Numbered from the stretch's first letter, positions 1-58,419 are shown. The stretch: 58,419 nucleotides of DNA from a virus (IMGVR_UViG_3300024346_000069:1-58419); one strand, 5' to 3'. Translations and numbers: made by a program. Notes: a model not told the origin generated them from the letters alone.

Positions 1-31
1 CAAATGTCTTTAAGTATCTCATTTTATCTTT

Positions 32-550
32 TTATTTCTCATTTGTAGTTATTTCACCCTTAGCCTCAAGAAAAACTCTACGTACATTTTTTGGTTGAGC
101 AATTGACCATTGTGTTCTTCTAGCTCTATATAATCGAGTTTTAGCAATTCTACTAACTGTAACAGCATCACCTTGATTACCACCTAATACGTGATAAAAA
201 TCATTATCTTCACCCACATAGATGCCAACATGACCACCACCATCTCTTTTAAAAGTTAGTATATCACCAAGTTCTGGTTTATCAATAGGATTACCCCAAG
301 TGGCCCAGTTAAGAGCATATAGAGGATTCTTAACAACATCTTTACCAGCCATTTTAGCAACATATGCAATAAATAACCCACACCAAGGAATAGCATCATT
401 AGTATATACTTTTTGCAAACCTAATTCTTTAGCCCACCCCAATATAAGAGGATTATTTGCATTACCAACAGATTCTTTAGTTCCGAGTAGTTTAACTGCC
501 TCAACTAAGATCTTCGGTCCTGATTCTGATTTTAACCATTCATACGACAT
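32..550 (-). CDS. NlpC/P60-like cysteine peptidase, probable lysin
   Basis: 172 residues. The pattern fits the phage TIGR02594-type, NlpC/P60/CHAP-like peptidoglycan hydrolases: a nucleophile Cys at residue 57 in PWCGLF, followed by the small-residue helix IAYVAKMAG, then GDILTF and the catalytic His at about 107 in GGHVGIYVG, and a VLGGNQGD strand. Such enzymes cleave peptide bonds in peptidoglycan, either for lysis at the end of infection or for local wall opening by the virion. There is no signal peptide or membrane segment, so export would need a holin or the tail. A GH19 lysin lies at 53775-54506, so the phage carries two wall-degrading activities. The function as a cell-wall peptidase is well supported; its stage of use is inferred. 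Confidence 0.82.
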   Translation of the reverse strand: MSYEWLKSESGPKILVEAVKLLGTKESVGNANNPLILGWAKELGLQKVYTNDAIPWCGLFIAYVAKMAGKDVVKNPLYALNWATWGNPIDKPELGDILTFKRDGGGHVGIYVGEDNDFYHVLGGNQGDAVTVSRIAKTRLYRARRTQWSIAQPKNVRRVFLEAKGEITTNEK

Positions 551-566
551 TTTATTAAATTATTTT

Positions 567-794
567 TTAAAAGTGTTTTGATAATATAAAGTCAATAGCC
601 TTTATTTCTTTATCAAAATTTATTATATCATCTTTATTAGATGATGTGTCTTTTAGTTTTTTAAAATGAGATCTTCTATCTAAATGATAGTCTAAGGAAT
701 AGGGTTTAAATTTATTTTTAACATATTCTTTGTATGTTTCGGTGTGTATAAATTCCAATTCTTTAAATTTTTCAAATAGTTTTAAATACTCCAT
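567..794 (-). CDS. Small protein with capsid-leader-like N-terminus
   Basis: 75 residues, no recognised domain. It starts MEYLKLFEKFKELEF, which matches the short N-terminal leader (M-[KR]-x-[LIV]-K-x-F-E-x-[FY]) found on about ten other proteins in this window. The rest is charged and predicted helical. By analogy with T4 internal proteins I infer that the leader directs it into the prohead. A TTAATATATA-type late element lies only 3 bases upstream of the ATG (798-808), so the message may be leaderless. Unknown function. Confidence 0.65.
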   Translation of the reverse strand: MEYLKLFEKFKELEFIHTETYKEYVKNKFKPYSLDYHLDRRSHFKKLKDTSSNKDDIINFDKEIKAIDFILSKHF

Positions 795-797
795 ATA

Positions 798-808
798 CTA
801 TATATTAA
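798..808 (-). promoter_or_regulatory. Late-type promoter element, gene 567-794
   Basis: On the minus strand this reads TTAATATATAG, the recurrent late-type element. Its position 3 bases before the ATG places the expected start of transcription at or next to the start codon. Confidence 0.5.
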
Positions 809-811
809 AAC

Positions 812-845
812 AAAAAACCCATCATTTTACAGATGGGTTTTTTAT
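812..845. terminator. Bidirectional hairpin terminator
   Basis: A-run, stem AACCCATC / GATGGGTT around an 8-base loop, then T-run. It follows the minus-strand gene 860-1486 and lies just before the promoter of gene 567-794, so it separates the two units. Confidence 0.85.
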
Positions 846-859
846 ATTTTAATTTTTAA

Positions 860-1486
860 TTATGCTGGTAATTCTTCTTCATTTTCCTCACCTTCTTCAT
901 CTTCTTGACCTTGTGCTTGACCTTGTGGTTGAGCTTGACCTTGTGCTTGTGGTTGAGCTTGACCTTGTGATTGTGGTTGACCTTGTGATTGTGGTTGAGC
1001 TTGTGGTTGAGCTTGTGGCTCTTCAAATTCACCTTCTTGTGCTTGACCTTGTGGTTGAGCTTGTGGTTGAGCTTGTGGTTGAGCTTGTGGTTGAGCCTGA
1101 GGTTGAGCTTGTGGTTCAGATTGAGTATCAACTTGAACTTGACCACCTTGAACTTGTCCCTGAGCTTGTCCTTGAGCACCACCCATAAGTGCATTTCCTG
1201 GGATTTTTTCTAAATCTAAACCAGTTAAAGTAATATATTTTAATAATTCTTCAGCTATTTCAACATCTCCAAAAAATTGACGAAGATTTTTTCCAGTCGA
1301 ATCTTTAACTTTCTTAACATAAGAATTAATAAGCGATTGAGGAATATCAACCATAGATCTAACTTTATAAGTATCACCTACTTGTAAAACAGATTCTTTA
1401 ATAGCATCAATAAGAGCATTTTCATTAACTTTTGATAATTCAACTTTTAAACTCTTATATGATTCAAATGTTCTAACGTATTTCAT
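860..1486 (-). CDS. Leader-bearing protein with Gln/Pro/Ala repeat tail
   Basis: 208 residues. The N-terminus MKYVRTFESYKSLKVELSKV carries the shared capsid-leader motif. Residues about 10-100 look like a small globular helical domain (GDTYKVRSMVDIPQ, NSYVKKVKDSTGKNLRQFF). From about residue 104 to 190 the protein is a tandem low-complexity tail built of PQAQ, GQAQ and PQSQGQ units, ending in a very acidic stretch (EDEEGEENEEELPA). The leader suggests a prohead core or internal head protein; a repetitive flexible tail with an acidic end would fit scaffold-like or DNA-contacting roles, but this is inference. A late-type promoter with a 24-base leader is upstream and a terminator directly downstream. 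The long open frames in other phases here are by-products of the 12-base repeat. Confidence 0.8.
   Translation of the reverse strand: MKYVRTFESYKSLKVELSKVNENALIDAIKESVLQVGDTYKVRSMVDIPQSLINSYVKKVKDSTGKNLRQFFGDVEIAEELLKYITLTGLDLEKIPGNALMGGAQGQAQGQVQGGQVQVDTQSEPQAQPQAQPQAQPQAQPQAQPQGQAQEGEFEEPQAQPQAQPQSQGQPQSQGQAQPQAQGQAQPQGQAQGQEDEEGEENEEELPA
895..1165. repeat. Tandem 12-bp and related repeats encoding PQAQ units
   Basis: Imperfect copies of GCTTGTGGTTGA and close variants run through the 3' part of gene 860-1486. The units code in frame for Gln-Ala-Gln-Pro type repeats, so changes in copy number would lengthen or shorten the tail without breaking the frame. Confidence 0.85.
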
Positions 1487-1510
1487 ATTTATTTTAATTT
1501 TTTTTATAGA

Positions 1511-1521
1511 GTATATATTAA
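1511..1521 (-). promoter_or_regulatory. Late-type promoter element, gene 860-1486
   Basis: Minus strand TTAATATATAC followed by TCTATAAAAAA. The same element plus downstream TCTATAAAAAA recurs before gene 30919-31245, another leader-bearing gene. Confidence 0.6.
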
Positions 1522-1546
1522 TAAAAAAATATCACTTTTTTCAATA

Positions 1547-2116
1547 TCACTCTTTTATTTTTATGTTGTTTTGAACACCAATTGTATCATTCATACATTC
1601 GCTCCAAACTTTTATATTATAATAAGGTCTAAATTTTAATAAACCCCATAAATATTTCTTCTCCCAGTCTTTATATAAAAATGTTGTAATATTATCATTA
1701 AACTCTTTTTTAGTAAATGATATAGAATCTGATTTTATATAACCACTCAAATTGTAACATTTCTCTTTTAAATTAAAAAATGATTTTTCACTCAAGCTAT
1801 CCTTTTTAATAATAGTACTAGTTATTAGAGTATCTTTAAAATCATATCTAGTTTCAATAACATTTGTTATAAACTTTGTTTTTATTTTTAACTCTTTAGC
1901 TAAAGAGTCATATTTTGGATATAATCTTTTTAACTCATTAACAGTTAAAATTTGTTGTCTATTTTTACTCTCTATCAAAGAGATCATATTATTATTATAC
2001 CTTATTCTATCTTCTCTCTCACTCTTATATAACTTAAATAAAAAGAAAATAGCGACCATCATGATTACAATAGTAGAAATCAAAAATGTATTTAATTTAT
2101 TAAACAACATAAACAT
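1547..2116 (-). CDS. Single-span membrane protein, possible i-spanin
   Basis: 189 residues with an N-terminal hydrophobic segment (about residues 9-29, LNTFLISTIVIMMVAIFFLF) followed by a basic and then charged, helical region (SEREDRIRYNNNMISLIESKNRQ) and a polar C-terminal half. An inner-membrane anchor followed by a periplasmic coiled coil is the layout of phage i-spanins (Rz type), and the gene is in the region of a lysin. No overlapping outer-membrane lipoprotein (Rz1) with a lipobox was found, so this is a suggestion and not an assignment. It could equally be a membrane protein of unknown use. Confidence 0.6.
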   Translation of the reverse strand: MFMLFNKLNTFLISTIVIMMVAIFFLFKLYKSEREDRIRYNNNMISLIESKNRQQILTVNELKRLYPKYDSLAKELKIKTKFITNVIETRYDFKDTLITSTIIKKDSLSEKSFFNLKEKCYNLSGYIKSDSISFTKKEFNDNITTFLYKDWEKKYLWGLLKFRPYYNIKVWSECMNDTIGVQNNIKIKE

Positions 2117-2146
2117 TAATTATTTTTTTTATATATAAAAATATAT

Positions 2147-2154
2147 TATCTTTG
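2147..2154 (+). promoter_or_regulatory. Host-type promoter (TAnnTTTG) for HAD/clpS unit
   Basis: TATCTTTG matches the Bacteroidota -7 element TAnnTTTG, 4 bases before the ATG of gene 2159-2677. The -33 position reads TTTT instead of TTTG, a partial match. Confidence 0.5.
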
Positions 2155-2158
2155 CTAT

Positions 2159-2677
2159 ATGAAATATAAAAAATTAATATCATTCGATTTTGATAAAACT
2201 CTATTTAACACACCTGAACCAGAATTAGGCAAAGATATTTTTTTAGAAAAAACTGGTAATCAATGGCCACATAGAGGATGGTGGGGTAAACCAGAGACAC
2301 TAGATATGAATATCTTTGATATACCATTAAACGAATGGGTTTACTCAAAATATGTAGAATTTTTAGAAGAAGAGGAAAACTTTATGATATTAGCTACGGG
2401 TCGTTTAAAAAAAGTAGATGGAATGGCAGATAATGTTAATAAAATTTTAGACAAAAATAGCATAGAATTTGATGAAGTTCATCTAAATTGGGGAGGAGAT
2501 ACTTTAAAGTTTAAATTAAAACTTTTTGAACAAAAAATTCAACATTTAGGAGTAGAAGAGTTTATAATGTTAGATGATCGCCAAGAGCACCTGGTCGAAT
2601 TTGAAGATTGGGCAAAGAAACAGAATATTAAAGTAACAATTATAGATGTTATAAATAAAACAGAGAAAACATTCTAA
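2159..2677 (+). CDS. HAD-family protein, Swiss-Army-Knife RNA-repair type
   Basis: 172 residues. HAD motif I is SFDFDKTLFNTP (Asp10, Asp12), motif II the Thr of LATGR, and motif IV MLDDRQEHL. The layout, with TLFNTP after motif I, a WWGKPETL stretch, ATGR and an H-L-N-W-G-G segment, fits the HAD domain found in Swiss-Army-Knife RNA repair proteins (PF10307-like), a phosphatase-like domain. The substrate is unknown; an end-healing role on RNA or nucleotides is a possibility from the family only. It is followed 38 bases later by clpS and both are probably transcribed from the host-type promoter just upstream. Confidence 0.75.
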   Translation: MKYKKLISFDFDKTLFNTPEPELGKDIFLEKTGNQWPHRGWWGKPETLDMNIFDIPLNEWVYSKYVEFLEEEENFMILATGRLKKVDGMADNVNKILDKNSIEFDEVHLNWGGDTLKFKLKLFEQKIQHLGVEEFIMLDDRQEHLVEFEDWAKKQNIKVTIIDVINKTEKTF

Positions 2678-2715
2678 TAAAAGAAATATATAATAATATA
2701 TAAAAATAAAAAGCT

Positions 2716-2994
2716 ATGGCAAAAACAAAAGAACAAGTAGAATCTCAAGTAGAAGAGATACTTTCAAAACCATATAGATTAGATTTACATAACGATGATT
2801 TTAATAGTTTCGATTGGGTAATTACATGTTTGATGAAAATTTGCAAACACGAATACGAACAAGCTAATCAATGTGCGTTTATCGTACACCACAATGGTGT
2901 TTGTGATGTTAAATATGGAGATTATGACACTATTTCCGAAATGAAAAGTAAATTACAAAATGCTGGTCTTTCAGTAACAATGGAAGCTAATTAG
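2716..2994 (+). CDS. clpS: ClpS adaptor of the Clp protease
   Basis: 92 residues, about the normal length of the family. The N-degron pocket motif is present: LHNDDFNSFDWVI (Asn26, Asp27, Asp28), then the CKHEYEQAEQ-like helix (CKHEYEQANQCAF) and the His of IVHHNG (about 58), and the terminal G-L-S-V-T-M-E strand. ClpS docks on ClpA/ClpC and delivers proteins with destabilising N-terminal residues to ClpP. The gatekeeper position (Met40 in E. coli) is Phe32 within FD, as is usual for Bacteroidota ClpS, which points to capture from the host. In infection it could redirect host proteolysis. It forms a short unit with the HAD gene, ending in the terminator at 3001-3031. Confidence 0.92.
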   Translation: MAKTKEQVESQVEEILSKPYRLDLHNDDFNSFDWVITCLMKICKHEYEQANQCAFIVHHNGVCDVKYGDYDTISEMKSKLQNAGLSVTMEAN

Positions 2995-3000
2995 TTATAA

Positions 3001-3031
3001 AAAAAAGTCACTCTATTGAGTGACTTTTTAT
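3001..3031. terminator. Bidirectional terminator between clpS and terL
   Basis: Stem AAGTCACTC / GAGTGACTT with a TATT loop, flanked by an A-run and a T-run. Serves the converging genes clpS (+) and the C-terminal terminase gene (-). Confidence 0.88.
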
Positions 3032-3034
3032 TTA

Positions 3035-5263
3035 TTATTTATTCTGTCCAAACCAATTAATATTATTATTCCAATTTGGTTTTGGTCTATTCATGAATTG
3101 TCTCCTAGCTCTTAAAATTTGACCATAATCTAAACTCTCAACAAAGTCGGATTCATTCATACATTTATTAATATAATCCATAAATGTTTTATCATTATTT
3201 CCAAAATCTTCTACAAACTCTTTAAATTCTGGTTTACTAAAAATACTAGTCATGTTTACAAGTGTCATCACCGTATCATCATTACCACTACCATCAGCAG
3301 CATATCTAATATTACCAGAAGAAGTGACATGTTTAACAAAAGTAGTTATTTCTCTAGCATTATCCTCATTTGTTATAAATATACCACCTGTTTGCATTAA
3401 ATCTTGATAATCTTTAACCATCATATTTTTATTATCACCAACTTTTAATCCTATCTTCTCCTCATTTGAATCTATTCTATGTTTATATCTGACAAAAACA
3501 GATGAACCATAATTATTATTACCATCAAATACATGTGGCATCTCTGCTAATAAAGTGTTACCATAATTATTTAATTCCAATACCACCTTAACATTTTCTG
3601 GATTAAAGTATTCAAAAACTATTAAATATAATAACTCAGCCAATTGTTTAACCGAAATAAAGTTATTTCTATAAATTCCGATTTGTTCTAACCTAAAAAA
3701 ATCGACTATTGATTTATATTTAAATCTTTGTTCTTCAATTAGTTCAATAGGCTTCTTAGAAACTTTAAATATGTTAATGATTGAATAATCCTGACCAAGT
3801 CCCTCTGATATATCGACCGATATTACAATTTTATAATCTTTTCGATTGATCGGAATATAAGTATCATCACAATCAATCCATTTTAAATCACCATAGTTGA
3901 ATTTTAATCTCTTAAACTCATCCAATTCTTCATAGATATAATTCTTTTTAGATTTTAATATCTCATCTATTATTTCTTCTGATAATAAGGATCTACTTCC
4001 ATTTATAAATCTTAAATCATATTCCTGATTAAAAGCATCTTCACCGCCAATATCTTTGACAGCCTCATCCTTCCATGTCGTTATTTCTGATATAGCCAAT
4101 ATGGAATTCCACCTACCATCTTTATCTTCAAATTGTAAACTCTTAACATCTTCTTGAGAACATTTATCATTATTATAAATATGTATAACATCCTTTTGTT
4201 GATCTAAATTAAAACTCATATCAACTTTTGTAACATCACCCCAATTCTCTTTAACCAAATTAAAAATATAATCAGGCTTAACTCCAAACTCATACATTTT
4301 ATGAGCATTTAATCTTATATAAGTAACAAAACGACCAGGAACTTGATACCAATAAACTCTCATAGGTTTATAGTTGTTTCTCTGTGGATCACCATCCGGT
4401 CTTTCAGCATCTGTTAATAACTTATGAAATAAATTCATACCATTTGGTGTGGATGTTATAATAATTTTAGAGTTTTGAACAGCTGATACGGTTGGAAAAG
4501 CAGCAGTATAGTAAGGCTCTATAATATTAGATGGAATATGCGCAAACTCATCTAAGTAAAGTAAATCAATAGTAAATCCGATTGCCGGTGTCTTTGTTCT
4601 TGCTGACGTTTTAATTCTACACCCATTTTCAAATGTTAATGATTTTTGATTCCATGTTTTAACACCCGGTTTTAAAAAGAATGGGAGTAGAGTATAAATT
4701 GATTTTACTTTATCAACAATCTCAACAGCAGTATCACCTTTATTGGCAACGATCATGACGTTTTTATCATTATTGAAAAGTATAGTATGTAATATGAAAA
4801 TTGCAGATGATACAGTATTATGTGATAATATACCATTTGTATAAAATCGATGATCTGGATGATCCACAGTCATATCAAACATGGATGATTTAAACCTCTT
4901 CAATTTGATCATCATAACTCTTTGTAAACCAGATTGAGTCTGTATATAATCACCAACTTTTAAATCCTTTACAAAAACCTCATCAAAATTATGATTAAAC
5001 ACAATATGATTATCAGCACAATATAAATCAAAATCTTTAGTTTTTAAATACCAATGTCTATATGGTTGTGTTACATGAATATCAGTAACTGGTTGAAATC
5101 CAGAATCAGTCATAACTCTTAAATTATCAACTGATATAGTATTAATTATTTTTTTATTTATATCATTCTCATCTAATTTCAATTTTCTATATTCAATTAA
5201 TTCAATTAATTCAATTAATTTATATAAAATTGATATTATTGTTATTTTAAAAAATTTAAACAT
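3035..5263 (-). CDS. terL: Large terminase, C-terminal part with C-intein
   Basis: 742 residues. Residues 1-149 are a C-terminal split-intein half: a head rich in I, L, E and K, then VMTDSGFQPVTDI, a block-B-like DLYCADNH, LKVGDYI, block F (VDHPDHRFYTNGI) and the terminal LSHN. Splicing after Asn149 leaves Thr150 as the +1 residue, which supplies the T of the Walker A motif GKT. The C-extein (150-742) has Walker B (LLYLDEF), the coupling motif (IIITSTPNG) and an RNase H-like nuclease with VISVDIS, VVLELNN and GNDDT. Together with 6281-6811 it gives a spliced terminase of about 714 residues that packages DNA by ATP hydrolysis. The ATG overlaps the end of the endonuclease gene by 8 bases, so translation may be coupled. 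Confidence 0.93.
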   Translation of the reverse strand: MFKFFKITIISILYKLIELIELIEYRKLKLDENDINKKIINTISVDNLRVMTDSGFQPVTDIHVTQPYRHWYLKTKDFDLYCADNHIVFNHNFDEVFVKDLKVGDYIQTQSGLQRVMMIKLKRFKSSMFDMTVDHPDHRFYTNGILSHNTVSSAIFILHTILFNNDKNVMIVANKGDTAVEIVDKVKSIYTLLPFFLKPGVKTWNQKSLTFENGCRIKTSARTKTPAIGFTIDLLYLDEFAHIPSNIIEPYYTAAFPTVSAVQNSKIIITSTPNGMNLFHKLLTDAERPDGDPQRNNYKPMRVYWYQVPGRFVTYIRLNAHKMYEFGVKPDYIFNLVKENWGDVTKVDMSFNLDQQKDVIHIYNNDKCSQEDVKSLQFEDKDGRWNSILAISEITTWKDEAVKDIGGEDAFNQEYDLRFINGSRSLLSEEIIDEILKSKKNYIYEELDEFKRLKFNYGDLKWIDCDDTYIPINRKDYKIVISVDISEGLGQDYSIINIFKVSKKPIELIEEQRFKYKSIVDFFRLEQIGIYRNNFISVKQLAELLYLIVFEYFNPENVKVVLELNNYGNTLLAEMPHVFDGNNNYGSSVFVRYKHRIDSNEEKIGLKVGDNKNMMVKDYQDLMQTGGIFITNEDNAREITTFVKHVTSSGNIRYAADGSGNDDTVMTLVNMTSIFSKPEFKEFVEDFGNNDKTFMDYINKCMNESDFVESLDYGQILRARRQFMNRPKPNWNNNINWFGQNK
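5198..5222. repeat. Triple 9-bp repeat in the C-intein head
   Basis: About three copies of AATTCAATT-type sequence in a row. They encode the LIELIELIEY stretch near the start of the C-intein, so slippage would change the length of this head helix in 3-residue steps. Confidence 0.7.
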
Positions 5264-6224
5264 TTTTATTTTTAATTTTTATTATATAATTTACTAATCG
5301 AAGCACAATCAGTTCTTTATTTTTAATATAATCTGATTCCGAAACATGTAAAACACTATAACCAGAATTAACAATATCGAGATCTCTTTTAATTTCTCTT
5401 CTTTTATTTTCTGGAGTATTTCTGTGATAATATGTACCGTCAAATTCTATTATCAACTTTAGACTTGGTATAAAAAAGTCGGGAAGTATATATGATTTTT
5501 CTAACTTAAGCCTATACTCATAATTTCTATTTTCGTTGTGAATATTATTATCTTTATCCAATCTAGCAAAATAAACTTTATCATAAAATCCAATACTCTT
5601 TAACTCTTCATAAAGAGATATAAATAACTCCTGACTTATTTTACTATAATTAACTTTTTTATAACTATTTAACCATTTTCTCTGTCTTTCCATCCAAATA
5701 AAATTACCCTTTTCCTCACCCCACTTCTCAATACACTTTTCTAATGTGAATGTCCTCTGTCTATCACTTAACATAATTTTAGACTCTTCCTCACTATATC
5801 CCCTATTTAAATAATATTGTATCGTTGTATCAGAAATCCTATCCTTTATTGATGTTTTAACAAATTCACTTATGTGATTTTCAACATTACAAACACCTCT
5901 ATAATTTATAAACTCTTTTGAAAAAGGACTTCTACTCTTTCTTTCAATTTCCGTTGTATTATCTTTGTGATTTGGATTCTTATTACCTTTTATTTTTTCT
6001 GAAAACATCTTTTTATATTTCTCATCCTTCATATGCTTACCACTATTAATTGTAGTTTTTTTTAAATCAGACAAAGCCATTATTGGTGCCCCAGGATAAA
6101 GTTTTTTATATTCTTCAGTTGTCATATTATTATGTGCGAATTTTAAATGTTTTCCATATACTCTTTTACATTGCTCACCACATATTCTACAAGTTACCGT
6201 TTCATTATTATCATTAATTATCAT
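5256..6224 (-). CDS. Homing endonuclease, C2H2 finger plus Vsr-like nuclease
   Basis: 322 residues. The N-terminus holds a C2H2-type finger (Cys12, Cys15, His26, His31) followed by MTTEEYKKLYPGAP, the Ros/MucR-like region common in phage homing endonucleases. The C-terminal quarter has the Vsr/EDxHD nuclease core IIEFDGTYYH (about 257-266) followed by a lysine/arginine-rich helix and GYSVLHVSESDY. It sits between the two terminase halves, the fractured-gene arrangement known for split inteins in environmental phage sequences, where a Vsr-like endonuclease spreads the broken allele. It has its own late-type element upstream (6245-6254). It probably cuts the intact terminase allele at or near the P-loop codons; the target is inferred. 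Confidence 0.88.
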   Translation of the reverse strand: MIINDNNETVTCRICGEQCKRVYGKHLKFAHNNMTTEEYKKLYPGAPIMALSDLKKTTINSGKHMKDEKYKKMFSEKIKGNKNPNHKDNTTEIERKSRSPFSKEFINYRGVCNVENHISEFVKTSIKDRISDTTIQYYLNRGYSEEESKIMLSDRQRTFTLEKCIEKWGEEKGNFIWMERQRKWLNSYKKVNYSKISQELFISLYEELKSIGFYDKVYFARLDKDNNIHNENRNYEYRLKLEKSYILPDFFIPSLKLIIEFDGTYYHRNTPENKRREIKRDLDIVNSGYSVLHVSESDYIKNKELIVLRLVNYIIKIKNKNV

Positions 6225-6244
6225 AAATAAAATTTATTTTTATT

Positions 6245-6254
6245 TATATATTAA
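6245..6254 (-). promoter_or_regulatory. Late-type promoter element for the endonuclease
   Basis: Exact TTAATATATA on the minus strand, 20 bases before the endonuclease ATG and inside the short gap between the two halves of the fractured gene. Confidence 0.55.
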
Positions 6255-6280
6255 GTATTTACGGCTTCCCAACAAATCGG

Positions 6281-6811
6281 TTATATGTTTTCAATATAGA
6301 ATATAAAATCATATAACTTTATCTTTATTTTTTCAAGAAGTGTTAAACTTCTTTCTTTAGAAATCATATAATAATATAGTTTACCAACTCTTATATCTAT
6401 TATTTGATTATCTCTTTCAATACTACAAAGAGTATTGAATGTAAAACACTTACCCACCTGTCTACTAGCCATTAAGATATTAAATCTATTTTGAACAAAA
6501 TTATCTAATATTTCTTCTTGATAATCACGTAGTCTAATTTCACCAACACTACCGTCCTCTCTTTTAGTTTTACAATATTGTTCAGTAAAGTAGTGTATAT
6601 CAATAGCACATCTAATATACTCCTGTTGCTCATCAGGACTCATTCTAAATGAAACACCAGATCTTTTAATACCAACTTCTCCCTTCAACCAGGGATTTTG
6701 ATATCTTTTAAGAACAATACCATCATTTATCTTATCAGTAGCTTCATCAACGAGTTTAGTCGTAAAGACCATTTGTCTTTCTTCTTCTTCATCGTGCTTT
6801 TGTTTTGCCAT
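6281..6811 (-). CDS. terL: Large terminase, N-terminal part with N-intein
   Basis: 176 residues. Residues 1-121 are the N-extein: an acidic start, WLKGEVGIKR, then a T4 gp17-like region (LRDYQEEILDNF) and the first part of Walker A, MASRQVGK. The intein begins at Cys122 (CFTFNTLCSIE), so the break lies exactly within the P-loop. The N-intein is only 55 residues and lacks the block-B TxxH motif, which lies in the other half; the split is therefore atypically close to the N-terminus, as in the terminase intein AceL-TerL. Its end is lysine-rich (LEKIKIKL), which could pair with the C-intein head. Without trans-splicing this protein has no ATPase site. Confidence 0.93.
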   Translation of the reverse strand: MAKQKHDEEEERQMVFTTKLVDEATDKINDGIVLKRYQNPWLKGEVGIKRSGVSFRMSPDEQQEYIRCAIDIHYFTEQYCKTKREDGSVGEIRLRDYQEEILDNFVQNRFNILMASRQVGKCFTFNTLCSIERDNQIIDIRVGKLYYYMISKERSLTLLEKIKIKLYDFIFYIENI

Positions 6812-6830
6812 TTTTCTGACTTTTTATTTA

Positions 6831-6840
6831 TATATATTAA
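6831..6840 (-). promoter_or_regulatory. Late-type promoter element for terL N-part
   Basis: TTAATATATA on the minus strand, 19 bases before the ATG. It lies about 35 bases from the opposite-strand element of the RHH/terS unit, making a compact divergent promoter region. Confidence 0.6.
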
Positions 6841-6874
6841 ATAGAAAAAGTGGAAAAAATACATTTTTTACAAC

Positions 6875-6883
6875 TAATATATA
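6875..6883 (+). promoter_or_regulatory. Late-type promoter element for RHH gene
   Basis: CTAATATATAC ends 4 bases before the ATG of the RHH gene at 6888, suggesting a very short or absent 5' leader. Confidence 0.5.
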
Positions 6884-6887
6884 CATT

Positions 6888-7064
6888 ATGAAAAGGGGAA
6901 TAAAAAAAGTTAAGGTTGGATTTTCTGTTGATATAGAAACTTATAATCAATTTGAAAGTTATTGTAATGATAATTATATAAATAAGTCAAAATTAATGGA
7001 TAAAATTATCAAAGACTTTTTAGAAAAAGAAAAAATAAATAATAAAGATGTCGAAATCAGATAA
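6888..7064 (+). CDS. Ribbon-helix-helix DNA-binding protein
   Basis: 58 residues, MKRGIKKVKVGFSVDIETYN to the end NNKDVEIR. A basic start, a beta strand (KVKVGFSV), then two helices (DIETYNQFESYCNDN and NKSKLMDKIIKDFLEKEK) is the classic Arc/CopG/MetJ ribbon-helix-helix pattern. Such proteins bind operator DNA as dimers. It overlaps the start of the probable small terminase gene by 17 bases, so the two are translated as a coupled pair. It may regulate the divergent terminase promoters directly upstream; that is inference. Confidence 0.75.
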   Translation: MKRGIKKVKVGFSVDIETYNQFESYCNDNYINKSKLMDKIIKDFLEKEKINNKDVEIR

Positions 7065-7677
7065 AGAAAAAAACAGAATCAAAGATGAATTTGAACAAAT
7101 ACAATCAGAATCTATGAATTTTGATTTATCTATGCACCTAGCTAAACCAGAAGATCTACCGGATTTAGGTGAAATTGCAATATATGATTATGAATCTGAT
7201 TTAGATAGTGTAAACGAACAATCTACAAGTGTATTAGAATCACTAGTAGATCTTTACTTAGGAGATGTTCCAAAATTAAAAGATCACTCCTATATATCAA
7301 ACAAGATGAAAGAAGACGCAATGGTTTATGCTGAAGGATTATTCTTAGCAAAAATGACTAGAAAAAACTTCTTAAATCAATTAAGACAAGTTGATAATGG
7401 TGATAATTCAGCTAGAATGCACGAAGTTGTAAATCAAACTATTGGTCAAATTAGAGAGAATGCTAAATTTTTAAGCGGTCAAAGAACTGAATTAGAAAAG
7501 TTCTATAAGACATTAAGAAAAGATTTAGGTTATGATGATATAGAAAATGATACACCAGTAAAAGAAGAGGATAAATCGGATAATTCAAAGAATGATGAGG
7601 GTGAAATAATGGATAATAAAAAGTTAAATGATTTAATAAAACAAGCAATGTTAAATAAAGAAGATAAAAAGAAATAA
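7048..7677 (+). CDS. Probable small terminase subunit
   Basis: 209 residues. It lies beside the large terminase gene and its plan resembles T4 gp16: an N-terminal EDLPDLGEIAIYDYE stretch (gp16 has a similar DLPG...EIKVYE), a central pair of long helices (about 85-160, with AMVYAEGLFLAKM and HEVVNQTIGQIRENAKFL), and a polar C-terminal tail rich in D, E, N and K. Small terminases form rings that recognise DNA and stimulate the motor ATPase. The assignment rests on position and helical layout, not on a diagnostic motif. The unit ends in the terminator at 7672-7702. Confidence 0.68.
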   Translation: MSKSDKEKNRIKDEFEQIQSESMNFDLSMHLAKPEDLPDLGEIAIYDYESDLDSVNEQSTSVLESLVDLYLGDVPKLKDHSYISNKMKEDAMVYAEGLFLAKMTRKNFLNQLRQVDNGDNSARMHEVVNQTIGQIRENAKFLSGQRTELEKFYKTLRKDLGYDDIENDTPVKEEDKSDNSKNDEGEIMDNKKLNDLIKQAMLNKEDKKK

Positions 7678-7702
7678 CCTCTAATTTTTAGAGGTTATTT
7701 CT
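7672..7702. terminator. Bidirectional terminator
   Basis: Stem AAATAACCTCT / AGAGGTTATTT with an AATTTTT-type loop, between the converging genes 7048-7677 (+) and 7688-8533 (-). The stem runs into both gene ends. Confidence 0.85.
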
Positions 7703-8533
7703 TTTAAAACTTTCAAATGTCTTAATAATTTTATTCAATTCTAATATTATCTTTTTCGTCTGTATTCTATTTACTTTATTTGGACTTACATAATTAATAT
7801 TTAAAATATTATTATTAGATTTAACTATACTATCAATTTTTTCCTTTAAAACCGAATCTGTATTATCATATAAATATTTTAAAAAGTCATTAGGATTTAT
7901 ATTAACATTAGATATATCATCATCATAATAACTAACAACATCATATTTAGTTATTTCTTTATCAATAAATTTATTATCTTCTGTTTTTAATCCGATTAAA
8001 AATTGTAGTAATATTTTAATTTTATTAAAAATTATCTTATCATCTTTTCTATTAAAAAATGTCTCTGATATGTAATATATATCCTCTATATTTAAACCCA
8101 AGTCTAATAATTTAGATTCTATTTTCTTAATTATTAATTCATAATTTTTTTTGTTGTTTTTAGAACAAATTAAATAAATGTGATCTGTTGTGTTTCTAAC
8201 ATGGTTTAAAATATCTAAATTAATTGAATATTCTAAATCACCAATTACTTCTGTGTTAAAAAACTCCTGCATAGAAAAAATTAAATTATTTGTATCTACT
8301 TTAAGATTTTTACATTTAATTTTTAAATTATTTGCAATATCAGTTGGAATCCAATAGTTATCACCACTAAAATTAAATCTTTCTCCTTTGTCTTTCCAAA
8401 CACCAGATTTTATAAGATTATAATCAGACTGATCTATTTTAATAATAGGAAATTTAGGTCTTTTAATATCTATGATCCACACTTTATTATCAACATATAG
8501 TAAAGTATCTAAATCAAAAAAATGAGCATTCAT
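7688..8533 (-). CDS. HAD-fold-like protein ending in a TFESF motif
   Basis: 281 residues. The start HFFDLDTLLYV resembles HAD motif I (D-x-D), LICSKN could be motif II, and VVSYYDDD could be motif IV, so a HAD-like fold is likely although the second Asp context differs from active phosphatases. The middle is helical with no further motif. The C-terminus IIKTFESFKRNNL closely resembles the N-terminal leader found on other proteins (KTFESY), which is odd at this end. It overlaps the upstream zinc-ribbon gene by one base (TAATG), so the two form a coupled pair. Function unknown. Confidence 0.72.
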   Translation of the reverse strand: MNAHFFDLDTLLYVDNKVWIIDIKRPKFPIIKIDQSDYNLIKSGVWKDKGERFNFSGDNYWIPTDIANNLKIKCKNLKVDTNNLIFSMQEFFNTEVIGDLEYSINLDILNHVRNTTDHIYLICSKNNKKNYELIIKKIESKLLDLGLNIEDIYYISETFFNRKDDKIIFNKIKILLQFLIGLKTEDNKFIDKEITKYDVVSYYDDDISNVNINPNDFLKYLYDNTDSVLKEKIDSIVKSNNNILNINYVSPNKVNRIQTKKIILELNKIIKTFESFKRNNL

Positions 8534-8751
8534 TAAAAATATTTTTTAATTTTATAGGATATTTGATGAGCACCATCCCATCTAGATCCTTCATATTCTT
8601 TATCTTTCCATGTAATTCCACCACTTAATTCATTTTCAAAAGAATTACACTTAGGACAAATCTTTGGATATTCAACATTTTCTTCATTTGTTTGAAAGTT
8701 AAATGTTGCCTTACACCACGGATTACTACAAACTATTTTTATATTTTCCAT
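8533..8751 (-). CDS. Small zinc-ribbon protein
   Basis: 72 residues with two Cys pairs: CSNPWC (spacing of four) at residues about 8-13 and CPKC at about 32-35, a typical zinc-ribbon arrangement. The remaining part is polar with a few aromatic residues. It is the first gene of a two-gene unit with 7688-8533. A late-type element ends 4 bases upstream of its ATG. Likely a nucleic-acid or protein-binding ribbon; role unknown. Confidence 0.75.
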   Translation of the reverse strand: MENIKIVCSNPWCKATFNFQTNEENVEYPKICPKCNSFENELSGGITWKDKEYEGSRWDGAHQISYKIKKYF

Positions 8752-8755
8752 GTTG

Positions 8756-8765
8756 TATATATTAA
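8756..8765 (-). promoter_or_regulatory. Late-type promoter element, gene 8533-8751
   Basis: Exact TTAATATATA on the minus strand, separated from the ATG by 4 bases; a leaderless message is expected if transcription starts 6-7 bases downstream. Confidence 0.55.
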
Positions 8766-8768
8766 AAT

Positions 8769-8796
8769 AAAAAACTCACCATTGGTGAGTTTTTTA
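8769..8796. terminator. Hairpin terminator
   Basis: Stem AAAACTCACC / GGTGAGTTTT with loop ATT, A-run and T-run on either side; ends the minus-strand gene 8801-9253. Confidence 0.85.
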
Positions 8797-8800
8797 TTAA

Positions 8801-9253
8801 TTAGTATAACATATTTTTACTTAACGCAAAGTCATATAATATTGGTAGATTTAAATGTCGATTAAAATAATCTCTTATATCTCCTAATGTTTTACATTTT
8901 CTTAGAATAGATATTATTAAAAATCCAAATTCTTCTTGAAAGTCTAAGCAATAATAACTCCACGGTTTATTATAATTTTCTAAAGTTTTCCACTCATTCT
9001 GAGCGCCACTTAACCAAAATAAACATTTAGATGGTTCGATTTTTTGTGAATCAAAATCTACAATTTCTAAATTCCATATTTGATCGTTTACATCTACACA
9101 TCTCATTAAAATTGCCGTTGCTTCTGCCAAATCCGTCGTTATTTCTTTCCCAATTTCAAAGTAGTAATCAGATTCCTCACATAGAACTCTAATTTTACCA
9201 CTATTGTAAATCTCTTTCGATAATGATTTAACATCAATTTTTCTGCGTTTCAT
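8801..9253 (-). CDS. Hypothetical protein
   Basis: 150 residues, not recognised. It starts basic (MKRRKIDVKSL), has a hydrophilic middle with several Trp and Cys residues (VCEE-like, KCLFWLSGAQNEWKTL, PWSYYCLDF) and an end that looks helical (FGFLIISILRKCKTLGDIRDYF). No signal peptide. It lies 16 bases downstream of gene 9270-9587 and is probably co-transcribed with it. Confidence 0.65.
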   Translation of the reverse strand: MKRRKIDVKSLSKEIYNSGKIRVLCEESDYYFEIGKEITTDLAEATAILMRCVDVNDQIWNLEIVDFDSQKIEPSKCLFWLSGAQNEWKTLENYNKPWSYYCLDFQEEFGFLIISILRKCKTLGDIRDYFNRHLNLPILYDFALSKNMLY

Positions 9254-9269
9254 AGTGATTTTTTATTTT

Positions 9270-9587
9270 TTATGATAGATAAGATGATAAATTAATACCA
9301 TCATTCCATTCTCCATTCATTAAACCCCCTTCAAAAATACCTGATTCCCAATTACCATAAAATTCACCACCCTTAAAAATACCATAATTCCAATCACCTG
9401 ATATGAAAATACCATCATACCAAATTAAAGTACCCCTCTTTATTTCTATTTTAGCATTTATAATCTCAGAATCAACCAACCAGTTGAATCCTAAACTCTC
9501 TAAAATATCTTCAATCTCTTCAATATCTTCAATATCTTTAATGTGTGTGTATATTTTACCATTGTATTTTAATTCTAAATATCTCAT
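9270..9587 (-). CDS. Protein with MORN-like W-x-x-G repeats
   Basis: 105 residues. The N-terminal half has an acidic helix (IKDIEDIEEIEDILESLGF). The C-terminal half (about 52-100) repeats a short beta unit: GTLIWYDGIFISG, DWNYGIFKGGEFYG, NWESGIFEGGLMNG, EWNDGI. This W/F-x-x-G-x-x-x-x-G pattern resembles MORN-type beta-hairpin ladders, seen in many phage proteins. Such ladders usually act in binding. A TTAATATATA-like element (ATAATATATA) lies 5 bases upstream of the ATG. Function unknown. Confidence 0.7.
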   Translation of the reverse strand: MRYLELKYNGKIYTHIKDIEDIEEIEDILESLGFNWLVDSEIINAKIEIKRGTLIWYDGIFISGDWNYGIFKGGEFYGNWESGIFEGGLMNGEWNDGINLSSYLS

Positions 9588-9592
9588 AATTC

Positions 9593-9602
9593 TATATATT
9601 AT
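9593..9602 (-). promoter_or_regulatory. Late-type promoter element, gene 9270-9587
   Basis: ATAATATATA on the minus strand, one mismatch to the consensus, 5 bases before the ATG. Confidence 0.45.
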
Positions 9603-9647
9603 GATTTTTTTTCATTAAAATATTAAAATTTAAAAAATCCTTTATTT

Positions 9648-9790
9648 TTAAATGTCTTTCAAAATCCATTTTTTATTACCCGCAGATCACACTCTTAAAT
9701 AACCCATTTCCTCCATTATTTCATGTTCAAATTTATCTGAACTCACACCGTTGGTTACTAATTTATCTTTTCTAAAGTTAAATCTATGAT
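9648..9790 (-). pseudogene. Relic of a phage homing endonuclease C-terminus
   Basis: The minus strand still reads HRFNFRKDKLVTNG, then FEHEIMEEMGYLRV, a stop, and after a frameshift CGNKKWILKDI followed by a stop. HRFNFRK-x-x-L-V-x-x-G and the E-x-x-I-M-x-x-x-G-Y-x-R segment ending in CGN-x-K-W are hallmark pieces of the C-terminal region of GIY-YIG/HNH-type phage homing endonucleases. No start codon or catalytic domain remains, and in-frame stops lie upstream. It fills most of the 270-base gap between gene 9270-9587 and the sheath terminator. This is a decayed endonuclease, found by reading the gap in all frames. Confidence 0.72.
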
Positions 9791-9808
9791 ATTAAATATA
9801 CCTAACAA

Positions 9809-9845
9809 AAAAAAAGAGAAGTCATATGACTTCTCTTTTTTATTT
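9809..9845. terminator. Terminator after the sheath gene
   Basis: A perfect 22-base palindrome (9815-9836, arms AGAGAAGTCAT / ATGACTTCTCT) flanked by A-run and T-run. Confidence 0.88.
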
Positions 9846-9860
9846 ATTTTTAAGATTTAA

Positions 9861-12800
9861 TTACATAAATCCACCAGCATCAATTGCTCCAGTTCTAAGG
9901 ATTGTAACATTGTTAACAATGATACCCATACCCTTAATTGGTTCAACATAAGTATCTAAAACACCGATTTGGTTATCTATTATTTCTGATGTATTATTTT
10001 CATCATCCATTTTGTTGAAATAGTTATATAAACCGTTTCTATTTACATATGTTTCACAGATTGAATCAGCTCTAAGTTTAATTTCAGCTCTGATATCTGG
10101 TGTGTTATACTGCCATTGGAAATCTAATAACATTCTCGATAACTCTCTTTCTAATTCGATTAACACCTCTCTTACGTGAATGAAAGAAAGAGCTGATCTT
10201 TGAAGAGTTTGAGCTGTGTTTTCAGTTTCAATAACATGACCTCTATTTCTTTTGAATACAATAGGGTTCATTTGAGCTTGATTTAAGAATTCAATATCCT
10301 CATTTGTATAATCATGCTCTAATCCGATGATATTAGTAATTCTACCATTAGTAACACCAGCTGCGATTGTCCAAGGAGTGATTCCACCTAAGTTAGATGT
10401 ATGTTTTCTCATATATGTTGTCGCAACGTGTGCTGCTGGTGGCATAGTAACTTGTCTACCATCATCATCAACTTTGATATAAGGTGTAAAGTAACCAACA
10501 CAAGTACTTCCTTCACCATCAGCGAATGTATAAGTAAATGCTGCTGCCTTATCAGGATTTGAACCTTTAGCGATATATTCAGCAACTAAATCACCATTAC
10601 CATCAACATATGTTGGAGAAGTTGAAGATTTAAACGATCTAATAGATGGCATATTTAAGAATCCAAATATGTCTTTTCTAGATCCACAGATATCAGCTAA
10701 TTGTTGTTTAGATCTTTCTCCTAAACCAAGTCCAAAAGAATCCACTAAATATCTATAATCTATAGCTTCTTTGTTTGTTAAAGCTCTATATAAAGGAGTT
10801 CCTTTAGCAACAATATTTAAGATATCTTCTTGTGTTTTTTCAGTACCATCTGGTAAAGATTCTGTTCTAACTTTAAATCCTTTGAAAGTTAAAGCTTTAT
10901 ATGCGTATGTATAATTATCAACTGATTTATATAAGAAAGTCTGGAAATCATTTCCGGTTCCATTAGCTCCGATTTTATTTCTTCTAACTGGTAGAGAACA
11001 TGTAATCATCACTAAAGAACTATCTTTTGAGTAAACTCTCTTATCTAAAACTCTAGAAAGTCTGTTGTTAGTTCCTAATAGGAAATCACCAACTTTAATT
11101 TCAGAATATCTATCACCTTTAACTAATACTTTATTATCAAGTAACCAAGTACCATCCACATTATCAATCAAATCTGTATCTTTAGATGAACCAATTACAA
11201 AAGTTCCATTTGAATCATAAGTAGCTGGATATTCCAATTCTAAAGTTTGTTTATAATTAGAACTTTGAGAAATAATATTAAATTTGGTCAAAGAATCTAA
11301 ATTAGATAAAGGTGGCATCGCAACTAGTGATGAATAACCATCTCTAAATCTAATACTTAAAGCATTTTTAATAAAAGTATTAGATTCTTTCTTATCTTGT
11401 ACAAACATACTTAAAAAGTATGTGCCAATTCCAGGTCTATTATCAATTATGTTTTTAACACCATATATCTTCTCATAAACTACTTCTTCAACAACTTTAT
11501 AAATATATGTTTTAATCTGTTTATTATTTATATCATTTGATGATTCTAAAGTAGTACCATCAGCTTTTGTAAAAAGAGTAGCCGAGTTAACACTAGAAGA
11601 AATTAAGTTATCACTTACAATAGTAATTTTTCTTCTATTTAAAGTAGAATTAGTTATTGTAATACCATCTCCAATATTAAATTTAATTTCATTAGTAGTA
11701 TCTGATGTAGCACCACTACCCGGATTTGGAAATGATGCTGTAAACATAATAAAGTTATAGCCAGCAAATAAACTAGTTTTACCAGTATTTAAACCTGTAA
11801 TAGTTTTATCATCCTCACCATCAAAGAAAGTAACGGTGTACCCACCACCTTCACTATAAACTTTACTAGGAACTCTATTAACTTGGAAATAATCACCATT
11901 ATTAATAATACCATCATAGTAGTCCTGATATAATTGAGAGTATTTAGAAACAACACCAATACCATCACCAAGTAATGGATTGACTTCAGTAACACTGTTA
12001 GTAACACCAACCATTTTTGTATCCATACCATTTCTTCCTAAAATTACCTCATCATCAACTGAATATATTGTCAAGAATCCTTGTAATACTTTTTGCCAAT
12101 CCAATTTAACTATCTCAGAGTTTGGTAAACCAGTATTTAATACAAAAGATTTATTTTGAGTTGGAGATGTTACAATATCAGATATTGACATGTTTTCCAT
12201 ACTCACTTTTCTGTTTTGTGACTCGCTATCCAATAACATAACTCTCTTATATTTATCAGAGCTATCCAATAAATTAACTAATTTATCAAACATTCTATGT
12301 CTTCTATAAACTCTATAGTTTGCTGGATTTTTAGCATTGTCAGTACCTAAGAAAGTATATTTAATTTTACCATCACCTAAATAAGAAACTTTATAATCAA
12401 ATAAATCATTTGATGATTTTTCTAAAGTATATCCATTAACAGTACTTAAATCAGATAAAATCTTTTCAATACCTGCTTGAGTTAATTTAAATCCAAATTG
12501 TCCACTACTAAATGTTCCCGACATACCAGTTGGCTTTTGTCCATAAAATGAAGCCGTAGAACATAACCAAACAGATTGAGTACCCGGAATTTGAAGAGAT
12601 GTAAAATTTGTACCAGGAGTTACACTAGCAGAATTTACAGTAATTTTAGCAGTTGTTTGTAATGTTGCAGATGCAGTAGCTGCAAACTCAACAGTAACAT
12701 TTAAACTCCAAGTAACACCACCCTGAGGTAAAGTTGCAATTACATTAGAAGCTGTAAATATCTGAGTTGATGGACCACCACTAACACCACTTAGTAAATT

Positions 12801-15437
12801 AGGAGTAGTTGCTTTATCATAAAAATTAGTCGTCGATGATAAGAATGAGTCTGGCCCAAATGATGACGAATTCACTCCTGTCTTCAAAGCCCACTTATTC
12901 TCACTCTTAAATGAATTGAAAATATAATTAGAACCGTCAAAATTAGTTAAGAAATATATTCTTTTAGCATCATAATCTACTCTATCAATAATTAATAAAA
13001 TAGGAGTTACACTATTACTAGAACTATTAAATGTGTATGGATTTGATGTTGATATATCTTTAGATCCACCAGAAACTGACCAAACAGATATAGAATCTCC
13101 ACTATTTAATCTAATTGCTGGATTAATAGAAACTGATTTAAAATCAACAAATAATTGTTCAGTGATTGAGTCCCACTGGAAATTACAAGTACCAACATCA
13201 CCACTAGAAGCAGTTGCAAAAACTGGATAAAGACTTGAATAATTCCATCTATCAACATTTGAATATGTTAGAATTCTAGCATCATTTACAAACCCAGTTC
13301 TAGAAAAATAATTTCCAGATCCAGTACCACCAGTAAATAATTGGTTACCAGATGCACCAATAGGTGCTGATGTATCGTCATCTAAATAAAGTTTATTAAC
13401 ACTATTCTTATAGAAAGTTCTAATATAGTCACTATTATCATGTAATAATGGATTAGAAAGATCTTCATTCGCCGATAAAAATGAAGTATCAACACTCACA
13501 TATTCTACGTTAAGATAAGAATCTGATGTTACTGGATTACCAATAGTGTTTAACCAAGGAGCTAAACCACCAACAAATGTAGCTTTTGAATAGTTATTGG
13601 AAGTAAGTAAACCATTTTGTATAACACCAATAGAACCATTCCATTTGTTATATCCATAATAACCACCAATAAGGTTTGGTGAGAACCTACCTTCAATATC
13701 AACACCATTTAAATTATACTTTTGATATGATCCAAAAGGAACAAATATATTAGAATTGTTAAAATTATTTGATTTAACTCTGAATTTAAATGTGTTTAAT
13801 ACAATATCATTTGCTGAAACTCCAATAACGTCACCACCATCTTTATTAACAATAATGTCAATTGTTTTAGTATCATATTTATAGACAACAGCAGCTAAAC
13901 ATAATTGTATATAATTTCTTATCTCAAAATCACCAGATTTTATTGAGAAAGATATAGATCTATAACTACCACTAGCAGTAGCACTAGTATTTAAAACAGG
14001 TAAACTTTCACCATTTATAACAGCATATGCACTGTTATGAATATCATAACTAATTATAATATCGGTAAATGTATCAATTGTATTAGTAATAGATTCAGAT
14101 AATTTATCATCTACAGATTTCGATATTCCCGCTACCGCAACTGATTTATATTTGATACCCCAAGTTGTAAAATCAGCAAACCAAGAAGTTCTATTTTTAA
14201 AGTTCTTTTGAACTCCAGAGTAAGTAGGAGCACCATTTATAGTAGGATAAAAATGCGCTTGATTTGAAAGAGGTTTAGCTATACTATATGAAAATCCAGT
14301 ACTTGGAGAAACCCTAGTATCCAAATCAAATCCTATACCTAATGATGTAGATCCAGTTAAACCACCTAAATTGGCAGTAACGTTACCTGGTAAATCCAAC
14401 GGTTTAGTCATAACTGGAACTTCCTCAGAAATATTAGCCTGATATGATAAGAAATTAATAACAGTCTCATTCTTATTAGCAATTGTATGACCAACTAAAT
14501 CAATAAGTGAACTAACATTTTCATTCTCAACAGCATCTATGTTAAATGCACAAAAGATTCCTGTTTTATCAGTATCAGCATTAAGATTTGTCTCAATAAA
14601 TAAATTTTTATTCTCTTTATTTCTAAAATAAGGAATTAAAGAAAGTCCACTGTAATATCCTAATACATTAACATTTCTATTATTTGCAAAATCAACAACA
14701 AGATTTTTTCTTAAACCAGAACCTAATTTTGGATCAAAAAAGAAATAGTTGCTCCAAATTTTATCCTGAGCCAAAGATCTATAATTAGACCAATCACCAG
14801 AAACAATAAGTACATCAACCATATAATCCGAGATAAAATCTTTAGGATTAATAAAAGCTGGTACCTTTTCAACAGAACCAAACCATGATTCCGCAGTAAT
14901 ATCATAATTACCAACTGTTGACTTATAGATAAAAACAGAAACTGGTTTATCTGATAAGTTAGTAATGTTTAAAGCTCTTGATGCAAATCCAGGATTTGAT
15001 CTTGTAAAATTAATAAATGATTCAGGATCTTTTTTCCAGAAACCAGTAGTATCATGGAATTTTCTAAAAGCTCCCAATCTTTTAACATCATTTAAATTAT
15101 CAGATGATGTAGATAATGATTGATATTCAACTCTATCTAAAACATCGTCTGTTAATAATAAATTCATTGCATAAACTGGTGAACTTTCTAACATTTTTTC
15201 GATAGTTCTATGAAAGAAAGAACCCTTTCTCTCCAAATTTCTATCAATTTCACCATAAATAGCTCTAAACTCATTAAGAGTGCTAACTTTAACTGGTGCA
15301 TTCACAGGTCCCTTTTTCGAAACACCGATAACCATATTAACCAAAGGGTCAACAGACGTAGGTGTAGGAATAACGGATTTATCATATTCCTCGATAAATA
15401 TGCCTGGTCTTTTGTATTTTCCAATTTGAATTGCCAT
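9861..15437 (-). CDS. Giant contractile tail sheath protein (T4 gp18-like)
   Basis: 1858 residues, almost three times T4 gp18 (659). The N-terminus (KRPGIFIEEYD, then VIGVSKKGPVNAPVKV and a YGEIDRNL segment) and the C-terminal third (about 1520-1858: GTPLYRALTNKEAIDYRYLVDSFG, GGITPWTIAAGVTNGRI, a long arm LSFIHVREVLIELERELSRM and the final RTGAID) carry the conserved sheath core that forms the mesh of interlocking strands. Between about residues 230 and 1520 lies a huge Ser/Thr/Asn/Gly-rich beta insertion, presumably domains that decorate the outside of the tail. The reading frame is continuous and codon use is even. Preceded by a late-type AT element and followed by a terminator. Assignment as sheath is strong; the role of the insertion is unknown. 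Confidence 0.92.
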   Translation of the reverse strand: MAIQIGKYKRPGIFIEEYDKSVIPTPTSVDPLVNMVIGVSKKGPVNAPVKVSTLNEFRAIYGEIDRNLERKGSFFHRTIEKMLESSPVYAMNLLLTDDVLDRVEYQSLSTSSDNLNDVKRLGAFRKFHDTTGFWKKDPESFINFTRSNPGFASRALNITNLSDKPVSVFIYKSTVGNYDITAESWFGSVEKVPAFINPKDFISDYMVDVLIVSGDWSNYRSLAQDKIWSNYFFFDPKLGSGLRKNLVVDFANNRNVNVLGYYSGLSLIPYFRNKENKNLFIETNLNADTDKTGIFCAFNIDAVENENVSSLIDLVGHTIANKNETVINFLSYQANISEEVPVMTKPLDLPGNVTANLGGLTGSTSLGIGFDLDTRVSPSTGFSYSIAKPLSNQAHFYPTINGAPTYSGVQKNFKNRTSWFADFTTWGIKYKSVAVAGISKSVDDKLSESITNTIDTFTDIIISYDIHNSAYAVINGESLPVLNTSATASGSYRSISFSIKSGDFEIRNYIQLCLAAVVYKYDTKTIDIIVNKDGGDVIGVSANDIVLNTFKFRVKSNNFNNSNIFVPFGSYQKYNLNGVDIEGRFSPNLIGGYYGYNKWNGSIGVIQNGLLTSNNYSKATFVGGLAPWLNTIGNPVTSDSYLNVEYVSVDTSFLSANEDLSNPLLHDNSDYIRTFYKNSVNKLYLDDDTSAPIGASGNQLFTGGTGSGNYFSRTGFVNDARILTYSNVDRWNYSSLYPVFATASSGDVGTCNFQWDSITEQLFVDFKSVSINPAIRLNSGDSISVWSVSGGSKDISTSNPYTFNSSSNSVTPILLIIDRVDYDAKRIYFLTNFDGSNYIFNSFKSENKWALKTGVNSSSFGPDSFLSSTTNFYDKATTPNLLSGVSGGPSTQIFTASNVIATLPQGGVTWSLNVTVEFAATASATLQTTAKITVNSASVTPGTNFTSLQIPGTQSVWLCSTASFYGQKPTGMSGTFSSGQFGFKLTQAGIEKILSDLSTVNGYTLEKSSNDLFDYKVSYLGDGKIKYTFLGTDNAKNPANYRVYRRHRMFDKLVNLLDSSDKYKRVMLLDSESQNRKVSMENMSISDIVTSPTQNKSFVLNTGLPNSEIVKLDWQKVLQGFLTIYSVDDEVILGRNGMDTKMVGVTNSVTEVNPLLGDGIGVVSKYSQLYQDYYDGIINNGDYFQVNRVPSKVYSEGGGYTVTFFDGEDDKTITGLNTGKTSLFAGYNFIMFTASFPNPGSGATSDTTNEIKFNIGDGITITNSTLNRRKITIVSDNLISSSVNSATLFTKADGTTLESSNDINNKQIKTYIYKVVEEVVYEKIYGVKNIIDNRPGIGTYFLSMFVQDKKESNTFIKNALSIRFRDGYSSLVAMPPLSNLDSLTKFNIISQSSNYKQTLELEYPATYDSNGTFVIGSSKDTDLIDNVDGTWLLDNKVLVKGDRYSEIKVGDFLLGTNNRLSRVLDKRVYSKDSSLVMITCSLPVRRNKIGANGTGNDFQTFLYKSVDNYTYAYKALTFKGFKVRTESLPDGTEKTQEDILNIVAKGTPLYRALTNKEAIDYRYLVDSFGLGLGERSKQQLADICGSRKDIFGFLNMPSIRSFKSSTSPTYVDGNGDLVAEYIAKGSNPDKAAAFTYTFADGEGSTCVGYFTPYIKVDDDGRQVTMPPAAHVATTYMRKHTSNLGGITPWTIAAGVTNGRITNIIGLEHDYTNEDIEFLNQAQMNPIVFKRNRGHVIETENTAQTLQRSALSFIHVREVLIELERELSRMLLDFQWQYNTPDIRAEIKLRADSICETYVNRNGLYNYFNKMDDENNTSEIIDNQIGVLDTYVEPIKGMGIIVNNVTILRTGAIDAGGFM

Positions 15438-15461
15438 ATTTTTTTAATTATTTTTTTTTGT

Positions 15462-15476
15462 TATCATATATATAAA
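15462..15476 (-). promoter_or_regulatory. Late-type promoter region of the sheath gene
   Basis: Minus strand ACTTTATATATATGA, a relaxed match to the late-type element, about 25 bases before the sheath ATG. Confidence 0.4.
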
Positions 15477-15502
15477 GTATAAAAAACCATTTTTTTCTAT
15501 TT

Positions 15503-16033
15503 TTAATACTTTTTATCTGAGTCTTTTTCTATTTTATTGATATACTCAATCATTTCTTTTTCTCTATCATCCATCTCCTTCTGAATATCATTGAATTGTT
15601 TAACCATATCAACTTTTTTCTCTTCAATACCAGCTTTGGTATTTTGTATTTTTTGTTTTAATTTAGTTATATCATTATTATATTTATCCTTAGTCTTATT
15701 ATCTGTTGTAATATTTAAGATGTCTTGTGACTTTCGAATTTCTAAATTATCTATAGCTATTTGATTAAAATCTTTATCTACCTGTCTAGATTTTTTAGCT
15801 ATATTTAAATATTTAACTAGGAATTCGTTTTGTAAATTTTTCTCCATATCAGAAATCTTTTTATCATCATTAGTTTTATAAGCAGTATCAATATCTTTAT
15901 ACTTAGAATTGAATTCATCAATCTGCTTTCTAAGTGTATTTAATTTCTCTTTAGCCTTCTTAATATCCAATGTATCAGAGTCATTAGTTTCCAAATTCTC
16001 CAACCAAAGATTCCAATTTCTTAAATATCTCAT
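15503..16033 (-). CDS. Coiled-coil protein with leader-like start
   Basis: 176 residues. It starts MRYLRNWNLWLENLE, a variant of the shared N-terminal leader (MRYL... LWLE). The rest is almost entirely charged helix with heptad-like spacing (KLNTLRKQIDEFNSKY, KLKQKIQNTKAGIEEKKVDM, IQKEMDDREKEMIEYI), so a long coiled coil is expected. Its ATG overlaps the end of gene 16030-18543 by 4 bases (ATGA), so the two are translationally coupled and probably act together. A head scaffold-like or internal core role is plausible; unproven. Confidence 0.7.
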   Translation of the reverse strand: MRYLRNWNLWLENLETNDSDTLDIKKAKEKLNTLRKQIDEFNSKYKDIDTAYKTNDDKKISDMEKNLQNEFLVKYLNIAKKSRQVDKDFNQIAIDNLEIRKSQDILNITTDNKTKDKYNNDITKLKQKIQNTKAGIEEKKVDMVKQFNDIQKEMDDREKEMIEYINKIEKDSDKKY

Positions 16034-18543
16034 TTTGTATATTTTTCAATTTTATTTTTAGCATTTGGAACAAAACCAAAATCAACACCCATTGATATAA
16101 ACTTTTGCTCAAATTCTTTAAAGTCTTTAGATAAGTTAAGATTTTCCATTTCTTTACCATCTTGTTTTAAACAAATTTTATAAATATCTTTAACGTTTAA
16201 AACAATTTCAGTACTTTTTGAAAAATTTCCCTTTGTTGTATATGTAATTTTAACTTCTTTATTAGTCTGTAAAACTCTAAAATCATTTAAATTGAAATAA
16301 TTTATATTAAAAGGATTACCATTATCCTGTTTAGGTTTTTCAATCATTTTACTTAACTCATTTTTCTCGATCTTAACAGGTTCCAATAATCTTTTCCAAG
16401 GCCCAAAACTTCTAACAAAAGCAATCTTATTATCACTAATATAATGTGCAAATATCTGAATAAGAGATCCAGGACTACCAGCCGCCTCATTTATAGAAAT
16501 TATAGTACCCTCTATTATAAAGAATGTTCCCTTACCAGGTAGGTAAACATTACCAGGTGAATTTAATTTCAAAATATGTAAATTTTTAGAGTTTTCACTT
16601 ATTTTTTGTTGCATATCCGAATTTGCATCAAGTGTCTCAGATCCACCACCAGTAGGTTCACCATTAACATCTTTTGGTGGTTCATCAAAATATTTATCCA
16701 AAAACTTAGCCTGAGCACCCTTAACACCACCAGAACCATCACTACCACGATATAATTTATCACCATCTAACATATCGGTCATAAATTGTCTTAACATAGG
16801 TCCCTTACCTTCTCTAATTTCATCACCAACTCTAAGAACGGTACTTTTATCAAAAATAACTTGATACTTTCTCTCACCAATAATATCATAAACAGCATTT
16901 TCCCACTGATCAAATAACTCATTATTTCTCCAAGGACCACGGTCACCACCACCCATATCATCATATTCTAAACGAGTACCAGGACTAGGACCAGCAGCCG
17001 AACCATCTAAATTTTGACTTCTTTTTGAAATAATAGGGGTCATATAAATTTTATAAGCTTGATTAAAAATTCTCAATATCTCTATAATTGGGTCAAATCC
17101 ATCGATTATAAATCCTCTCTGTACTTTAATATTTTTAAGTTCAACATTCAGTTCTTCAATTATTTTCTCATCAATCTCAAATTCTAAAATATTTTTACAA
17201 TTATCATCTAAATATTTCTGAATTTCTGAATTATCAAATTTATCCTCATCATCATCATCATCCTCATCTTTATCATCATTATTTGATTTTGAAACTTTCA
17301 ACTTTTTAATTTTAGACATTGTATCAACATATCCCTTTAAATTCTTACCAAAATCAAGACCATCAAAGTCATATTCATTATATAAAGATTTATCTTGAAA
17401 CATCAAAGCAACTGTTGCAAGTCTTGAAATTTTATCAGATATTGATGAAAACTCACTAGTTGTTAACTTATCAATTCTAAGATTCCAATTTTCATATAAT
17501 GGCGAATTTGGTGCTACAAAAGTTTTATTTTGACCAGTTAAGTTCTTAACAATATCTATGTATAATTTAATAATGAAATTTTTATAAACCTCACTTGATT
17601 TATTTTCAATAATCTTATTTAATTGTTCAGTAGATACAATAGGATCTTTTGAACCCTTTAATGTTTTATCAAGGTTTTGAAACTGAACTTTTAATTTAGC
17701 AAAAGCTTGATAAGCGTGTGATTGTTCTTTAGATATAATATTTTTAGGAATATTCGTAGAAGTAGAACCGGTTGCAACAACAGGAGTAGTTTCTTCTTTT
17801 AGTATTTCAATAAATGATTCATAATTAGATATAAATTTTTCATTTTTAATAGATTTAACCTGAATATTTCTTTTACTCCCTTCAAAGTCTATTTTTTTAT
17901 ATTGAGTTAACATTTTTGATAAATATGATAAATTATTAACTAATAAATCAAAATTATTAGAAAACTGCTCATTACTAACAACTGATGCGGTTGCACCCAC
18001 ACTTGAACTACCACCTTTAACTGGTTTATAATTCTTTAAAAAATCTAATAACTTTTTAAGTTCATTAATCATTTCACTCTTTTTTTCTAATTCATCATCA
18101 ACCTTTTCTAAATTTTCCAAAGCAGATTCAGCTAATAATTTAATAGAATCAACATCATCACCATCAGCAATAGATTTTCTCAATTCAAAAATATATGCAT
18201 AAATCTCCACCTTTAAAACCTCCATTTTATACTTAATATCAGCATCATATGTGGCCAATAATAGACCATTTGTATGAATTCTTTCGAACTCAGCATTAAG
18301 TCTTTTAATTAATCTAGGAAGTTTAACAACAGATCCCAATTTAATTTTAATCTTTCTTATAATATGGTTGATTAAACGACCCAATAGTGAGTCATTCCAA
18401 CCAAGATTATTAGAAAACATAGGCTTCCCAACGTTTGTATATTCTTCATATATAGGAAAATCCCAACCAGAATATGGTGTTTGTTCGAATTTTTTTGAAA
18501 TATTTCTTTGTAAGAAAACTTCTCTATTATCAATATATCTCAT
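16030..18543 (-). CDS. Large leader-bearing structural protein
   Basis: 837 residues, not recognised. It starts MRYIDNREVFLQRN and then KFEQTPYSGWDFPIYEEY, a divergent form of the shared leader. Residues about 50-170 are helical (RLNAEFERIHTNG, KLLAESALENLEKVDDELEKKSEMI). About 424-440 is a nearly pure acidic run (DKDEDDDDDEDKFD). About 520-550 is Gly/Pro/Asp-rich (GPSPGTRLEYDDMGGGDRGPW). The last 200 residues look beta-rich (SPGNVYLPGKGTFFIIEGTI, IFAHYISDNKIAFVRSFGPWKR). Size, leader and place next to the sheath suggest an internal virion protein. It is followed without a gap by the coiled-coil gene 15503-16033. Confidence 0.75.
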   Translation of the reverse strand: MRYIDNREVFLQRNISKKFEQTPYSGWDFPIYEEYTNVGKPMFSNNLGWNDSLLGRLINHIIRKIKIKLGSVVKLPRLIKRLNAEFERIHTNGLLLATYDADIKYKMEVLKVEIYAYIFELRKSIADGDDVDSIKLLAESALENLEKVDDELEKKSEMINELKKLLDFLKNYKPVKGGSSSVGATASVVSNEQFSNNFDLLVNNLSYLSKMLTQYKKIDFEGSKRNIQVKSIKNEKFISNYESFIEILKEETTPVVATGSTSTNIPKNIISKEQSHAYQAFAKLKVQFQNLDKTLKGSKDPIVSTEQLNKIIENKSSEVYKNFIIKLYIDIVKNLTGQNKTFVAPNSPLYENWNLRIDKLTTSEFSSISDKISRLATVALMFQDKSLYNEYDFDGLDFGKNLKGYVDTMSKIKKLKVSKSNNDDKDEDDDDDEDKFDNSEIQKYLDDNCKNILEFEIDEKIIEELNVELKNIKVQRGFIIDGFDPIIEILRIFNQAYKIYMTPIISKRSQNLDGSAAGPSPGTRLEYDDMGGGDRGPWRNNELFDQWENAVYDIIGERKYQVIFDKSTVLRVGDEIREGKGPMLRQFMTDMLDGDKLYRGSDGSGGVKGAQAKFLDKYFDEPPKDVNGEPTGGGSETLDANSDMQQKISENSKNLHILKLNSPGNVYLPGKGTFFIIEGTIISINEAAGSPGSLIQIFAHYISDNKIAFVRSFGPWKRLLEPVKIEKNELSKMIEKPKQDNGNPFNINYFNLNDFRVLQTNKEVKITYTTKGNFSKSTEIVLNVKDIYKICLKQDGKEMENLNLSKDFKEFEQKFISMGVDFGFVPNAKNKIEKYTK

Positions 18544-18564
18544 TTTTTAACAAAACTTTTTTAT

Positions 18565-18574
18565 TATATATTAA
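18565..18574 (-). promoter_or_regulatory. Late-type promoter element, gene 16030-18543
   Basis: Exact TTAATATATA on the minus strand, 21 bases before the ATG. Confidence 0.6.
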
Positions 18575-18604
18575 AAATTATTTTCATATTTTTAAAAAAA
18601 TAAC

Positions 18605-18612
18605 TATATTTG
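18605..18612 (+). promoter_or_regulatory. Host-type promoter (TAnnTTTG), UVR gene
   Basis: TATATTTG, 16 bases before the ATG at 18629. The -33 position reads TTTC instead of TTTG. Confidence 0.5.
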
Positions 18613-18628
18613 TATAAATAAAAATCAT

Positions 18629-19582
18629 ATGAAGAATCTATCTACTATAAAGTGTATAAATTTTAAAAATAATAATAGATTTTTAATAGGCGCGATATGT
18701 GCTAACTTAAACATACCTGATGCTAATGAGATTTTATACTTCAAAGGGAAATATCAAAAAGTTTATATAATTGAAGATGTTGATGATGAGGGAATCTACA
18801 CATATAAAGTCTTTGCTGGATTTAATAAAAATGAGTTTTTTAATAAATATATCGATGTGGTATCAAATGAGTACTTATTAGGTATAGAAGATTCAAACTT
18901 CTCACATTTAAAAATACCTAACATAAATAAGACTAAGTTTATAAATTTAAAAACGGCTAATTACGAAAATCTAAGCACCACATCTTTAAAAGATTTAAAA
19001 AGACAAAATTATGATAAAGTCTTTTTGGCAAGCGACGGTGAGATAATCATATTTCAAAAAAATCAAAAAAATACAATTAGTTCAGAATTCACATTCTTAA
19101 CTGATAAAGAAATTAATATGATCATCAATAATAGTAAAGAAATAATTACAACACCAAAGAAGAAATTTAAAGAGAAAACTGACTATATACAAAATATAAA
19201 CAATAAATTAGAAGAAGCTATCAAAAATGAAAATTATGAAGCAGCATCTATATTAAATGATAAGTTATCGAACTTAGATACTAAAACCATAAAGGCACTA
19301 GAAAAAGAATTAGAGTACTGTATAAAAACGCATAATTTTGAAAAGGCTATTATCATCAGGAATCAAATAAAAGAACTTTATAAAAATTCAAAATCAATTG
19401 AATTTCCAAAAGTTGAAGAAACTAAAAAAGTTAAAGAGGTTGTTAAAGAAGTTAAAAGAGATGAAATAAAGCCAGATCTTTCTAAATTAGAAAAGAAATT
19501 AGAAGAATATTTAAGAGCTGAACAATATGAAATGGCAGCTGAACTAAGAGATAAAATAAATAAAATAAAAAACCCATCATAA
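18629..19582 (+). CDS. Protein with three UVR (UvrB/UvrC) motifs
   Basis: 317 residues. The N-terminal 180 residues are not recognised (mixed alpha/beta; two ExFxFLTD/FKGKYQKVY segments). The C-terminal part has three copies of the UVR helical hairpin: about 191-216 (LEEAIKNENYEAASILNDKL), 223-248 (LEYCIKTHNFEKAIIIRNQI) and 284-312 (LEEYLRAEQYEMAAELRDKI), the last an excellent match. UVR motifs serve protein contacts in UvrB/UvrC, in McsA and in ClpC-type chaperones. So it could touch nucleotide-excision repair or a Clp system; the phage also has clpS. Expressed from a host-type promoter and ended by the terminator at 19566-19596. Confidence 0.8.
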   Translation: MKNLSTIKCINFKNNNRFLIGAICANLNIPDANEILYFKGKYQKVYIIEDVDDEGIYTYKVFAGFNKNEFFNKYIDVVSNEYLLGIEDSNFSHLKIPNINKTKFINLKTANYENLSTTSLKDLKRQNYDKVFLASDGEIIIFQKNQKNTISSEFTFLTDKEINMIINNSKEIITTPKKKFKEKTDYIQNINNKLEEAIKNENYEAASILNDKLSNLDTKTIKALEKELEYCIKTHNFEKAIIIRNQIKELYKNSKSIEFPKVEETKKVKEVVKEVKRDEIKPDLSKLEKKLEEYLRAEQYEMAAELRDKINKIKNPS

Positions 19583-19596
19583 GATGGGTTTTAAAA
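19566..19596. terminator. Bidirectional terminator
   Basis: Stem AAAACCCATC / GATGGGTTTT with a short ATAA loop, between the converging UVR gene (+) and gene 19591-19839 (-). Confidence 0.82.
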
Positions 19597-19839
19597 TTTA
19601 GGAATATTATTAGTAAAATTACTAGCATTTTTCATCATAGATGATGTATCTGGCATACCAGATCTTTGCGAATCTTCTTCAGACTTTCTTTGCTTATCCT
19701 CCTCTTCAATAATCTCATTAACTAATTTAATATTCTCTTCAAACATCCAGAATGGCCAATTATCCATTGCCCATTCCTGTGTATGAAAGTGTTTTTGTAA
19801 AAGAAGTTTATTCTTTAATATATGCTTCAAAGGCATCAT
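19591..19839 (-). CDS. Candidate baseplate hub assembly protein (T4 gp51-like)
   Basis: 82 residues when started at MMPLKHILKN (19839); an upstream ATG at 19902 would give 103 residues but a 95-base overlap with the hub gene, so the shorter form is preferred (32-base overlap remains). It is polar and helical, with EWAMDNWPFWMFEENIKLV and then NEIIEEEDKQRK. In T4, gene 51 directly follows gene 26, and short helical gp51 homologues with an aromatic/acidic segment of this kind occur in other T4-like phages. The call rests on order and general appearance. Confidence 0.55.
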   Translation of the reverse strand: MMPLKHILKNKLLLQKHFHTQEWAMDNWPFWMFEENIKLVNEIIEEEDKQRKSEEDSQRSGMPDTSSMMKNASNFTNNIPKF

Positions 19840-20758
19840 GAATAACGAAAATACCTGAGGCTCCGTTGGGAAATTGCATATCTGTGCGGATCTCCTCACC
19901 ACACGTACAATTTCTTTTTAATTCTTTAATACCAAAAGTCATTTTACTAACAGCAGCATTAAGAAATTGGAATGATGTTTGATCCATTTGTTCAAACTCT
20001 TTCAATTTAGCTTTAATACCATCATAAGTAATATTACTTCTTCCAACTAAAAGGAATGGAATAATCTTTAAGAAAGCTAGGTTTGGATTTCTCTTTTCAT
20101 TATTTTCTTTTAAGATATATTCAGTAAATGCTTTTTGTAAACCAATATTAGGTGGTGTTAATTCAAAATTCATACCATTAACAGTGTTAAAGTGATAAGA
20201 ACCTGTATTTTTGTTATAGAATTTCATTAATTTATCATCAATTTCATGATAAACAAAATTATCTCTTTTCAATTCAATAGATACTTCTTCACCACATTTA
20301 CAATTAATGTTAACTGAAAGACCATTACCCTGTTGAAAGGTTAACTCTCTAATTAAGAAAACTAAAAATAATCTATCTTGATCTTTAATATCTAAATAAG
20401 ATGAAACTCTACCATCAGCATATTTAATTCTAACACAAGATTGGAACATATCGTTCATCTTTTCAACGATATCATAAAAATTGTTATCATCAACCATAGA
20501 ATATGCTTGAATTTCTTTAACCTGTGCTGGTCTAACCATGAAAAGTGTACCAGATGGATAAAACTGTCCACAAGGTAATTCTTTAACATCAAAGTTAAAG
20601 TATTGTAAGTCAGAAGCTCTTGCAGCATCCGAACTTTTTGGAGTTGGATTAGCTGTTGGAATATCTGAATTTATAAAATTTTGAGATTTCTTACCATCTT
20701 CTAGATCCTGAAGGTGTCTTTTTAAGTAATCTTCTTCACTCATTTCATTTTGTGACAT
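19808..20758 (-). CDS. Baseplate hub protein, T4 gp26-like, with two Cys motifs
   Basis: 316 residues. About 50-60 N-terminal residues are polar and disordered; then PCGQFYPSGTLFMVRPAQVKEI, a segment typical of the T4 base plate hub family (PF12322-like), and a core with DRLFLVFLIRELTF. Two CxCG motifs, INCKCGEE and NCTCGEE, lie about 125 residues apart and together could bind a metal ion, as in gp26 relatives of marine phages. gp26 helps assemble the central hub around the tail needle. A late-type element lies upstream. The gene is followed with overlap by the gp51 candidate. Confidence 0.72.
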   Translation of the reverse strand: MSQNEMSEEDYLKRHLQDLEDGKKSQNFINSDIPTANPTPKSSDAARASDLQYFNFDVKELPCGQFYPSGTLFMVRPAQVKEIQAYSMVDDNNFYDIVEKMNDMFQSCVRIKYADGRVSSYLDIKDQDRLFLVFLIRELTFQQGNGLSVNINCKCGEEVSIELKRDNFVYHEIDDKLMKFYNKNTGSYHFNTVNGMNFELTPPNIGLQKAFTEYILKENNEKRNPNLAFLKIIPFLLVGRSNITYDGIKAKLKEFEQMDQTSFQFLNAAVSKMTFGIKELKRNCTCGEEIRTDMQFPNGASGIFVIHDAFEAYIKE

Positions 20759-20828
20759 ATTTAATTATTATTTTTTTGATATATATTATATTATATCTGT
20801 TCCTTTAATTATATTTTATTATTATAAA

Positions 20829-20840
20829 TTGTTTAAACAA
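20829..20840. promoter_or_regulatory. 12-bp perfect palindrome in a divergent promoter region
   Basis: TTGTTTAAACAA, in the gap between gene 19808-20758 (-) and 20893-21270 (+). A possible operator, for instance for a small dimeric regulator such as the RHH protein; could be chance in such AT-rich DNA. Confidence 0.3.
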
Positions 20841-20892
20841 TCCATAAAATTTTATATATACTATTATAATAAGTTTATAAAATAATAAAAAT

Positions 20893-21270
20893 ATGATTCT
20901 CACTAGAGAAATAAATATAAAAATTAATATAAATAATTTAAATTATTTCACGGATCTTGGATACGAAACATCTATAGGTGAGGTAATTGTTATACCACCT
21001 GAATTACTTTCTAAAGGATCTCATTTCAAAATAAAATGTAAATGTGACTCTTGTGGTGTCGAAAAAAATATAATCTATAAAAACTATTTACTCTACGATA
21101 ACGAAAAATGGGGAGACTACCTATGTAGAAAGTGTTCCGAACCAAAGAGAAAAAAATCATTAAGAGAGTCATTTGGTGTTGATTACCCCATACAAAATGA
21201 TAATGTAATGAATAAAATGAAAAAGACCTTAAATAATAAGAAAGACAAAAACAATAAAGGAAATGGCTAA
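20893..21270 (+). CDS. Truncated homing-endonuclease-like protein with Cys motifs
   Basis: 125 residues. CKCDSCG and YLCRKCSEP form two Cys pairs (probable zinc finger), followed by KKSLRESFGVDYPIQNDNVMNKMKKT, a pattern repeated in phage endonuclease-like proteins where units of the type GVD-x-P-x-Q/S-x-x-x-V-x-x-K-x-K-x-T precede a nuclease domain. The protein stops just after this unit in a Lys/Asn tail, with no nuclease domain, so I read it as the remaining N-terminal part of a homing endonuclease. It overlaps the start of the RNase R gene by 8 bases. Confidence 0.65.
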   Translation: MILTREINIKININNLNYFTDLGYETSIGEVIVIPPELLSKGSHFKIKCKCDSCGVEKNIIYKNYLLYDNEKWGDYLCRKCSEPKRKKSLRESFGVDYPIQNDNVMNKMKKTLNNKKDKNNKGNG

Positions 21271-23167
21271 ATATAACGCAGGAGATATAATAGAATCTCA
21301 AATAGAATTCTCAGTTGTGGGAAACGGTACAATAAAAATAGAAGGAAAAGAATTTTTTGTACACAAAAAAAGAACTGGAAACTCCTTACACTTAGATACA
21401 GTAAAAGCTAAATTATTTGATAACGGTAAAAAGTTAGAAGCTGAAGTAATAGAAGTTACTAAAAGATTTAAAACAGAATTTGTAGGAACAACTCAAGTAA
21501 AAAAAGACCACACATTTGTAATACCAGATAATCCAAAAATACACGTTGATTTTTATATAAAAGGATCACATAAAGCTGAAGATAATCAAAAAGTTTTAGT
21601 TGAATTTATTAGTTGGGAAAATGGACAAAAATCACCCAATGCTAAAATTACAAAAGTATTAGGAACTATTGGTGAAAATGAAACTGAAATGAACGCCATA
21701 ATGTATGAATATGGATTACCAGTTGATTTCCCACAAGAAGTTTTAAATGAAGCTGAACTAATGCCAGAAATTATAACAGAAAAAGAAATATCTAGAAGAA
21801 GAGACCTAAGAAATGTAACAACTATAGGAATAGATCCACACGACTCAAAAGACGCTGATGATACAATAGGTCTAGAATTCAAAGATGGTAAAAGATTTAT
21901 TTCTATAAACATAGCAGATGTAACACATTATATAAAACCAGGATCTGAACTAGATAAAGAAGCTCTAAGAAGATCAACATCTGTTTATTTAGTTGATAGA
22001 TGTGTTCCAATGTTACCAAAAAGACTCAGTAATGGTATATGTTCACTCAAATCAGGAAGTGATAAGTTATGTTTCTCTGTAATAGTAGAATTAAACAACG
22101 ATGGAAGAATAGAAAGTACATGGTTTGGTAAAACTATAATAAATGTTAATAGAGATTATTCTTATGAGATGGCTCAGGAAGTTATAGACAGAGGGACACC
22201 ATCAGAAGAATGGAAAGATTGTGACTCAATAATCTTAGAAGTAAATAGATTAGCTAGAAAAATGAGAAAGAGAAGAATGTTGGGAGGATCTATGGAGATA
22301 GGTGGTGCTGAAGTTAAGTTCAAACTAGCTGATGATAATAAAAAACCAATTGGTGTCTACTTAAAAGAACAAAAAGAGGCTAATCATCTAATAGAAGAAT
22401 ATATGTTGTTAGCTAATAGAGAAGTTGCTAAGTTTATAAAATCTAGAAATTTACCTTGTGTAAATAGAATTCACGAAGAACCAGAAGAAAGTAAATTAGA
22501 ACACTTCAAAGCATTCATATCAGGACTTGGACATGTAATTCACTTTGGAGATACAGTAGAAAAGACAAAATTAGTTATAAACGATCTTATTAAAAAAATA
22601 AAAGGAGAACCAGAAGAGAATATAATAACAACTCTAATAATAAGAGCTCAACAAAAGGCTAAATACTCCACCAGAGACTTAGGTCACTATGGATTAGGTT
22701 TCCAACACTATTCACATTTTACATCACCAATTAGAAGATATAGTGATATTCTAACACATAGATTATTATCTAAAGCATTAGGACAAGAAAAATATAAAGG
22801 CGAATTATCACCAGGTGATTTAAATACAAAATGTGAATGGATTTCAAAACAGGAGGTTGTATCAGCAAAAGCTCAGAGGGATTCAATTAAATATAAACAA
22901 GTGGAATATTTAAGTGATAAAATCGGAAGAGTTTTTGATGGAGTAGTTTCGGGTGTACTGGATAGAGGAATCTATGTAGAATTAGAAGAAAATAAATGTG
23001 AAGGTTTAATAAGATTATCAGAACTACCAGGTAAATGGATGGCTTATCCAGATAAATATGTGGCAATTTCTCAATTAGGAGAGGAGATAAAATTAGGAGA
23101 TAAAATTAAAGTTGTTGTTAGATCAACAAATTTGGAAAAGAAACAGATAGACTTTTTAAAATTTTAA
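21263..23167 (+). CDS. rnr: Ribonuclease R/VacB-type 3'-5' exoribonuclease
   Basis: 634 residues. Two cold-shock-like domains (about 1-150), then the RNB catalytic domain with DPHDSKDADDTIG (the metal-binding Asp cluster) and the HYSHFTSPIRRYSDILTHR signature, and a C-terminal S1 domain (VFDGVVSGVLDRGIYVELEE). It degrades structured RNA from the 3' end. Compared with bacterial RNase R (E. coli 813) it lacks the N-terminal helix-turn-helix and the basic C-terminal tail. All visible catalytic residues are present, so it should be active. The ATG is preceded by AAGGAA and overlaps the truncated endonuclease gene. Gene 23170-23628 follows after 2 bases. A phage-borne RNase R is uncommon. Confidence 0.93.
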   Translation: MAKYNAGDIIESQIEFSVVGNGTIKIEGKEFFVHKKRTGNSLHLDTVKAKLFDNGKKLEAEVIEVTKRFKTEFVGTTQVKKDHTFVIPDNPKIHVDFYIKGSHKAEDNQKVLVEFISWENGQKSPNAKITKVLGTIGENETEMNAIMYEYGLPVDFPQEVLNEAELMPEIITEKEISRRRDLRNVTTIGIDPHDSKDADDTIGLEFKDGKRFISINIADVTHYIKPGSELDKEALRRSTSVYLVDRCVPMLPKRLSNGICSLKSGSDKLCFSVIVELNNDGRIESTWFGKTIINVNRDYSYEMAQEVIDRGTPSEEWKDCDSIILEVNRLARKMRKRRMLGGSMEIGGAEVKFKLADDNKKPIGVYLKEQKEANHLIEEYMLLANREVAKFIKSRNLPCVNRIHEEPEESKLEHFKAFISGLGHVIHFGDTVEKTKLVINDLIKKIKGEPEENIITTLIIRAQQKAKYSTRDLGHYGLGFQHYSHFTSPIRRYSDILTHRLLSKALGQEKYKGELSPGDLNTKCEWISKQEVVSAKAQRDSIKYKQVEYLSDKIGRVFDGVVSGVLDRGIYVELEENKCEGLIRLSELPGKWMAYPDKYVAISQLGEEIKLGDKIKVVVRSTNLEKKQIDFLKF

Positions 23168-23169
23168 TA

Positions 23170-23628
23170 ATGGGACAAGTATTTAAAATAGATGGAGTTG
23201 ATTCTCATTTAAAAAATAGAAAATATAAATTCTATTTAGATGGAATTAAACTATCACAATTTGAAAATAAATTCAAAAAGTGGCCTCAATGGACTCAGTT
23301 TAAAAGAGAAATTAAATTAAATACACTTCTTAATGGTAAAAGAATTCAGTTTGACATCGAAGATATCAACGAATATGGTAAACTAAGTGGAAGGGCTTTT
23401 GATCCTATGATGTCTGATATAGTTTTTACAGTTAAGTGCATATCTATGATTATTAAAGATGACTTTGTAGAGGAATTAGAAATTGAATGGAGACCATTAC
23501 AATCTGATTTAGGTAGAACAATAATAGGGATATTAGACTCTGGTTTAGAAATAGATATATCGATACATTTTGATGATAATGACCAATTTGTTTATTTTTA
23601 TATAAAAGAAGAAAAGAATATAGCATGA
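23170..23628 (+). CDS. Hypothetical protein, co-transcribed with RNase R
   Basis: 152 residues, not recognised. No membrane segment or Cys motif. It has alternating beta-like segments (YKFYLDGIKLSQF, RIQFDIEDINEYG, IVFTVKCISMIIK, LEIDISIHFDDNDQFVYFYI). It begins 2 bases after the RNase R stop, so it is part of the same unit, which ends in the terminator at 23627-23660. Confidence 0.72.
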   Translation: MGQVFKIDGVDSHLKNRKYKFYLDGIKLSQFENKFKKWPQWTQFKREIKLNTLLNGKRIQFDIEDINEYGKLSGRAFDPMMSDIVFTVKCISMIIKDDFVEELEIEWRPLQSDLGRTIIGILDSGLEIDISIHFDDNDQFVYFYIKEEKNIA

Positions 23629-23660
23629 AAAAACCTCTCAAATGAGAGGTTTTCTTTTTT
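23627..23660. terminator. Bidirectional terminator
   Basis: Stem AAAACCTCTC / GAGAGGTTTT with loop AAAT, followed by a T-rich tract on the + strand; separates the RNase R unit (+) from the portal gene (-). Confidence 0.85.
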
Positions 23661-23670
23661 ATAGTAATTT

Positions 23671-25410
23671 TTAGAATTCGAATTCCGATCCTCCTTGTGC
23701 ACCACCTTGTGCTGGTGATTCAGGAGCAGCTTGACCACCTCCTTGTGCTGGAGCTTGAGCACCGGTCTGTGCACCACCTTGAGCAGGTGCTTGCGCACCT
23801 CCCTGAGCACCCATTTCAGCACCAATATCACCACCCTGAGTAGGTCCACCTTGTGCACCAGCTTCAGCACCACCAGATCCAACACCAGCTGCATCCATAG
23901 CCCAATATTTTTTATTTTCCGATTTTTCTTCAGGTGTTAATTTAAATACATGATCCATAATCCACTCAATGTGGAAATAAGGCTTATCACCATTCATAAT
24001 ACCCGTTAATGTACCGATAGCCTCTGCTCTTTTCGTTAAGTTGTTTATTTTTTTCCACTCTTCAAAAATTTGATTAGAATTGAAGTCAATATCCATTTCA
24101 TTCATTATAACATCATCCTCTATCAACTCAGGAAACTCCACCAACATTTGTAGTTTAATTGGTTTAACTATCAATTCTTTAAAATTAGATCTTAACCTAC
24201 CAATAAAATTATGAAACTTAACTTCATCATTTGTCAAACCTGCCTGATCTGCTATAAAAGTACCACCACCACTCTCCGCTTCAAATCTTGTAACCGGAAT
24301 CTTAGATGCTCTTTTAAGTGCCTGGTGAAACCACTTCAACATAGTCTCATCATTTAAATCATGACCTGTTGGTGTCATTAACTCCATATTAGGAGTACCA
24401 GCATCACCCTCAGGGAACCAAACTTGTTTATTATAAGGTATATGTTTAGAACCATTAACATTAATAGTACCTAAAGTATCATCAAATTCTATTTCCTCTG
24501 AATAATCTTGAATTAATTGACCGATTTGTTCTTCAGCTTTTTGTCTAGACATACCTTTAATTGGAATAGTAAACTTTTGATAAATTGTTGCGTTCATTAT
24601 ATTGAACATAATTCTTGTTTGTTCAAGAATTTTTAACTGATTATAAGGTTTAATTAAACCCTCTACATATGATGTCTCCGAATAATCATTCTGAGAAGAG
24701 TAGGAAATAAATACAATTTGTGAATCCAAAAATATTCTTCTCAACTGTGGATCCTCAGGGAATTGTATCCATAAGTGACCAACATTTGGCTCATAAGCTG
24801 GTACAATACTTTCTGGTCTTAATCTATTAAAAGCTATAATATTTTTCTTTTTATCATCCCAAACCAATTCAATTGCAATATAACCATCAATAAGAAAATC
24901 CTTCATCATTTGATAAGCAGTAACACTATCTGAAAATCCATATTTATTATAAACTTTTTCAAAAAACTCTTGGTATTTATCTGTTATTTCTTCAGAATAA
25001 TCATTTGATAATGGAGAAGGTGAACAAAAGTCTTTAGTGTCATTATAAACAATTGACTCATCAGCAATTGCACTAATAAAGTCTCTAATTTCATCCTTTA
25101 TTGAATATTCTCTAAGAATTCTTCTTTTGTCTAAATAAGATCTATCAAGATAAGGTATTGATTTTCTATTTAAAATAGAAGCAACTGCTCTTTGTGAAAA
25201 GAAATTATACATTGAATCTCCCTTAGCAGCATAAGGATCTTCATTAATACCTATACCAACTTGGTTTCTGATGATCATATCATCATAATTCATACCATAG
25301 TTAGATAGATTTCTTAGTATTCTACTAAAAAGTCCTTTATTTTCAACTGCTGAGTTTACAAAACCAGCACCTTGTGAATTATTGTTATTATTGTAATTAT
25401 AAGACGCCAT
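23671..25410 (-). CDS. Portal protein (T4 gp20-like)
   Basis: 579 residues. An N-terminal Asn-rich run (NYNNNNN), then the portal core: FFSQRAVASILNRKSIPYLDRSYLDKRRILREY, an alpha/beta wing region with FNRLRPESIVPAYEPNVGHLWIQ, and a helical stem and clip with QVWFPEGDAG, MELMTPTG, and FHQALKRASKIPVTRFE. These match the T4 gp20 portal superfamily, the dodecameric ring at the head-tail vertex through which DNA enters and leaves. From about residue 507 the protein is a Gly/Ala/Gln-rich tail of repeated AQGGAQ units ending SEFEF, an unusual addition that could be disordered. A late-type element lies upstream. Confidence 0.9.
   Translation of the reverse strand: MASYNYNNNNNSQGAGFVNSAVENKGLFSRILRNLSNYGMNYDDMIIRNQVGIGINEDPYAAKGDSMYNFFSQRAVASILNRKSIPYLDRSYLDKRRILREYSIKDEIRDFISAIADESIVYNDTKDFCSPSPLSNDYSEEITDKYQEFFEKVYNKYGFSDSVTAYQMMKDFLIDGYIAIELVWDDKKKNIIAFNRLRPESIVPAYEPNVGHLWIQFPEDPQLRRIFLDSQIVFISYSSQNDYSETSYVEGLIKPYNQLKILEQTRIMFNIMNATIYQKFTIPIKGMSRQKAEEQIGQLIQDYSEEIEFDDTLGTINVNGSKHIPYNKQVWFPEGDAGTPNMELMTPTGHDLNDETMLKWFHQALKRASKIPVTRFEAESGGGTFIADQAGLTNDEVKFHNFIGRLRSNFKELIVKPIKLQMLVEFPELIEDDVIMNEMDIDFNSNQIFEEWKKINNLTKRAEAIGTLTGIMNGDKPYFHIEWIMDHVFKLTPEEKSENKKYWAMDAAGVGSGGAEAGAQGGPTQGGDIGAEMGAQGGAQAPAQGGAQTGAQAPAQGGGQAAPESPAQGGAQGGSEFEF
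23690..23880. repeat. Repeats encoding the Gly/Ala/Gln tail of the portal
   Basis: Imperfect short repeats of the CACCTTGTGC and GGAGCTTGAGC type; in frame they encode repeated AQGG/PAQGG units. The low-complexity tail makes the opposite strand open as well (a shadow reading frame). Confidence 0.75.
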
Positions 25411-25430
25411 TAAAAATTAATAAATTTTAA

Positions 25431-25442
25431 TGGTATATATAA
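25431..25442 (-). promoter_or_regulatory. Late-type promoter region of the portal gene
   Basis: Minus strand TTTTATATATACC about 20 bases before the portal ATG, one or two mismatches to TTAATATATA. Confidence 0.4.
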
Positions 25443-25463
25443 AAATACTAACTCCCTAAAATG

Positions 25464-25491
25464 AAAAAAAGAGGCTTTTAACCTCTTTTTA
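25464..25491. terminator. Hairpin terminator
   Basis: AAAAAGAGG / CCTCTTTTT arms around a CTTTTAA loop; follows gene 25489-25749 on the minus strand. Confidence 0.78.
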
Positions 25492-25749
25492 TATATCTAA
25501 GTCATTCAATTTATTTACCCTCAACTTTTGTTTCAATCTATTCTCATATTCCTCAACACTCAATGAAAACTTATTACTCCAAATAAGTTCTCTATACGGA
25601 GCCATAATATACCCCTTCATTGATCCACTTGTTTCTGATAAATCAAGATACACATTCTCAAATATAATATCTTTTCTATTTACAGACGTATCTGATTCAC
25701 AGATAGAATCTTTTATTATTTCGTAGTCAAAATCTAATTTTCTTTGCAT
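25489..25749 (-). CDS. Hypothetical protein
   Basis: 86 residues if begun at the ATG at 25749 (MQRKLDFDYEIIK), one base after the stop of the upstream gene; an earlier ATG at 25776 would overlap that gene by 26 bases. Not recognised. It has an ISCES-like stretch (DSICESDTSVNRKDIIF) and ends with a charged helix. Co-transcribed with 25751-26200. Confidence 0.6.
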   Translation of the reverse strand: MQRKLDFDYEIIKDSICESDTSVNRKDIIFENVYLDLSETSGSMKGYIMAPYRELIWSNKFSLSVEEYENRLKQKLRVNKLNDLDI

Positions 25750-25750
25750 A

Positions 25751-26200
25751 TTATTTATAATAAGTTCTTGGTACAACTTTTATTTCACTATCAACTAAAG
25801 ACATTTCTTCTAAAATATTTCTAATATCTTTATTATAATTTTTTAAATGATTAACTAATTTATTAAAATTATTAACCGATAATCTATTTTCGAATAAATT
25901 ACCATCACACCAAACCAAACTACCATCTGATTTAATTGTTGAGTTTATACGATGTGTATTATTGACACCAGATTTAAAAATACACATAATGGTATTACCC
26001 TCTTTCTCTCTCAAAACTTGAACAGAGTCAAATTTTGCACCTTTAAAAGGTTTAACTCTACCAACCAAAATATCAAAATCTATTTGATTGATCTTTTTTT
26101 CCTCAATGGAATTAGCATGTTTAATAACTTCTAACGCTTTCTCTTTTTGACCATAAGATCTTAGCCTTTGAGCTAACGACATATAAACTGAATACTTCAT
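25751..26200 (-). CDS. Hypothetical protein
   Basis: 149 residues, not recognised. Starts with a basic helix (MSLAQRLRSYGQKEKALEVI), then a beta-like core (FDILVGRVKPFKGAKFDSVQVL) and a polar C-terminus. First gene of a two-gene unit driven by a host-type promoter. Confidence 0.65.
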   Translation of the reverse strand: MKYSVYMSLAQRLRSYGQKEKALEVIKHANSIEEKKINQIDFDILVGRVKPFKGAKFDSVQVLREKEGNTIMCIFKSGVNNTHRINSTIKSDGSLVWCDGNLFENRLSVNNFNKLVNHLKNYNKDIRNILEEMSLVDSEIKVVPRTYYK

Positions 26201-26221
26201 AATTTTACAGGATTAACTCTA

Positions 26222-26229
26222 CAAATATA
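26222..26229 (-). promoter_or_regulatory. Host-type promoter (TAnnTTTG), gene 25751-26200
   Basis: Minus strand TATATTTG, 21 bases before the ATG. Confidence 0.5.
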
Positions 26230-26242
26230 ATAAAAATATATA

Positions 26243-26956
26243 TTACTTCTTAAAATTTCTAAGTGAATTTTGTATGTTTTGTATATGACCTTTTAAAACT
26301 TTATATTTTTCTTTTATTTGACCATCCATTTCATAAAAATCAGTTAATAATGATTGCATCATCTCATTATGTCTTTCATCTCTAGTTTTTATTTTCTCTT
26401 TCCATATCTCCATTAACTTCTTTGGATCATATGTAGCTCTTGGATGACCAGACATTAAAAATCTAGGAACAAAATTCATATCTATTTTATGAACTAAATT
26501 TAATTGAATTGCATTATATGATCTAATAGAATACTCAAATCCCCATTTTAACAACTCTTTTTCCATACCCATTCTATTAACTTTTAATGGTATATTTTTT
26601 TCAAATATCTCCTCTGTAAAATATGGATCAAATATCTCAGATCTTATTTGAAGTGGTATGAAATTAAAATTAACAGCATAATAAACTAATGGAAATAATG
26701 GATTTCCAGTTTTTTTAGCATCAACAACAAAAACAGGAGACCATTTTTCCCAAGATTTAACAGATGTATTTTTTAAATCATATTGAAAAAAATAAAAATT
26801 ACCAGGATAAACACCAGTTTTATCAACAGCTTCATATTCATCATCTGTCTTACTCACTTTATCCATTAAATATAATGAATTGTTTCTATAATTATCTTCC
26901 AATCCATTGCCATTTACTAACAAACTCAATTTTATTTTCTCATTCAATATACCCAT
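26243..26956 (-). CDS. Probable virion or DNA-end related protein
   Basis: 237 residues. The segment PGNFYFFQYDLK, followed by SVKSWEKWSPVFVVD, PLVYYAVNFNFIPLQIR and EIFDPYFTEE, resembles a family of T4-like phage proteins of the PGxLYFFxYxAK type with an aromatic-rich PVxxVxD...NFxYLPxxIR pattern, sometimes described as a virion or end-protector type protein; the likeness is loose. A long charged helix follows (KKLMEIWKEKIKTRDERHNEMM). It lies opposite to the gp4-like nuclease across a short gap. Treat the function as unknown. Confidence 0.6.
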   Translation of the reverse strand: MGILNEKIKLSLLVNGNGLEDNYRNNSLYLMDKVSKTDDEYEAVDKTGVYPGNFYFFQYDLKNTSVKSWEKWSPVFVVDAKKTGNPLFPLVYYAVNFNFIPLQIRSEIFDPYFTEEIFEKNIPLKVNRMGMEKELLKWGFEYSIRSYNAIQLNLVHKIDMNFVPRFLMSGHPRATYDPKKLMEIWKEKIKTRDERHNEMMQSLLTDFYEMDGQIKEKYKVLKGHIQNIQNSLRNFKK

Positions 26957-27002
26957 AATAGAAAGTTTTTTCTTTTATATATAAATAAATTAAACTAAAC
27001 TA

Positions 27003-27527
27003 ATGTTAAATTCAAAACCAAATAACTCTAAATACCATGGAGGTCTTTTTATTCCAAAAAATAAAGACAAGGTGATAAAATTAAATGCTCAAGGAGGTCT
27101 ATTTTATAGAAGTTCTTGGGAAAAGAAAATAATGATTTGGTTAGATCTTAAACCAGAAATACTAAAATGGGGAGCTGAATGTTTACAAATACCATACCAA
27201 ATGACACATTTTGAAAATGGAGATACTAGAATTAAAAACCATGTATACCATGTTGATTTCTATTATGAAATGAGGGTAAATGGTGTTTTAAGACAGGTTG
27301 TAGCTGAAGTAAAACCACAAAAAGAGTATAATTTTGTACAAGCACTAACAGAAGGTAGATTGCAAGTTCCAGAAGATAAAGGAAAAAAGTTGAAAAACTT
27401 TGAATATGACTTAAAAATGGCTTATAAGAATAAACAAAAGTGGGAAACTATGATAAATTGGTGCAATAAAAAAGGTTATGACTTTATTATCATAACCGAA
27501 GAACATTTGAAAAAATTTAATGTCTAA
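27003..27527 (+). CDS. Head completion nuclease (T4 gp4-like)
   Basis: 174 residues, close to T4 gp4. FYRSSWEKKIMIWLDLKPEILKWG contains the first acidic residue (Glu40), then Asp85 in YHVDFYYEM and the E-x-K pair (Glu102, Lys104) in VAEVKPQKE, giving a TnsA/restriction-endonuclease-like core. It ends with GYDFIIITEEHLKKF, as in gp4 of T4 (also called gene 50/65). T4 gp4 is needed to finish heads for tail joining and is thought to trim DNA at the portal. A T-rich late-type element (TTTATATATAAA) lies upstream. Its end overlaps the opposite-strand gene 27524-27823 by 4 bases. Confidence 0.9.
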   Translation: MLNSKPNNSKYHGGLFIPKNKDKVIKLNAQGGLFYRSSWEKKIMIWLDLKPEILKWGAECLQIPYQMTHFENGDTRIKNHVYHVDFYYEMRVNGVLRQVVAEVKPQKEYNFVQALTEGRLQVPEDKGKKLKNFEYDLKMAYKNKQKWETMINWCNKKGYDFIIITEEHLKKFNV

Positions 27528-27823
27528 TCTTCCTTCAATATCATTTCATCCATAGATATAAGATTGTTTAGTTGGTTTTGAGAGAGTCTTACTGTTTTAA
27601 AGTTTTGAACTTTTTTAAATAAATCATCCTCTATAAAAGCAACTAAAACACCACCAACTATTCTATCATATTCATCCGGAATATTATTAAAATCTCTACC
27701 AGAATAAGCATTTTCAATCCATCTATTTCTCTCATCTATATCTATGTGCAATGAACAACCATCCGATATCACGTCGAAACCATCTATAGAATTTTCCCAA
27801 AATTGGAATATAACTCGGTTCAT
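27524..27823 (-). CDS. Hypothetical protein
   Basis: 99 residues, not recognised, acidic, with ISDGCSLHIDIDERNRW and IVGGVLVAFIEDDLF segments. No membrane segment. It has its own host-type promoter and converges on the gp4-like gene with a 4-base overlap of ends. Confidence 0.62.
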   Translation of the reverse strand: MNRVIFQFWENSIDGFDVISDGCSLHIDIDERNRWIENAYSGRDFNNIPDEYDRIVGGVLVAFIEDDLFKKVQNFKTVRLSQNQLNNLISMDEMILKED

Positions 27824-27844
27824 AAAATTAATTTTTATATTTTA

Positions 27845-27852
27845 CAAATATA
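27845..27852 (-). promoter_or_regulatory. Host-type promoter (TAnnTTTG), gene 27524-27823
   Basis: Minus strand TATATTTG, 21 bases before the ATG; -33 position reads TTTT instead of TTTG. Confidence 0.5.
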
Positions 27853-27882
27853 CAGAAAAAAGTTTAATATTAAAAATTAAAT

Positions 27883-28278
27883 CTATTTTTTATAATATCT
27901 AAAATAGTATTTCACCTCACCACCAATTGGACTATCACTCTTTAAACAAACATCAACATAGATATAAAACCTAAATTGATGCATATAAACTTCTAAAACA
28001 TCTCTTAATATCTCTCTACTTATGTATCTATAATCATAAGCATCATTTATATATGAAGAAAAACTACGAGAATATTCTATTTCAGAGTTATAAGGCAGTG
28101 AATAGGGATCTGTTTTAACAATAGAATTTATATTTAATTTCTTAAATATCTCTAAGAGATTACTTTCTACACTCCTCTCAAATCTATAAATTTGTTCTTT
28201 ATAATTATCTTCTGTTTTATTATCACCAACTATTGGTGATAATAAAAAAGATTCTAAGTTAGGAATTTTTCTTTCCAT
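27883..28278 (-). CDS. Hypothetical protein
   Basis: 131 residues, not recognised. Start MERKIPNLESFLLSPIVG has a faint likeness to the shared leader (NLESF) but lacks its basic-aromatic pattern. The rest is helical and Tyr-rich (DYRYISREILRDVLEVYMHQF). It overlaps the upstream gene by 25 bases and is co-transcribed with it and with the sigma factor gene. Confidence 0.65.
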   Translation of the reverse strand: MERKIPNLESFLLSPIVGDNKTEDNYKEQIYRFERSVESNLLEIFKKLNINSIVKTDPYSLPYNSEIEYSRSFSSYINDAYDYRYISREILRDVLEVYMHQFRFYIYVDVCLKSDSPIGGEVKYYFRYYKK

Positions 28279-28448
28279 ATTCTATTTATTTTCTCTCTTC
28301 TACGTTTTCTTAATGATGATATTTCAAATTTAGCATTTGAGAAACCAGGAGAAGAAACCATGTCTAATGGGAATAAAACCTCAAAGTGAATGGAGTCCCA
28401 TTCCTTCGTTACTTCCTTCAATTGAGATGAGTCTAATTTGGTGTTCAT
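28254..28448 (-). CDS. Small hypothetical protein overlapping the sigma factor gene
   Basis: 64 residues from the ATG at 28448 (MNTKLDSSQLKEVTKEW). Contains a basic cluster near the end (SSLRKRRREKINRIWKEKF), which suggests nucleic-acid or polymerase contact. It overlaps the end of the gp55-like gene by 68 bases in another frame and the start of gene 27883-28278 by 25 bases. In T4 the late sigma gp55 works with the co-activator gp33, also small; the position makes this a candidate, without sequence proof. Confidence 0.5.
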   Translation of the reverse strand: MNTKLDSSQLKEVTKEWDSIHFEVLFPLDMVSSPGFSNAKFEISSLRKRRREKINRIWKEKFLT

Positions 28449-28746
28449 TATCCCCTTTCTTTTTATAAAGATCATTATAACCTTTTGCTATTCCACGTTT
28501 GAATATCTCAGTAAAATACGCAAAAGCGTTTACTGATTTATCTTCATTAAAATTATACCAATTTTGGAAAATATAAAGTAATCCACTTTGGTAACAATCT
28601 AACTTATCATCGTTAGACCAATATCTCATTTTTTTGATTGTTTTTTTGGCTAAAAGCTCTAACATTTTTTGAGCATTTCTGGTTAATCTACCCTGTGCCT
28701 TACTTACTACTAATTCTATATAAAGTTCCTTATTATTTAAATACAT
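28381..28746 (-). CDS. Late sigma factor (T4 gp55-like)
   Basis: 121 residues. It starts MYLNNKELYIELVVSKAQG and has LLAKKTIKKMRYWSNDDKLDCYQSGLLYIFQNWYNFNEDKSVNAFAYFTEIFKRGI, which follows the sigma region 2-like pattern of T4 gp55 (helices with NNKEL, then I-x-x-G, FDE-x-K, A-x-A-Y-x-T-x-x, F and R-x-K-K). gp55 replaces the host sigma factor and recognises only a -10-like element (TATAAATA in T4). The C-terminal sliding-clamp-binding segment of T4 gp55 is not obvious here (the end is GMGLHSL). This protein is the natural candidate for reading the TTAATATATA elements of this window. Confidence 0.78.
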   Translation of the reverse strand: MYLNNKELYIELVVSKAQGRLTRNAQKMLELLAKKTIKKMRYWSNDDKLDCYQSGLLYIFQNWYNFNEDKSVNAFAYFTEIFKRGIAKGYNDLYKKKGDNEHQIRLISIEGSNEGMGLHSL

Positions 28747-28811
28747 CCATAATCGTTTATTTTTTAAGTTTATAACTATATAAACTTCTAAATTTCGATT
28801 TCCTTCATGTT

Positions 28812-28821
28812 ATATATTAGA
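28812..28821 (-). promoter_or_regulatory. Late-type promoter element, sigma factor unit
   Basis: CTAATATATA on the minus strand, about 65 bases before the ATG of the gp55-like gene, so this message carries a longer leader than most. Confidence 0.5.
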
Positions 28822-28826
28822 ATAAA

Positions 28827-28857
28827 AAAAAGTTCACTTAAAGTGAACTTTTAATTT
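28827..28857. terminator. Hairpin terminator after the tail tube gene
   Basis: Stem AAAAGTTCACTT / AAGTGAACTTTT, near-perfect palindrome, next to the promoter of the sigma unit. Confidence 0.83.
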
Positions 28858-29480
28858 TAATAACCTGTTATCATAGGTTGACCACTAACTCCAAATGGAG
28901 GATCAATATATTCATCAACAAAGTAATCATAAACAAAGTCTACTTGACAAGTTTCGATTACACCATTTGTTGACCAATCCAATGAGTAACCTTGAATCTT
29001 TTTAATTTGAACGTTTTGGAAAGTAACACGTCTTAAAACAACACCCTTTTTATCATGTTGATTAACGATAACTGTTCCAATAATATCAGATTTGTAGTGC
29101 ATTGTACCATTTTGTGAATTAAAAACTAAATCATACCATGCTTTTAAAGTTGACCATGTCTCCATAGAACCATATTCATTAACATTCACTTGAAATTTAA
29201 TACTAAACTCCGAACTAGTTTTAGCTGGTGTAGTTTGAAATACTCTAGTTGAATATTTGAATCTTTGCTCTTTTTGAGTGAAGTCAAATTCAGTAAGGTT
29301 GAAGTCAACACTTGTTGCGTTCTCTAACAAAAGAACTGAATCTCTTTGTTGGGCCTGTAAAATTGTAGGCAAAACAAAAGTTATCTCAAATAAATTAGTG
29401 TACACTATTTCATCCGGGAAAGTACCTGGTCCACCTGGGGATCCAACATTCGATAGGTTTCTGTAATGTGGTAATGGCAT
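28857..29480 (-). CDS. Tail tube protein (T4 gp19-like)
   Basis: 207 residues (T4 gp19 is 163). It starts MPLPHYRNLSNVGSPGGPGT, then YTNLFEITFVLPTIL and a beta-barrel-like run of strands (FDFTQKEQRFKYSTRVF, TSSEFSIKFQVNVNEYGS, TWSTLKAWYDLVFN, GVVLRRVTFQNVQIKKIQGYSLDW), as in the T4 gp19 / T6SS Hcp family that stacks as hexameric rings inside the sheath. The N-terminal Gly/Pro-rich extension and C-terminal GQPMITGY end are added elements. The upstream promoter region contains a late element inside an inverted repeat. Confidence 0.86.
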   Translation of the reverse strand: MPLPHYRNLSNVGSPGGPGTFPDEIVYTNLFEITFVLPTILQAQQRDSVLLLENATSVDFNLTEFDFTQKEQRFKYSTRVFQTTPAKTSSEFSIKFQVNVNEYGSMETWSTLKAWYDLVFNSQNGTMHYKSDIIGTVIVNQHDKKGVVLRRVTFQNVQIKKIQGYSLDWSTNGVIETCQVDFVYDYFVDEYIDPPFGVSGQPMITGY

Positions 29481-29562
29481 ATTTTTTTATTATTTTTTTT
29501 TAATTGTTACCAATTATAAAGTATATATTTTTTATTTTTTTTCTCTTGTTTTTTATACACTT

Positions 29563-29581
29563 TAGATTATATATTAATCTA
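29563..29581. promoter_or_regulatory. Late-type element inside a perfect inverted repeat
   Basis: TAGATTA-TATAT-TAATCTA, arms of 7 bases; on the minus strand it contains TTAATATATA (29568-29577), about 88 bases before the tail tube ATG. The arrangement would let a dimeric protein compete with polymerase, or serve both directions (tail tube and gp47-like genes). Confidence 0.45.
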
Positions 29582-29675
29582 AAAAACTAACTTTTTTCTA
29601 TTTTAAATAAAAAACTTATAAGAATAAAAACTTATAATTATTAAGTCTTTGAGACTAAAAAATTAGTATATAATT

Positions 29676-30806
29676 ATGAGTAAAATTTTCCTAGTGGGTG
29701 ACACTCACATAGGTCTTGGATATCCAAACTCAGTAGATAAATGGTATAAAATACATCAACAATATTTTTCAGATTTTTTAATACCACTTCTTAAAAAAGA
29801 AGTTTCTGAAGGTGATATAATAGTTCATTTAGGTGATTTATTTGATAACAGAAATGTTATTCCAATTAACCTTCTAAACTATGGTATGGATATAGTAGAA
29901 GAAATATCTAAAATAGCCCCATTTCACATAATAATCGGTAACCATGACTTATATTCAAAAAGTGCATCTGAAATAAATTCTGTAAGACCTTTTAAATATA
30001 TTCCAAATGTAAAAATATATGATAAAACTTCAATATTAGAATATAATGGTCTAAAAATATTAATGATGCCTTATATCGAAAAGAAATTGGATCAAATAAA
30101 AGCAATTAATGATAACAAAAACTGTGACTATCTATTCTGTCACTCAGATTTAAATGGATGTAAAATGCACCTAACATCAGTTGCACACAAAAATAATGAT
30201 AAAATTGATATTGATGATTTTAAATCTTTTAGAAAAGTTAGATCTGGTCATATTCACCTAGTTCAATCTAACTCAAATTTTACATTTGTAGGTTCTATAT
30301 TTCAAATGGATAGAAATGATACAGGGGATCAAAAAGGAATATTTGTAATAGACACCGATAATGATGAAGAAGTATTTTATCCAAATAAAATATCACCTAT
30401 ATTTAGAAAATTCAAAGTAGTTACAGAAGAGGATATCGATAAATTAGACGAACTAAAAGATACCAAAGATTATATTGATATTTCAATTTCAAATAATCTA
30501 CTTATAAACAATCGCAAACTACGTAGAAAGTTAGAAATGATGTTAGAGAAAGGTAACTTCTCTTCAGTTGAATATATCGATGATATTGTACAAAAAGGAG
30601 AAGATGGTGAAGATGTTATTTCAGAAGCAGTGGAGATTGATGAAGAATCCTTAGATATCTCAATTAAATTGGAATATGAAAGTTATATCAAAGAATATAT
30701 CTTAAAACAAAAGTATGAAAATGATGATTTTAAGAGTGGTGTTCTAAACGAATATGATGAAATAATTAAAGTTTATAGTGATAATTATAAATTAAAAGGC
30801 GATTAG
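29676..30806 (+). CDS. SbcD/Mre11-type nuclease subunit (T4 gp47-like)
   Basis: 376 residues. Calcineurin-like metallophosphoesterase motifs are all present: GDTHIG (Asp9, His11), GDLFDN (about 53-58), GNHD (about 88-91), CHSD and GHIH. This is the nuclease half of the gp46/gp47 (SbcC/SbcD, Rad50/Mre11) complex that processes DNA ends for recombination; the C-terminal 130 residues correspond to the capping domain. The ATPase partner (gp46) is not in this window. A small hairpin (AGTCT-TTG-AGACT) precedes the ATG, and the unit ends in the terminator at 30811-30840. Confidence 0.92.
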   Translation: MSKIFLVGDTHIGLGYPNSVDKWYKIHQQYFSDFLIPLLKKEVSEGDIIVHLGDLFDNRNVIPINLLNYGMDIVEEISKIAPFHIIIGNHDLYSKSASEINSVRPFKYIPNVKIYDKTSILEYNGLKILMMPYIEKKLDQIKAINDNKNCDYLFCHSDLNGCKMHLTSVAHKNNDKIDIDDFKSFRKVRSGHIHLVQSNSNFTFVGSIFQMDRNDTGDQKGIFVIDTDNDEEVFYPNKISPIFRKFKVVTEEDIDKLDELKDTKDYIDISISNNLLINNRKLRRKLEMMLEKGNFSSVEYIDDIVQKGEDGEDVISEAVEIDEESLDISIKLEYESYIKEYILKQKYENDDFKSGVLNEYDEIIKVYSDNYKLKGD

Positions 30807-30810
30807 AAAT

Positions 30811-30840
30811 AAAAACCACTCAATTAGAGTGGTTTTTATT
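30811..30840. terminator. Hairpin terminator after gp47-like gene
   Basis: Stem AAAAACCACTC / GAGTGGTTTTT with loop AATTA. Confidence 0.87.
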
Positions 30841-30918
30841 TATAATCTATAATTTCATTGCAAATCTATATGTATATCACCATATTCAATAATGCATTGT
30901 GAATTTACTCGTTATGAT

Positions 30919-31245
30919 TTATTTTTTTAGAATTTTAATTAAATCATCATTAGCTTCTTCTGGTGAATTATATTCAATATCATGATTGATAAGTTTTTTA
31001 TTTGGTATATGATATAAAATAGTTAATTTATTTTTGAAATTTCCAGCGCCCAGTTTTTTGCCTGGGAATATGGCTATTTCATCAGAATTATTTTTGTAAT
31101 TATGTCTACCATAATTTTCATCATATCCAGTATTTGAATACCCAGCAGATATTAAAGTTTTATCTAACTCATTTAATTCTGGTGCTAATTTTTTATTTGC
31201 TGTTTCGACTGGAGTATATTCTTCGAATAACTTAATGTATTTCAT
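30919..31245 (-). CDS. Small capsid-leader protein
   Basis: 108 residues. The start MKYIKLFEEYTPVE is a clear copy of the shared leader. The remainder (YGRHNYKNNSDEIAIFPGKK, ILYHIPNKKLINHDI) is not recognised. A late-type element with the same downstream sequence as that of gene 860-1486 lies 23 bases upstream. Probably carried in the head; function unknown. Confidence 0.7.
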   Translation of the reverse strand: MKYIKLFEEYTPVETANKKLAPELNELDKTLISAGYSNTGYDENYGRHNYKNNSDEIAIFPGKKLGAGNFKNKLTILYHIPNKKLINHDIEYNSPEEANDDLIKILKK

Positions 31246-31268
31246 ATTTTTTATTATTTTTTATAGAG

Positions 31269-31278
31269 TATATATTAA
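31269..31278 (-). promoter_or_regulatory. Late-type promoter element, gene 30919-31245
   Basis: Exact TTAATATATA on the minus strand followed by CTCTATAAAAAA. Confidence 0.6.
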
Positions 31279-31294
31279 TAATTTTTATGTAATT

Positions 31295-31591
31295 TTACAA
31301 CTTTATTAATTTTATTTTCAAGTCACCTGTTCCTTTTATCAATCTATGATAAACACCCATAGGTATACTTATCTTACCTTCAATTTTCATAGGAAGTTTA
31401 TCATCCAATTGTATCATCCAATCAGTATCACCAATAGATTCAATTATACGAGATTCCCGATCACGATGCCAAACAAACTCTTCAGAATCTGTATTTTGAT
31501 TAAACTCTCTGATAAATGTATTATCTGATATTTTTGTTTCTTTATAAGGTAGAATCACTTTTGAATTGCTTGTCTCAATTTTTGTTTCCAT
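31295..31591 (-). CDS. Small cupin-like protein
   Basis: 98 residues. FVWHRDRESRIIE, then GDTDWMIQLDDKLP and IPMGVYHRLIKGTGDLKIKLI match a short cupin-type beta-barrel pattern found in several large phages, with the His-Arg-Asp and YHRLIKG elements probably marking the binding pocket. The ligand is unknown. Its start overlaps the upstream leader-bearing gene 31555-32112 by 37 bases. Confidence 0.65.
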   Translation of the reverse strand: METKIETSNSKVILPYKETKISDNTFIREFNQNTDSEEFVWHRDRESRIIESIGDTDWMIQLDDKLPMKIEGKISIPMGVYHRLIKGTGDLKIKLIKL

Positions 31592-32112
31592 TGTTCTATG
31601 TTACGATTTAAATTTTCTCTTGTATCACTCATTTCATTTACAGCTGGGTTTAGGTCTTTATTTATAGCTTTGATATGTGGCCAATCTTTGGTTTCATCTG
31701 TTGCTGATGATCCTGCTACTTTAGGATATTCTTTATCACGAATATCTCCTATTGTCTTATCTAAATACTGAGCATAATATTTTAACAATTCAATTCCGTA
31801 GTAAGAATTTATCTCTTCACTGCTACCTTTGTTTATCCAACCATCGGAACTTATTCCAAAAAATGGATACCATTTTCCAGCTGGAACATCTATTTTTCCT
31901 CCTGAACCACTACTTAAATAAAATGGGCAATTAACTCCGTTCATATCAAGTAGTATAATTTTTCTACCCGCTAAATCCACAATATCACTACTACCAGAAA
32001 GAGTTTCTGTTTTTCCAACTCCTTTCCATACTTTTGTTATATAAGGTATTTTTCTTATGCTAACTTTAATATTTGAATTTTCAAATATTTTATATGTTTT
32101 TAAGTGTTTCAT
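31555..32112 (-). CDS. Leader-bearing protein, likely in the head
   Basis: 185 residues. The start MKHLKTYKIFENSNIK is the shared leader. After it come a beta-like domain with a Ser/Gly stretch (TLSGSSDIVDLAGRKIILLDMNG, YLSSGSGGKIDVPAGKWYPFFG) and a helical C-terminus (IEQWKQKLRQAI). Not recognised. Followed with overlap by the cupin-like gene; the pair may be an operon with 30919. Confidence 0.7.
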   Translation of the reverse strand: MKHLKTYKIFENSNIKVSIRKIPYITKVWKGVGKTETLSGSSDIVDLAGRKIILLDMNGVNCPFYLSSGSGGKIDVPAGKWYPFFGISSDGWINKGSSEEINSYYGIELLKYYAQYLDKTIGDIRDKEYPKVAGSSATDETKDWPHIKAINKDLNPAVNEMSDTRENLNRNIEQWKQKLRQAIQK

Positions 32113-32130
32113 AATTTATTTATTTTTATC

Positions 32131-33096
32131 CTACCAATACTTTCCACCCCCTGATTTAACTAGATTTTTATATCTATTTAATCGACAAGACCAATATCCA
32201 GCTTTTGTTTTATCTTTCTTTAAATGACATTTATGTCTAGCAGCAAATGATTTTCTAGATTTAGCATTACTTGATTTCGACTTCAATCCACCCTTAACAT
32301 CACCAAAGTTAACACACATAACTCTATCAGTTTTTGGGTTTTTAACATAAACTTTATATTTTTTAGGTCCAGAACTTCTCATAGGTTTATTTAATTTAAC
32401 ATCTCTACCTTTATATTCAGCCTCATTTAATTCTTCAAAGTTTTCCATTGGAAGATCCAAAGGAACTAACTGACCTCTAAAGTATCCAAATTTACCAATA
32501 TCAGTATTTTCAAATAAATGTCTATCGAATTCATTAAAATTAAATTTATTAGTTTCAAATAACTTTCTACCTTCTTCTAATAAGTTAAAAAACTCATCAG
32601 ATCCAGGTCTGAATATATTCTCTATGATAGAAATTGAATTCCGAAAATGATACTTAATATTCTCGGAAATATAATCAGAAGAATAGTCTTCTTCATCAAA
32701 CTCACACACACAATCAGGACAACCACATTTACAATCCTTCTCACCAGTGCAATCTGAACAACACCCACAACCAACATTCAAAAAAGAGTCACCTCTTAAT
32801 TCAATACTATCTTGTCTATTAATAGTATAAGTATCCGTTGGAGCACCAAAATCATCAGAAATACCCAACTCATTTGAAAATTCTTCAAATTTCTTAATAG
32901 ACTTCTTCAAGCCCGGAGTTTCGCCATCATTTTGAATTTCTTTTTTTATTTTATTTTCTTCTTTATCTGTAACTTCTTCTAAGTCACTAACAAATCCAAC
33001 TAAATCATTATCTTTTGGTTCAAAAGATTCAATATCAAAACCAGAAAAAGTATCATCTTTTTCTTTTTTATTTTCAAAAAATTTAAGAAATCTCAT
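32131..33096 (-). CDS. Leader-bearing Cys-rich protein with basic C-terminal domain
   Basis: 321 residues. The start MRFLKFFENKKEKDD is a variant leader. Residues about 108-131 form a very Cys-rich cluster (CGCCSDC, then CKCGCPDCVCEF), which looks like a metal-binding knot. The C-terminal 80 residues are basic, with RVMCVNFGDVKGGLKSKSSN and RKSFAARHKC ending KAGYWSCRLNRYKNLV, matching a small domain that is widespread in T4-like phages (of the FGxxxxxxKxxxxxRRKSFxARHxC...YWSC type). It may bind DNA in the head. A late-type element is 24 bases upstream. Confidence 0.76.
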   Translation of the reverse strand: MRFLKFFENKKEKDDTFSGFDIESFEPKDNDLVGFVSDLEEVTDKEENKIKKEIQNDGETPGLKKSIKKFEEFSNELGISDDFGAPTDTYTINRQDSIELRGDSFLNVGCGCCSDCTGEKDCKCGCPDCVCEFDEEDYSSDYISENIKYHFRNSISIIENIFRPGSDEFFNLLEEGRKLFETNKFNFNEFDRHLFENTDIGKFGYFRGQLVPLDLPMENFEELNEAEYKGRDVKLNKPMRSSGPKKYKVYVKNPKTDRVMCVNFGDVKGGLKSKSSNAKSRKSFAARHKCHLKKDKTKAGYWSCRLNRYKNLVKSGGGKYW

Positions 33097-33119
33097 ATTA
33101 TTAATATTTTTTATAATTG

Positions 33120-33129
33120 TATATATTAA
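33120..33129 (-). promoter_or_regulatory. Late-type promoter element, gene 32131-33096
   Basis: Exact TTAATATATA on the minus strand, 24 bases before the ATG. Confidence 0.6.
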
Positions 33130-33153
33130 AAATAATTATCAAAGAATGTTTTT

Positions 33154-33163
33154 TTAATATATA
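33154..33163 (+). promoter_or_regulatory. Late-type promoter element, gene 33183-39290
   Basis: Exact TTAATATATA on the plus strand, 19 bases before the ATG. It faces away from the element at 33120-33129, forming a divergent late promoter pair. Confidence 0.6.
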
Positions 33164-33182
33164 TCAAAAAAGTATTAAATAA

Positions 33183-36100
33183 ATGTCTGAATCATTAATT
33201 TTCTTTAACAAAGAAGGAGATGCTCTAAATTTCAACTATAATCAATTTGAAGAAAGATTTGAAGGAGATATTCTCTTTCATGAAAACTCATCAGACACAT
33301 ACAAAACATATGGTTTGTATGTTATGGAAAAAGTACCATCAATTGAATTTGATGCACCTAGTAGATTATCTCTAAATAAATTTCAACTATTTAATGAGTG
33401 GGGATTCCATTTCTATCAAAAGACTTTAGACAAACAAATTATAAAATATATCGAACCCGTAAATAACGATTGGAACTTCTATTCTAAATGGATACACGGA
33501 GACGGATTTGATTCTAAGTTTCCAATAGGCACACTAGTTAGATTTAATAACCCAATATTTGAATTTACTGACGATAAAAGATTATACACAGTCATAAACT
33601 CAAAAAAAGATGCAATAATGATTATATCAGATGTTGATAATTCAACTTTTGAACTTAAATACTCATCAATTTATAATAGTCCAGAAACATGGTCAAATTT
33701 ATATCTCCTAAATTCTGTTAATTGTATAGGTATTTATGATTATGTTAATTCAAAATTTGAAAATAATCTTTCACCATGGAATGAACCAAACTTTTATGAT
33801 AAATTCTTTTTTGGGAAAAAGTTAAACGTAGTAAATAGTAAAGAGAACGACGGTGTCTATACAACAAAAAGTTATGACATTATAGACCTATTACATTTTG
33901 AATATTCAACAGATGCAGTTCAATTAGGAAGTAACGATTTAATAATTGAAGTAATATCTAAAAGAGATTTACCAAAAATATTTGAAGGTAATTTTGAAAT
34001 AAAAAATAATCCAGGATCAACTTTTTCAACAATACATTTTAATAATTTTTTAGAAGTTCCTAATTTAAAACCAGGAACGGAATTCACTATAAATGGTTCA
34101 ATTAATAATACAAATTTTTATAGAATAGAAGATATATCACAATTTAGTAAAAATTTTAATAAAACTTTTTATACAATAGGCTCTTTAGTTATTTACAATA
34201 ACCAAGTATGGGAATGTGTTAAAGACTACACACAAGATCAAGTAAACAATTCATCAATAACTCCAGAAAATTCTGATTATTGGAATAAAACATCCTTTTT
34301 ACCAATTAGGGGTATCTTAAATAATGAAATTTTACAAAATGCCCAAATTTATCTAACAACAAATAGAGAATACTTTTTGGAAATTGGAGTAACAGCTTCG
34401 ATAACTTTATCAAAAGCATCCGAAAATTATAAATCAAACTTAGAAAACTATGGAGTGGATTTATATTTTGAAAATAACGAATTAAAAGCCGATTTAAAAT
34501 ATTCTTCAAAATACACAGAAGTTAATTTTTACAAAACCAAAATAGATCCCACCAAACCAATAATAATTAGCGCCACATATTGTGTCCCAGCTAATCTAAT
34601 ATCAAAAACCATTCAAAAAAATGAAAGGTTAATAGAAGTAGAAGAAAATTTAAATCATGAACTAAATTATGATTTTTCCAAAAATCAACAATATAACATA
34701 GTATTCACAGACATAGATGATTGGGGAATAAAAATAAAAATAAATGGACAAATATACGAATCTGATTTAATTTCTATTTATAAAGGTTCCACAATAGATA
34801 TGGAAAGAAGTATTGATAGAACTTTGAGAAATTGGTTAACGATAAATTATGTTAAATTATATACTTTAGGAATAGTTTCTGAAATTGATTTTACTGGAAA
34901 CATTTCTAATTATCAAAATACTATAGTATTAAAAACTTTCTTCCCAAATGTACCGATATCAGTGAAGATTGAAGTTGGATCAAAAGCTGATTATCACGTA
35001 GAACACTCGATGATCATATTCAAAAATACATTATTATCTACAAATAATAAAAATCTAATAATTGATATAAATGATATTGAATATCCAATAGAATCATCCT
35101 CAACATCAACAACATTATCAAATTGGGTATTAAAATATAAATCAAACTTATTAGAATATGGCATTATAGTCAATAATATCAATAATTCTATTAAAATAGA
35201 TACGAAGTATCCAGATAAAAGATTAGATATAAAAGTAAATGTTGGAAAAGTTCAAATACCAGGAGATGAAGACTTTTATATAAAATATAAAGGAATCGGA
35301 AATAAAGGAACTATAATAACATCAAATGAAATAACATTATCTGATAATGAAGAAGATACTAGAGATTTTGAAAATATAGGATTATCAACCGGTATGTTAA
35401 TATCGATTAATAATGCGGGATTTGTTTATGACAACACCGAATATAATATACAATATGTTGATAAAAACAAAGCGGTTTTAAGTTATCAAGGTCCTTTTTG
35501 GGGATTAACAAATTCAATAGATAACTCATCAGCATATACTACAATTGGATTTAGTTTAGGATTTGGTATAACAGCTAGTTACACTCCAGATTTTATAAAA
35601 AATTCAGATCTAAGCCTAAATCATTTTAATAAAACTATTTTTTCAGCAAAAATAAATTCAAATGTAAAAGGCGTAGATATAAATGATATATCAACTTTTG
35701 ATAAAATCTATGATGTATTTTATGTACAGATAGTAAATTGTTATTATGTTTTATCTCAAAAGAAAAATACAGACAACACAAAAAATTTATATCTATATAA
35801 AATAGAAGCATCATCAAATAAAATACTAAAATATATTGATTTAGAGTCAGAAAGTACAGTAGGCACTGGTTTAAAAATAGAGTATAATAGATATGATAAT
35901 TTTATTTATTGTTTATCAAATAAGTCAATATTAATTGTTGATCCGATAATTGATACCATAAGAAGAATACCATTAGATTCAACTAAGGACGCCAAAGGTA
36001 TATCTATAAATCAAAAAAGTGGATATGAATATATCTTATATACAGACAATACAATATCAACACTAAACGCCTCTAATTCAGAATATAGATATCCTCTGAC

Positions 36101-39100
36101 AACAACAGCTACTGTCAATTCTACAAAATCCGGACAATTATTTTACGCAACAACAATAACACTATCAGGAGACTTTACAGGTATATTCAAAATAAATTCA
36201 GAGTTTTCATTTACATACAAACAAGATGATGGAACAACATCAGGCAAAACTCTAACATGGAAAGGAAAAGTAACATCATCAAGTTATAATACCAACACTA
36301 ATATAACAACTATACAACCTAATTATAATTCAAATACACCATTAATTGGAACCACACCTCCACCAAATAGCTCAAATAACACAATAACAACATCACTAAT
36401 AGGAGTTCCAAATATAATTTTCAATCTAAAATGGAATGAAATGGAGAATGCTACTTACTTATTAAGTAGTGATAACAAAATATTTAAAATAGATTCAACT
36501 TATACAAAAGTAAATGAATTTACAATAACAAACTTAGATACTAGTTTTATAGAATATGAACCTATAAATGATTCTATTATAGTAAGAGATACTAGCAAAA
36601 ATCTATATAGAATATCAAATGATATCATAACACCTATAAAAACAACTAAAGGTGATAGAGTAATACCAAATATAATAACAAGCAACTTAATAATTGACGA
36701 TTCTTCACTAATTAAGTTTACAGGTAAAAATGACTTTATTGAAAATACTCTAAGTTACACAACAACACAACCAGAATTCAGATCAGATTGGTGTATAAAT
36801 CAATATGATTCCTTTTTATATATTTATGATTCTAATAAATTATCAATAATAGATTCATATGGGAAAATATTAAAACAAACAGGATTTTCAATAAAATCAA
36901 CAAATGGAGATACCAACAAATTAATGTTTAACACAGACAGAAATACTATATTGATGACCAAAAAAAATACATTATATGAGATCAAAGTTTATTACGATAA
37001 TACAATTGAATATAAAAGTCAAGAGAATGATTCAGTAAAAGAAGATTTATATGGAAATTTAGATCCGGAATATCAATCAAAAGACTATTTTTGGCTAAAG
37101 ACCAGAGAATTTGTTAGAAGACCGAGAGAAAACTATGTTGGTGAGGTACCTGTAAAATATTATTGGAATTGGCTAACAGATGAAAATCCAGAATTCTTTC
37201 TTTATGATATATCTGGAGATCAAATATCAACTGGAACAAGTTCATACACATATGAAGGACCAACTCCATTAATTGATGTTCCCTTAAATAAAAATCCGAA
37301 TAAAGATATATCAAAGATTGATATACCTGAATATCAACAAACTATTTTTGATAGAATTGAAAAATCTTTAGATTATATAAATGATTCGGAAAATATAGAT
37401 TCAAATCCTGAGGCAATTGAAATATTTATAGGATTTAAATCTGAAGAAGAAGGTCCAAAATCCTCTATACTACAAATGTATAAAAGAGAGGATATTGAAT
37501 TTAGTATAACTTCAAATTCAACTAACGGAACTATATTAGAATTTGAAACATTAGGTTTAGTAGTTCCAAGTTCAGACACAGATAAAAGAGCGGTTATTAG
37601 AATATCAAGTGTGAGTGATGAATATTTTACCGATAGGGGATTAAAATCCGGACAATTAATTGCAATATTTATCAAAGATACGACAAATCAAAAAGATCAA
37701 TATACTTCTCCTAATAACGGATCTGTTTTTAGAGTAAGAAATGTTTATTCAAAAGAGATAGTTTTGGATTTTTTAAATATTGGATATGACATGTTATATA
37801 CTGAAAGTTCTAAAATAATTGAAACTGGAAGAACAACATATACAACCACAACATTTAAAGTAATCGATAAAGAAATTGGTAGATTCACAGTTTATGGACA
37901 GACTGAAATAGAAGATTTTAGATTTAAAACACATTTAAATAACATAGGCAAAAATATATCACCAAATGAAGTATTTATATTTAAAGAATATGACATATAT
38001 GAAGGTGGAATTGATTGGACTTTTTTAAACAAAAAGAGAAAAGAACTCTTAATAATGAGAAATGAAATATTTCCATATGTAGGATCATACAAGTCAATTA
38101 TAAATGCTATAAACTACTTTGGATATAATGATTTAAAATTAAATGAGTATTACAGAGATATAGATAAAAAGTCTTCAAATTTTTTAAAGCTATTTAAAGT
38201 TGAAATTCCAGATATTTTTGATAATTCAGTAGAAGGATGGACAGATAATGATTATTTAAAATATACATTACCAAATGATAATTATGAGGGAACCAATCTT
38301 TTTAATTTAACATACGACATAACAAATAAAGATGGTGATATAACACTAAACTATAGTTTAGATGAAGTTACTATAAAACTAAATGGATTAAAACACTGGT
38401 TAAGAAAAAACATAATACCTATAACACACAAAATATTAGATGTTACAGGAAACACATATCTAAAAAATGAAGTGGGTATAAAGCACACATTATATGATGT
38501 TATGATTTTCAAAAATAAAGAAAACATGACTCCTATAACATTCAAATTAAACGAAGCTTATTTAATGCCAGTAAACTCTGGATCAACTGTCTATAATTGT
38601 GTGTTAGATATATATTCAATTTTAAGTAATAAAATGGGTATAAAACCAAATAATGATTTTCTATACAATTTAGAGTTACCAGATTACTATGATATAAAAA
38701 TTAGAACATGGAAAACATACAGAGAATGGGAAGTATTTACAGAATACAAAAAAGGTGAAAAAGTAATTTATTATGGCAGCATTTACGAATCAGCAATAGA
38801 TTCAAATAAAATGAATAGTCCCATAAAATGGGAGTCATTAGTTTTTGAATGGTCTCCAACCGCAAATTATGAACCAGGTAATATAGTTAGATATGAAAAT
38901 GAATACTATTCATATACTGGATTAGGATCAGAAATTGAAAATCCATTAAATTATGATATTGAATCATTTAATTTTGAATATCCAACACCACTAATAGATA
39001 ACGGAGATGGTTATAACTGGGTTGTAATAACAGAATGGCGAAAAATAAATTATGAACCAGTTCAAACTATAAGTGAGTTTAGAAAAAGTGATAATTTAAC

Positions 39101-39290
39101 ACCATTTAACTTTACGATAGATGCTAATATAGATCCGTTTGTGACAATAGAATTAACTTGTGATAATGGATACGGTTTAACATATAAAGATAGAAAGAAT
39201 TATGAGATTAGAACACTTAAAGATTTAAGATCTCCAACAAAATATATCGAAAATATAGGACCATTTGAACCCATAGCATATATAAAATAA
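33183..39290 (+). CDS. Very large tail or baseplate structural protein
   Basis: 2035 residues, no single family recognised. Visible elements: an N-terminal region starting MSESLIFFNKEGDALNF; about 328-353 a carbohydrate-binding-like unit (GSLVIYNNQVWECVKDY, as in CBM5/12 modules); about 836-960 repeats of a beta-propeller kind (NLYLYKIEASSNKILKYI, NFIYCLSNKSILIVDPI, YILYTDNTISTL); about 1618-1653 KRKELLIMRNEIFPYVGSYK then NAINYFGYNDLKL, seen in large baseplate-associated phage proteins; and about 1858-1890 a second CBM-like unit (GEKVIYYGSIYESAID). A baseplate wedge or tail-tip protein touching the cell surface is likely. It is the only large structural gene on the plus strand, with its own promoter and terminator. 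Confidence 0.78.
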   Translation: MSESLIFFNKEGDALNFNYNQFEERFEGDILFHENSSDTYKTYGLYVMEKVPSIEFDAPSRLSLNKFQLFNEWGFHFYQKTLDKQIIKYIEPVNNDWNFYSKWIHGDGFDSKFPIGTLVRFNNPIFEFTDDKRLYTVINSKKDAIMIISDVDNSTFELKYSSIYNSPETWSNLYLLNSVNCIGIYDYVNSKFENNLSPWNEPNFYDKFFFGKKLNVVNSKENDGVYTTKSYDIIDLLHFEYSTDAVQLGSNDLIIEVISKRDLPKIFEGNFEIKNNPGSTFSTIHFNNFLEVPNLKPGTEFTINGSINNTNFYRIEDISQFSKNFNKTFYTIGSLVIYNNQVWECVKDYTQDQVNNSSITPENSDYWNKTSFLPIRGILNNEILQNAQIYLTTNREYFLEIGVTASITLSKASENYKSNLENYGVDLYFENNELKADLKYSSKYTEVNFYKTKIDPTKPIIISATYCVPANLISKTIQKNERLIEVEENLNHELNYDFSKNQQYNIVFTDIDDWGIKIKINGQIYESDLISIYKGSTIDMERSIDRTLRNWLTINYVKLYTLGIVSEIDFTGNISNYQNTIVLKTFFPNVPISVKIEVGSKADYHVEHSMIIFKNTLLSTNNKNLIIDINDIEYPIESSSTSTTLSNWVLKYKSNLLEYGIIVNNINNSIKIDTKYPDKRLDIKVNVGKVQIPGDEDFYIKYKGIGNKGTIITSNEITLSDNEEDTRDFENIGLSTGMLISINNAGFVYDNTEYNIQYVDKNKAVLSYQGPFWGLTNSIDNSSAYTTIGFSLGFGITASYTPDFIKNSDLSLNHFNKTIFSAKINSNVKGVDINDISTFDKIYDVFYVQIVNCYYVLSQKKNTDNTKNLYLYKIEASSNKILKYIDLESESTVGTGLKIEYNRYDNFIYCLSNKSILIVDPIIDTIRRIPLDSTKDAKGISINQKSGYEYILYTDNTISTLNASNSEYRYPLTTTATVNSTKSGQLFYATTITLSGDFTGIFKINSEFSFTYKQDDGTTSGKTLTWKGKVTSSSYNTNTNITTIQPNYNSNTPLIGTTPPPNSSNNTITTSLIGVPNIIFNLKWNEMENATYLLSSDNKIFKIDSTYTKVNEFTITNLDTSFIEYEPINDSIIVRDTSKNLYRISNDIITPIKTTKGDRVIPNIITSNLIIDDSSLIKFTGKNDFIENTLSYTTTQPEFRSDWCINQYDSFLYIYDSNKLSIIDSYGKILKQTGFSIKSTNGDTNKLMFNTDRNTILMTKKNTLYEIKVYYDNTIEYKSQENDSVKEDLYGNLDPEYQSKDYFWLKTREFVRRPRENYVGEVPVKYYWNWLTDENPEFFLYDISGDQISTGTSSYTYEGPTPLIDVPLNKNPNKDISKIDIPEYQQTIFDRIEKSLDYINDSENIDSNPEAIEIFIGFKSEEEGPKSSILQMYKREDIEFSITSNSTNGTILEFETLGLVVPSSDTDKRAVIRISSVSDEYFTDRGLKSGQLIAIFIKDTTNQKDQYTSPNNGSVFRVRNVYSKEIVLDFLNIGYDMLYTESSKIIETGRTTYTTTTFKVIDKEIGRFTVYGQTEIEDFRFKTHLNNIGKNISPNEVFIFKEYDIYEGGIDWTFLNKKRKELLIMRNEIFPYVGSYKSIINAINYFGYNDLKLNEYYRDIDKKSSNFLKLFKVEIPDIFDNSVEGWTDNDYLKYTLPNDNYEGTNLFNLTYDITNKDGDITLNYSLDEVTIKLNGLKHWLRKNIIPITHKILDVTGNTYLKNEVGIKHTLYDVMIFKNKENMTPITFKLNEAYLMPVNSGSTVYNCVLDIYSILSNKMGIKPNNDFLYNLELPDYYDIKIRTWKTYREWEVFTEYKKGEKVIYYGSIYESAIDSNKMNSPIKWESLVFEWSPTANYEPGNIVRYENEYYSYTGLGSEIENPLNYDIESFNFEYPTPLIDNGDGYNWVVITEWRKINYEPVQTISEFRKSDNLTPFNFTIDANIDPFVTIELTCDNGYGLTYKDRKNYEIRTLKDLRSPTKYIENIGPFEPIAYIK

Positions 39291-39317
39291 AAAACCCTCT
39301 TTAAAAGAGGGTTTTTT
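39288..39317. terminator. Bidirectional terminator
   Basis: Stem AAAACCCTCTTT / AAAGAGGGTTTT, between the converging genes 33183-39290 (+) and 39319-39990 (-). Confidence 0.86.
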
Positions 39318-39318
39318 A

Positions 39319-39990
39319 TTAATTTGTAGTTTCAGTAACTTCTTCTTTTTTAGTTTTCTTCTTTTTAGGTTCAACTACTACACCATCTTCAAATGAAGTA
39401 ACCCAATCTTGAATATCATTTGAAAGGTTTTTACCACTAGTATCATAATAATTAAATACTTTAGAAATTGCACCAATTCTTTTCAATACTTGCGAAAACA
39501 TATAAGCTTCTTTTGTTAATCCCTTAACTTTATATTGTGAAATTAAATGATAAACATAGGTGATCTCAGTAGCATCAACTGGGAAAGCAACTAAATCAGT
39601 ATCATTTGAATACTTAGCATCTCTCATATTTCCTAATAAATCAGTTAATTCGATAGCAAAAAATACAGAATTAACATCATACTCTAATTTAGAAAGTACT
39701 AAATCAGTTAAAAATTTCCACTGTGGTCTATTTAAATGAAAATTATACTTAGTATCTCTTAAAGTATTTGCATAATTCTTCCACAATTCTTGTGCATTTT
39801 TATAAAGATCATCTTGTTCTTCCTCAGTTTTACCTTTACCACTATTATTAGTAATATAGTCTTCGATTGAAGAAATTTTATTTTCTAATTCACTTTCATA
39901 AAAAGGTGTTAAAATTAAATTGTTAGTTTCATTTTCAAAAAATGAAATTTCAGGTCTAACTACGTTTGTCTCAATTGTTTGATTTGACAT
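39319..39990 (-). CDS. Hypothetical helical protein
   Basis: 223 residues, not recognised. Mostly helical (ELENKISSIEDYI, DDLYKNAQELWKNYANTL, VFFAIELTDLLGNM, YMFSQVLKRIGAISKV) with a Lys-rich tail (PKKKKTKKEEVTETTN). It is the distal gene of the minus-strand run that starts with the tape measure, which suggests tail assembly, but nothing more specific can be said. Confidence 0.72.
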   Translation of the reverse strand: MSNQTIETNVVRPEISFFENETNNLILTPFYESELENKISSIEDYITNNSGKGKTEEEQDDLYKNAQELWKNYANTLRDTKYNFHLNRPQWKFLTDLVLSKLEYDVNSVFFAIELTDLLGNMRDAKYSNDTDLVAFPVDATEITYVYHLISQYKVKGLTKEAYMFSQVLKRIGAISKVFNYYDTSGKNLSNDIQDWVTSFEDGVVVEPKKKKTKKEEVTETTN

Positions 39991-40014
39991 ATTTTATTTT
40001 TATTTTTTTACAGT

Positions 40015-40260
40015 TTAACTGTTAATTTTTTTTAAATTATCATCACCATTAAAATCTAATGATTTAATTGTTTCTAATTTATCTTTAGCATTTGTGTATT
40101 TTTCAATCCACTTATCATGCTCTTCCATTAAATCAGAATGTTCCCCGATAGCAGCTAAATTTCTATCAGAAAAGTAAAGTGATAAATTAGCCTCAGCTTC
40201 AGCCATCTCAGCTTCATATCTCTTTACTAACGCGTTTAAATATTTGTTTGATATACTCAT
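40015..40260 (-). CDS. Small coiled-coil protein
   Basis: 81 residues. Two helices rich in Ala, Glu and Lys (ALVKRYEAEMAEAEANLSLYF and DLMEEHDKWIEKYTNAKDKLETI) suggest a helical hairpin. It ends 24 bases before the start of 39319-39990 and begins 2 bases after the stop of the upstream gene 40263-40709; part of that cluster. Function unknown. Confidence 0.66.
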   Translation of the reverse strand: MSISNKYLNALVKRYEAEMAEAEANLSLYFSDRNLAAIGEHSDLMEEHDKWIEKYTNAKDKLETIKSLDFNGDDNLKKINS

Positions 40261-40262
40261 AA

Positions 40263-40709
40263 TTAAATAATAAATTCTTCGTCGCCTTTAGCGTCTTTTT
40301 GTTGATCTACATAAAGCTCCTCTACTTTGTTTGCACGAGCCACTTTTTCGACTCCCCATTTATTTACAATTGATGAAAAGGTATTTAAATCAGTACTAAC
40401 TAATTTAATTTTACCACTCTCCATGTTAATGTTGATTTTATCAATCTCCTGCTCAATCAAAATTGTAATTGAATCATCATCAAACACATTCAATAAATCC
40501 TCATTAACAGAAATTAACAATTCTTTTCCAAGAGCAAAAGCATACTGGTCTGATATTTTAGAAACTTTAACTAATTGTTTTTGTTTAGAATTTCCTTGAA
40601 AAAGGAATTTAATATTCATCGGAAATGATTTTTTATTAAAAATCTCCATGAATAAATCTTCTGTAGAAGAATCTAAATCATAATAAATCTCTTTACTTTC
40701 TTTACCCAT
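40263..40709 (-). CDS. Conserved-looking phage protein, unknown
   Basis: 148 residues. Contains NIKFLFQGNSKQKQLVKVSKI, DQYAFALGKELLISVNEDLL, ILIEQEIDKININMESGKIK and a WGVEKVARANKVEELY helix, a pattern familiar from large-phage proteins that are sometimes labelled metallopeptidase-like. No HExxH zinc motif is present, so I do not accept that name. The gene ends just before 40015-40260. Confidence 0.68.
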   Translation of the reverse strand: MGKESKEIYYDLDSSTEDLFMEIFNKKSFPMNIKFLFQGNSKQKQLVKVSKISDQYAFALGKELLISVNEDLLNVFDDDSITILIEQEIDKININMESGKIKLVSTDLNTFSSIVNKWGVEKVARANKVEELYVDQQKDAKGDEEFII

Positions 40710-40754
40710 TTTTATAATTTGTTTTTTAATTATAAAAATTTAAATGTTAAAAGT

Positions 40755-41189
40755 TTATATAAAAAGAAATAAAAGTGATATAATCGAGATTATTGCGAAA
40801 GATATAGGTAAGAATCTATAATAGAGTTTATCATAAAACTCATTAGATCTAAATAGTTTAAAACCAATAACTATTTTCCATGAGAATTTATCAACTTTAG
40901 TCAATTCATAAAAATCAAACATCTCATTTAACCCCTTAGAATTTAAAAAAAGACCTAACTCATTTGTATATTCTCTAATATATGGTTCCGAAATTCTATC
41001 TATATCTGATTTTCTTAATGAAAAAGCCTCACCAAAAAGTTCTTCAGGTATATTTAATATGGTATATAATCTATATGCTCTATCCACTCGAATGCCAAAA
41101 TTAACATTTAGATAATTTTTATTATCGTTTATGACTTTTCTAAATTCTCTAAATAACTTTAACTTTTTAAAAAACCCAATATTCTTCAT
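40755..41189 (-). CDS. Membrane-anchored protein, unknown
   Basis: 144 residues. A basic amphipathic start (FFKKLKLFREFRKV), a central region (YRLYTILNIPEELFGEAFSL, then DIDRISEPYIREYTNELGLFL) and one C-terminal membrane segment (about 125-144, LPISFAIISIISLLFLFI). A tail-anchored inner-membrane protein is expected. It follows the tape measure gene by 36 bases in the same direction. Confidence 0.7.
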   Translation of the reverse strand: MKNIGFFKKLKLFREFRKVINDNKNYLNVNFGIRVDRAYRLYTILNIPEELFGEAFSLRKSDIDRISEPYIREYTNELGLFLNSKGLNEMFDFYELTKVDKFSWKIVIGFKLFRSNEFYDKLYYRFLPISFAIISIISLLFLFI

Positions 41190-41224
41190 AGGTAATTATA
41201 TTAATTTATATTAATAAGTTTAAA

Positions 41225-44200
41225 CTATTTACCTTTTTCACTCAACTTTTTAAAGATAAAGTCATCAAATGTTGAACCAGGTGAGAATAGACTATTTAAA
41301 TTATATAGTAACTTAACAATCATATCTAATTTAACTTCTTCTGGACTCTTTTTAGGTTTTCCAAAAGCAGTAGCTTTTTTAGTATTAACACCAGATGAAA
41401 CACTAGCTCCCTGACTTCCTAAAATTTTAGAAAGTGCTGTTGATTTTGATTCTAAAACTTTAAGAACATTATCAAGTGACTTAGAATCAACTCCGGATAA
41501 AGTAGTAATATTAGCAGTTAGCGTATTCAATTGTCTTAATTTAGCAGTATCGATGTTTTTAATTGAACTTGTAAACTTACTTAAAGATTTTGATAGTTTA
41601 TCAAAAGATTTTGACATTTTCACAATACCATCAGTTATATTATTTATAGTCTTATTATTCATCGAGCTAGATATCAAACCAGACTTTTGAGCCTGATTAA
41701 CCTTCTTTAACATATCAACATAATCAAGTATATTACTTGACATTTTTTTAACATAATTTCCAGGAATACCCACAGCGAAGTTTCTATAATTATCTCTAAA
41801 TTTCTTAGATACTCTGATTATTTCATTAACTAATGTATCTAATGAAGATTTACCAAAACTAATAGTTTTAACACTATCTCTAAGTTTTACAAAATCTTTG
41901 ATATTAGTAATCATCGATTTTAAAGATTTATCAGAAGCGTTATTATATTTAATACCATTCATAGAAGTGGCGGTACTTTTCATAGACGATACTAATCTCT
42001 TTAAATTAGAAATTTTAATGAAATCAAATAATGATGTCAATCCAAGAATCTTCTTAAACATTTTAAATGCAAAATAAGTACCATTTGACCAATCCTTACT
42101 AGGATAATTAGTAAAATTAGTTTGATTAAATATATTAGAAACTTTCTTAATAGTTTTTGCTACGGATTCAATAGAAGAAGTATAATCTTCAACATCAAAC
42201 GAATCAAATAAACCACCACCTTTTAACATTTTATAAATTGGTGAGAAAGCTTCGATAGCAGATGAAACACCACTTGCCCATTCAGCAGTAGGACCATTAA
42301 CATATACACCAGGATTTTCAGCAAATACCTTAGCCGCACTAACTATACCAGTAGATATAGAAACTATAGCATCAACGAAATCCTCAGTATCAGGTGCTGA
42401 TTTAAACCAACTAGCACTATCTGATAACATCTTATAAACTGGTGAAAACGCACCAACCGCAGCTGAAACGCCAGCAGCCCATTCACTAGTTGGACCATTA
42501 ACATAAACACCTGGACTACCAGCAAATGCATTAGCAGATTCAATTATACCCTTTGATATAGCAACTATAGCATCAACGAAATCCCCAGTATCAGGTGCTG
42601 ATTTAAACCAACTAGCACTATCCGATAACATCTTATAAACTGGTGAAAATGCTTCAACAGCAGCTGAAACACCAGCAGCCCATTCTTTAGTTGGTCCGTT
42701 AACATAAACACCTGGACTACCAGCAAATATGTTAGCTGACTCAATTATAGCAGTTGATATAGAAGATATTGCTCCAACAAAATCCTTTACCTTAGGAGCT
42801 GATTTAAACCAACTAGCACTATCTGATAACATCTTATAAACTGGCGAAAATGCTTCAACAGCAGCTGAAACACCAGCAGCCCATTCACTAGTCGGACCAT
42901 TAACATAAACACTCGGATTACCCGCAAATATAGAAGCTGCCTTAGTTATACCAGTCGCAATTGCTTCAATTGCTCCCGAAAATTTATCAATATCAGGTGC
43001 TGAACTAAGCCATCTAGAACTATCCGCTAACATCTTATAAATTGGTGAGAAAGCTTCTAATGATTTTGAAACTCCTTCTGCCCACTCTTTAGTTGGTCCA
43101 TTTGTATAAACACCAGGAGATGATGCTAAAACTGAAGCAGCTTTGGATATACCAGTTGCAATAGCTTCAATCGCACCCGAAAATGCTTCAACTGTTGGTG
43201 GATCTTCAAACCAACCATCACTATTAGCCAACATCTTATAAATTGGAGAGAATGCCTTTAATGCCTTTGTCACACCAGTTGCCCACTCTGGTGTAGGACC
43301 ATTTGTATAAACACCTGGTGATGATGCGAGAACCGAGGCAGCTCTTGATATACCAGTTGCTATCGATTCAATAGCACCCGCAAAAGATTCAACTGTTGGT
43401 GGATCTTCAAACCAACCATCACTATCAGCCAACATTTTATAAATTGGAGAAAAAGCCTTTAACGATTTAGAAACTCCTTCTGCCCATTCAACAGTTGGAC
43501 CATTTGTATAAACACCAGGAGATGATGCTAAAACTGAAGCAGCTTTAGATATACCAGTCGCAATAGCTTCAATAGCACCTGCAAAAGCTTCAACTGTTGG
43601 TGGATCTTCAAACCAACCATCACTATCAGCTAACATTTTATAAATTGGAGAGAAAGCCTTTAAAGCAGTCGAAACTCCAGATGCCCATTCCTGTGTAGGA
43701 CCATTTGTATAAACACCTGGTGATGATGCAAGAACCGAAGCAGCTTTAGATATACCAGTCGCGATAGCTTCAATCGCACCCGAAAATGCTTCAATTGTTG
43801 GACCGGAACTAAACCAACCATCACTATCAGCCAACATTTTATAAATTGGAGAGAATGCCTTTAAAGCAGTTGAAACACCAGAAGCCCACTCTTCAGTTGG
43901 ACCATTTGTATAAACACCTGGTGATGATGCAAGTGTAGAAGCAGCAACACCAATACCAATAGCTATAGTTTCAATAGCATTTGAGAAATCATCGATTGAT
44001 GGACCGGAACTAAACCAACCATCTTCATCACTAAGCATTTTATAAATTGGTGAAAATGCTTTTAAAGCACTCGAAACACCATCAGCCCATTCAACAGTAG
44101 GGCCATTTGTATAAATATCTTGACCAGACAAAGCTCTGGCAGCAACCCCAATACCTGTTGCAATTGCCTCAATAGCCCCAGAGAAATCTTCAATTGATGG

Positions 44201-47200
44201 ACCGGAACTAAACCAACCATCACTATCAGCTAACATTTTATAAATTGGTGAAAACGCCTTTAAAGAACTAGAAACACCATCAGCCCATTCAACAGTAGGA
44301 CCGTTTTTATAAATATCTTGACCTGATAATGTTCTTGCAGCAACCCCAATACCTGTTGCAATTGCCTCAATAGCCCCAGAGAAATCTTCAATTGATGGAC
44401 CCGCGTTAAACCAATCATCACTATCAGCTAACATCTGATAAATTGGTGAAAATGCCTTTAATGCAGAAGAAATACCAGCAGCCCATTCTTTCGTTGGACC
44501 GTTTTTATAAACTTCTTGATTTGATAAAGATTTCGACGCAATCTCAATACCACTAGCAATGGTTTTAATTGCTTTTGCAAAATCTTCAACAGAAGGACCA
44601 GAAATAAACCAACCATTACTATCCGATAAAATCTCATAAACCGGCATAAAAGCACCCAAAGCAGCAGCAACTCCCTTAGACCACTCAACAGTTGGCCCTT
44701 TATTCCACTGACCTTTTGAAAGAATTTTATCAACTTTAACGATTGTTTCAGCAATTGTTTCAATTGCCGATAAACCAATACCCAGTGCCAATCTACCCAA
44801 TCCAAGTGTAGCCATTATAGCAGTACCAAGTGCCAACGCAGGGAGACCAAATGCCGTAGCCGCTAATCCAACAGAACCAGTCCAACTAGGAGATGGATAA
44901 ACACCATAATTACCTTTACCAAGTATTTTAGAAACATTTACGATTGTTTCGGCAACCGCTTCAATTGCGGACAAACCAATACCCAGTGCCAATCTACCTA
45001 ATCCAAGCGTAGTCATTATAGCAATACCTAATTCTAATGCAGGAAGTCCAAAAGCAGTCGCAGCTAACCCAACAGATGCAGTCCAAGTAACAGTAGGATA
45101 TTTACTATAATTACCCTTACCAAATATTTTAGAAACCTCCACAATTGTTTCAGCAATTGATTCAATAGAGCTAAGTCCTAAACTTAAAGCAATTGCTCCT
45201 AATCCAAGTGTACCCAAAATTGCAACACCAAGTGCCAACGCAGGAAGTCCAAACGCAGTCGCAGCTAATCCAACAGATGCTGTCCAAGCAACAGTTGGAT
45301 ACTTATCATACTTACCAGCAGCTAAAATATAAGAGGTTGCAACTATTGTAGCCGCAATTAAAAGAATACCAGTTAATCCAGCTTCTAAAGCTAACATACC
45401 CAGACCAAATGTTCCTAAAATTGCAACACCAAGTGCCAAAGCCCCTAATCCAAATCCAGTACCTACTAAACCAACAGATGTGATCCATCCAAATGTAGGA
45501 TACTTATCATACTTACCTGCGGCTAAAATATAAGAGGTTGCAACTATTGTAGTAGCAATTAAAAGAATACCACTCAATCCAGCCTCTAACGCAACATAAC
45601 CAAGTCCTAAAGTTCCAAGTATCGCAACACCTAAACCTAAAGCAGCAATTCCAAATAAAGAACCAATCAAAGCAACACCAGTTGCCCATCCAATTGTAGG
45701 ATATTTATCATACACACCAGCGGCTAAAATAAAAGAGACAGCTGATATACCAACAGCAATTGTCAAAATTGAACCCAAACCAATAAGTAATGCTGCATAT
45801 CCAGCACCACCAGTTAGACCTATCAAAGTACCTAAAGCTAAAGCACCAATTCCAAAAGCTAATAAAGATGCTGAAACACCAATTGACCAACCCAAACCTG
45901 GATAACTATCATATTTACCAACAGATAATATTAGTGATGTTAACATAATAACAGTTGCAATAGCAACTATTATTAAACCACCCTTAACAATATCAGAAAT
46001 TTTTAAATTAAGTCTATTTAAAATCTTCATAGCAATAGCTACTAAAACTATTGATACTGATAAAGTAAGACTGAAAAGTAATAATCTAAGTGCTTTACCA
46101 GCAGGTATATCAGCAGCCAAATTTAAAATTTGTGATGATAACATTATCGCTAATGAAATTGCGGTATAAAGTATTGGTATCTTCCAAACATCTTTCATAT
46201 TGAAATTTCTAATAGCTCTACCCATCAATTTAATCGCAAATGAACAAACAATAAATATTGCAGATATTGCCAATGAAGTTAAAAATTGAGTCATGGTAAT
46301 AGGTTTAACCATACTTAATAACCAAGAAGAAGCTAAAATAGCCAATGAAAAAGAAGTAAATAAAACCGGTATTAATGGAATCATTGCCGGATTAATTCTC
46401 GAAATGGACCTAGCCATTATTTTAATAGCAAATGAAAATGCTATAAAAATTATTGATATACCCAATGCTGTTAAAAATTGAGGAAAACCAACAGGAACAA
46501 CCATCGATAATGCCCATGATGACAACATAACCGCGATAGAAATAGCCGTTAATAATATAGGCATTATAAAAGCAGCAGCGAGTGCATCTACAGGATTTAT
46601 ATCCTGAAAAGCACTTAATAATTTATTTATTCCGAAACTAATGACCGCAAACATACCAGCAATTAATATCGCAGTAATAGCTTTTCCAAAGCTAACCGGT
46701 TTAATTAATCCTAAAACATAAGAAGATAACATTATAGCAACAGAAACCGCCAATAAAAGAAGTGGCAATACTAAAGATGCTTGAAAAACTTTACTCAAAC
46801 CAATTTCACTTTTAGATAAAGCATCTAACGTTCTACCTAAAGCAGGTAAAGCAATAGCAAACATACCAGAAATTAATAGAGATGTTATTATTTGACCAAT
46901 ACTCATAGGTCTAACACCAGCCAACACTCTAGATGCTAACATAATACCTAATGACATAGTAAACATCAATATAGGTAGAAAAACCGCAGTTGCTATCAAC
47001 TTACCAACATTAAGCTTCTTTGTTTTTATTTTAGTACCATTTGGCAATGTTAGCGTAATAGGATTCATCATAGAATCCATAATATCCATCATAACTGGCA
47101 TCACAAAATAAAATAATCCAGCAACAGCAACACTCGTTAAAAATTGAGGTATTGTGATAGGAGAAACCATTGATAAAAACCAAGATGAAACCATAATACC

Positions 47201-47785
47201 ACCAGCCATAATAACCATCAAAAGAGAAGTTTGAATGGCTTGTTTAGGCTCAATATTCATCTTAGCAATTCTTTCAAATGCAAGTGCAATTAAAAATATA
47301 CCAGCACTAAGAGCAATAACAGATAAGAAATTAACACCACCAATCAATTTAAAAGCCGCTCCGATAGCTAAGACCGCAACAGCAATTAATAATATAGTAG
47401 CAATTCCCTTCTTAATACCACTTTGATTTTTCTCATTTGTAGTATCAATTGGATTTTTATCACGTTTACTCTTAATTTCAGTTTGTATTCCCTGTAATAT
47501 ATTACCCTGTTTTCTAATTAAATCTGTTTGAACATCTAACTTTTTAGAATTCTCTTTAGTCATTTCTAAGATAGTATCTTGTTTAACAGAAACTTCAGAA
47601 ACACTCTCCTTTAATTCATCTATACCAACTTTTATCTCACTTATAACCTTGAAAAAATCACCACCAGACAGAGCCTTGGCAACATCAGATTTAGCAGAAG
47701 CCCCGTCTTTAAGAGATTCAGCTATTTGTTCCAACGCAAATGATAGATTACTTAAAGCTTCCAATAAACGAACATCCATATCCAT
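41225..47785 (-). CDS. Tape measure protein, 67-residue modular
   Basis: 2186 residues. The N-terminus (1-120) is a helical/coiled region. Then follow about 6 hydrophobic units of about 68 residues (each with a [S/L]S-x-x-L-x-x-x-x-P-x-x-x-x-x-x-x-T signature), about 6 hydrophobic units of 67 residues marked Y-x-x-x-P-T-x-x-W, and about 13 soluble units of 66-67 residues with the same Y-x-x-G-P-T-x-x-W-x-x-G-V signature (KAFSPIYKMLADSDGWF as a typical core), ending with a polar helical tail. Position and length fit the tail-length ruler that is ejected into the cell on infection; the hydrophobic part would form a membrane channel. At 1.5 angstrom per residue it predicts a tail near 330 nm, which is an inference. 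Confidence 0.9.
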   Translation of the reverse strand: MDMDVRLLEALSNLSFALEQIAESLKDGASAKSDVAKALSGGDFFKVISEIKVGIDELKESVSEVSVKQDTILEMTKENSKKLDVQTDLIRKQGNILQGIQTEIKSKRDKNPIDTTNEKNQSGIKKGIATILLIAVAVLAIGAAFKLIGGVNFLSVIALSAGIFLIALAFERIAKMNIEPKQAIQTSLLMVIMAGGIMVSSWFLSMVSPITIPQFLTSVAVAGLFYFVMPVMMDIMDSMMNPITLTLPNGTKIKTKKLNVGKLIATAVFLPILMFTMSLGIMLASRVLAGVRPMSIGQIITSLLISGMFAIALPALGRTLDALSKSEIGLSKVFQASLVLPLLLLAVSVAIMLSSYVLGLIKPVSFGKAITAILIAGMFAVISFGINKLLSAFQDINPVDALAAAFIMPILLTAISIAVMLSSWALSMVVPVGFPQFLTALGISIIFIAFSFAIKIMARSISRINPAMIPLIPVLFTSFSLAILASSWLLSMVKPITMTQFLTSLAISAIFIVCSFAIKLMGRAIRNFNMKDVWKIPILYTAISLAIMLSSQILNLAADIPAGKALRLLLFSLTLSVSIVLVAIAMKILNRLNLKISDIVKGGLIIVAIATVIMLTSLILSVGKYDSYPGLGWSIGVSASLLAFGIGALALGTLIGLTGGAGYAALLIGLGSILTIAVGISAVSFILAAGVYDKYPTIGWATGVALIGSLFGIAALGLGVAILGTLGLGYVALEAGLSGILLIATTIVATSYILAAGKYDKYPTFGWITSVGLVGTGFGLGALALGVAILGTFGLGMLALEAGLTGILLIAATIVATSYILAAGKYDKYPTVAWTASVGLAATAFGLPALALGVAILGTLGLGAIALSLGLSSIESIAETIVEVSKIFGKGNYSKYPTVTWTASVGLAATAFGLPALELGIAIMTTLGLGRLALGIGLSAIEAVAETIVNVSKILGKGNYGVYPSPSWTGSVGLAATAFGLPALALGTAIMATLGLGRLALGIGLSAIETIAETIVKVDKILSKGQWNKGPTVEWSKGVAAALGAFMPVYEILSDSNGWFISGPSVEDFAKAIKTIASGIEIASKSLSNQEVYKNGPTKEWAAGISSALKAFSPIYQMLADSDDWFNAGPSIEDFSGAIEAIATGIGVAARTLSGQDIYKNGPTVEWADGVSSSLKAFSPIYKMLADSDGWFSSGPSIEDFSGAIEAIATGIGVAARALSGQDIYTNGPTVEWADGVSSALKAFSPIYKMLSDEDGWFSSGPSIDDFSNAIETIAIGIGVAASTLASSPGVYTNGPTEEWASGVSTALKAFSPIYKMLADSDGWFSSGPTIEAFSGAIEAIATGISKAASVLASSPGVYTNGPTQEWASGVSTALKAFSPIYKMLADSDGWFEDPPTVEAFAGAIEAIATGISKAASVLASSPGVYTNGPTVEWAEGVSKSLKAFSPIYKMLADSDGWFEDPPTVESFAGAIESIATGISRAASVLASSPGVYTNGPTPEWATGVTKALKAFSPIYKMLANSDGWFEDPPTVEAFSGAIEAIATGISKAASVLASSPGVYTNGPTKEWAEGVSKSLEAFSPIYKMLADSSRWLSSAPDIDKFSGAIEAIATGITKAASIFAGNPSVYVNGPTSEWAAGVSAAVEAFSPVYKMLSDSASWFKSAPKVKDFVGAISSISTAIIESANIFAGSPGVYVNGPTKEWAAGVSAAVEAFSPVYKMLSDSASWFKSAPDTGDFVDAIVAISKGIIESANAFAGSPGVYVNGPTSEWAAGVSAAVGAFSPVYKMLSDSASWFKSAPDTEDFVDAIVSISTGIVSAAKVFAENPGVYVNGPTAEWASGVSSAIEAFSPIYKMLKGGGLFDSFDVEDYTSSIESVAKTIKKVSNIFNQTNFTNYPSKDWSNGTYFAFKMFKKILGLTSLFDFIKISNLKRLVSSMKSTATSMNGIKYNNASDKSLKSMITNIKDFVKLRDSVKTISFGKSSLDTLVNEIIRVSKKFRDNYRNFAVGIPGNYVKKMSSNILDYVDMLKKVNQAQKSGLISSSMNNKTINNITDGIVKMSKSFDKLSKSLSKFTSSIKNIDTAKLRQLNTLTANITTLSGVDSKSLDNVLKVLESKSTALSKILGSQGASVSSGVNTKKATAFGKPKKSPEEVKLDMIVKLLYNLNSLFSPGSTFDDFIFKKLSEKGK
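42070..44706 (-). repeat. About 13 tandem 200-bp repeats in the tape measure gene
   Basis: In-frame copies of a roughly 201-base unit encoding the soluble module Y-x-x-G-P-T-x-x-W-A-x-G-V...; middle copies (43000-43950) are nearly identical, both outer ends more diverged, and the last copy is degenerate. Such arrays are prone to unequal recombination. Confidence 0.88.
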
Positions 47786-47872
47786 AACTAACTATAATAA
47801 ATAACTTTTCTATTATTATCAATATAATTTTTATCTAATACTATATATAAAAAAAAATAACACCTTTAGGAT

Positions 47873-47882
47873 TTAATATATA
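47873..47882 (+). promoter_or_regulatory. Late-type promoter element, gene 47886-48359
   Basis: Exact TTAATATATA, 3 bases before the ATG; a leaderless message is expected. Confidence 0.5.
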
Positions 47883-47885
47883 AAC

Positions 47886-48359
47886 ATGGAGAAATCAAAA
47901 GATATGAAAATTAAAAAATTAATAGGATATTATCTATTAGGTAAATCCATAAAGGAAATAGAATTAGATAGAATCTTAGACAAGATCTCTAATCAAAAAA
48001 AATTATCTAAAAAAGAAATAAATTTCTTAAATCTCTATCAAGAAACTAGAGAAGAAGATATAAAGGATTATATGTATCTTTCTAAAAACATGACATCTTT
48101 TAAAATAAAAGAATTTTTAGACAATGGTATAAAAGTAATTTGTGATCTTTGTGATAAAGATGGTAAAATTGGTCTTAGAATTCTAAAAATTGATAATGAT
48201 CATGATGAAGAAAAGTCAACACTAACCCTAAAAGATAACTCCAAATTTTATTTAGAAGATAAATTTTTATACAATTTAATATATATGAAAAAAAGAGGAG
48301 AATATTCTCTACAAGAACAAGATGAATATTTTGAAAAAATAGAAGAAAGAAATGATTAA
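47886..48359 (+). CDS. Hypothetical protein with DUF6576-like motif
   Basis: 157 residues. Near the N-terminus (about 27-53) it has LDRILDKISNQKKLSKKEINFL, one of five copies in this window of the I-L-D-K-I-x-x-x-x-x-x-S/L-x-x-x-E-x-x-x-L motif. A Cys pair (VICDLCDKDGK) follows. The rest is charged. It overlaps the next gene by 8 bases. Function unknown. Confidence 0.65.
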   Translation: MEKSKDMKIKKLIGYYLLGKSIKEIELDRILDKISNQKKLSKKEINFLNLYQETREEDIKDYMYLSKNMTSFKIKEFLDNGIKVICDLCDKDGKIGLRILKIDNDHDEEKSTLTLKDNSKFYLEDKFLYNLIYMKKRGEYSLQEQDEYFEKIEERND

Positions 48360-48612
48360 AAAATTTAAAGATTTTATTAACGAAGAATTTTCATTAGTTG
48401 GTAGTATGGGACCTGCTTATGGTAAACAAGAAATACCAAATACAATAAATAAATCACACACAAATATAATACTGTCGGATATAGATAATAAATTCTATAC
48501 ACAAGATGATTATGAAAATCTACATAACGAATACCTAAAAAAAGGAGGAAAACCACTATCCGGATTTTCAAAAGAAAATATAGAATTAATTCTAACTAAA
48601 ATCAACCAATAA
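48352..48612 (+). CDS. Small protein with leader-like N-terminus
   Basis: 86 residues. Begins MIKKFKDFINEEFSLVGS, which resembles both the shared leader and T4 internal-protein leaders (MKTYQEFIAE). The rest is polar (NTINKSHTNIILSDIDNKFYT, GKPLSGFSKENIELILTK). Coupled to the preceding gene by an 8-base overlap; its end converges on and overlaps gene 48602-49903 by 11 bases. Confidence 0.6.
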   Translation: MIKKFKDFINEEFSLVGSMGPAYGKQEIPNTINKSHTNIILSDIDNKFYTQDDYENLHNEYLKKGGKPLSGFSKENIELILTKINQ

Positions 48613-49903
48613 CAACAACTCTAACACTAGGTATATAATTCTCAGCCAATAAATCTATTTGATTAGCTGATGTTTTTATAACATTAACAAATATATTCTC
48701 ACCAGTAACTTCATCCCAAGTATTAACAACTATATCATGTGTGTTTAATCCATGTATTATCGAATATGTAACTCCAGAATTCATTGATATTGTAGTTGAA
48801 AACTTTGTTATATCATTATTATAATTACTATTTGGACCATTAAAATTAACCATTTGAACATTTCCATAATTGGAAACTGTTCCACCTTTTATATCCAAAC
48901 CACCATTTAATATAATCACACGACCATGCGTATCAATATCTAATCTACCCTCAACCGTTAAATCACCATAAACAATATATTCATTATAATCAGGAACCTG
49001 AATAGCCTCATTACTTCTTATTCTCCATTTAATATCAAATGGCGCCATATTATATGGTTTACCAAAAATGAAATTATTATCTTTATAATATAAAGTATAT
49101 GTTAAACTAGGACTTAAATCACCATATAATAAATCACTTAATCCATTTGACGTTTGTTTCTTTATACTTTTAGCACCAATACCATTAATATTTAAAGTAG
49201 CTGTTGTAGTAGAATTAGTTGCGGAAAAACTAACCATATACAATTGATCACTATTATATGAAAATATACCAGGTAAAGTAGATGTATATGTTGAACCATT
49301 TATAGTAGAAGCTGTGAGTGAAACTATTTTATCATTTTCTTTAATCCAATTACCATTTGGATAAACACCACTATAAGTATAAAGTTGATTAGATTCATCC
49401 TCAACTCTAACACTCCAACCATTTTTAGGACTTTCTATAACCCAATTAGAAAACTCAGAACTCCAAGTAACAATTGCACCACCTCTATATTCAGGATCTA
49501 TCCAATTAGGACCACTTAATATATAAGTATCATTTAATCCAGTAATATATCTATCGCCATCTAAAGGTGATGTTGGCTCACTAATTTTAATCGATTTAAC
49601 AATATTTATCCAATATCCATCAGTATCACCTATACTCAGTTTAGACCAATTGGAATTATTATTAATATCATCATCAACTCTATTATAGACTAATTGATAA
49701 GTACCATTATTAACACCATCATCATAAATAGTACAAGTCATACCCCAATTTCTTCTTTGTCGTATTATTAAATTTCTTTCTGTTATTGTAGCATATGAAT
49801 GATGACCACCTCTTATTTCATTATCCCAAGCAGTTGATATTCTATCTAAAGTATCACTTGGTCTAATTGTTGCATTTATTAATGTACCTATATTCTTACT
49901 CAT
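48602..49903 (-). CDS. Tail fibre or baseplate appendage protein
   Basis: 433 residues, rich in Asn, Ser, Thr, Gly and aromatic residues with many short beta strands (GTYQLVYNRVDD, NGWSVRVEDESNQLYTYSG, TVEGRLDIDTHGRVIILNGGLDI, YSIIHGLNTHDIVV). This composition and its C-terminal VRVVVIG end are typical of trimeric tail appendages. The N-terminus MSKNIGTLINATIRPSDT resembles attachment regions of virion-mounted proteins. Followed closely upstream by the related-looking gene 49913-50872; exact role unknown. Confidence 0.7.
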   Translation of the reverse strand: MSKNIGTLINATIRPSDTLDRISTAWDNEIRGGHHSYATITERNLIIRQRRNWGMTCTIYDDGVNNGTYQLVYNRVDDDINNNSNWSKLSIGDTDGYWINIVKSIKISEPTSPLDGDRYITGLNDTYILSGPNWIDPEYRGGAIVTWSSEFSNWVIESPKNGWSVRVEDESNQLYTYSGVYPNGNWIKENDKIVSLTASTINGSTYTSTLPGIFSYNSDQLYMVSFSATNSTTTATLNINGIGAKSIKKQTSNGLSDLLYGDLSPSLTYTLYYKDNNFIFGKPYNMAPFDIKWRIRSNEAIQVPDYNEYIVYGDLTVEGRLDIDTHGRVIILNGGLDIKGGTVSNYGNVQMVNFNGPNSNYNNDITKFSTTISMNSGVTYSIIHGLNTHDIVVNTWDEVTGENIFVNVIKTSANQIDLLAENYIPSVRVVVIG

Positions 49904-49912
49904 ATATCTTAT

Positions 49913-50872
49913 TTATTTTATAACAATTTCTACTAATGAATTATATTGAACATTACTAACCCAAACATCATAATCAACACCATTAAATCCATATCCATTT
50001 GTAAAACTATATTCACTTTTAACTTTTGTAAAAGCATTATTGTTCATACCATTTACACTAAAGTTAGGTTCTCCAAATTGAGAAGGCCACGCAAAACATA
50101 AATATCTATTGTTAGCATTAATATTATAAGTAGATGACATTGTTGATGAAAGTTTACTACTACCTAATCCGCTAATAATAGAATCATCAATATAGTCAGA
50201 AACATCTATTAGTGAAGCGGAATCTAATAAAAGATCAGGATTACCAACTGTAGATAAACTTATAGTACCCCAATAAACAGAACTCATCCAGTTTATTGTA
50301 GTTGATTTAATTAAATTATTAAGACCATCATATGAACTCATCGTAAATGTATTAACTTCAACTAAACCCGGAGTTAAACTATGTGTAGAAGATACAGTCT
50401 CAACACCAAATTGAGAATCGCCAGTAACAACAATACTATTATTAGAAATAATAATTTCCTCTATACTATCACTACCCTTTAAAACCGACCAACTTAATTC
50501 AACATCTAAATTAGATCCATATTCTCTATTAATATTAGAAGCAGTCAATGAATTAACTTGTTCAACATAGGGATAAATCATTCTATCTAAAACATCCGTT
50601 ATCATTCCACTAAATGTAGAACCGATTGATAAACCACCAACAGATATTAGAGTAGGATCTAATCTATCATATTTAAGACCATCATAAGATTGAGATGCAA
50701 ATATTTGAACATCTTCTATCCTATTCCATAATGTCCAATTAGAATCTCTTAAATCTTTAACATCTAATGTAGTACCATCTTCAGATATTTGCAATAAACC
50801 AATTATATTATCTATGTAATCCGATTGTAAAAGTGGATATCCGGAATCATTAAAACTAGAAGTACCAGCCAT
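49913..50872 (-). CDS. Virion appendage protein, unknown
   Basis: 319 residues. Beta-rich, Ser/Asn/Thr-rich. DILTLDVKDLRDSNWTLWN-like start (TTLDVKDLRDSNWTLWNRI), then LDRMIYPYVEQVNSLTASNI and a C-terminal half of Ig-like strand pattern ending YDVWVSNVQYNSLVEIVIK. Probably a structural partner of 48602-49903, 9 bases away in the same unit. A late-type element is 18 bases before the ATG. Confidence 0.68.
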   Translation of the reverse strand: MAGTSSFNDSGYPLLQSDYIDNIIGLLQISEDGTTLDVKDLRDSNWTLWNRIEDVQIFASQSYDGLKYDRLDPTLISVGGLSIGSTFSGMITDVLDRMIYPYVEQVNSLTASNINREYGSNLDVELSWSVLKGSDSIEEIIISNNSIVVTGDSQFGVETVSSTHSLTPGLVEVNTFTMSSYDGLNNLIKSTTINWMSSVYWGTISLSTVGNPDLLLDSASLIDVSDYIDDSIISGLGSSKLSSTMSSTYNINANNRYLCFAWPSQFGEPNFSVNGMNNNAFTKVKSEYSFTNGYGFNGVDYDVWVSNVQYNSLVEIVIK

Positions 50873-50890
50873 AAAAAAATTATTTTTTAT

Positions 50891-50900
50891 TATATATTAA
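50891..50900 (-). promoter_or_regulatory. Late-type promoter element, fibre unit
   Basis: Exact TTAATATATA on the minus strand, 18 bases before the ATG of gene 49913-50872. Confidence 0.6.
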
Positions 50901-50939
50901 ATTTTATTTACTTTATTTTAACTTTTTAGAATATTTAAG

Positions 50940-50947
50940 TATATTTG
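50940..50947 (+). promoter_or_regulatory. Host-type promoter (TAnnTTTG), RlaP operon
   Basis: TATATTTG, 4 bases before the ATG of gene 50952-52157; the -33 position reads TTTA. Confidence 0.48.
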
Positions 50948-50951
50948 CTAT

Positions 50952-52157
50952 ATGAAAGAAAATTTATTAAAATTAATTAATGAAAAATCACCAGGATCTC
51001 AACCACTATTACTAGTGATAAGAGGATCACATGCATACGGAACTAATGTAGAAACATCAGATACAGACTATGCTGGTGTTTTTATTCAACCCATAGAAGA
51101 TATTTTAGGATTTGGATACAAAGAACAAATAAATGATGATAAAAACGATATTGTTATTTATGAAATAGAGAGATTTTTACAATTACTTTCTTCTAATAAT
51201 CCAACAGTTTTGGAGTTACTTAACACACCAGAGGATTGTATAATTTACAAACATCCAATATTTGATGAAATTATAAATAATAAAGAAAAATTTATAACAA
51301 AAGCGTGTAAAAACTCTTTTGCTGGATATGCAGTTCAACAAATAAAAAAGGCTAAAGGACAAAATAAAAAACAAAACTGGGAAAAAGATAAAGTAACACG
51401 TAAAGATGTTCTTGACTTTGTTTATGTTATAAATGGGGAGAAGAGTATTCCTTGGAAAAAATGGAACGAAGATGATGAATCACTAGATGGTAAATTATAT
51501 AACGAGAAATTTTGTGGTGTAGTAAATGTACCAAATGCTAAAGATGTTTATGCAGTTTATTTTGATTACCATGCTAACTATTGTTTTAATGAAAAAATTC
51601 CAGAACATAGGAGAGAAGAATCTAAAACATGGAGAAAAGAAACTGGACACTCAATGGGATTTGGATATAAAGGTTTAGTTAAAACTGGTGAAGGTCAAAA
51701 TGTTGCTGAATCAAATGCTCTCCGTTTATCTTCTATTCCAAAAGGCGAAACTCCAATTTGTAATATTATTTATAATAAAGATGGTTATTCTGAACATTGT
51801 AAAGATTATAAGTCATACGAAGAATGGTTAGAAAATAGAAATGAATCTAGATGGGTTGATGTTAAATCACACGGTCAAAAAATTGATGGTAAAAACATGA
51901 TGCATTGTAAAAGATTAATTTCAATGGCTAGAGAAATTGCTGAAGGAAAGGGTATTAATGTTAGAAGAGAAGATGCTAAGTATCTACTTTCAATTAGGAA
52001 AGGTGAAATTGATTTAGAGACACTAATCGATGAAGTTGAAAAAGAAATTGTAGAAATTGATGAACTTTTTACAAATTCTAATCTACCAGATAGTGTAGAT
52101 CAAAATTTTATTAATGAATTATTAATCAAAATAAGAAAAAATATATATAACATATAA
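50952..52157 (+). CDS. RlaP-type nucleotidyltransferase
   Basis: 401 residues. IRGSHAYGTNVETSDTDYAG is the nucleotidyltransferase active-site motif (Gly-Ser followed by D-x-D, Asp37 and Asp39) of the DNA polymerase beta superfamily, and the length and the following FIQPIEDIL and LLELLNTPEDCI segments fit the RlaP family (PF10127-like), proteins often found near RNA-repair genes. It may add nucleotides to RNA ends or modify small molecules; the substrate is unknown. First gene of a four-gene operon (50952-53629) with a host-type promoter. Confidence 0.8.
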   Translation: MKENLLKLINEKSPGSQPLLLVIRGSHAYGTNVETSDTDYAGVFIQPIEDILGFGYKEQINDDKNDIVIYEIERFLQLLSSNNPTVLELLNTPEDCIIYKHPIFDEIINNKEKFITKACKNSFAGYAVQQIKKAKGQNKKQNWEKDKVTRKDVLDFVYVINGEKSIPWKKWNEDDESLDGKLYNEKFCGVVNVPNAKDVYAVYFDYHANYCFNEKIPEHRREESKTWRKETGHSMGFGYKGLVKTGEGQNVAESNALRLSSIPKGETPICNIIYNKDGYSEHCKDYKSYEEWLENRNESRWVDVKSHGQKIDGKNMMHCKRLISMAREIAEGKGINVRREDAKYLLSIRKGEIDLETLIDEVEKEIVEIDELFTNSNLPDSVDQNFINELLIKIRKNIYNI

Positions 52158-52175
52158 TTAAAAAAAATATTTAAA

Positions 52176-52808
52176 ATGTTTATATTAGGATTATTGTGGG
52201 GAATTGCTACAGGTATAATAGTAAGTTACTACTATAGTAAAGCAAAAAGAAACTTTGAACAGAAAAAAATAACAGGAGATATCTCTTTGAAATTTAAAGA
52301 GGTTCTTTCAAATCTTAAAAAAGGAAAAGCGGTATTTGTAAGTAGAATTAATCACACTGTGATTGTTGATACTAGAATATCAAAGCTAGATGTAGTAAAT
52401 CTAGTTTATTTAATGGATAAAGGAGTATTATGTATTTTTAAAGACAATCAATGTTTATATACAACAGAATCAGTTGAAGTTGATTTAGCATCAGAATTAC
52501 TAATGGAATTAAATGATAAATTTAATCAACAAATTAATGATGTTGTTAATATTATGGGCATGACTATTTCAAAAGAAGAGTTCCAACTAAAAATAGAAGA
52601 AATGAAAAAATGGAATTTAAATAATCCAAACGCTTTAAAAGATATGGATATAGAATCAATCCAACCAGATGAAATAGAAGAAATAAAAAAAGATAATAAA
52701 ATAAAGTTTGATACTGATGAAATATTAGATAAAATTAGTAAATTTGGACTTAAATCTTTATCTGAAGAAGAAATGAACTTTTTAAATAACCAAAGTAAAA
52801 ACCTTTAA
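52176..52808 (+). CDS. Membrane-anchored protein with DUF6576-like C-terminus
   Basis: 210 residues. An N-terminal membrane segment (about 1-20, MFILGLLWGIATGIIVSYYY) precedes a polar region (VFVSRINHTVIVDTRISKL, VLCIFKDNQCLYTTE) and a C-terminal copy of the recurrent motif (EILDKISKFGLKSLSEEEMNF). Second gene of the RlaP operon. An anchored cytosolic domain is expected; function unknown. Confidence 0.7.
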   Translation: MFILGLLWGIATGIIVSYYYSKAKRNFEQKKITGDISLKFKEVLSNLKKGKAVFVSRINHTVIVDTRISKLDVVNLVYLMDKGVLCIFKDNQCLYTTESVEVDLASELLMELNDKFNQQINDVVNIMGMTISKEEFQLKIEEMKKWNLNNPNALKDMDIESIQPDEIEEIKKDNKIKFDTDEILDKISKFGLKSLSEEEMNFLNNQSKNL

Positions 52809-52809
52809 T

Positions 52810-53034
52810 ATGATTAAAGTACTTAAAAGCTACGATACACTAATCAATAGCAATTTCCAAAGAATTACAGAAGGAAAACATTACGATGAAAACTTCATAT
52901 TATACGATCAAAAGTTTATAGACGAAATGATATTTTATTATCAAAATAGAGAAGAATATGAAAGATGCCAATATCTAGTAAATTATAAAGAAAAGAGATT
53001 TAATCATAAAAAAAATTATCTTTTAAATGACTGA
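52810..53034 (+). CDS. Small hypothetical protein
   Basis: 74 residues, not recognised. Starts MIKVLKSYDTLINSNFQR, faintly like the shared leader (K-x-L-K-S-Y), then very charged and Tyr-rich (IFYYQNREEYERCQYLVNY). It begins 1 base after the previous stop and overlaps the next gene by 8 bases, so it is in the middle of a translationally coupled run. Confidence 0.6.
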   Translation: MIKVLKSYDTLINSNFQRITEGKHYDENFILYDQKFIDEMIFYYQNREEYERCQYLVNYKEKRFNHKKNYLLND

Positions 53035-53629
53035 ATTAGAAATTACTGATAAATTACCAGATAATAATGATGTTTCTATTTCATTAATAAATGAGTGTAA
53101 TAGATTATCTAAAGAAACTGGTATAATACATTTTATTTTTGATAAAGATACTAAAAATATTATAAACAGAAATAATAATAAAAAAATTGACGAAATTAGA
53201 GATTCTAAAATTGAAGAAATATTAGATGATGAAGAATCATATTATATAGGCAATGAAAATGAATTCAATGCATTACCATCAAGATTTTCCTATTACGATA
53301 CTGAAACAAAGTTAGTTGGTAGATATAATCGTTATGACTATGTGTTAAAATTTGTTAAAGATTTTGGTTTTCAACCAGGTTTTGCCAACTATGGACCAGA
53401 ATTTGAACAAAGTTTTTTTCTAAATATACAAAGTGGAAAATTAATAATTAGAATACAACCAAATCTCCATATATCATTGAGAAGAATTGATGAAAATGGC
53501 GATGTAAGAGTTTATAATGGTTTCTTTTCTAAATCAAAGATATATAATTACTTAAAAAATATTATAGGTGATTCATACTTAAAATCTTTAGTAAGAGATG
53601 TTAAATTGAAATATTTACTTGAAGAATAA
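53027..53629 (+). CDS. Hypothetical protein
   Basis: 200 residues, not recognised. An acidic N-terminal part (IDEIRDSKIEEILDDEESYY) is followed by a mixed alpha/beta domain (FSYYDTETKLVGRYNRYDYVL, FFLNIQSGKLIIRIQPNLHISLRRI). Last gene of the RlaP operon. The -33 element of the candidate small RNA starts right after its stop codon. Confidence 0.65.
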   Translation: MTELEITDKLPDNNDVSISLINECNRLSKETGIIHFIFDKDTKNIINRNNNKKIDEIRDSKIEEILDDEESYYIGNENEFNALPSRFSYYDTETKLVGRYNRYDYVLKFVKDFGFQPGFANYGPEFEQSFFLNIQSGKLIIRIQPNLHISLRRIDENGDVRVYNGFFSKSKIYNYLKNIIGDSYLKSLVRDVKLKYLLEE

Positions 53630-53660
53630 TTTGTAAATATTAAAATTATTTGTATATTTG
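53630..53660 (+). promoter_or_regulatory. Complete Bacteroidota-type promoter of the candidate sRNA
   Basis: TTTG (53630-53633), a spacer of exactly 19 bases, then TATATTTG (53653-53660). This is a full match to the TTTG-N19-TAnnTTTG promoter of Bacteroidota, the only complete one noted in the window. No long reading frame follows. Confidence 0.72.
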
Positions 53661-53666
53661 TTATGT

Positions 53667-53777
53667 GAATGATTTAACAATAAGTTTAAATTTTAAACAT
53701 TAGTTTATGTGGTAAAGGGAATGGAGTATATAAAATACTCTTTAACCAAAAAGAGAGTCATTAGACTCTCTTTTTTA
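53667..53777 (+). ncRNA. Candidate small RNA with own promoter and terminator
   Basis: A transcript of about 110 bases is expected from the promoter at 53630-53660 to the terminator at 53748-53776. It could fold into an upstream hairpin (GTTTAAA with TTTAAAC), a second (GAGTAT with ATACTC, loop ATAAA) and the terminator hairpin. No reasonable coding frame exists: ATGs are followed within two codons by stops except a 20-codon frame that runs into the terminator. Candidate roles are an antisense regulator or a host-factor sponge; none can be chosen from sequence alone. Confidence 0.6.
53748..53776. terminator. Terminator of candidate sRNA and of the GH19 lysin gene
   Basis: Stem AAAAGAGAGTC / GACTCTCTTTT with loop ATTA and long T-runs; works for the small RNA (+) and for the lysin gene 53775-54506 (-). 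Confidence 0.86.
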
Positions 53778-54506
53778 TTTTAATAAACTCCAAAATTTAT
53801 CAAATTTCTTCTGACGATCTTCTAAACCATTATATCCACCATTTATTCTCTTAGTTAGTTTTTTAACAGTTTCATCATCTGATCCCCCATCACATATACT
53901 CCATAATTTATTCTTATCAAAGAAATATGCTGCAGACATCATAGGATATTTAGTTGAAACTAAATCAGGATTAGATACACAATCTTCACCACAAAATTTA
54001 GAAAACTTTTCATAATTTGCTCTTCCAGTCAATTGGATAAATCCTCGGCCCTTAAATTTAATTCCATCCCCAGGTTGTGTGTTACCCAATGTCTTTCTCC
54101 CTTCATATTTTTTAAAATAAGCATCATCACCTAATTCCTTTGTATATTTAAAATTCCCACTCTCATGAGCACATTGAGAAAGAAAATGAGCTAATCTTAA
54201 ATTAGATGTAATACCAAATCTAAACGCAGTATCAGGTATTTGAGAAATAACACTATCAGGAATAACTCCTTTTAATTTTTCTATATTTAATCCACCACCA
54301 TTCAATGGTGTAGTTGCAGTTGAGTTACCAAATAATTTATCCCATGTAGATTGACCTACAATACCATCTGAAACTAAACCATTTTTCTTCTGCCAATCTT
54401 TAACAGATTTTTCTGTATTAGGTCCAAAACTACCATCTGGATTTAATCCTAATTTCTCTTGAAGTTTTTTAACATCTTCACCTTTAGATCCTACTTTTAA
54501 TAACAT
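53775..54506 (-). CDS. Endolysin, peptidoglycan-binding domain plus GH19
   Basis: 243 residues. An N-terminal peptidoglycan-binding repeat (about 1-58: KKLQEKLGLNPDGSFGPNTE, WQKKNGLVSDGIVGQSTWDKL), then a GH19-type lysozyme/chitinase-like domain with LAHFLSQCAHESGNF (proposed catalytic Glu115), TKEL (Glu124) and FKGRGFIQLTGRANYEKF. Such enzymes cleave the glycan strands of peptidoglycan. No signal peptide. It complements the peptidase at 32-550, so the phage has both a glycosidase and a peptidase. It lies apart from other lysis genes and shares a terminator with the candidate small RNA. Confidence 0.9.
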   Translation of the reverse strand: MLLKVGSKGEDVKKLQEKLGLNPDGSFGPNTEKSVKDWQKKNGLVSDGIVGQSTWDKLFGNSTATTPLNGGGLNIEKLKGVIPDSVISQIPDTAFRFGITSNLRLAHFLSQCAHESGNFKYTKELGDDAYFKKYEGRKTLGNTQPGDGIKFKGRGFIQLTGRANYEKFSKFCGEDCVSNPDLVSTKYPMMSAAYFFDKNKLWSICDGGSDDETVKKLTKRINGGYNGLEDRQKKFDKFWSLLK

Positions 54507-54586
54507 AAAATATTTTAATTTTTTAGATAATCAAATGGCAAGCCAAATTTATTATTAGTATATATCATGATCTTACATGTTTTTGA

Positions 54587-55315
54587 CTATTGATAGTCCT
54601 CCAAAGAACTCTCGTTGGAATTTCTTTTTTCGTTGTTCTCAATCCAAATTTCATAATCTCTGAAAGATTTATAATGATCACATTCTAATAAATGACTTAT
54701 CACAGATTCTAAATCTAATTCATTTCCGATAGAAAATCTTATATAACCAACATTACCAGTAATATTAGTTAGAGATAACTCAACTAAACCACCTAGTAAT
54801 ACTTTTTTAGATTTTAATTCTTCAAACAAATAATCAATCATATTATTTTTAATTATCTCTAAATCTTCTTTTGAATAAATAACAATATCAACACCATCTA
54901 TTTTAAATACATGTTTATCAGAATCAATAACATCAATAGATCCTAAATTAGTATCAAACACATCAGCTAAAACTTTTTCCATGTTTTCATCAGCCTTTTC
55001 AATACCTTTATAAAGACATTGCTTAAGATTAGATAGTTTGAATTCATCAGATTCAAAAAATTTAAAATTTTCGAATGTTAAAACAGCATCTCTTTCCATA
55101 TTTACTCTATCTTCAATAACATCAGATAAAATTCTATCAATCCCATTAACTTCTTTTAGATTATTTCTACCTAACAATTTATTAAATCTATCAGAATTTG
55201 GTTTTAAGTATCTACCTAGATTAGAAGGTTTAATTTTCCATTTATCAATATAATCATCTATAAGATCATTTATTTGCTGATAGTATCTATTAGCATCTTC
55301 TCTATTATTAATCAT
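54587..55315 (-). CDS. Hypothetical protein with internal TFENFKFFES motif
   Basis: 242 residues. The N-terminal 95 residues are helical (ANRYYQQINDLIDDYIDKW, DRFNKLLGRNNLKEVNGIDRIL) and include MERDAVLTFENFKFFESDEF, an internal copy of the leader-like TFExF sequence. The C-terminal part is alpha/beta (VFKIDGVDIVIYSKEDLEII, GNVGYIRFSIGNEL). Not recognised. It may be a structural protein whose leader-like segment is not at the N-terminus. Confidence 0.65.
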   Translation of the reverse strand: MINNREDANRYYQQINDLIDDYIDKWKIKPSNLGRYLKPNSDRFNKLLGRNNLKEVNGIDRILSDVIEDRVNMERDAVLTFENFKFFESDEFKLSNLKQCLYKGIEKADENMEKVLADVFDTNLGSIDVIDSDKHVFKIDGVDIVIYSKEDLEIIKNNMIDYLFEELKSKKVLLGGLVELSLTNITGNVGYIRFSIGNELDLESVISHLLECDHYKSFRDYEIWIENNEKRNSNESSLEDYQ

Positions 55316-55336
55316 AATTAAAACTATATTTTATTA

Positions 55337-55346
55337 TATATATTAA
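55337..55346 (-). promoter_or_regulatory. Late-type promoter element, gene 54587-55315
   Basis: Exact TTAATATATA on the minus strand, 21 bases before the ATG. Confidence 0.6.
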
Positions 55347-55370
55347 AAATATATTTTATAAAATAAACAT

Positions 55371-55380
55371 TTAATATATA
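55371..55380 (+). promoter_or_regulatory. Late-type promoter element, gene 55385-56287
   Basis: Exact TTAATATATA on the plus strand, 4 bases before the ATG. With 55337-55346 it makes another divergent late pair. Confidence 0.55.
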
Positions 55381-55384
55381 GATT

Positions 55385-56287
55385 ATGAACTTAAAACAAA
55401 CTAGAGATTACTTCAATCTTAGACCAGTAGAATATGTAGTTAAAGAACATTATAGAATAAAAGAAAATTCAGAATTTGTTCCTAGATTTTCTTTAAAGAA
55501 TGTTTCTGATATAGCTAAAATTCCAATTAATGAGCCTATTAAGTATTCAGAGGAAGTTATGATTAAAGCTATCAAATATGGGATGATATTCTTAATAAAT
55601 TATAAAGGTGAGGAAGATAGTCACTTTAGCGGCCATGAGAGAGTAATTTATCCAATGGTTTTAGGTCGTTCTGCAAAAGGTAAGCCACTTCTTAGAGGTT
55701 GGCATCTAAATGGGTGGTCGGTATCACAAAATCGTCATATAAACAAGATATGGAGATTATTTAGAACAGATAGAATTTTATCCATGACATTTACCGGATC
55801 ATTTTATAGATTAGCCCCATCTGGATATAATATGTATGATAAAGGAATGAGAGGAGGTATTATAGCAAGAGCAGATTTTAATGAGATTAGAAGAAATCAA
55901 CAAAATTTAGTAAATCAAAATAAAATTGTAAATAGGGAAGAAGTTTCTTTAGGAACACAAGATACAAAATCATCATCAATTATAGTTAAAGAAACAGAAA
56001 CTCAATTAGATTTAATGAAAGCTATGGAGAATTCATATATTAAAGATTCAAAAGACATGAAAACTCTTAGAATGTCTTTTTTAAAGAGTATTTATGGTAA
56101 TAAGTTTATTGCGGTTTTGGGAGCTTTGGGACAACCAGGTAATACTGTTAAAGTTAAGACAGATAAAGGAACAGATTTAGGTAATTTTAAAGTCTTAGAT
56201 TCGATTACTGGTGACGTTTTAAAGAACATTAAGAATGTAAAGGGAAATTCTATGTATGATCTTTATATTTTTGATAAAAAAATGTAA
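55385..56287 (+). CDS. WYL-like domain protein
   Basis: 300 residues. The central region (about 60-140) reads AIKYGMIFLINYKG, then HERVIYPMVLGRSAKGKPLLRGWHL and FRTDRILSMTFTGSFYRL, close to a WYL domain plan (I-x-Y-x-G, R-x-I-x-P, L-R-G-W and R-x-D-R-I). WYL domains bind nucleic acid or nucleotides and act as regulators or defence sensors. The rest is not recognised. It has a late-type element close to the ATG and might be structural. Moderate confidence in the domain, low in the role. Confidence 0.62.
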   Translation: MNLKQTRDYFNLRPVEYVVKEHYRIKENSEFVPRFSLKNVSDIAKIPINEPIKYSEEVMIKAIKYGMIFLINYKGEEDSHFSGHERVIYPMVLGRSAKGKPLLRGWHLNGWSVSQNRHINKIWRLFRTDRILSMTFTGSFYRLAPSGYNMYDKGMRGGIIARADFNEIRRNQQNLVNQNKIVNREEVSLGTQDTKSSSIIVKETETQLDLMKAMENSYIKDSKDMKTLRMSFLKSIYGNKFIAVLGALGQPGNTVKVKTDKGTDLGNFKVLDSITGDVLKNIKNVKGNSMYDLYIFDKKM

Positions 56288-56305
56288 AAAAAATGAATTT
56301 TAGAA

Positions 56306-56315
56306 TTAATATATA
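56306..56315 (+). promoter_or_regulatory. Late-type promoter element, gene 56342-56812
   Basis: Exact TTAATATATA followed by CTAAAA, 26 bases before the ATG. Confidence 0.6.
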
Positions 56316-56341
56316 CTAAAAATAAAAAATAAAAAAATAAT

Positions 56342-56812
56342 ATGAAACATTTAAAAACATTTGAAAGTTATTCTATCAATGAAGAAAACATATTTAAAAA
56401 TATTGCTCTTTCTATTTTAAAGAAAATTCCTAAATTTAAAGAGGGATTTGAAAATGCTAAAACGAAATTAGAACAAGACAGTAAATTAAAATCTGATTTA
56501 GAAAAATTTAAAGATTCTAATTTAAAAGAATTACAAGAAATTCAAAATAAGATAGGTTCAGATTTAGAAAATTTAGATTTTGCAACTAATGAAGAAGCAA
56601 ATATAATGGGAAGTTTAACAAAATATTTTCCAAAATTAGCTAATTATGGTAGATTATTAACAGCATTAGGATCATTAGCAATGGCTTTTGTAAAAGGAAC
56701 AGGTGTTACTGGCGGATCTTCTGCAGGTGAAATTAGCGTACACCCTTTATGGTTTGCTGGATTTGTTATTTTTTTACTATGGACAATGTTCCAATGGATT
56801 CCGAAAAAATAA
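56342..56812 (+). CDS. Leader-bearing protein with C-terminal membrane segments
   Basis: 156 residues. MKHLKTFESYSINEEN is one of the best copies of the shared leader. A charged helical middle (FENAKTKLEQDSKLKSDLEKF) precedes two hydrophobic segments (about 107-122 and about 134-152, WFAGFVIFLLWTMFQWI). A capsid-packaged protein with membrane segments could be injected and insert into the host envelope; that is speculative. Ends in the terminator at 56828-56863. Confidence 0.7.
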   Translation: MKHLKTFESYSINEENIFKNIALSILKKIPKFKEGFENAKTKLEQDSKLKSDLEKFKDSNLKELQEIQNKIGSDLENLDFATNEEANIMGSLTKYFPKLANYGRLLTALGSLAMAFVKGTGVTGGSSAGEISVHPLWFAGFVIFLLWTMFQWIPKK

Positions 56813-56827
56813 AATTAGACAAATATT

Positions 56828-56863
56828 AAAGGTGTCAAAAAATAATTTTTTGACACCTTTTTT
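56828..56863. terminator. Hairpin terminator
   Basis: Long stem AAAGGTGTCAAAAAAT / ATTTTTTGACACCTTT, near-perfect, followed by a T-run on the plus strand. Confidence 0.88.
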
Positions 56864-56887
56864 ATTAGATATGAATTTTTTTGAATT

Positions 56888-57220
56888 CTAAATACTCTTT
56901 TTAATTTCTCTTAAAACTACTAATTCATTGTCTAATTCAATAATATTTGGAACAACATCTTCATAATACGATTTTTCGATATGTATTTTATAAATTATTG
57001 TATTAACCGTTAAATATATAATTGCAAGTCCAGCATTATATCCAAATATAAAAGTTGGTATTAAAAAGAAAAAAATAAAAGGTATAAGATTTATTAAATA
57101 GTGAGATACTTTTGTACAAAGTAATTTTAAAAATAATAATTTTAAAATTCTTTTATTTCTCTTAAAACTACTAAGATTTTTACTATTATAACTCGCTCTG
57201 ATTTCTTCTATACTTTTCAT
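56888..57220 (-). CDS. Small membrane protein with two spans
   Basis: 110 residues. Two hydrophobic stretches (about 43-61, LINLIPFIFFFLIPTFIFG, and about 64-78, AGLAIIYLTVNTIIY) make a likely membrane hairpin, flanked by basic segments (RNKRILKLLFLKLL) that favour the cytosolic side. Size and topology would fit a holin-like or superinfection-type protein, but no family was recognised and it does not lie next to a lysin. Expressed from a host-type promoter. Confidence 0.6.
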   Translation of the reverse strand: MKSIEEIRASYNSKNLSSFKRNKRILKLLFLKLLCTKVSHYLINLIPFIFFFLIPTFIFGYNAGLAIIYLTVNTIIYKIHIEKSYYEDVVPNIIELDNELVVLREIKKSI

Positions 57221-57247
57221 AATTATTAATTATTTAATATTGTTTTA

Positions 57248-57255
57248 CAAATATA
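57248..57255 (-). promoter_or_regulatory. Host-type promoter (TAnnTTTG), gene 56888-57220
   Basis: Minus strand TATATTTG, 27 bases before the ATG. Confidence 0.45.
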
Positions 57256-57272
57256 AATAATTATTTTTAATA

Positions 57273-57671
57273 TCAAAAATTATTTAATACTTTTTTATCT
57301 AAATCAGATAAAGAATCTATACCCAATTCATTTATTTTATCTAAAATAGTATCAATATCTAAATTCTCTAATAAATAATTTTGAAAATCCTTATCATCAA
57401 TATTCACCTTTCCAATTAAAAAGTCATTTGTTATATCACTAATTACAAATTTAACTTCATATTTATAAAATAAAGATGTTACATAATCCAAAACTTCCTT
57501 ACTACACATGAAATAAGAAGTTATTGTCCCATTTTCTTCTATTAAATCATAAGAAATATTACCATCTTCAAAATATCTGAAAATCTTTTTTTCTTCCTCT
57601 CTAGTTAAATTTGATTTTAAATACTTATCTCTTTCTTCTGTTAAATCTGTTAGTATTTTATATATTTTCAT
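57273..57671 (-). CDS. Small protein of the DUF6576-like motif family
   Basis: 132 residues. A globular N-terminal part (TREEEKKIFRYFEDGNISYDLI, YFMCSKEVLDYV) is followed by a C-terminal copy of the recurrent motif (TILDKINELGIDSLSDLDKKVL). Related in plan to the next genes upstream (57683-58153 and the broken copy at the edge). Function unknown. Confidence 0.65.
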   Translation of the reverse strand: MKIYKILTDLTEERDKYLKSNLTREEEKKIFRYFEDGNISYDLIEENGTITSYFMCSKEVLDYVTSLFYKYEVKFVISDITNDFLIGKVNIDDKDFQNYLLENLDIDTILDKINELGIDSLSDLDKKVLNNF

Positions 57672-57682
57672 ATTACATTCTT

Positions 57683-58153
57683 TTAATTATAAAAACAAAA
57701 ATTCATTTTTTTATCAGATAATAATAATTTATCATTTTCTGTTAAAGACTCTATACCCAGTTCATTTATTTTATCCAAAACTATATCTTTATCTAAATAA
57801 ATATTCCTGTATTTTTGAAATTCAATAATCATCTTTTCCTCAGCAAATCCAAATATTTTAGTATCATAAGTATCATATAATACATCTTTTGTTATATCAA
57901 CAAATTTATCAACAAATCTATTATACTTAAAATCTAAAGATTCAATCTTAGATATATTTTCACTATCTGTTATAATAGTTATTAATATATTATCACCAAT
58001 TTCAAAATTTTCCCAACTACACACATTACCATCATATTTATATAAAAAAGTTAAATCATTTATGAATATATCATTTATGAATTTTTCATCTAATTCAGAC
58101 ATATCATTCTTAACTCCATCATTATAATAAACAACTTGATAAATATTCATCAC
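57683..58153 (-). CDS. Small protein of the DUF6576-like motif family
   Basis: 156 residues. Starts MMNIYQVVYYNDGVKNDM. Central SLDFKYNRFVDKFVDITKDVLYDTYDTKIFGF and the C-terminal motif IVLDKINELGIESLTENDKLLL. The segment from VDKFVD to the end aligns by eye with the translation at 58156-58401, so this family has expanded in tandem. Function unknown. Confidence 0.66.
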   Translation of the reverse strand: MMNIYQVVYYNDGVKNDMSELDEKFINDIFINDLTFLYKYDGNVCSWENFEIGDNILITIITDSENISKIESLDFKYNRFVDKFVDITKDVLYDTYDTKIFGFAEEKMIIEFQKYRNIYLDKDIVLDKINELGIESLTENDKLLLSDKKMNFCFYN

Positions 58154-58155
58154 TT

Positions 58156-58401
58156 TTAATTATTTTTATCATCTTTTAAATCAAAAGGTAAAATCATTTC
58201 TTTACCCTCTAAAACTAATTTATCATTTTTGGTTAAAGACTCTATTCCAAATTTCAATATCTTATCCAATACATCATCTTTTGTTAAATTTTTAGATCTC
58301 CATATAAAAAAATCATATATCATTTCATTTTCAAAAAATCCAAAAACAGATGTATCAAAAACATCATAAAGAACACTCTCTGTAATATCTTCACATTTAG
58401 T
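58156..58401 (-). pseudogene. Broken or partial paralogue at the window edge
   Basis: 81 codons ending in a normal stop, reading EDITESVLYDVFDTSVFGFF, then DVLDKILKFGIESLTKNDKL and a PFDLKDDKNN end. It is closely related to gene 57683-58153 over its whole length. An in-frame TAG (58402-58404) precedes it and no ATG opens it before the middle, so it is a truncated copy, or the last bases of the window hold an error, or the true start lies in another frame beyond the edge. Confidence 0.6.
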
Positions 58402-58419
58402 CTAACCAGTGAAAACATT

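What the first reader, a model, noticed from the sequence alone, without database searches (positions are those of the whole stretch)
3035..6811. Fractured terminase gene: trans-splicing needed to make the ATPase P-loop
Seen: the N-part gene ends its extein with SRQVGK and begins an intein at Cys; the C-part gene begins with an intein half that ends in LSHN followed by T. Joined, they read SRQVGK-T, the terminase Walker A motif. The two halves are separate genes with a Vsr-like endonuclease gene between them. Known: fractured genes with split inteins and Vsr-type endonucleases, including atypically split terminase inteins of the AceL-TerL kind, come from environmental phage sequences. Consequence (inferred): DNA packaging is switched on only after two translated proteins find each other and splice.
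Basis: partly seen in the sequence, partly recalled or inferred. Interest (0 to 1): 0.9.

Follow-up and report, generated by a model that had tools for sequence, protein, structure and literature searches.

The report
Phage packaging motor split by intein
In this uncultured phage the gene for the DNA-packaging motor is cut in two inside its ATP-binding site by a mobile element, a split intein with a homing endonuclease gene between its halves, so the two proteins must splice together to make the motor; such fractured genes are a known kind, but this version has unusual helical extensions on both intein halves and belongs to a large, previously scattered family.

Summary
Confirmed. On the minus strand, TerL-N+IntN (6811-6281), a Vsr/DUF559-like endonuclease (6224-5256) and IntC+TerL-C (5263-3035) form a fractured terminase. 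The joined exteins (121+593=714 aa) rebuild SRQVGK|T and align without a gap across T4 gp17's Walker A. The element is a clean 1632-bp insertion: relative L003, with flanks 90-93% identical in DNA, has the empty site. IntC carries the class-1 splicing residues, and its predicted fold matches the atypically split inteins VidaL and Cat. The same split gene occurs in more than 40 other contigs, so it is not an artefact. The element is mobile: some near-identical copies sit in highly diverged terminases. The endonuclease has been lost repeatedly while the split stayed. Differences from AceL/GOS-TerL: Thr at +1, IntN 55 aa (published range 15-37), IntC 149 aa, and conserved helices on both halves that meet at the break; one contiguous relative shows them as a hairpin. 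Relatives go further: a 735-kb phage has its halves 12.5 kb apart, and the cultured Salicola phage SCTP-2 has TerL in three unlinked genes. Dependence of packaging on splicing is likely. A regulatory 'switch' has no evidence, and the patchy distribution fits a selfish element.

The parts
6449..6811 (-). TerL N-extein, 121 aa, ends ...SRQVGK (Walker A up to Lys)
   Evidence: (PHROG terminase 4e-16)
6284..6448 (-). IntN, 55 aa: Cys1 and about 30 aa core, then a conserved 25-aa tail (6284-6358, ...SLTLLEKIKIKLYDFIFYIENI); stop codon 6281-6283
5256..6224 (-). Homing endonuclease gene, 322 aa: MucR-like zinc finger, NUMOD3-like GNKNPNH, C-terminal DUF559/MTES_1575/Vsr-like nuclease with D249, E260, H267 invariant in 27 homologues
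5256..5263 (-). 8-bp overlap of HEG stop with the ATG of the C-part gene (translational coupling likely, inferred)
   Evidence: tight HEG/IntC junctions in relatives
5141..5263 (-). IntC head, 41 aa, predicted long helix (residues 2-24) plus linker, conserved across relatives
4817..5140 (-). IntC core, 108 aa, HINT fold: block B CADNH, block F DHPDHRFYTNG, block G ILSHN
3035..4816 (-). TerL C-extein, 593 aa plus stop, starts Thr+1 (Walker A Thr), rest of ATPase and RNase H-like nuclease
3002..3029 (.). Terminator-like hairpin just downstream of the C-part gene; no terminator-like site found on the minus strand between the halves

Best explanation
The terL gene of a T4-type (gp17-like) phage has been invaded, between the Lys and Thr codons of Walker A, by a 1632-bp mobile element: a class-1 intein that is itself broken into two genes, with a free-standing Vsr/DUF559-like homing endonuclease gene in the break. 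The three genes lie in one apparent operon. TerL-N+IntN and IntC+TerL-C are made separately. IntC is nearly a whole HINT domain; IntN supplies the first strands and the nucleophile Cys1. The halves associate, helped (inferred) by a helix at the end of IntN and one at the start of IntC that meet at the break. Cys1, then Thr+1, then cyclisation of the final Asn join SRQVGK to T and give one 714-aa terminase. The endonuclease (inferred) cuts the intact P-loop codons of uninvaded terL copies in mixed infection, so the element is copied in. Shown: sequences, empty site, conserved splicing residues and fold, recurrence, horizontal transfer, repeated loss of the endonuclease with retention of the split. 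Inferred: splicing itself, cutting, helix docking.
For: Coordinates and reading frames. Exact empty site in L003 and many other uninterrupted relatives. IntC relatives in the PDB are intein CatC (2e-9) and VidaL (7e-9); AF2 model pLDDT 85, Foldseek top hits VidaL 6vgv 1.7e-9 and Cat 6dsl 1.7e-6. Block B Ala-Asp-x-His and the terminal Asn are invariant in 45 IntC sequences; block F His and penultimate His are at least 90% conserved. Cys1 is invariant in the 14 aligned IntN. Joined exteins match gp17 through Walker A. Purifying selection on IntC core (dN/dS 0.08-0.31) and endonuclease (0.10-0.22); element dS 0.15-0.2 between L005 and L023 where N-extein dS is saturated = horizontal transfer. Endonuclease remnants fused to IntN in L111 and in front of IntC in L140; endonuclease-less splits with 2-344 nt between the halves.
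Against: No biochemical proof of splicing for this intein. The contig is a fragment, so a second terL cannot be ruled out. The helix-docking role rests on conservation and a predicted model; helical hydrophobic moments of the two helices are not clearly above shuffled sequence (P 0.05-0.45). The IntC head evolves faster (dN/dS 0.25-0.68).
Confidence: 0.9

Rival explanations
1. The insert is removed at RNA level by a self-splicing intron (as shown for terL of phage ICP1), and the intein-like ends are incidental.
For: ICP1 terL is joined by RNA splicing and has an endonuclease nearby (PMC10448857).
Against: No Rfam intron family at E<=1 in the region. Both ends of the insert are translated in frame with the exteins and carry intein motifs and a HINT fold under purifying selection. 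In L057, L111, L120 and L121 only 2-13 nt separate the two genes, leaving no room for an intron.
Confidence: 0.03
2. The two pieces are not joined; they work as a non-covalent two-chain terminase, or the element is dead and an intact terL exists elsewhere.
For: The contig is incomplete. LR756501 and LR756500 carry a second TerL-like gene.
Against: The break lies inside the P-loop between Lys and Thr, and the extra ends keep the splicing residues. The extra TerL-like genes are only 390 and 270 aa and end before the nuclease domain. In SCTP-2, a phage grown in culture, the only TerL found is in pieces.
Confidence: 0.05
3. The fracture is a sequencing or assembly artefact (frameshift plus a misjoined endonuclease gene).
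For: Metagenomic contig.
Against: Same gene order in more than 30 distinct assemblies, with conserved stop and start positions and endonuclease/IntC overlaps.
Confidence: 0.01
4. The split is a functional switch that times DNA packaging.
For: The assembly step necessarily delays TerL, and the HEG/IntC overlap could couple expression.
Against: Close relatives with 90-93% DNA identity do without it; transfer between diverged phages and repeated endonuclease loss fit selfish mobility.
Confidence: 0.06

Closest known systems
AceL-TerL, GOS-TerL and consensus Cat split inteins
   Same: Terminase large subunit; atypical split near the N-terminus, with block B in IntC; IntC is a relative of CatC.
   Different: +1 Thr instead of Cys; IntN 55 vs 25-37 aa, IntC 149 vs 104-115 aa (PMC11766414); extra helix on each half; insertion in Walker A. 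A +1 Cys would fit a Walker B site as in SCTP-2 (inference).
VidaL intein (PDB 6vgv)
   Same: Closest solved structure by fold (1.7e-9) and among the closest by sequence; atypically split, Cys-dependent.
   Different: VidaL IntN is 16 aa, split after strand beta2 (PMC13014065); here the break lies after helix 1 at the tip of a helical insertion.
Fractured genes with Vsr-like endonucleases (Dassa et al. 2009; paper not held, known from citations and memory)
   Same: Split intein halves in two genes with a free-standing endonuclease gene in the break.
   Different: Here with empty-site relatives, an antisense endonuclease variant, endonuclease-less and dispersed forms documented for one gene.
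Contiguous TerL inteins of Ackermannviridae (Klebsiella phage Magnus, Salmonella phage Vi01)
   Same: Same intein core family in T4-type TerL; in Magnus and Vibrio phage VAP7 the same Walker A site (PMC6763660).
   Different: One gene, no break, no endonuclease in it, no helical hairpin.
ICP1 terL
   Same: Terminase gene broken by a mobile element with an endonuclease nearby.
   Different: Joined by RNA splicing (PMC10448857), not protein splicing.

Membership tests
Class 1 intein (HINT domain) | Cys/Ser/Thr at position 1 and Cys/Ser/Thr at +1 | tested here: met
   Cys1, Thr+1
Class 1 intein (HINT domain) | Block B His, block F, penultimate His and terminal Asn | tested here: met
   CADNH, DHPDHRFYTNG, ILSHN; Ala-Asp, His and terminal Asn invariant in 45 IntC
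Class 1 intein (HINT domain) | HINT fold | tested here: met
   AF2 pLDDT 85, Foldseek hits are inteins, E down to 1.7e-9
Class 1 intein (HINT domain) | Splicing activity | not testable with these tools
   needs co-expression
Atypically split intein | Break before block B, so IntN is short and IntC long | tested here: met
   55 / 149 aa, block B in IntC
Atypically split intein | IntN within the published 15-37 aa (descriptive range, not strictly defining) | tested here: not met
   55 aa with conserved tail; range from PMC13014065
AceL/GOS-TerL subfamily | Cys at +1 | tested here: not met
   Thr+1; AceL, GOS, Cat have Cys+1 (PMC11766414)
Fractured gene | Two separate genes whose exteins together equal an uninterrupted orthologue | tested here: met
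   L003 empty site; gp17 alignment
Fractured gene | Free-standing endonuclease gene in the break | tested here: met
   6224-5256 and relatives
Vsr-like / EDxHD homing endonuclease | Vsr-type nuclease domain with acidic and His catalytic residues | tested here: met
   DUF559 above its cut-off, MTES_1575 2e-5 (below its cut-off), vsr weak 0.002; D249, E260, H267 invariant
Vsr-like / EDxHD homing endonuclease | Cuts the empty site | not testable with these tools
   needs cleavage assay
Group I/II intron | Intron RNA core | tested here: not met
   no Rfam hit at E<=1; 2-nt gaps in relatives

The most novel reading that the evidence does not exclude
Two readings not excluded: (1) the conserved IntN tail and IntC head form a helical hairpin, seen fused in the contiguous relative L122, that acts as a docking clamp at the break, a feature not described for the characterised split inteins I could read about; (2) in large phages the packaging motor is repeatedly assembled from unlinked genes by protein trans-splicing, with halves 12.5 kb apart in the 735-kb phage LR756501 and three pieces spread over about 213 kb, joined by two split inteins at Walker A and Walker B, in the cultured Salicola phage SCTP-2.
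Probability: 0.5. Interest if true: 0.75.

Novelty: new variant of a known kind. Interest (0 to 1): 0.6.

Why it matters
An essential motor whose ATP-binding loop exists only after two (or three) proteins splice is a strong natural case of obligate protein trans-splicing. The family offers empty, contiguous, fractured, endonuclease-free and dispersed states of one gene, so the order of events by which a selfish element breaks an essential gene can be read directly. It also offers long, helix-bearing split inteins with Cys1/Thr+1 as possible tools, and in SCTP-2 a culturable phage in which the question can be tested.

Tried and rejected
Group I/II intron: rejected (2-nt gaps). Sequencing artefact: rejected by recurrence. 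Klebsiella phage TTM-TASP117 looked split but has a run of N in a contiguous intein. Helix amphipathicity as support for docking: not clearly above shuffles. The endonuclease has no sequence match in the PDB. The Dassa 2009 paper is not held. My first idea that the TerL-like paralogues of LR756501/LR756500 are ATPase-dead was dropped: deviant P-loops exist in terminases (own knowledge); I only claim that they end before the nuclease domain.

Full report
WHAT IS THERE. The window is a 58.4-kb IMG/VR viral contig of a contractile-tailed phage: tail sheath, portal and tail tube are recognisable. On the minus strand three genes follow each other: TerL-N+IntN 6811-6281, an endonuclease gene 6224-5256, and IntC+TerL-C 5263-3035. 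The endonuclease stop overlaps the ATG of the C-part by 8 bp. A terminator-like hairpin lies at 3002-3029, past the C-part; none was found on the minus strand between the halves. The exteins joined (121+593 aa; 282 aa of them searched) match T4 gp17 in the PDB at 1e-42, with SRQVGK|T aligned gap-free to gp17's Walker A.

IT IS AN INSERTION. Relatives with an uninterrupted terL are common. The closest, L003, is 97.5% (N) and 100% (first 161 aa of C) identical in protein; the flanks are 93% and 90% identical in DNA, and the 1632-bp element is absent to the base. The nearest named phage records by TerL are 635-642 kb huge-phage genomes (71-74% identity over the C-extein), so the window may be a piece of a much larger genome (inference).

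IT IS A SPLIT INTEIN. IntC's best PDB matches are CatC (2.4e-9) and VidaL (7.3e-9), both atypically split inteins. AF2 on 45 homologues gives pLDDT 85: a helix at residues 2-24, then the HINT beta fold; Foldseek top hits are VidaL 1.7e-9 and Cat 1.7e-6. Cys1, block B Ala-Asp-x-His, block F His and the terminal Asn are kept across the family. The +1 residue is Thr, the Walker A Thr itself.

THE ENDONUCLEASE. 322 aa with a MucR-like zinc finger, a NUMOD3-like motif (my reading of GNKNPNH) and a C-terminal Vsr/DUF559/MTES_1575-type nuclease. D249, E260, G263 and H267 are invariant in 27 homologues from the same position. dN/dS is 0.10-0.22.

A LARGE FAMILY IN MANY STATES. One IntC profile scan found 234 encoding stretches in IMG/VR; the best 80 were fetched. 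Excluding exact duplicates, searches show about 33 loci with an in-line endonuclease (plus an archaeal MAG, L148), 3 with a different, antisense endonuclease (L072, L080, L081), 1 with a 666-aa protein (L118), 12 with no endonuclease and 2-344 nt between the halves, 1 (L142) with three ordinary phage genes between the halves (exonuclease, phosphoesterase, holin), and 2 contiguous (L122, L143); the rest are cut by contig ends. Several of these loci are close relatives of each other. On an IntC-core tree (weakly resolved, quick method) at least 16 changes of state are needed, and endonuclease-less forms sit next to endonuclease-bearing ones several times. L111's IntN runs into an endonuclease C-terminus (WELDWNKDPKQTLKKCIKFLND) and L140 has such a remnant in front of IntC, so there the endonuclease was lost while the split stayed. 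L069 has a broken endonuclease.

MOBILITY. Between L005 and L023 the element has dS 0.15-0.2 while N-extein dS is saturated and C-extein dS is about 2.5; L041/L068 and L094/L105 are similar. The element has moved between diverged phages. That, and empty sites in very close relatives, fits a homing element better than a conserved regulatory switch.

WHAT IS DIFFERENT. Published atypical IntN are 15-37 aa, split after strand beta2 (VidaL) or after helix 1 (AceL, GOS) (PMC13014065); AceL, GOS and Cat have Cys+1 and IntC of 104-115 aa (PMC11766414). Here IntN is 55 aa with a tail (LTLLEKIKIKLYDxLFxLE) and IntC 149 aa with a head (MFKFFKKxLIxxIxxLIELIEKYEYR), conserved in most split members, including LR756501 at about 40% identity. 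In L122, a contiguous relative, the same two stretches are fused and AF2 draws two helices (27-58 and 63-80) separated by a short turn. The break in the split forms falls at that turn. Contiguous relatives without the break (VAP7, Magnus, L143) and two other split ones (SCTP-2, L148) lack the helices. My reading is a docking module; conservation and model support it, amphipathicity does not clearly.

DISPERSED TERMINASES. In the 735-kb record LR756501 the N part (623874-624377, minus) and the C part (609304-611481, minus) are about 12.5 kb apart, with ordinary genes on both strands between them. Its IntC ends LN rather than HN, so its activity is less certain; a second TerL-like ORF of 390 aa ends before the nuclease domain. 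In Salicola phage SCTP-2 (MF360958, cultured) three genes already annotated 'terminase large subunit' are N-extein+IntN (gp534, 429356-429748 minus), IntC+middle+second IntN (gp267, 256428-257321 plus) and second IntC+rest (gp224, 215993-218077 minus); the second split is at Walker B (SISLLY|CDEFAF), and gp224 also contains a contiguous intein. No other TerL was found there. The Walker B pair is only weakly intein-like by sequence search (0.056), but has the expected first Cys and +1 Cys. Since SCTP-2 forms virions, its pieces most likely join (inference).

VERDICT. New variant of a known kind.

Noticed in passing
L156, L164, L165 (MF360958, Salicola phage SCTP-2): TerL encoded in three unlinked genes (gp534, gp267, gp224) with split inteins at Walker A and Walker B, plus a contiguous intein in gp224; a cultured phage.
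   Followed up: partly
L027, L031, L154 (LR756501, 735 kb): TerL halves of the same split-intein family about 12.5 kb apart; IntC ends in LN instead of HN.
   Followed up: partly
L032 (LR756501) and L153 2333-3145 (LR756500): Second TerL-like gene with SRQMGI(S/T) in place of SRQxGKT and no nuclease domain, in two huge phages that carry the split terL; in LR756500 it is next to it.
   Followed up: no
L153 3237-6825 (LR756500): Fractured terL with Vsr-like endonuclease; IntC ends in Gln (SSQ) instead of Asn.
   Followed up: no
L097 6983-10345 (and L096, L098-L100, L110, L119 by ORF length): C-part gene also carries a contiguous intein in the nuclease domain (CVLPNTLIK...VVHN|C), so a split and a contiguous intein share one terminase.
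   Followed up: no
L143 3367-6699: One TerL ORF with three contiguous inteins, at Walker A and around Walker B.
   Followed up: no
L072, L081 versus L005: IntN nearly identical to the L005 type but a different IntC and an antisense endonuclease: halves appear to be swapped by recombination.
   Followed up: partly
L148 (Nitrosarchaeum MAG JAHFUM010000005): Fractured TerL with endonuclease in an archaeal MAG contig, without the helix extensions.
   Followed up: no
window 5141-5263 and relatives: IntC head shows low dS together with raised dN/dS in most pairs; small counts, unexplained.
   Followed up: no
window 20893-21270: 125-aa zinc-ribbon protein beside the exoribonuclease-like gene, with endonuclease-like sequence; possibly the front of another homing endonuclease.
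   Followed up: no
window 9861-15437: Tail sheath protein of 1858 aa with the conserved sheath domain only in the last 350 residues.
   Followed up: no
window 860-1486 and 41225-47785: Proteins with strong internal repeats (QPQAQPQAQ; repeated YTNGPTxEWAxGVSxxLKAFSPIYKMLADSDGWF units in a 2186-aa protein).
   Followed up: no
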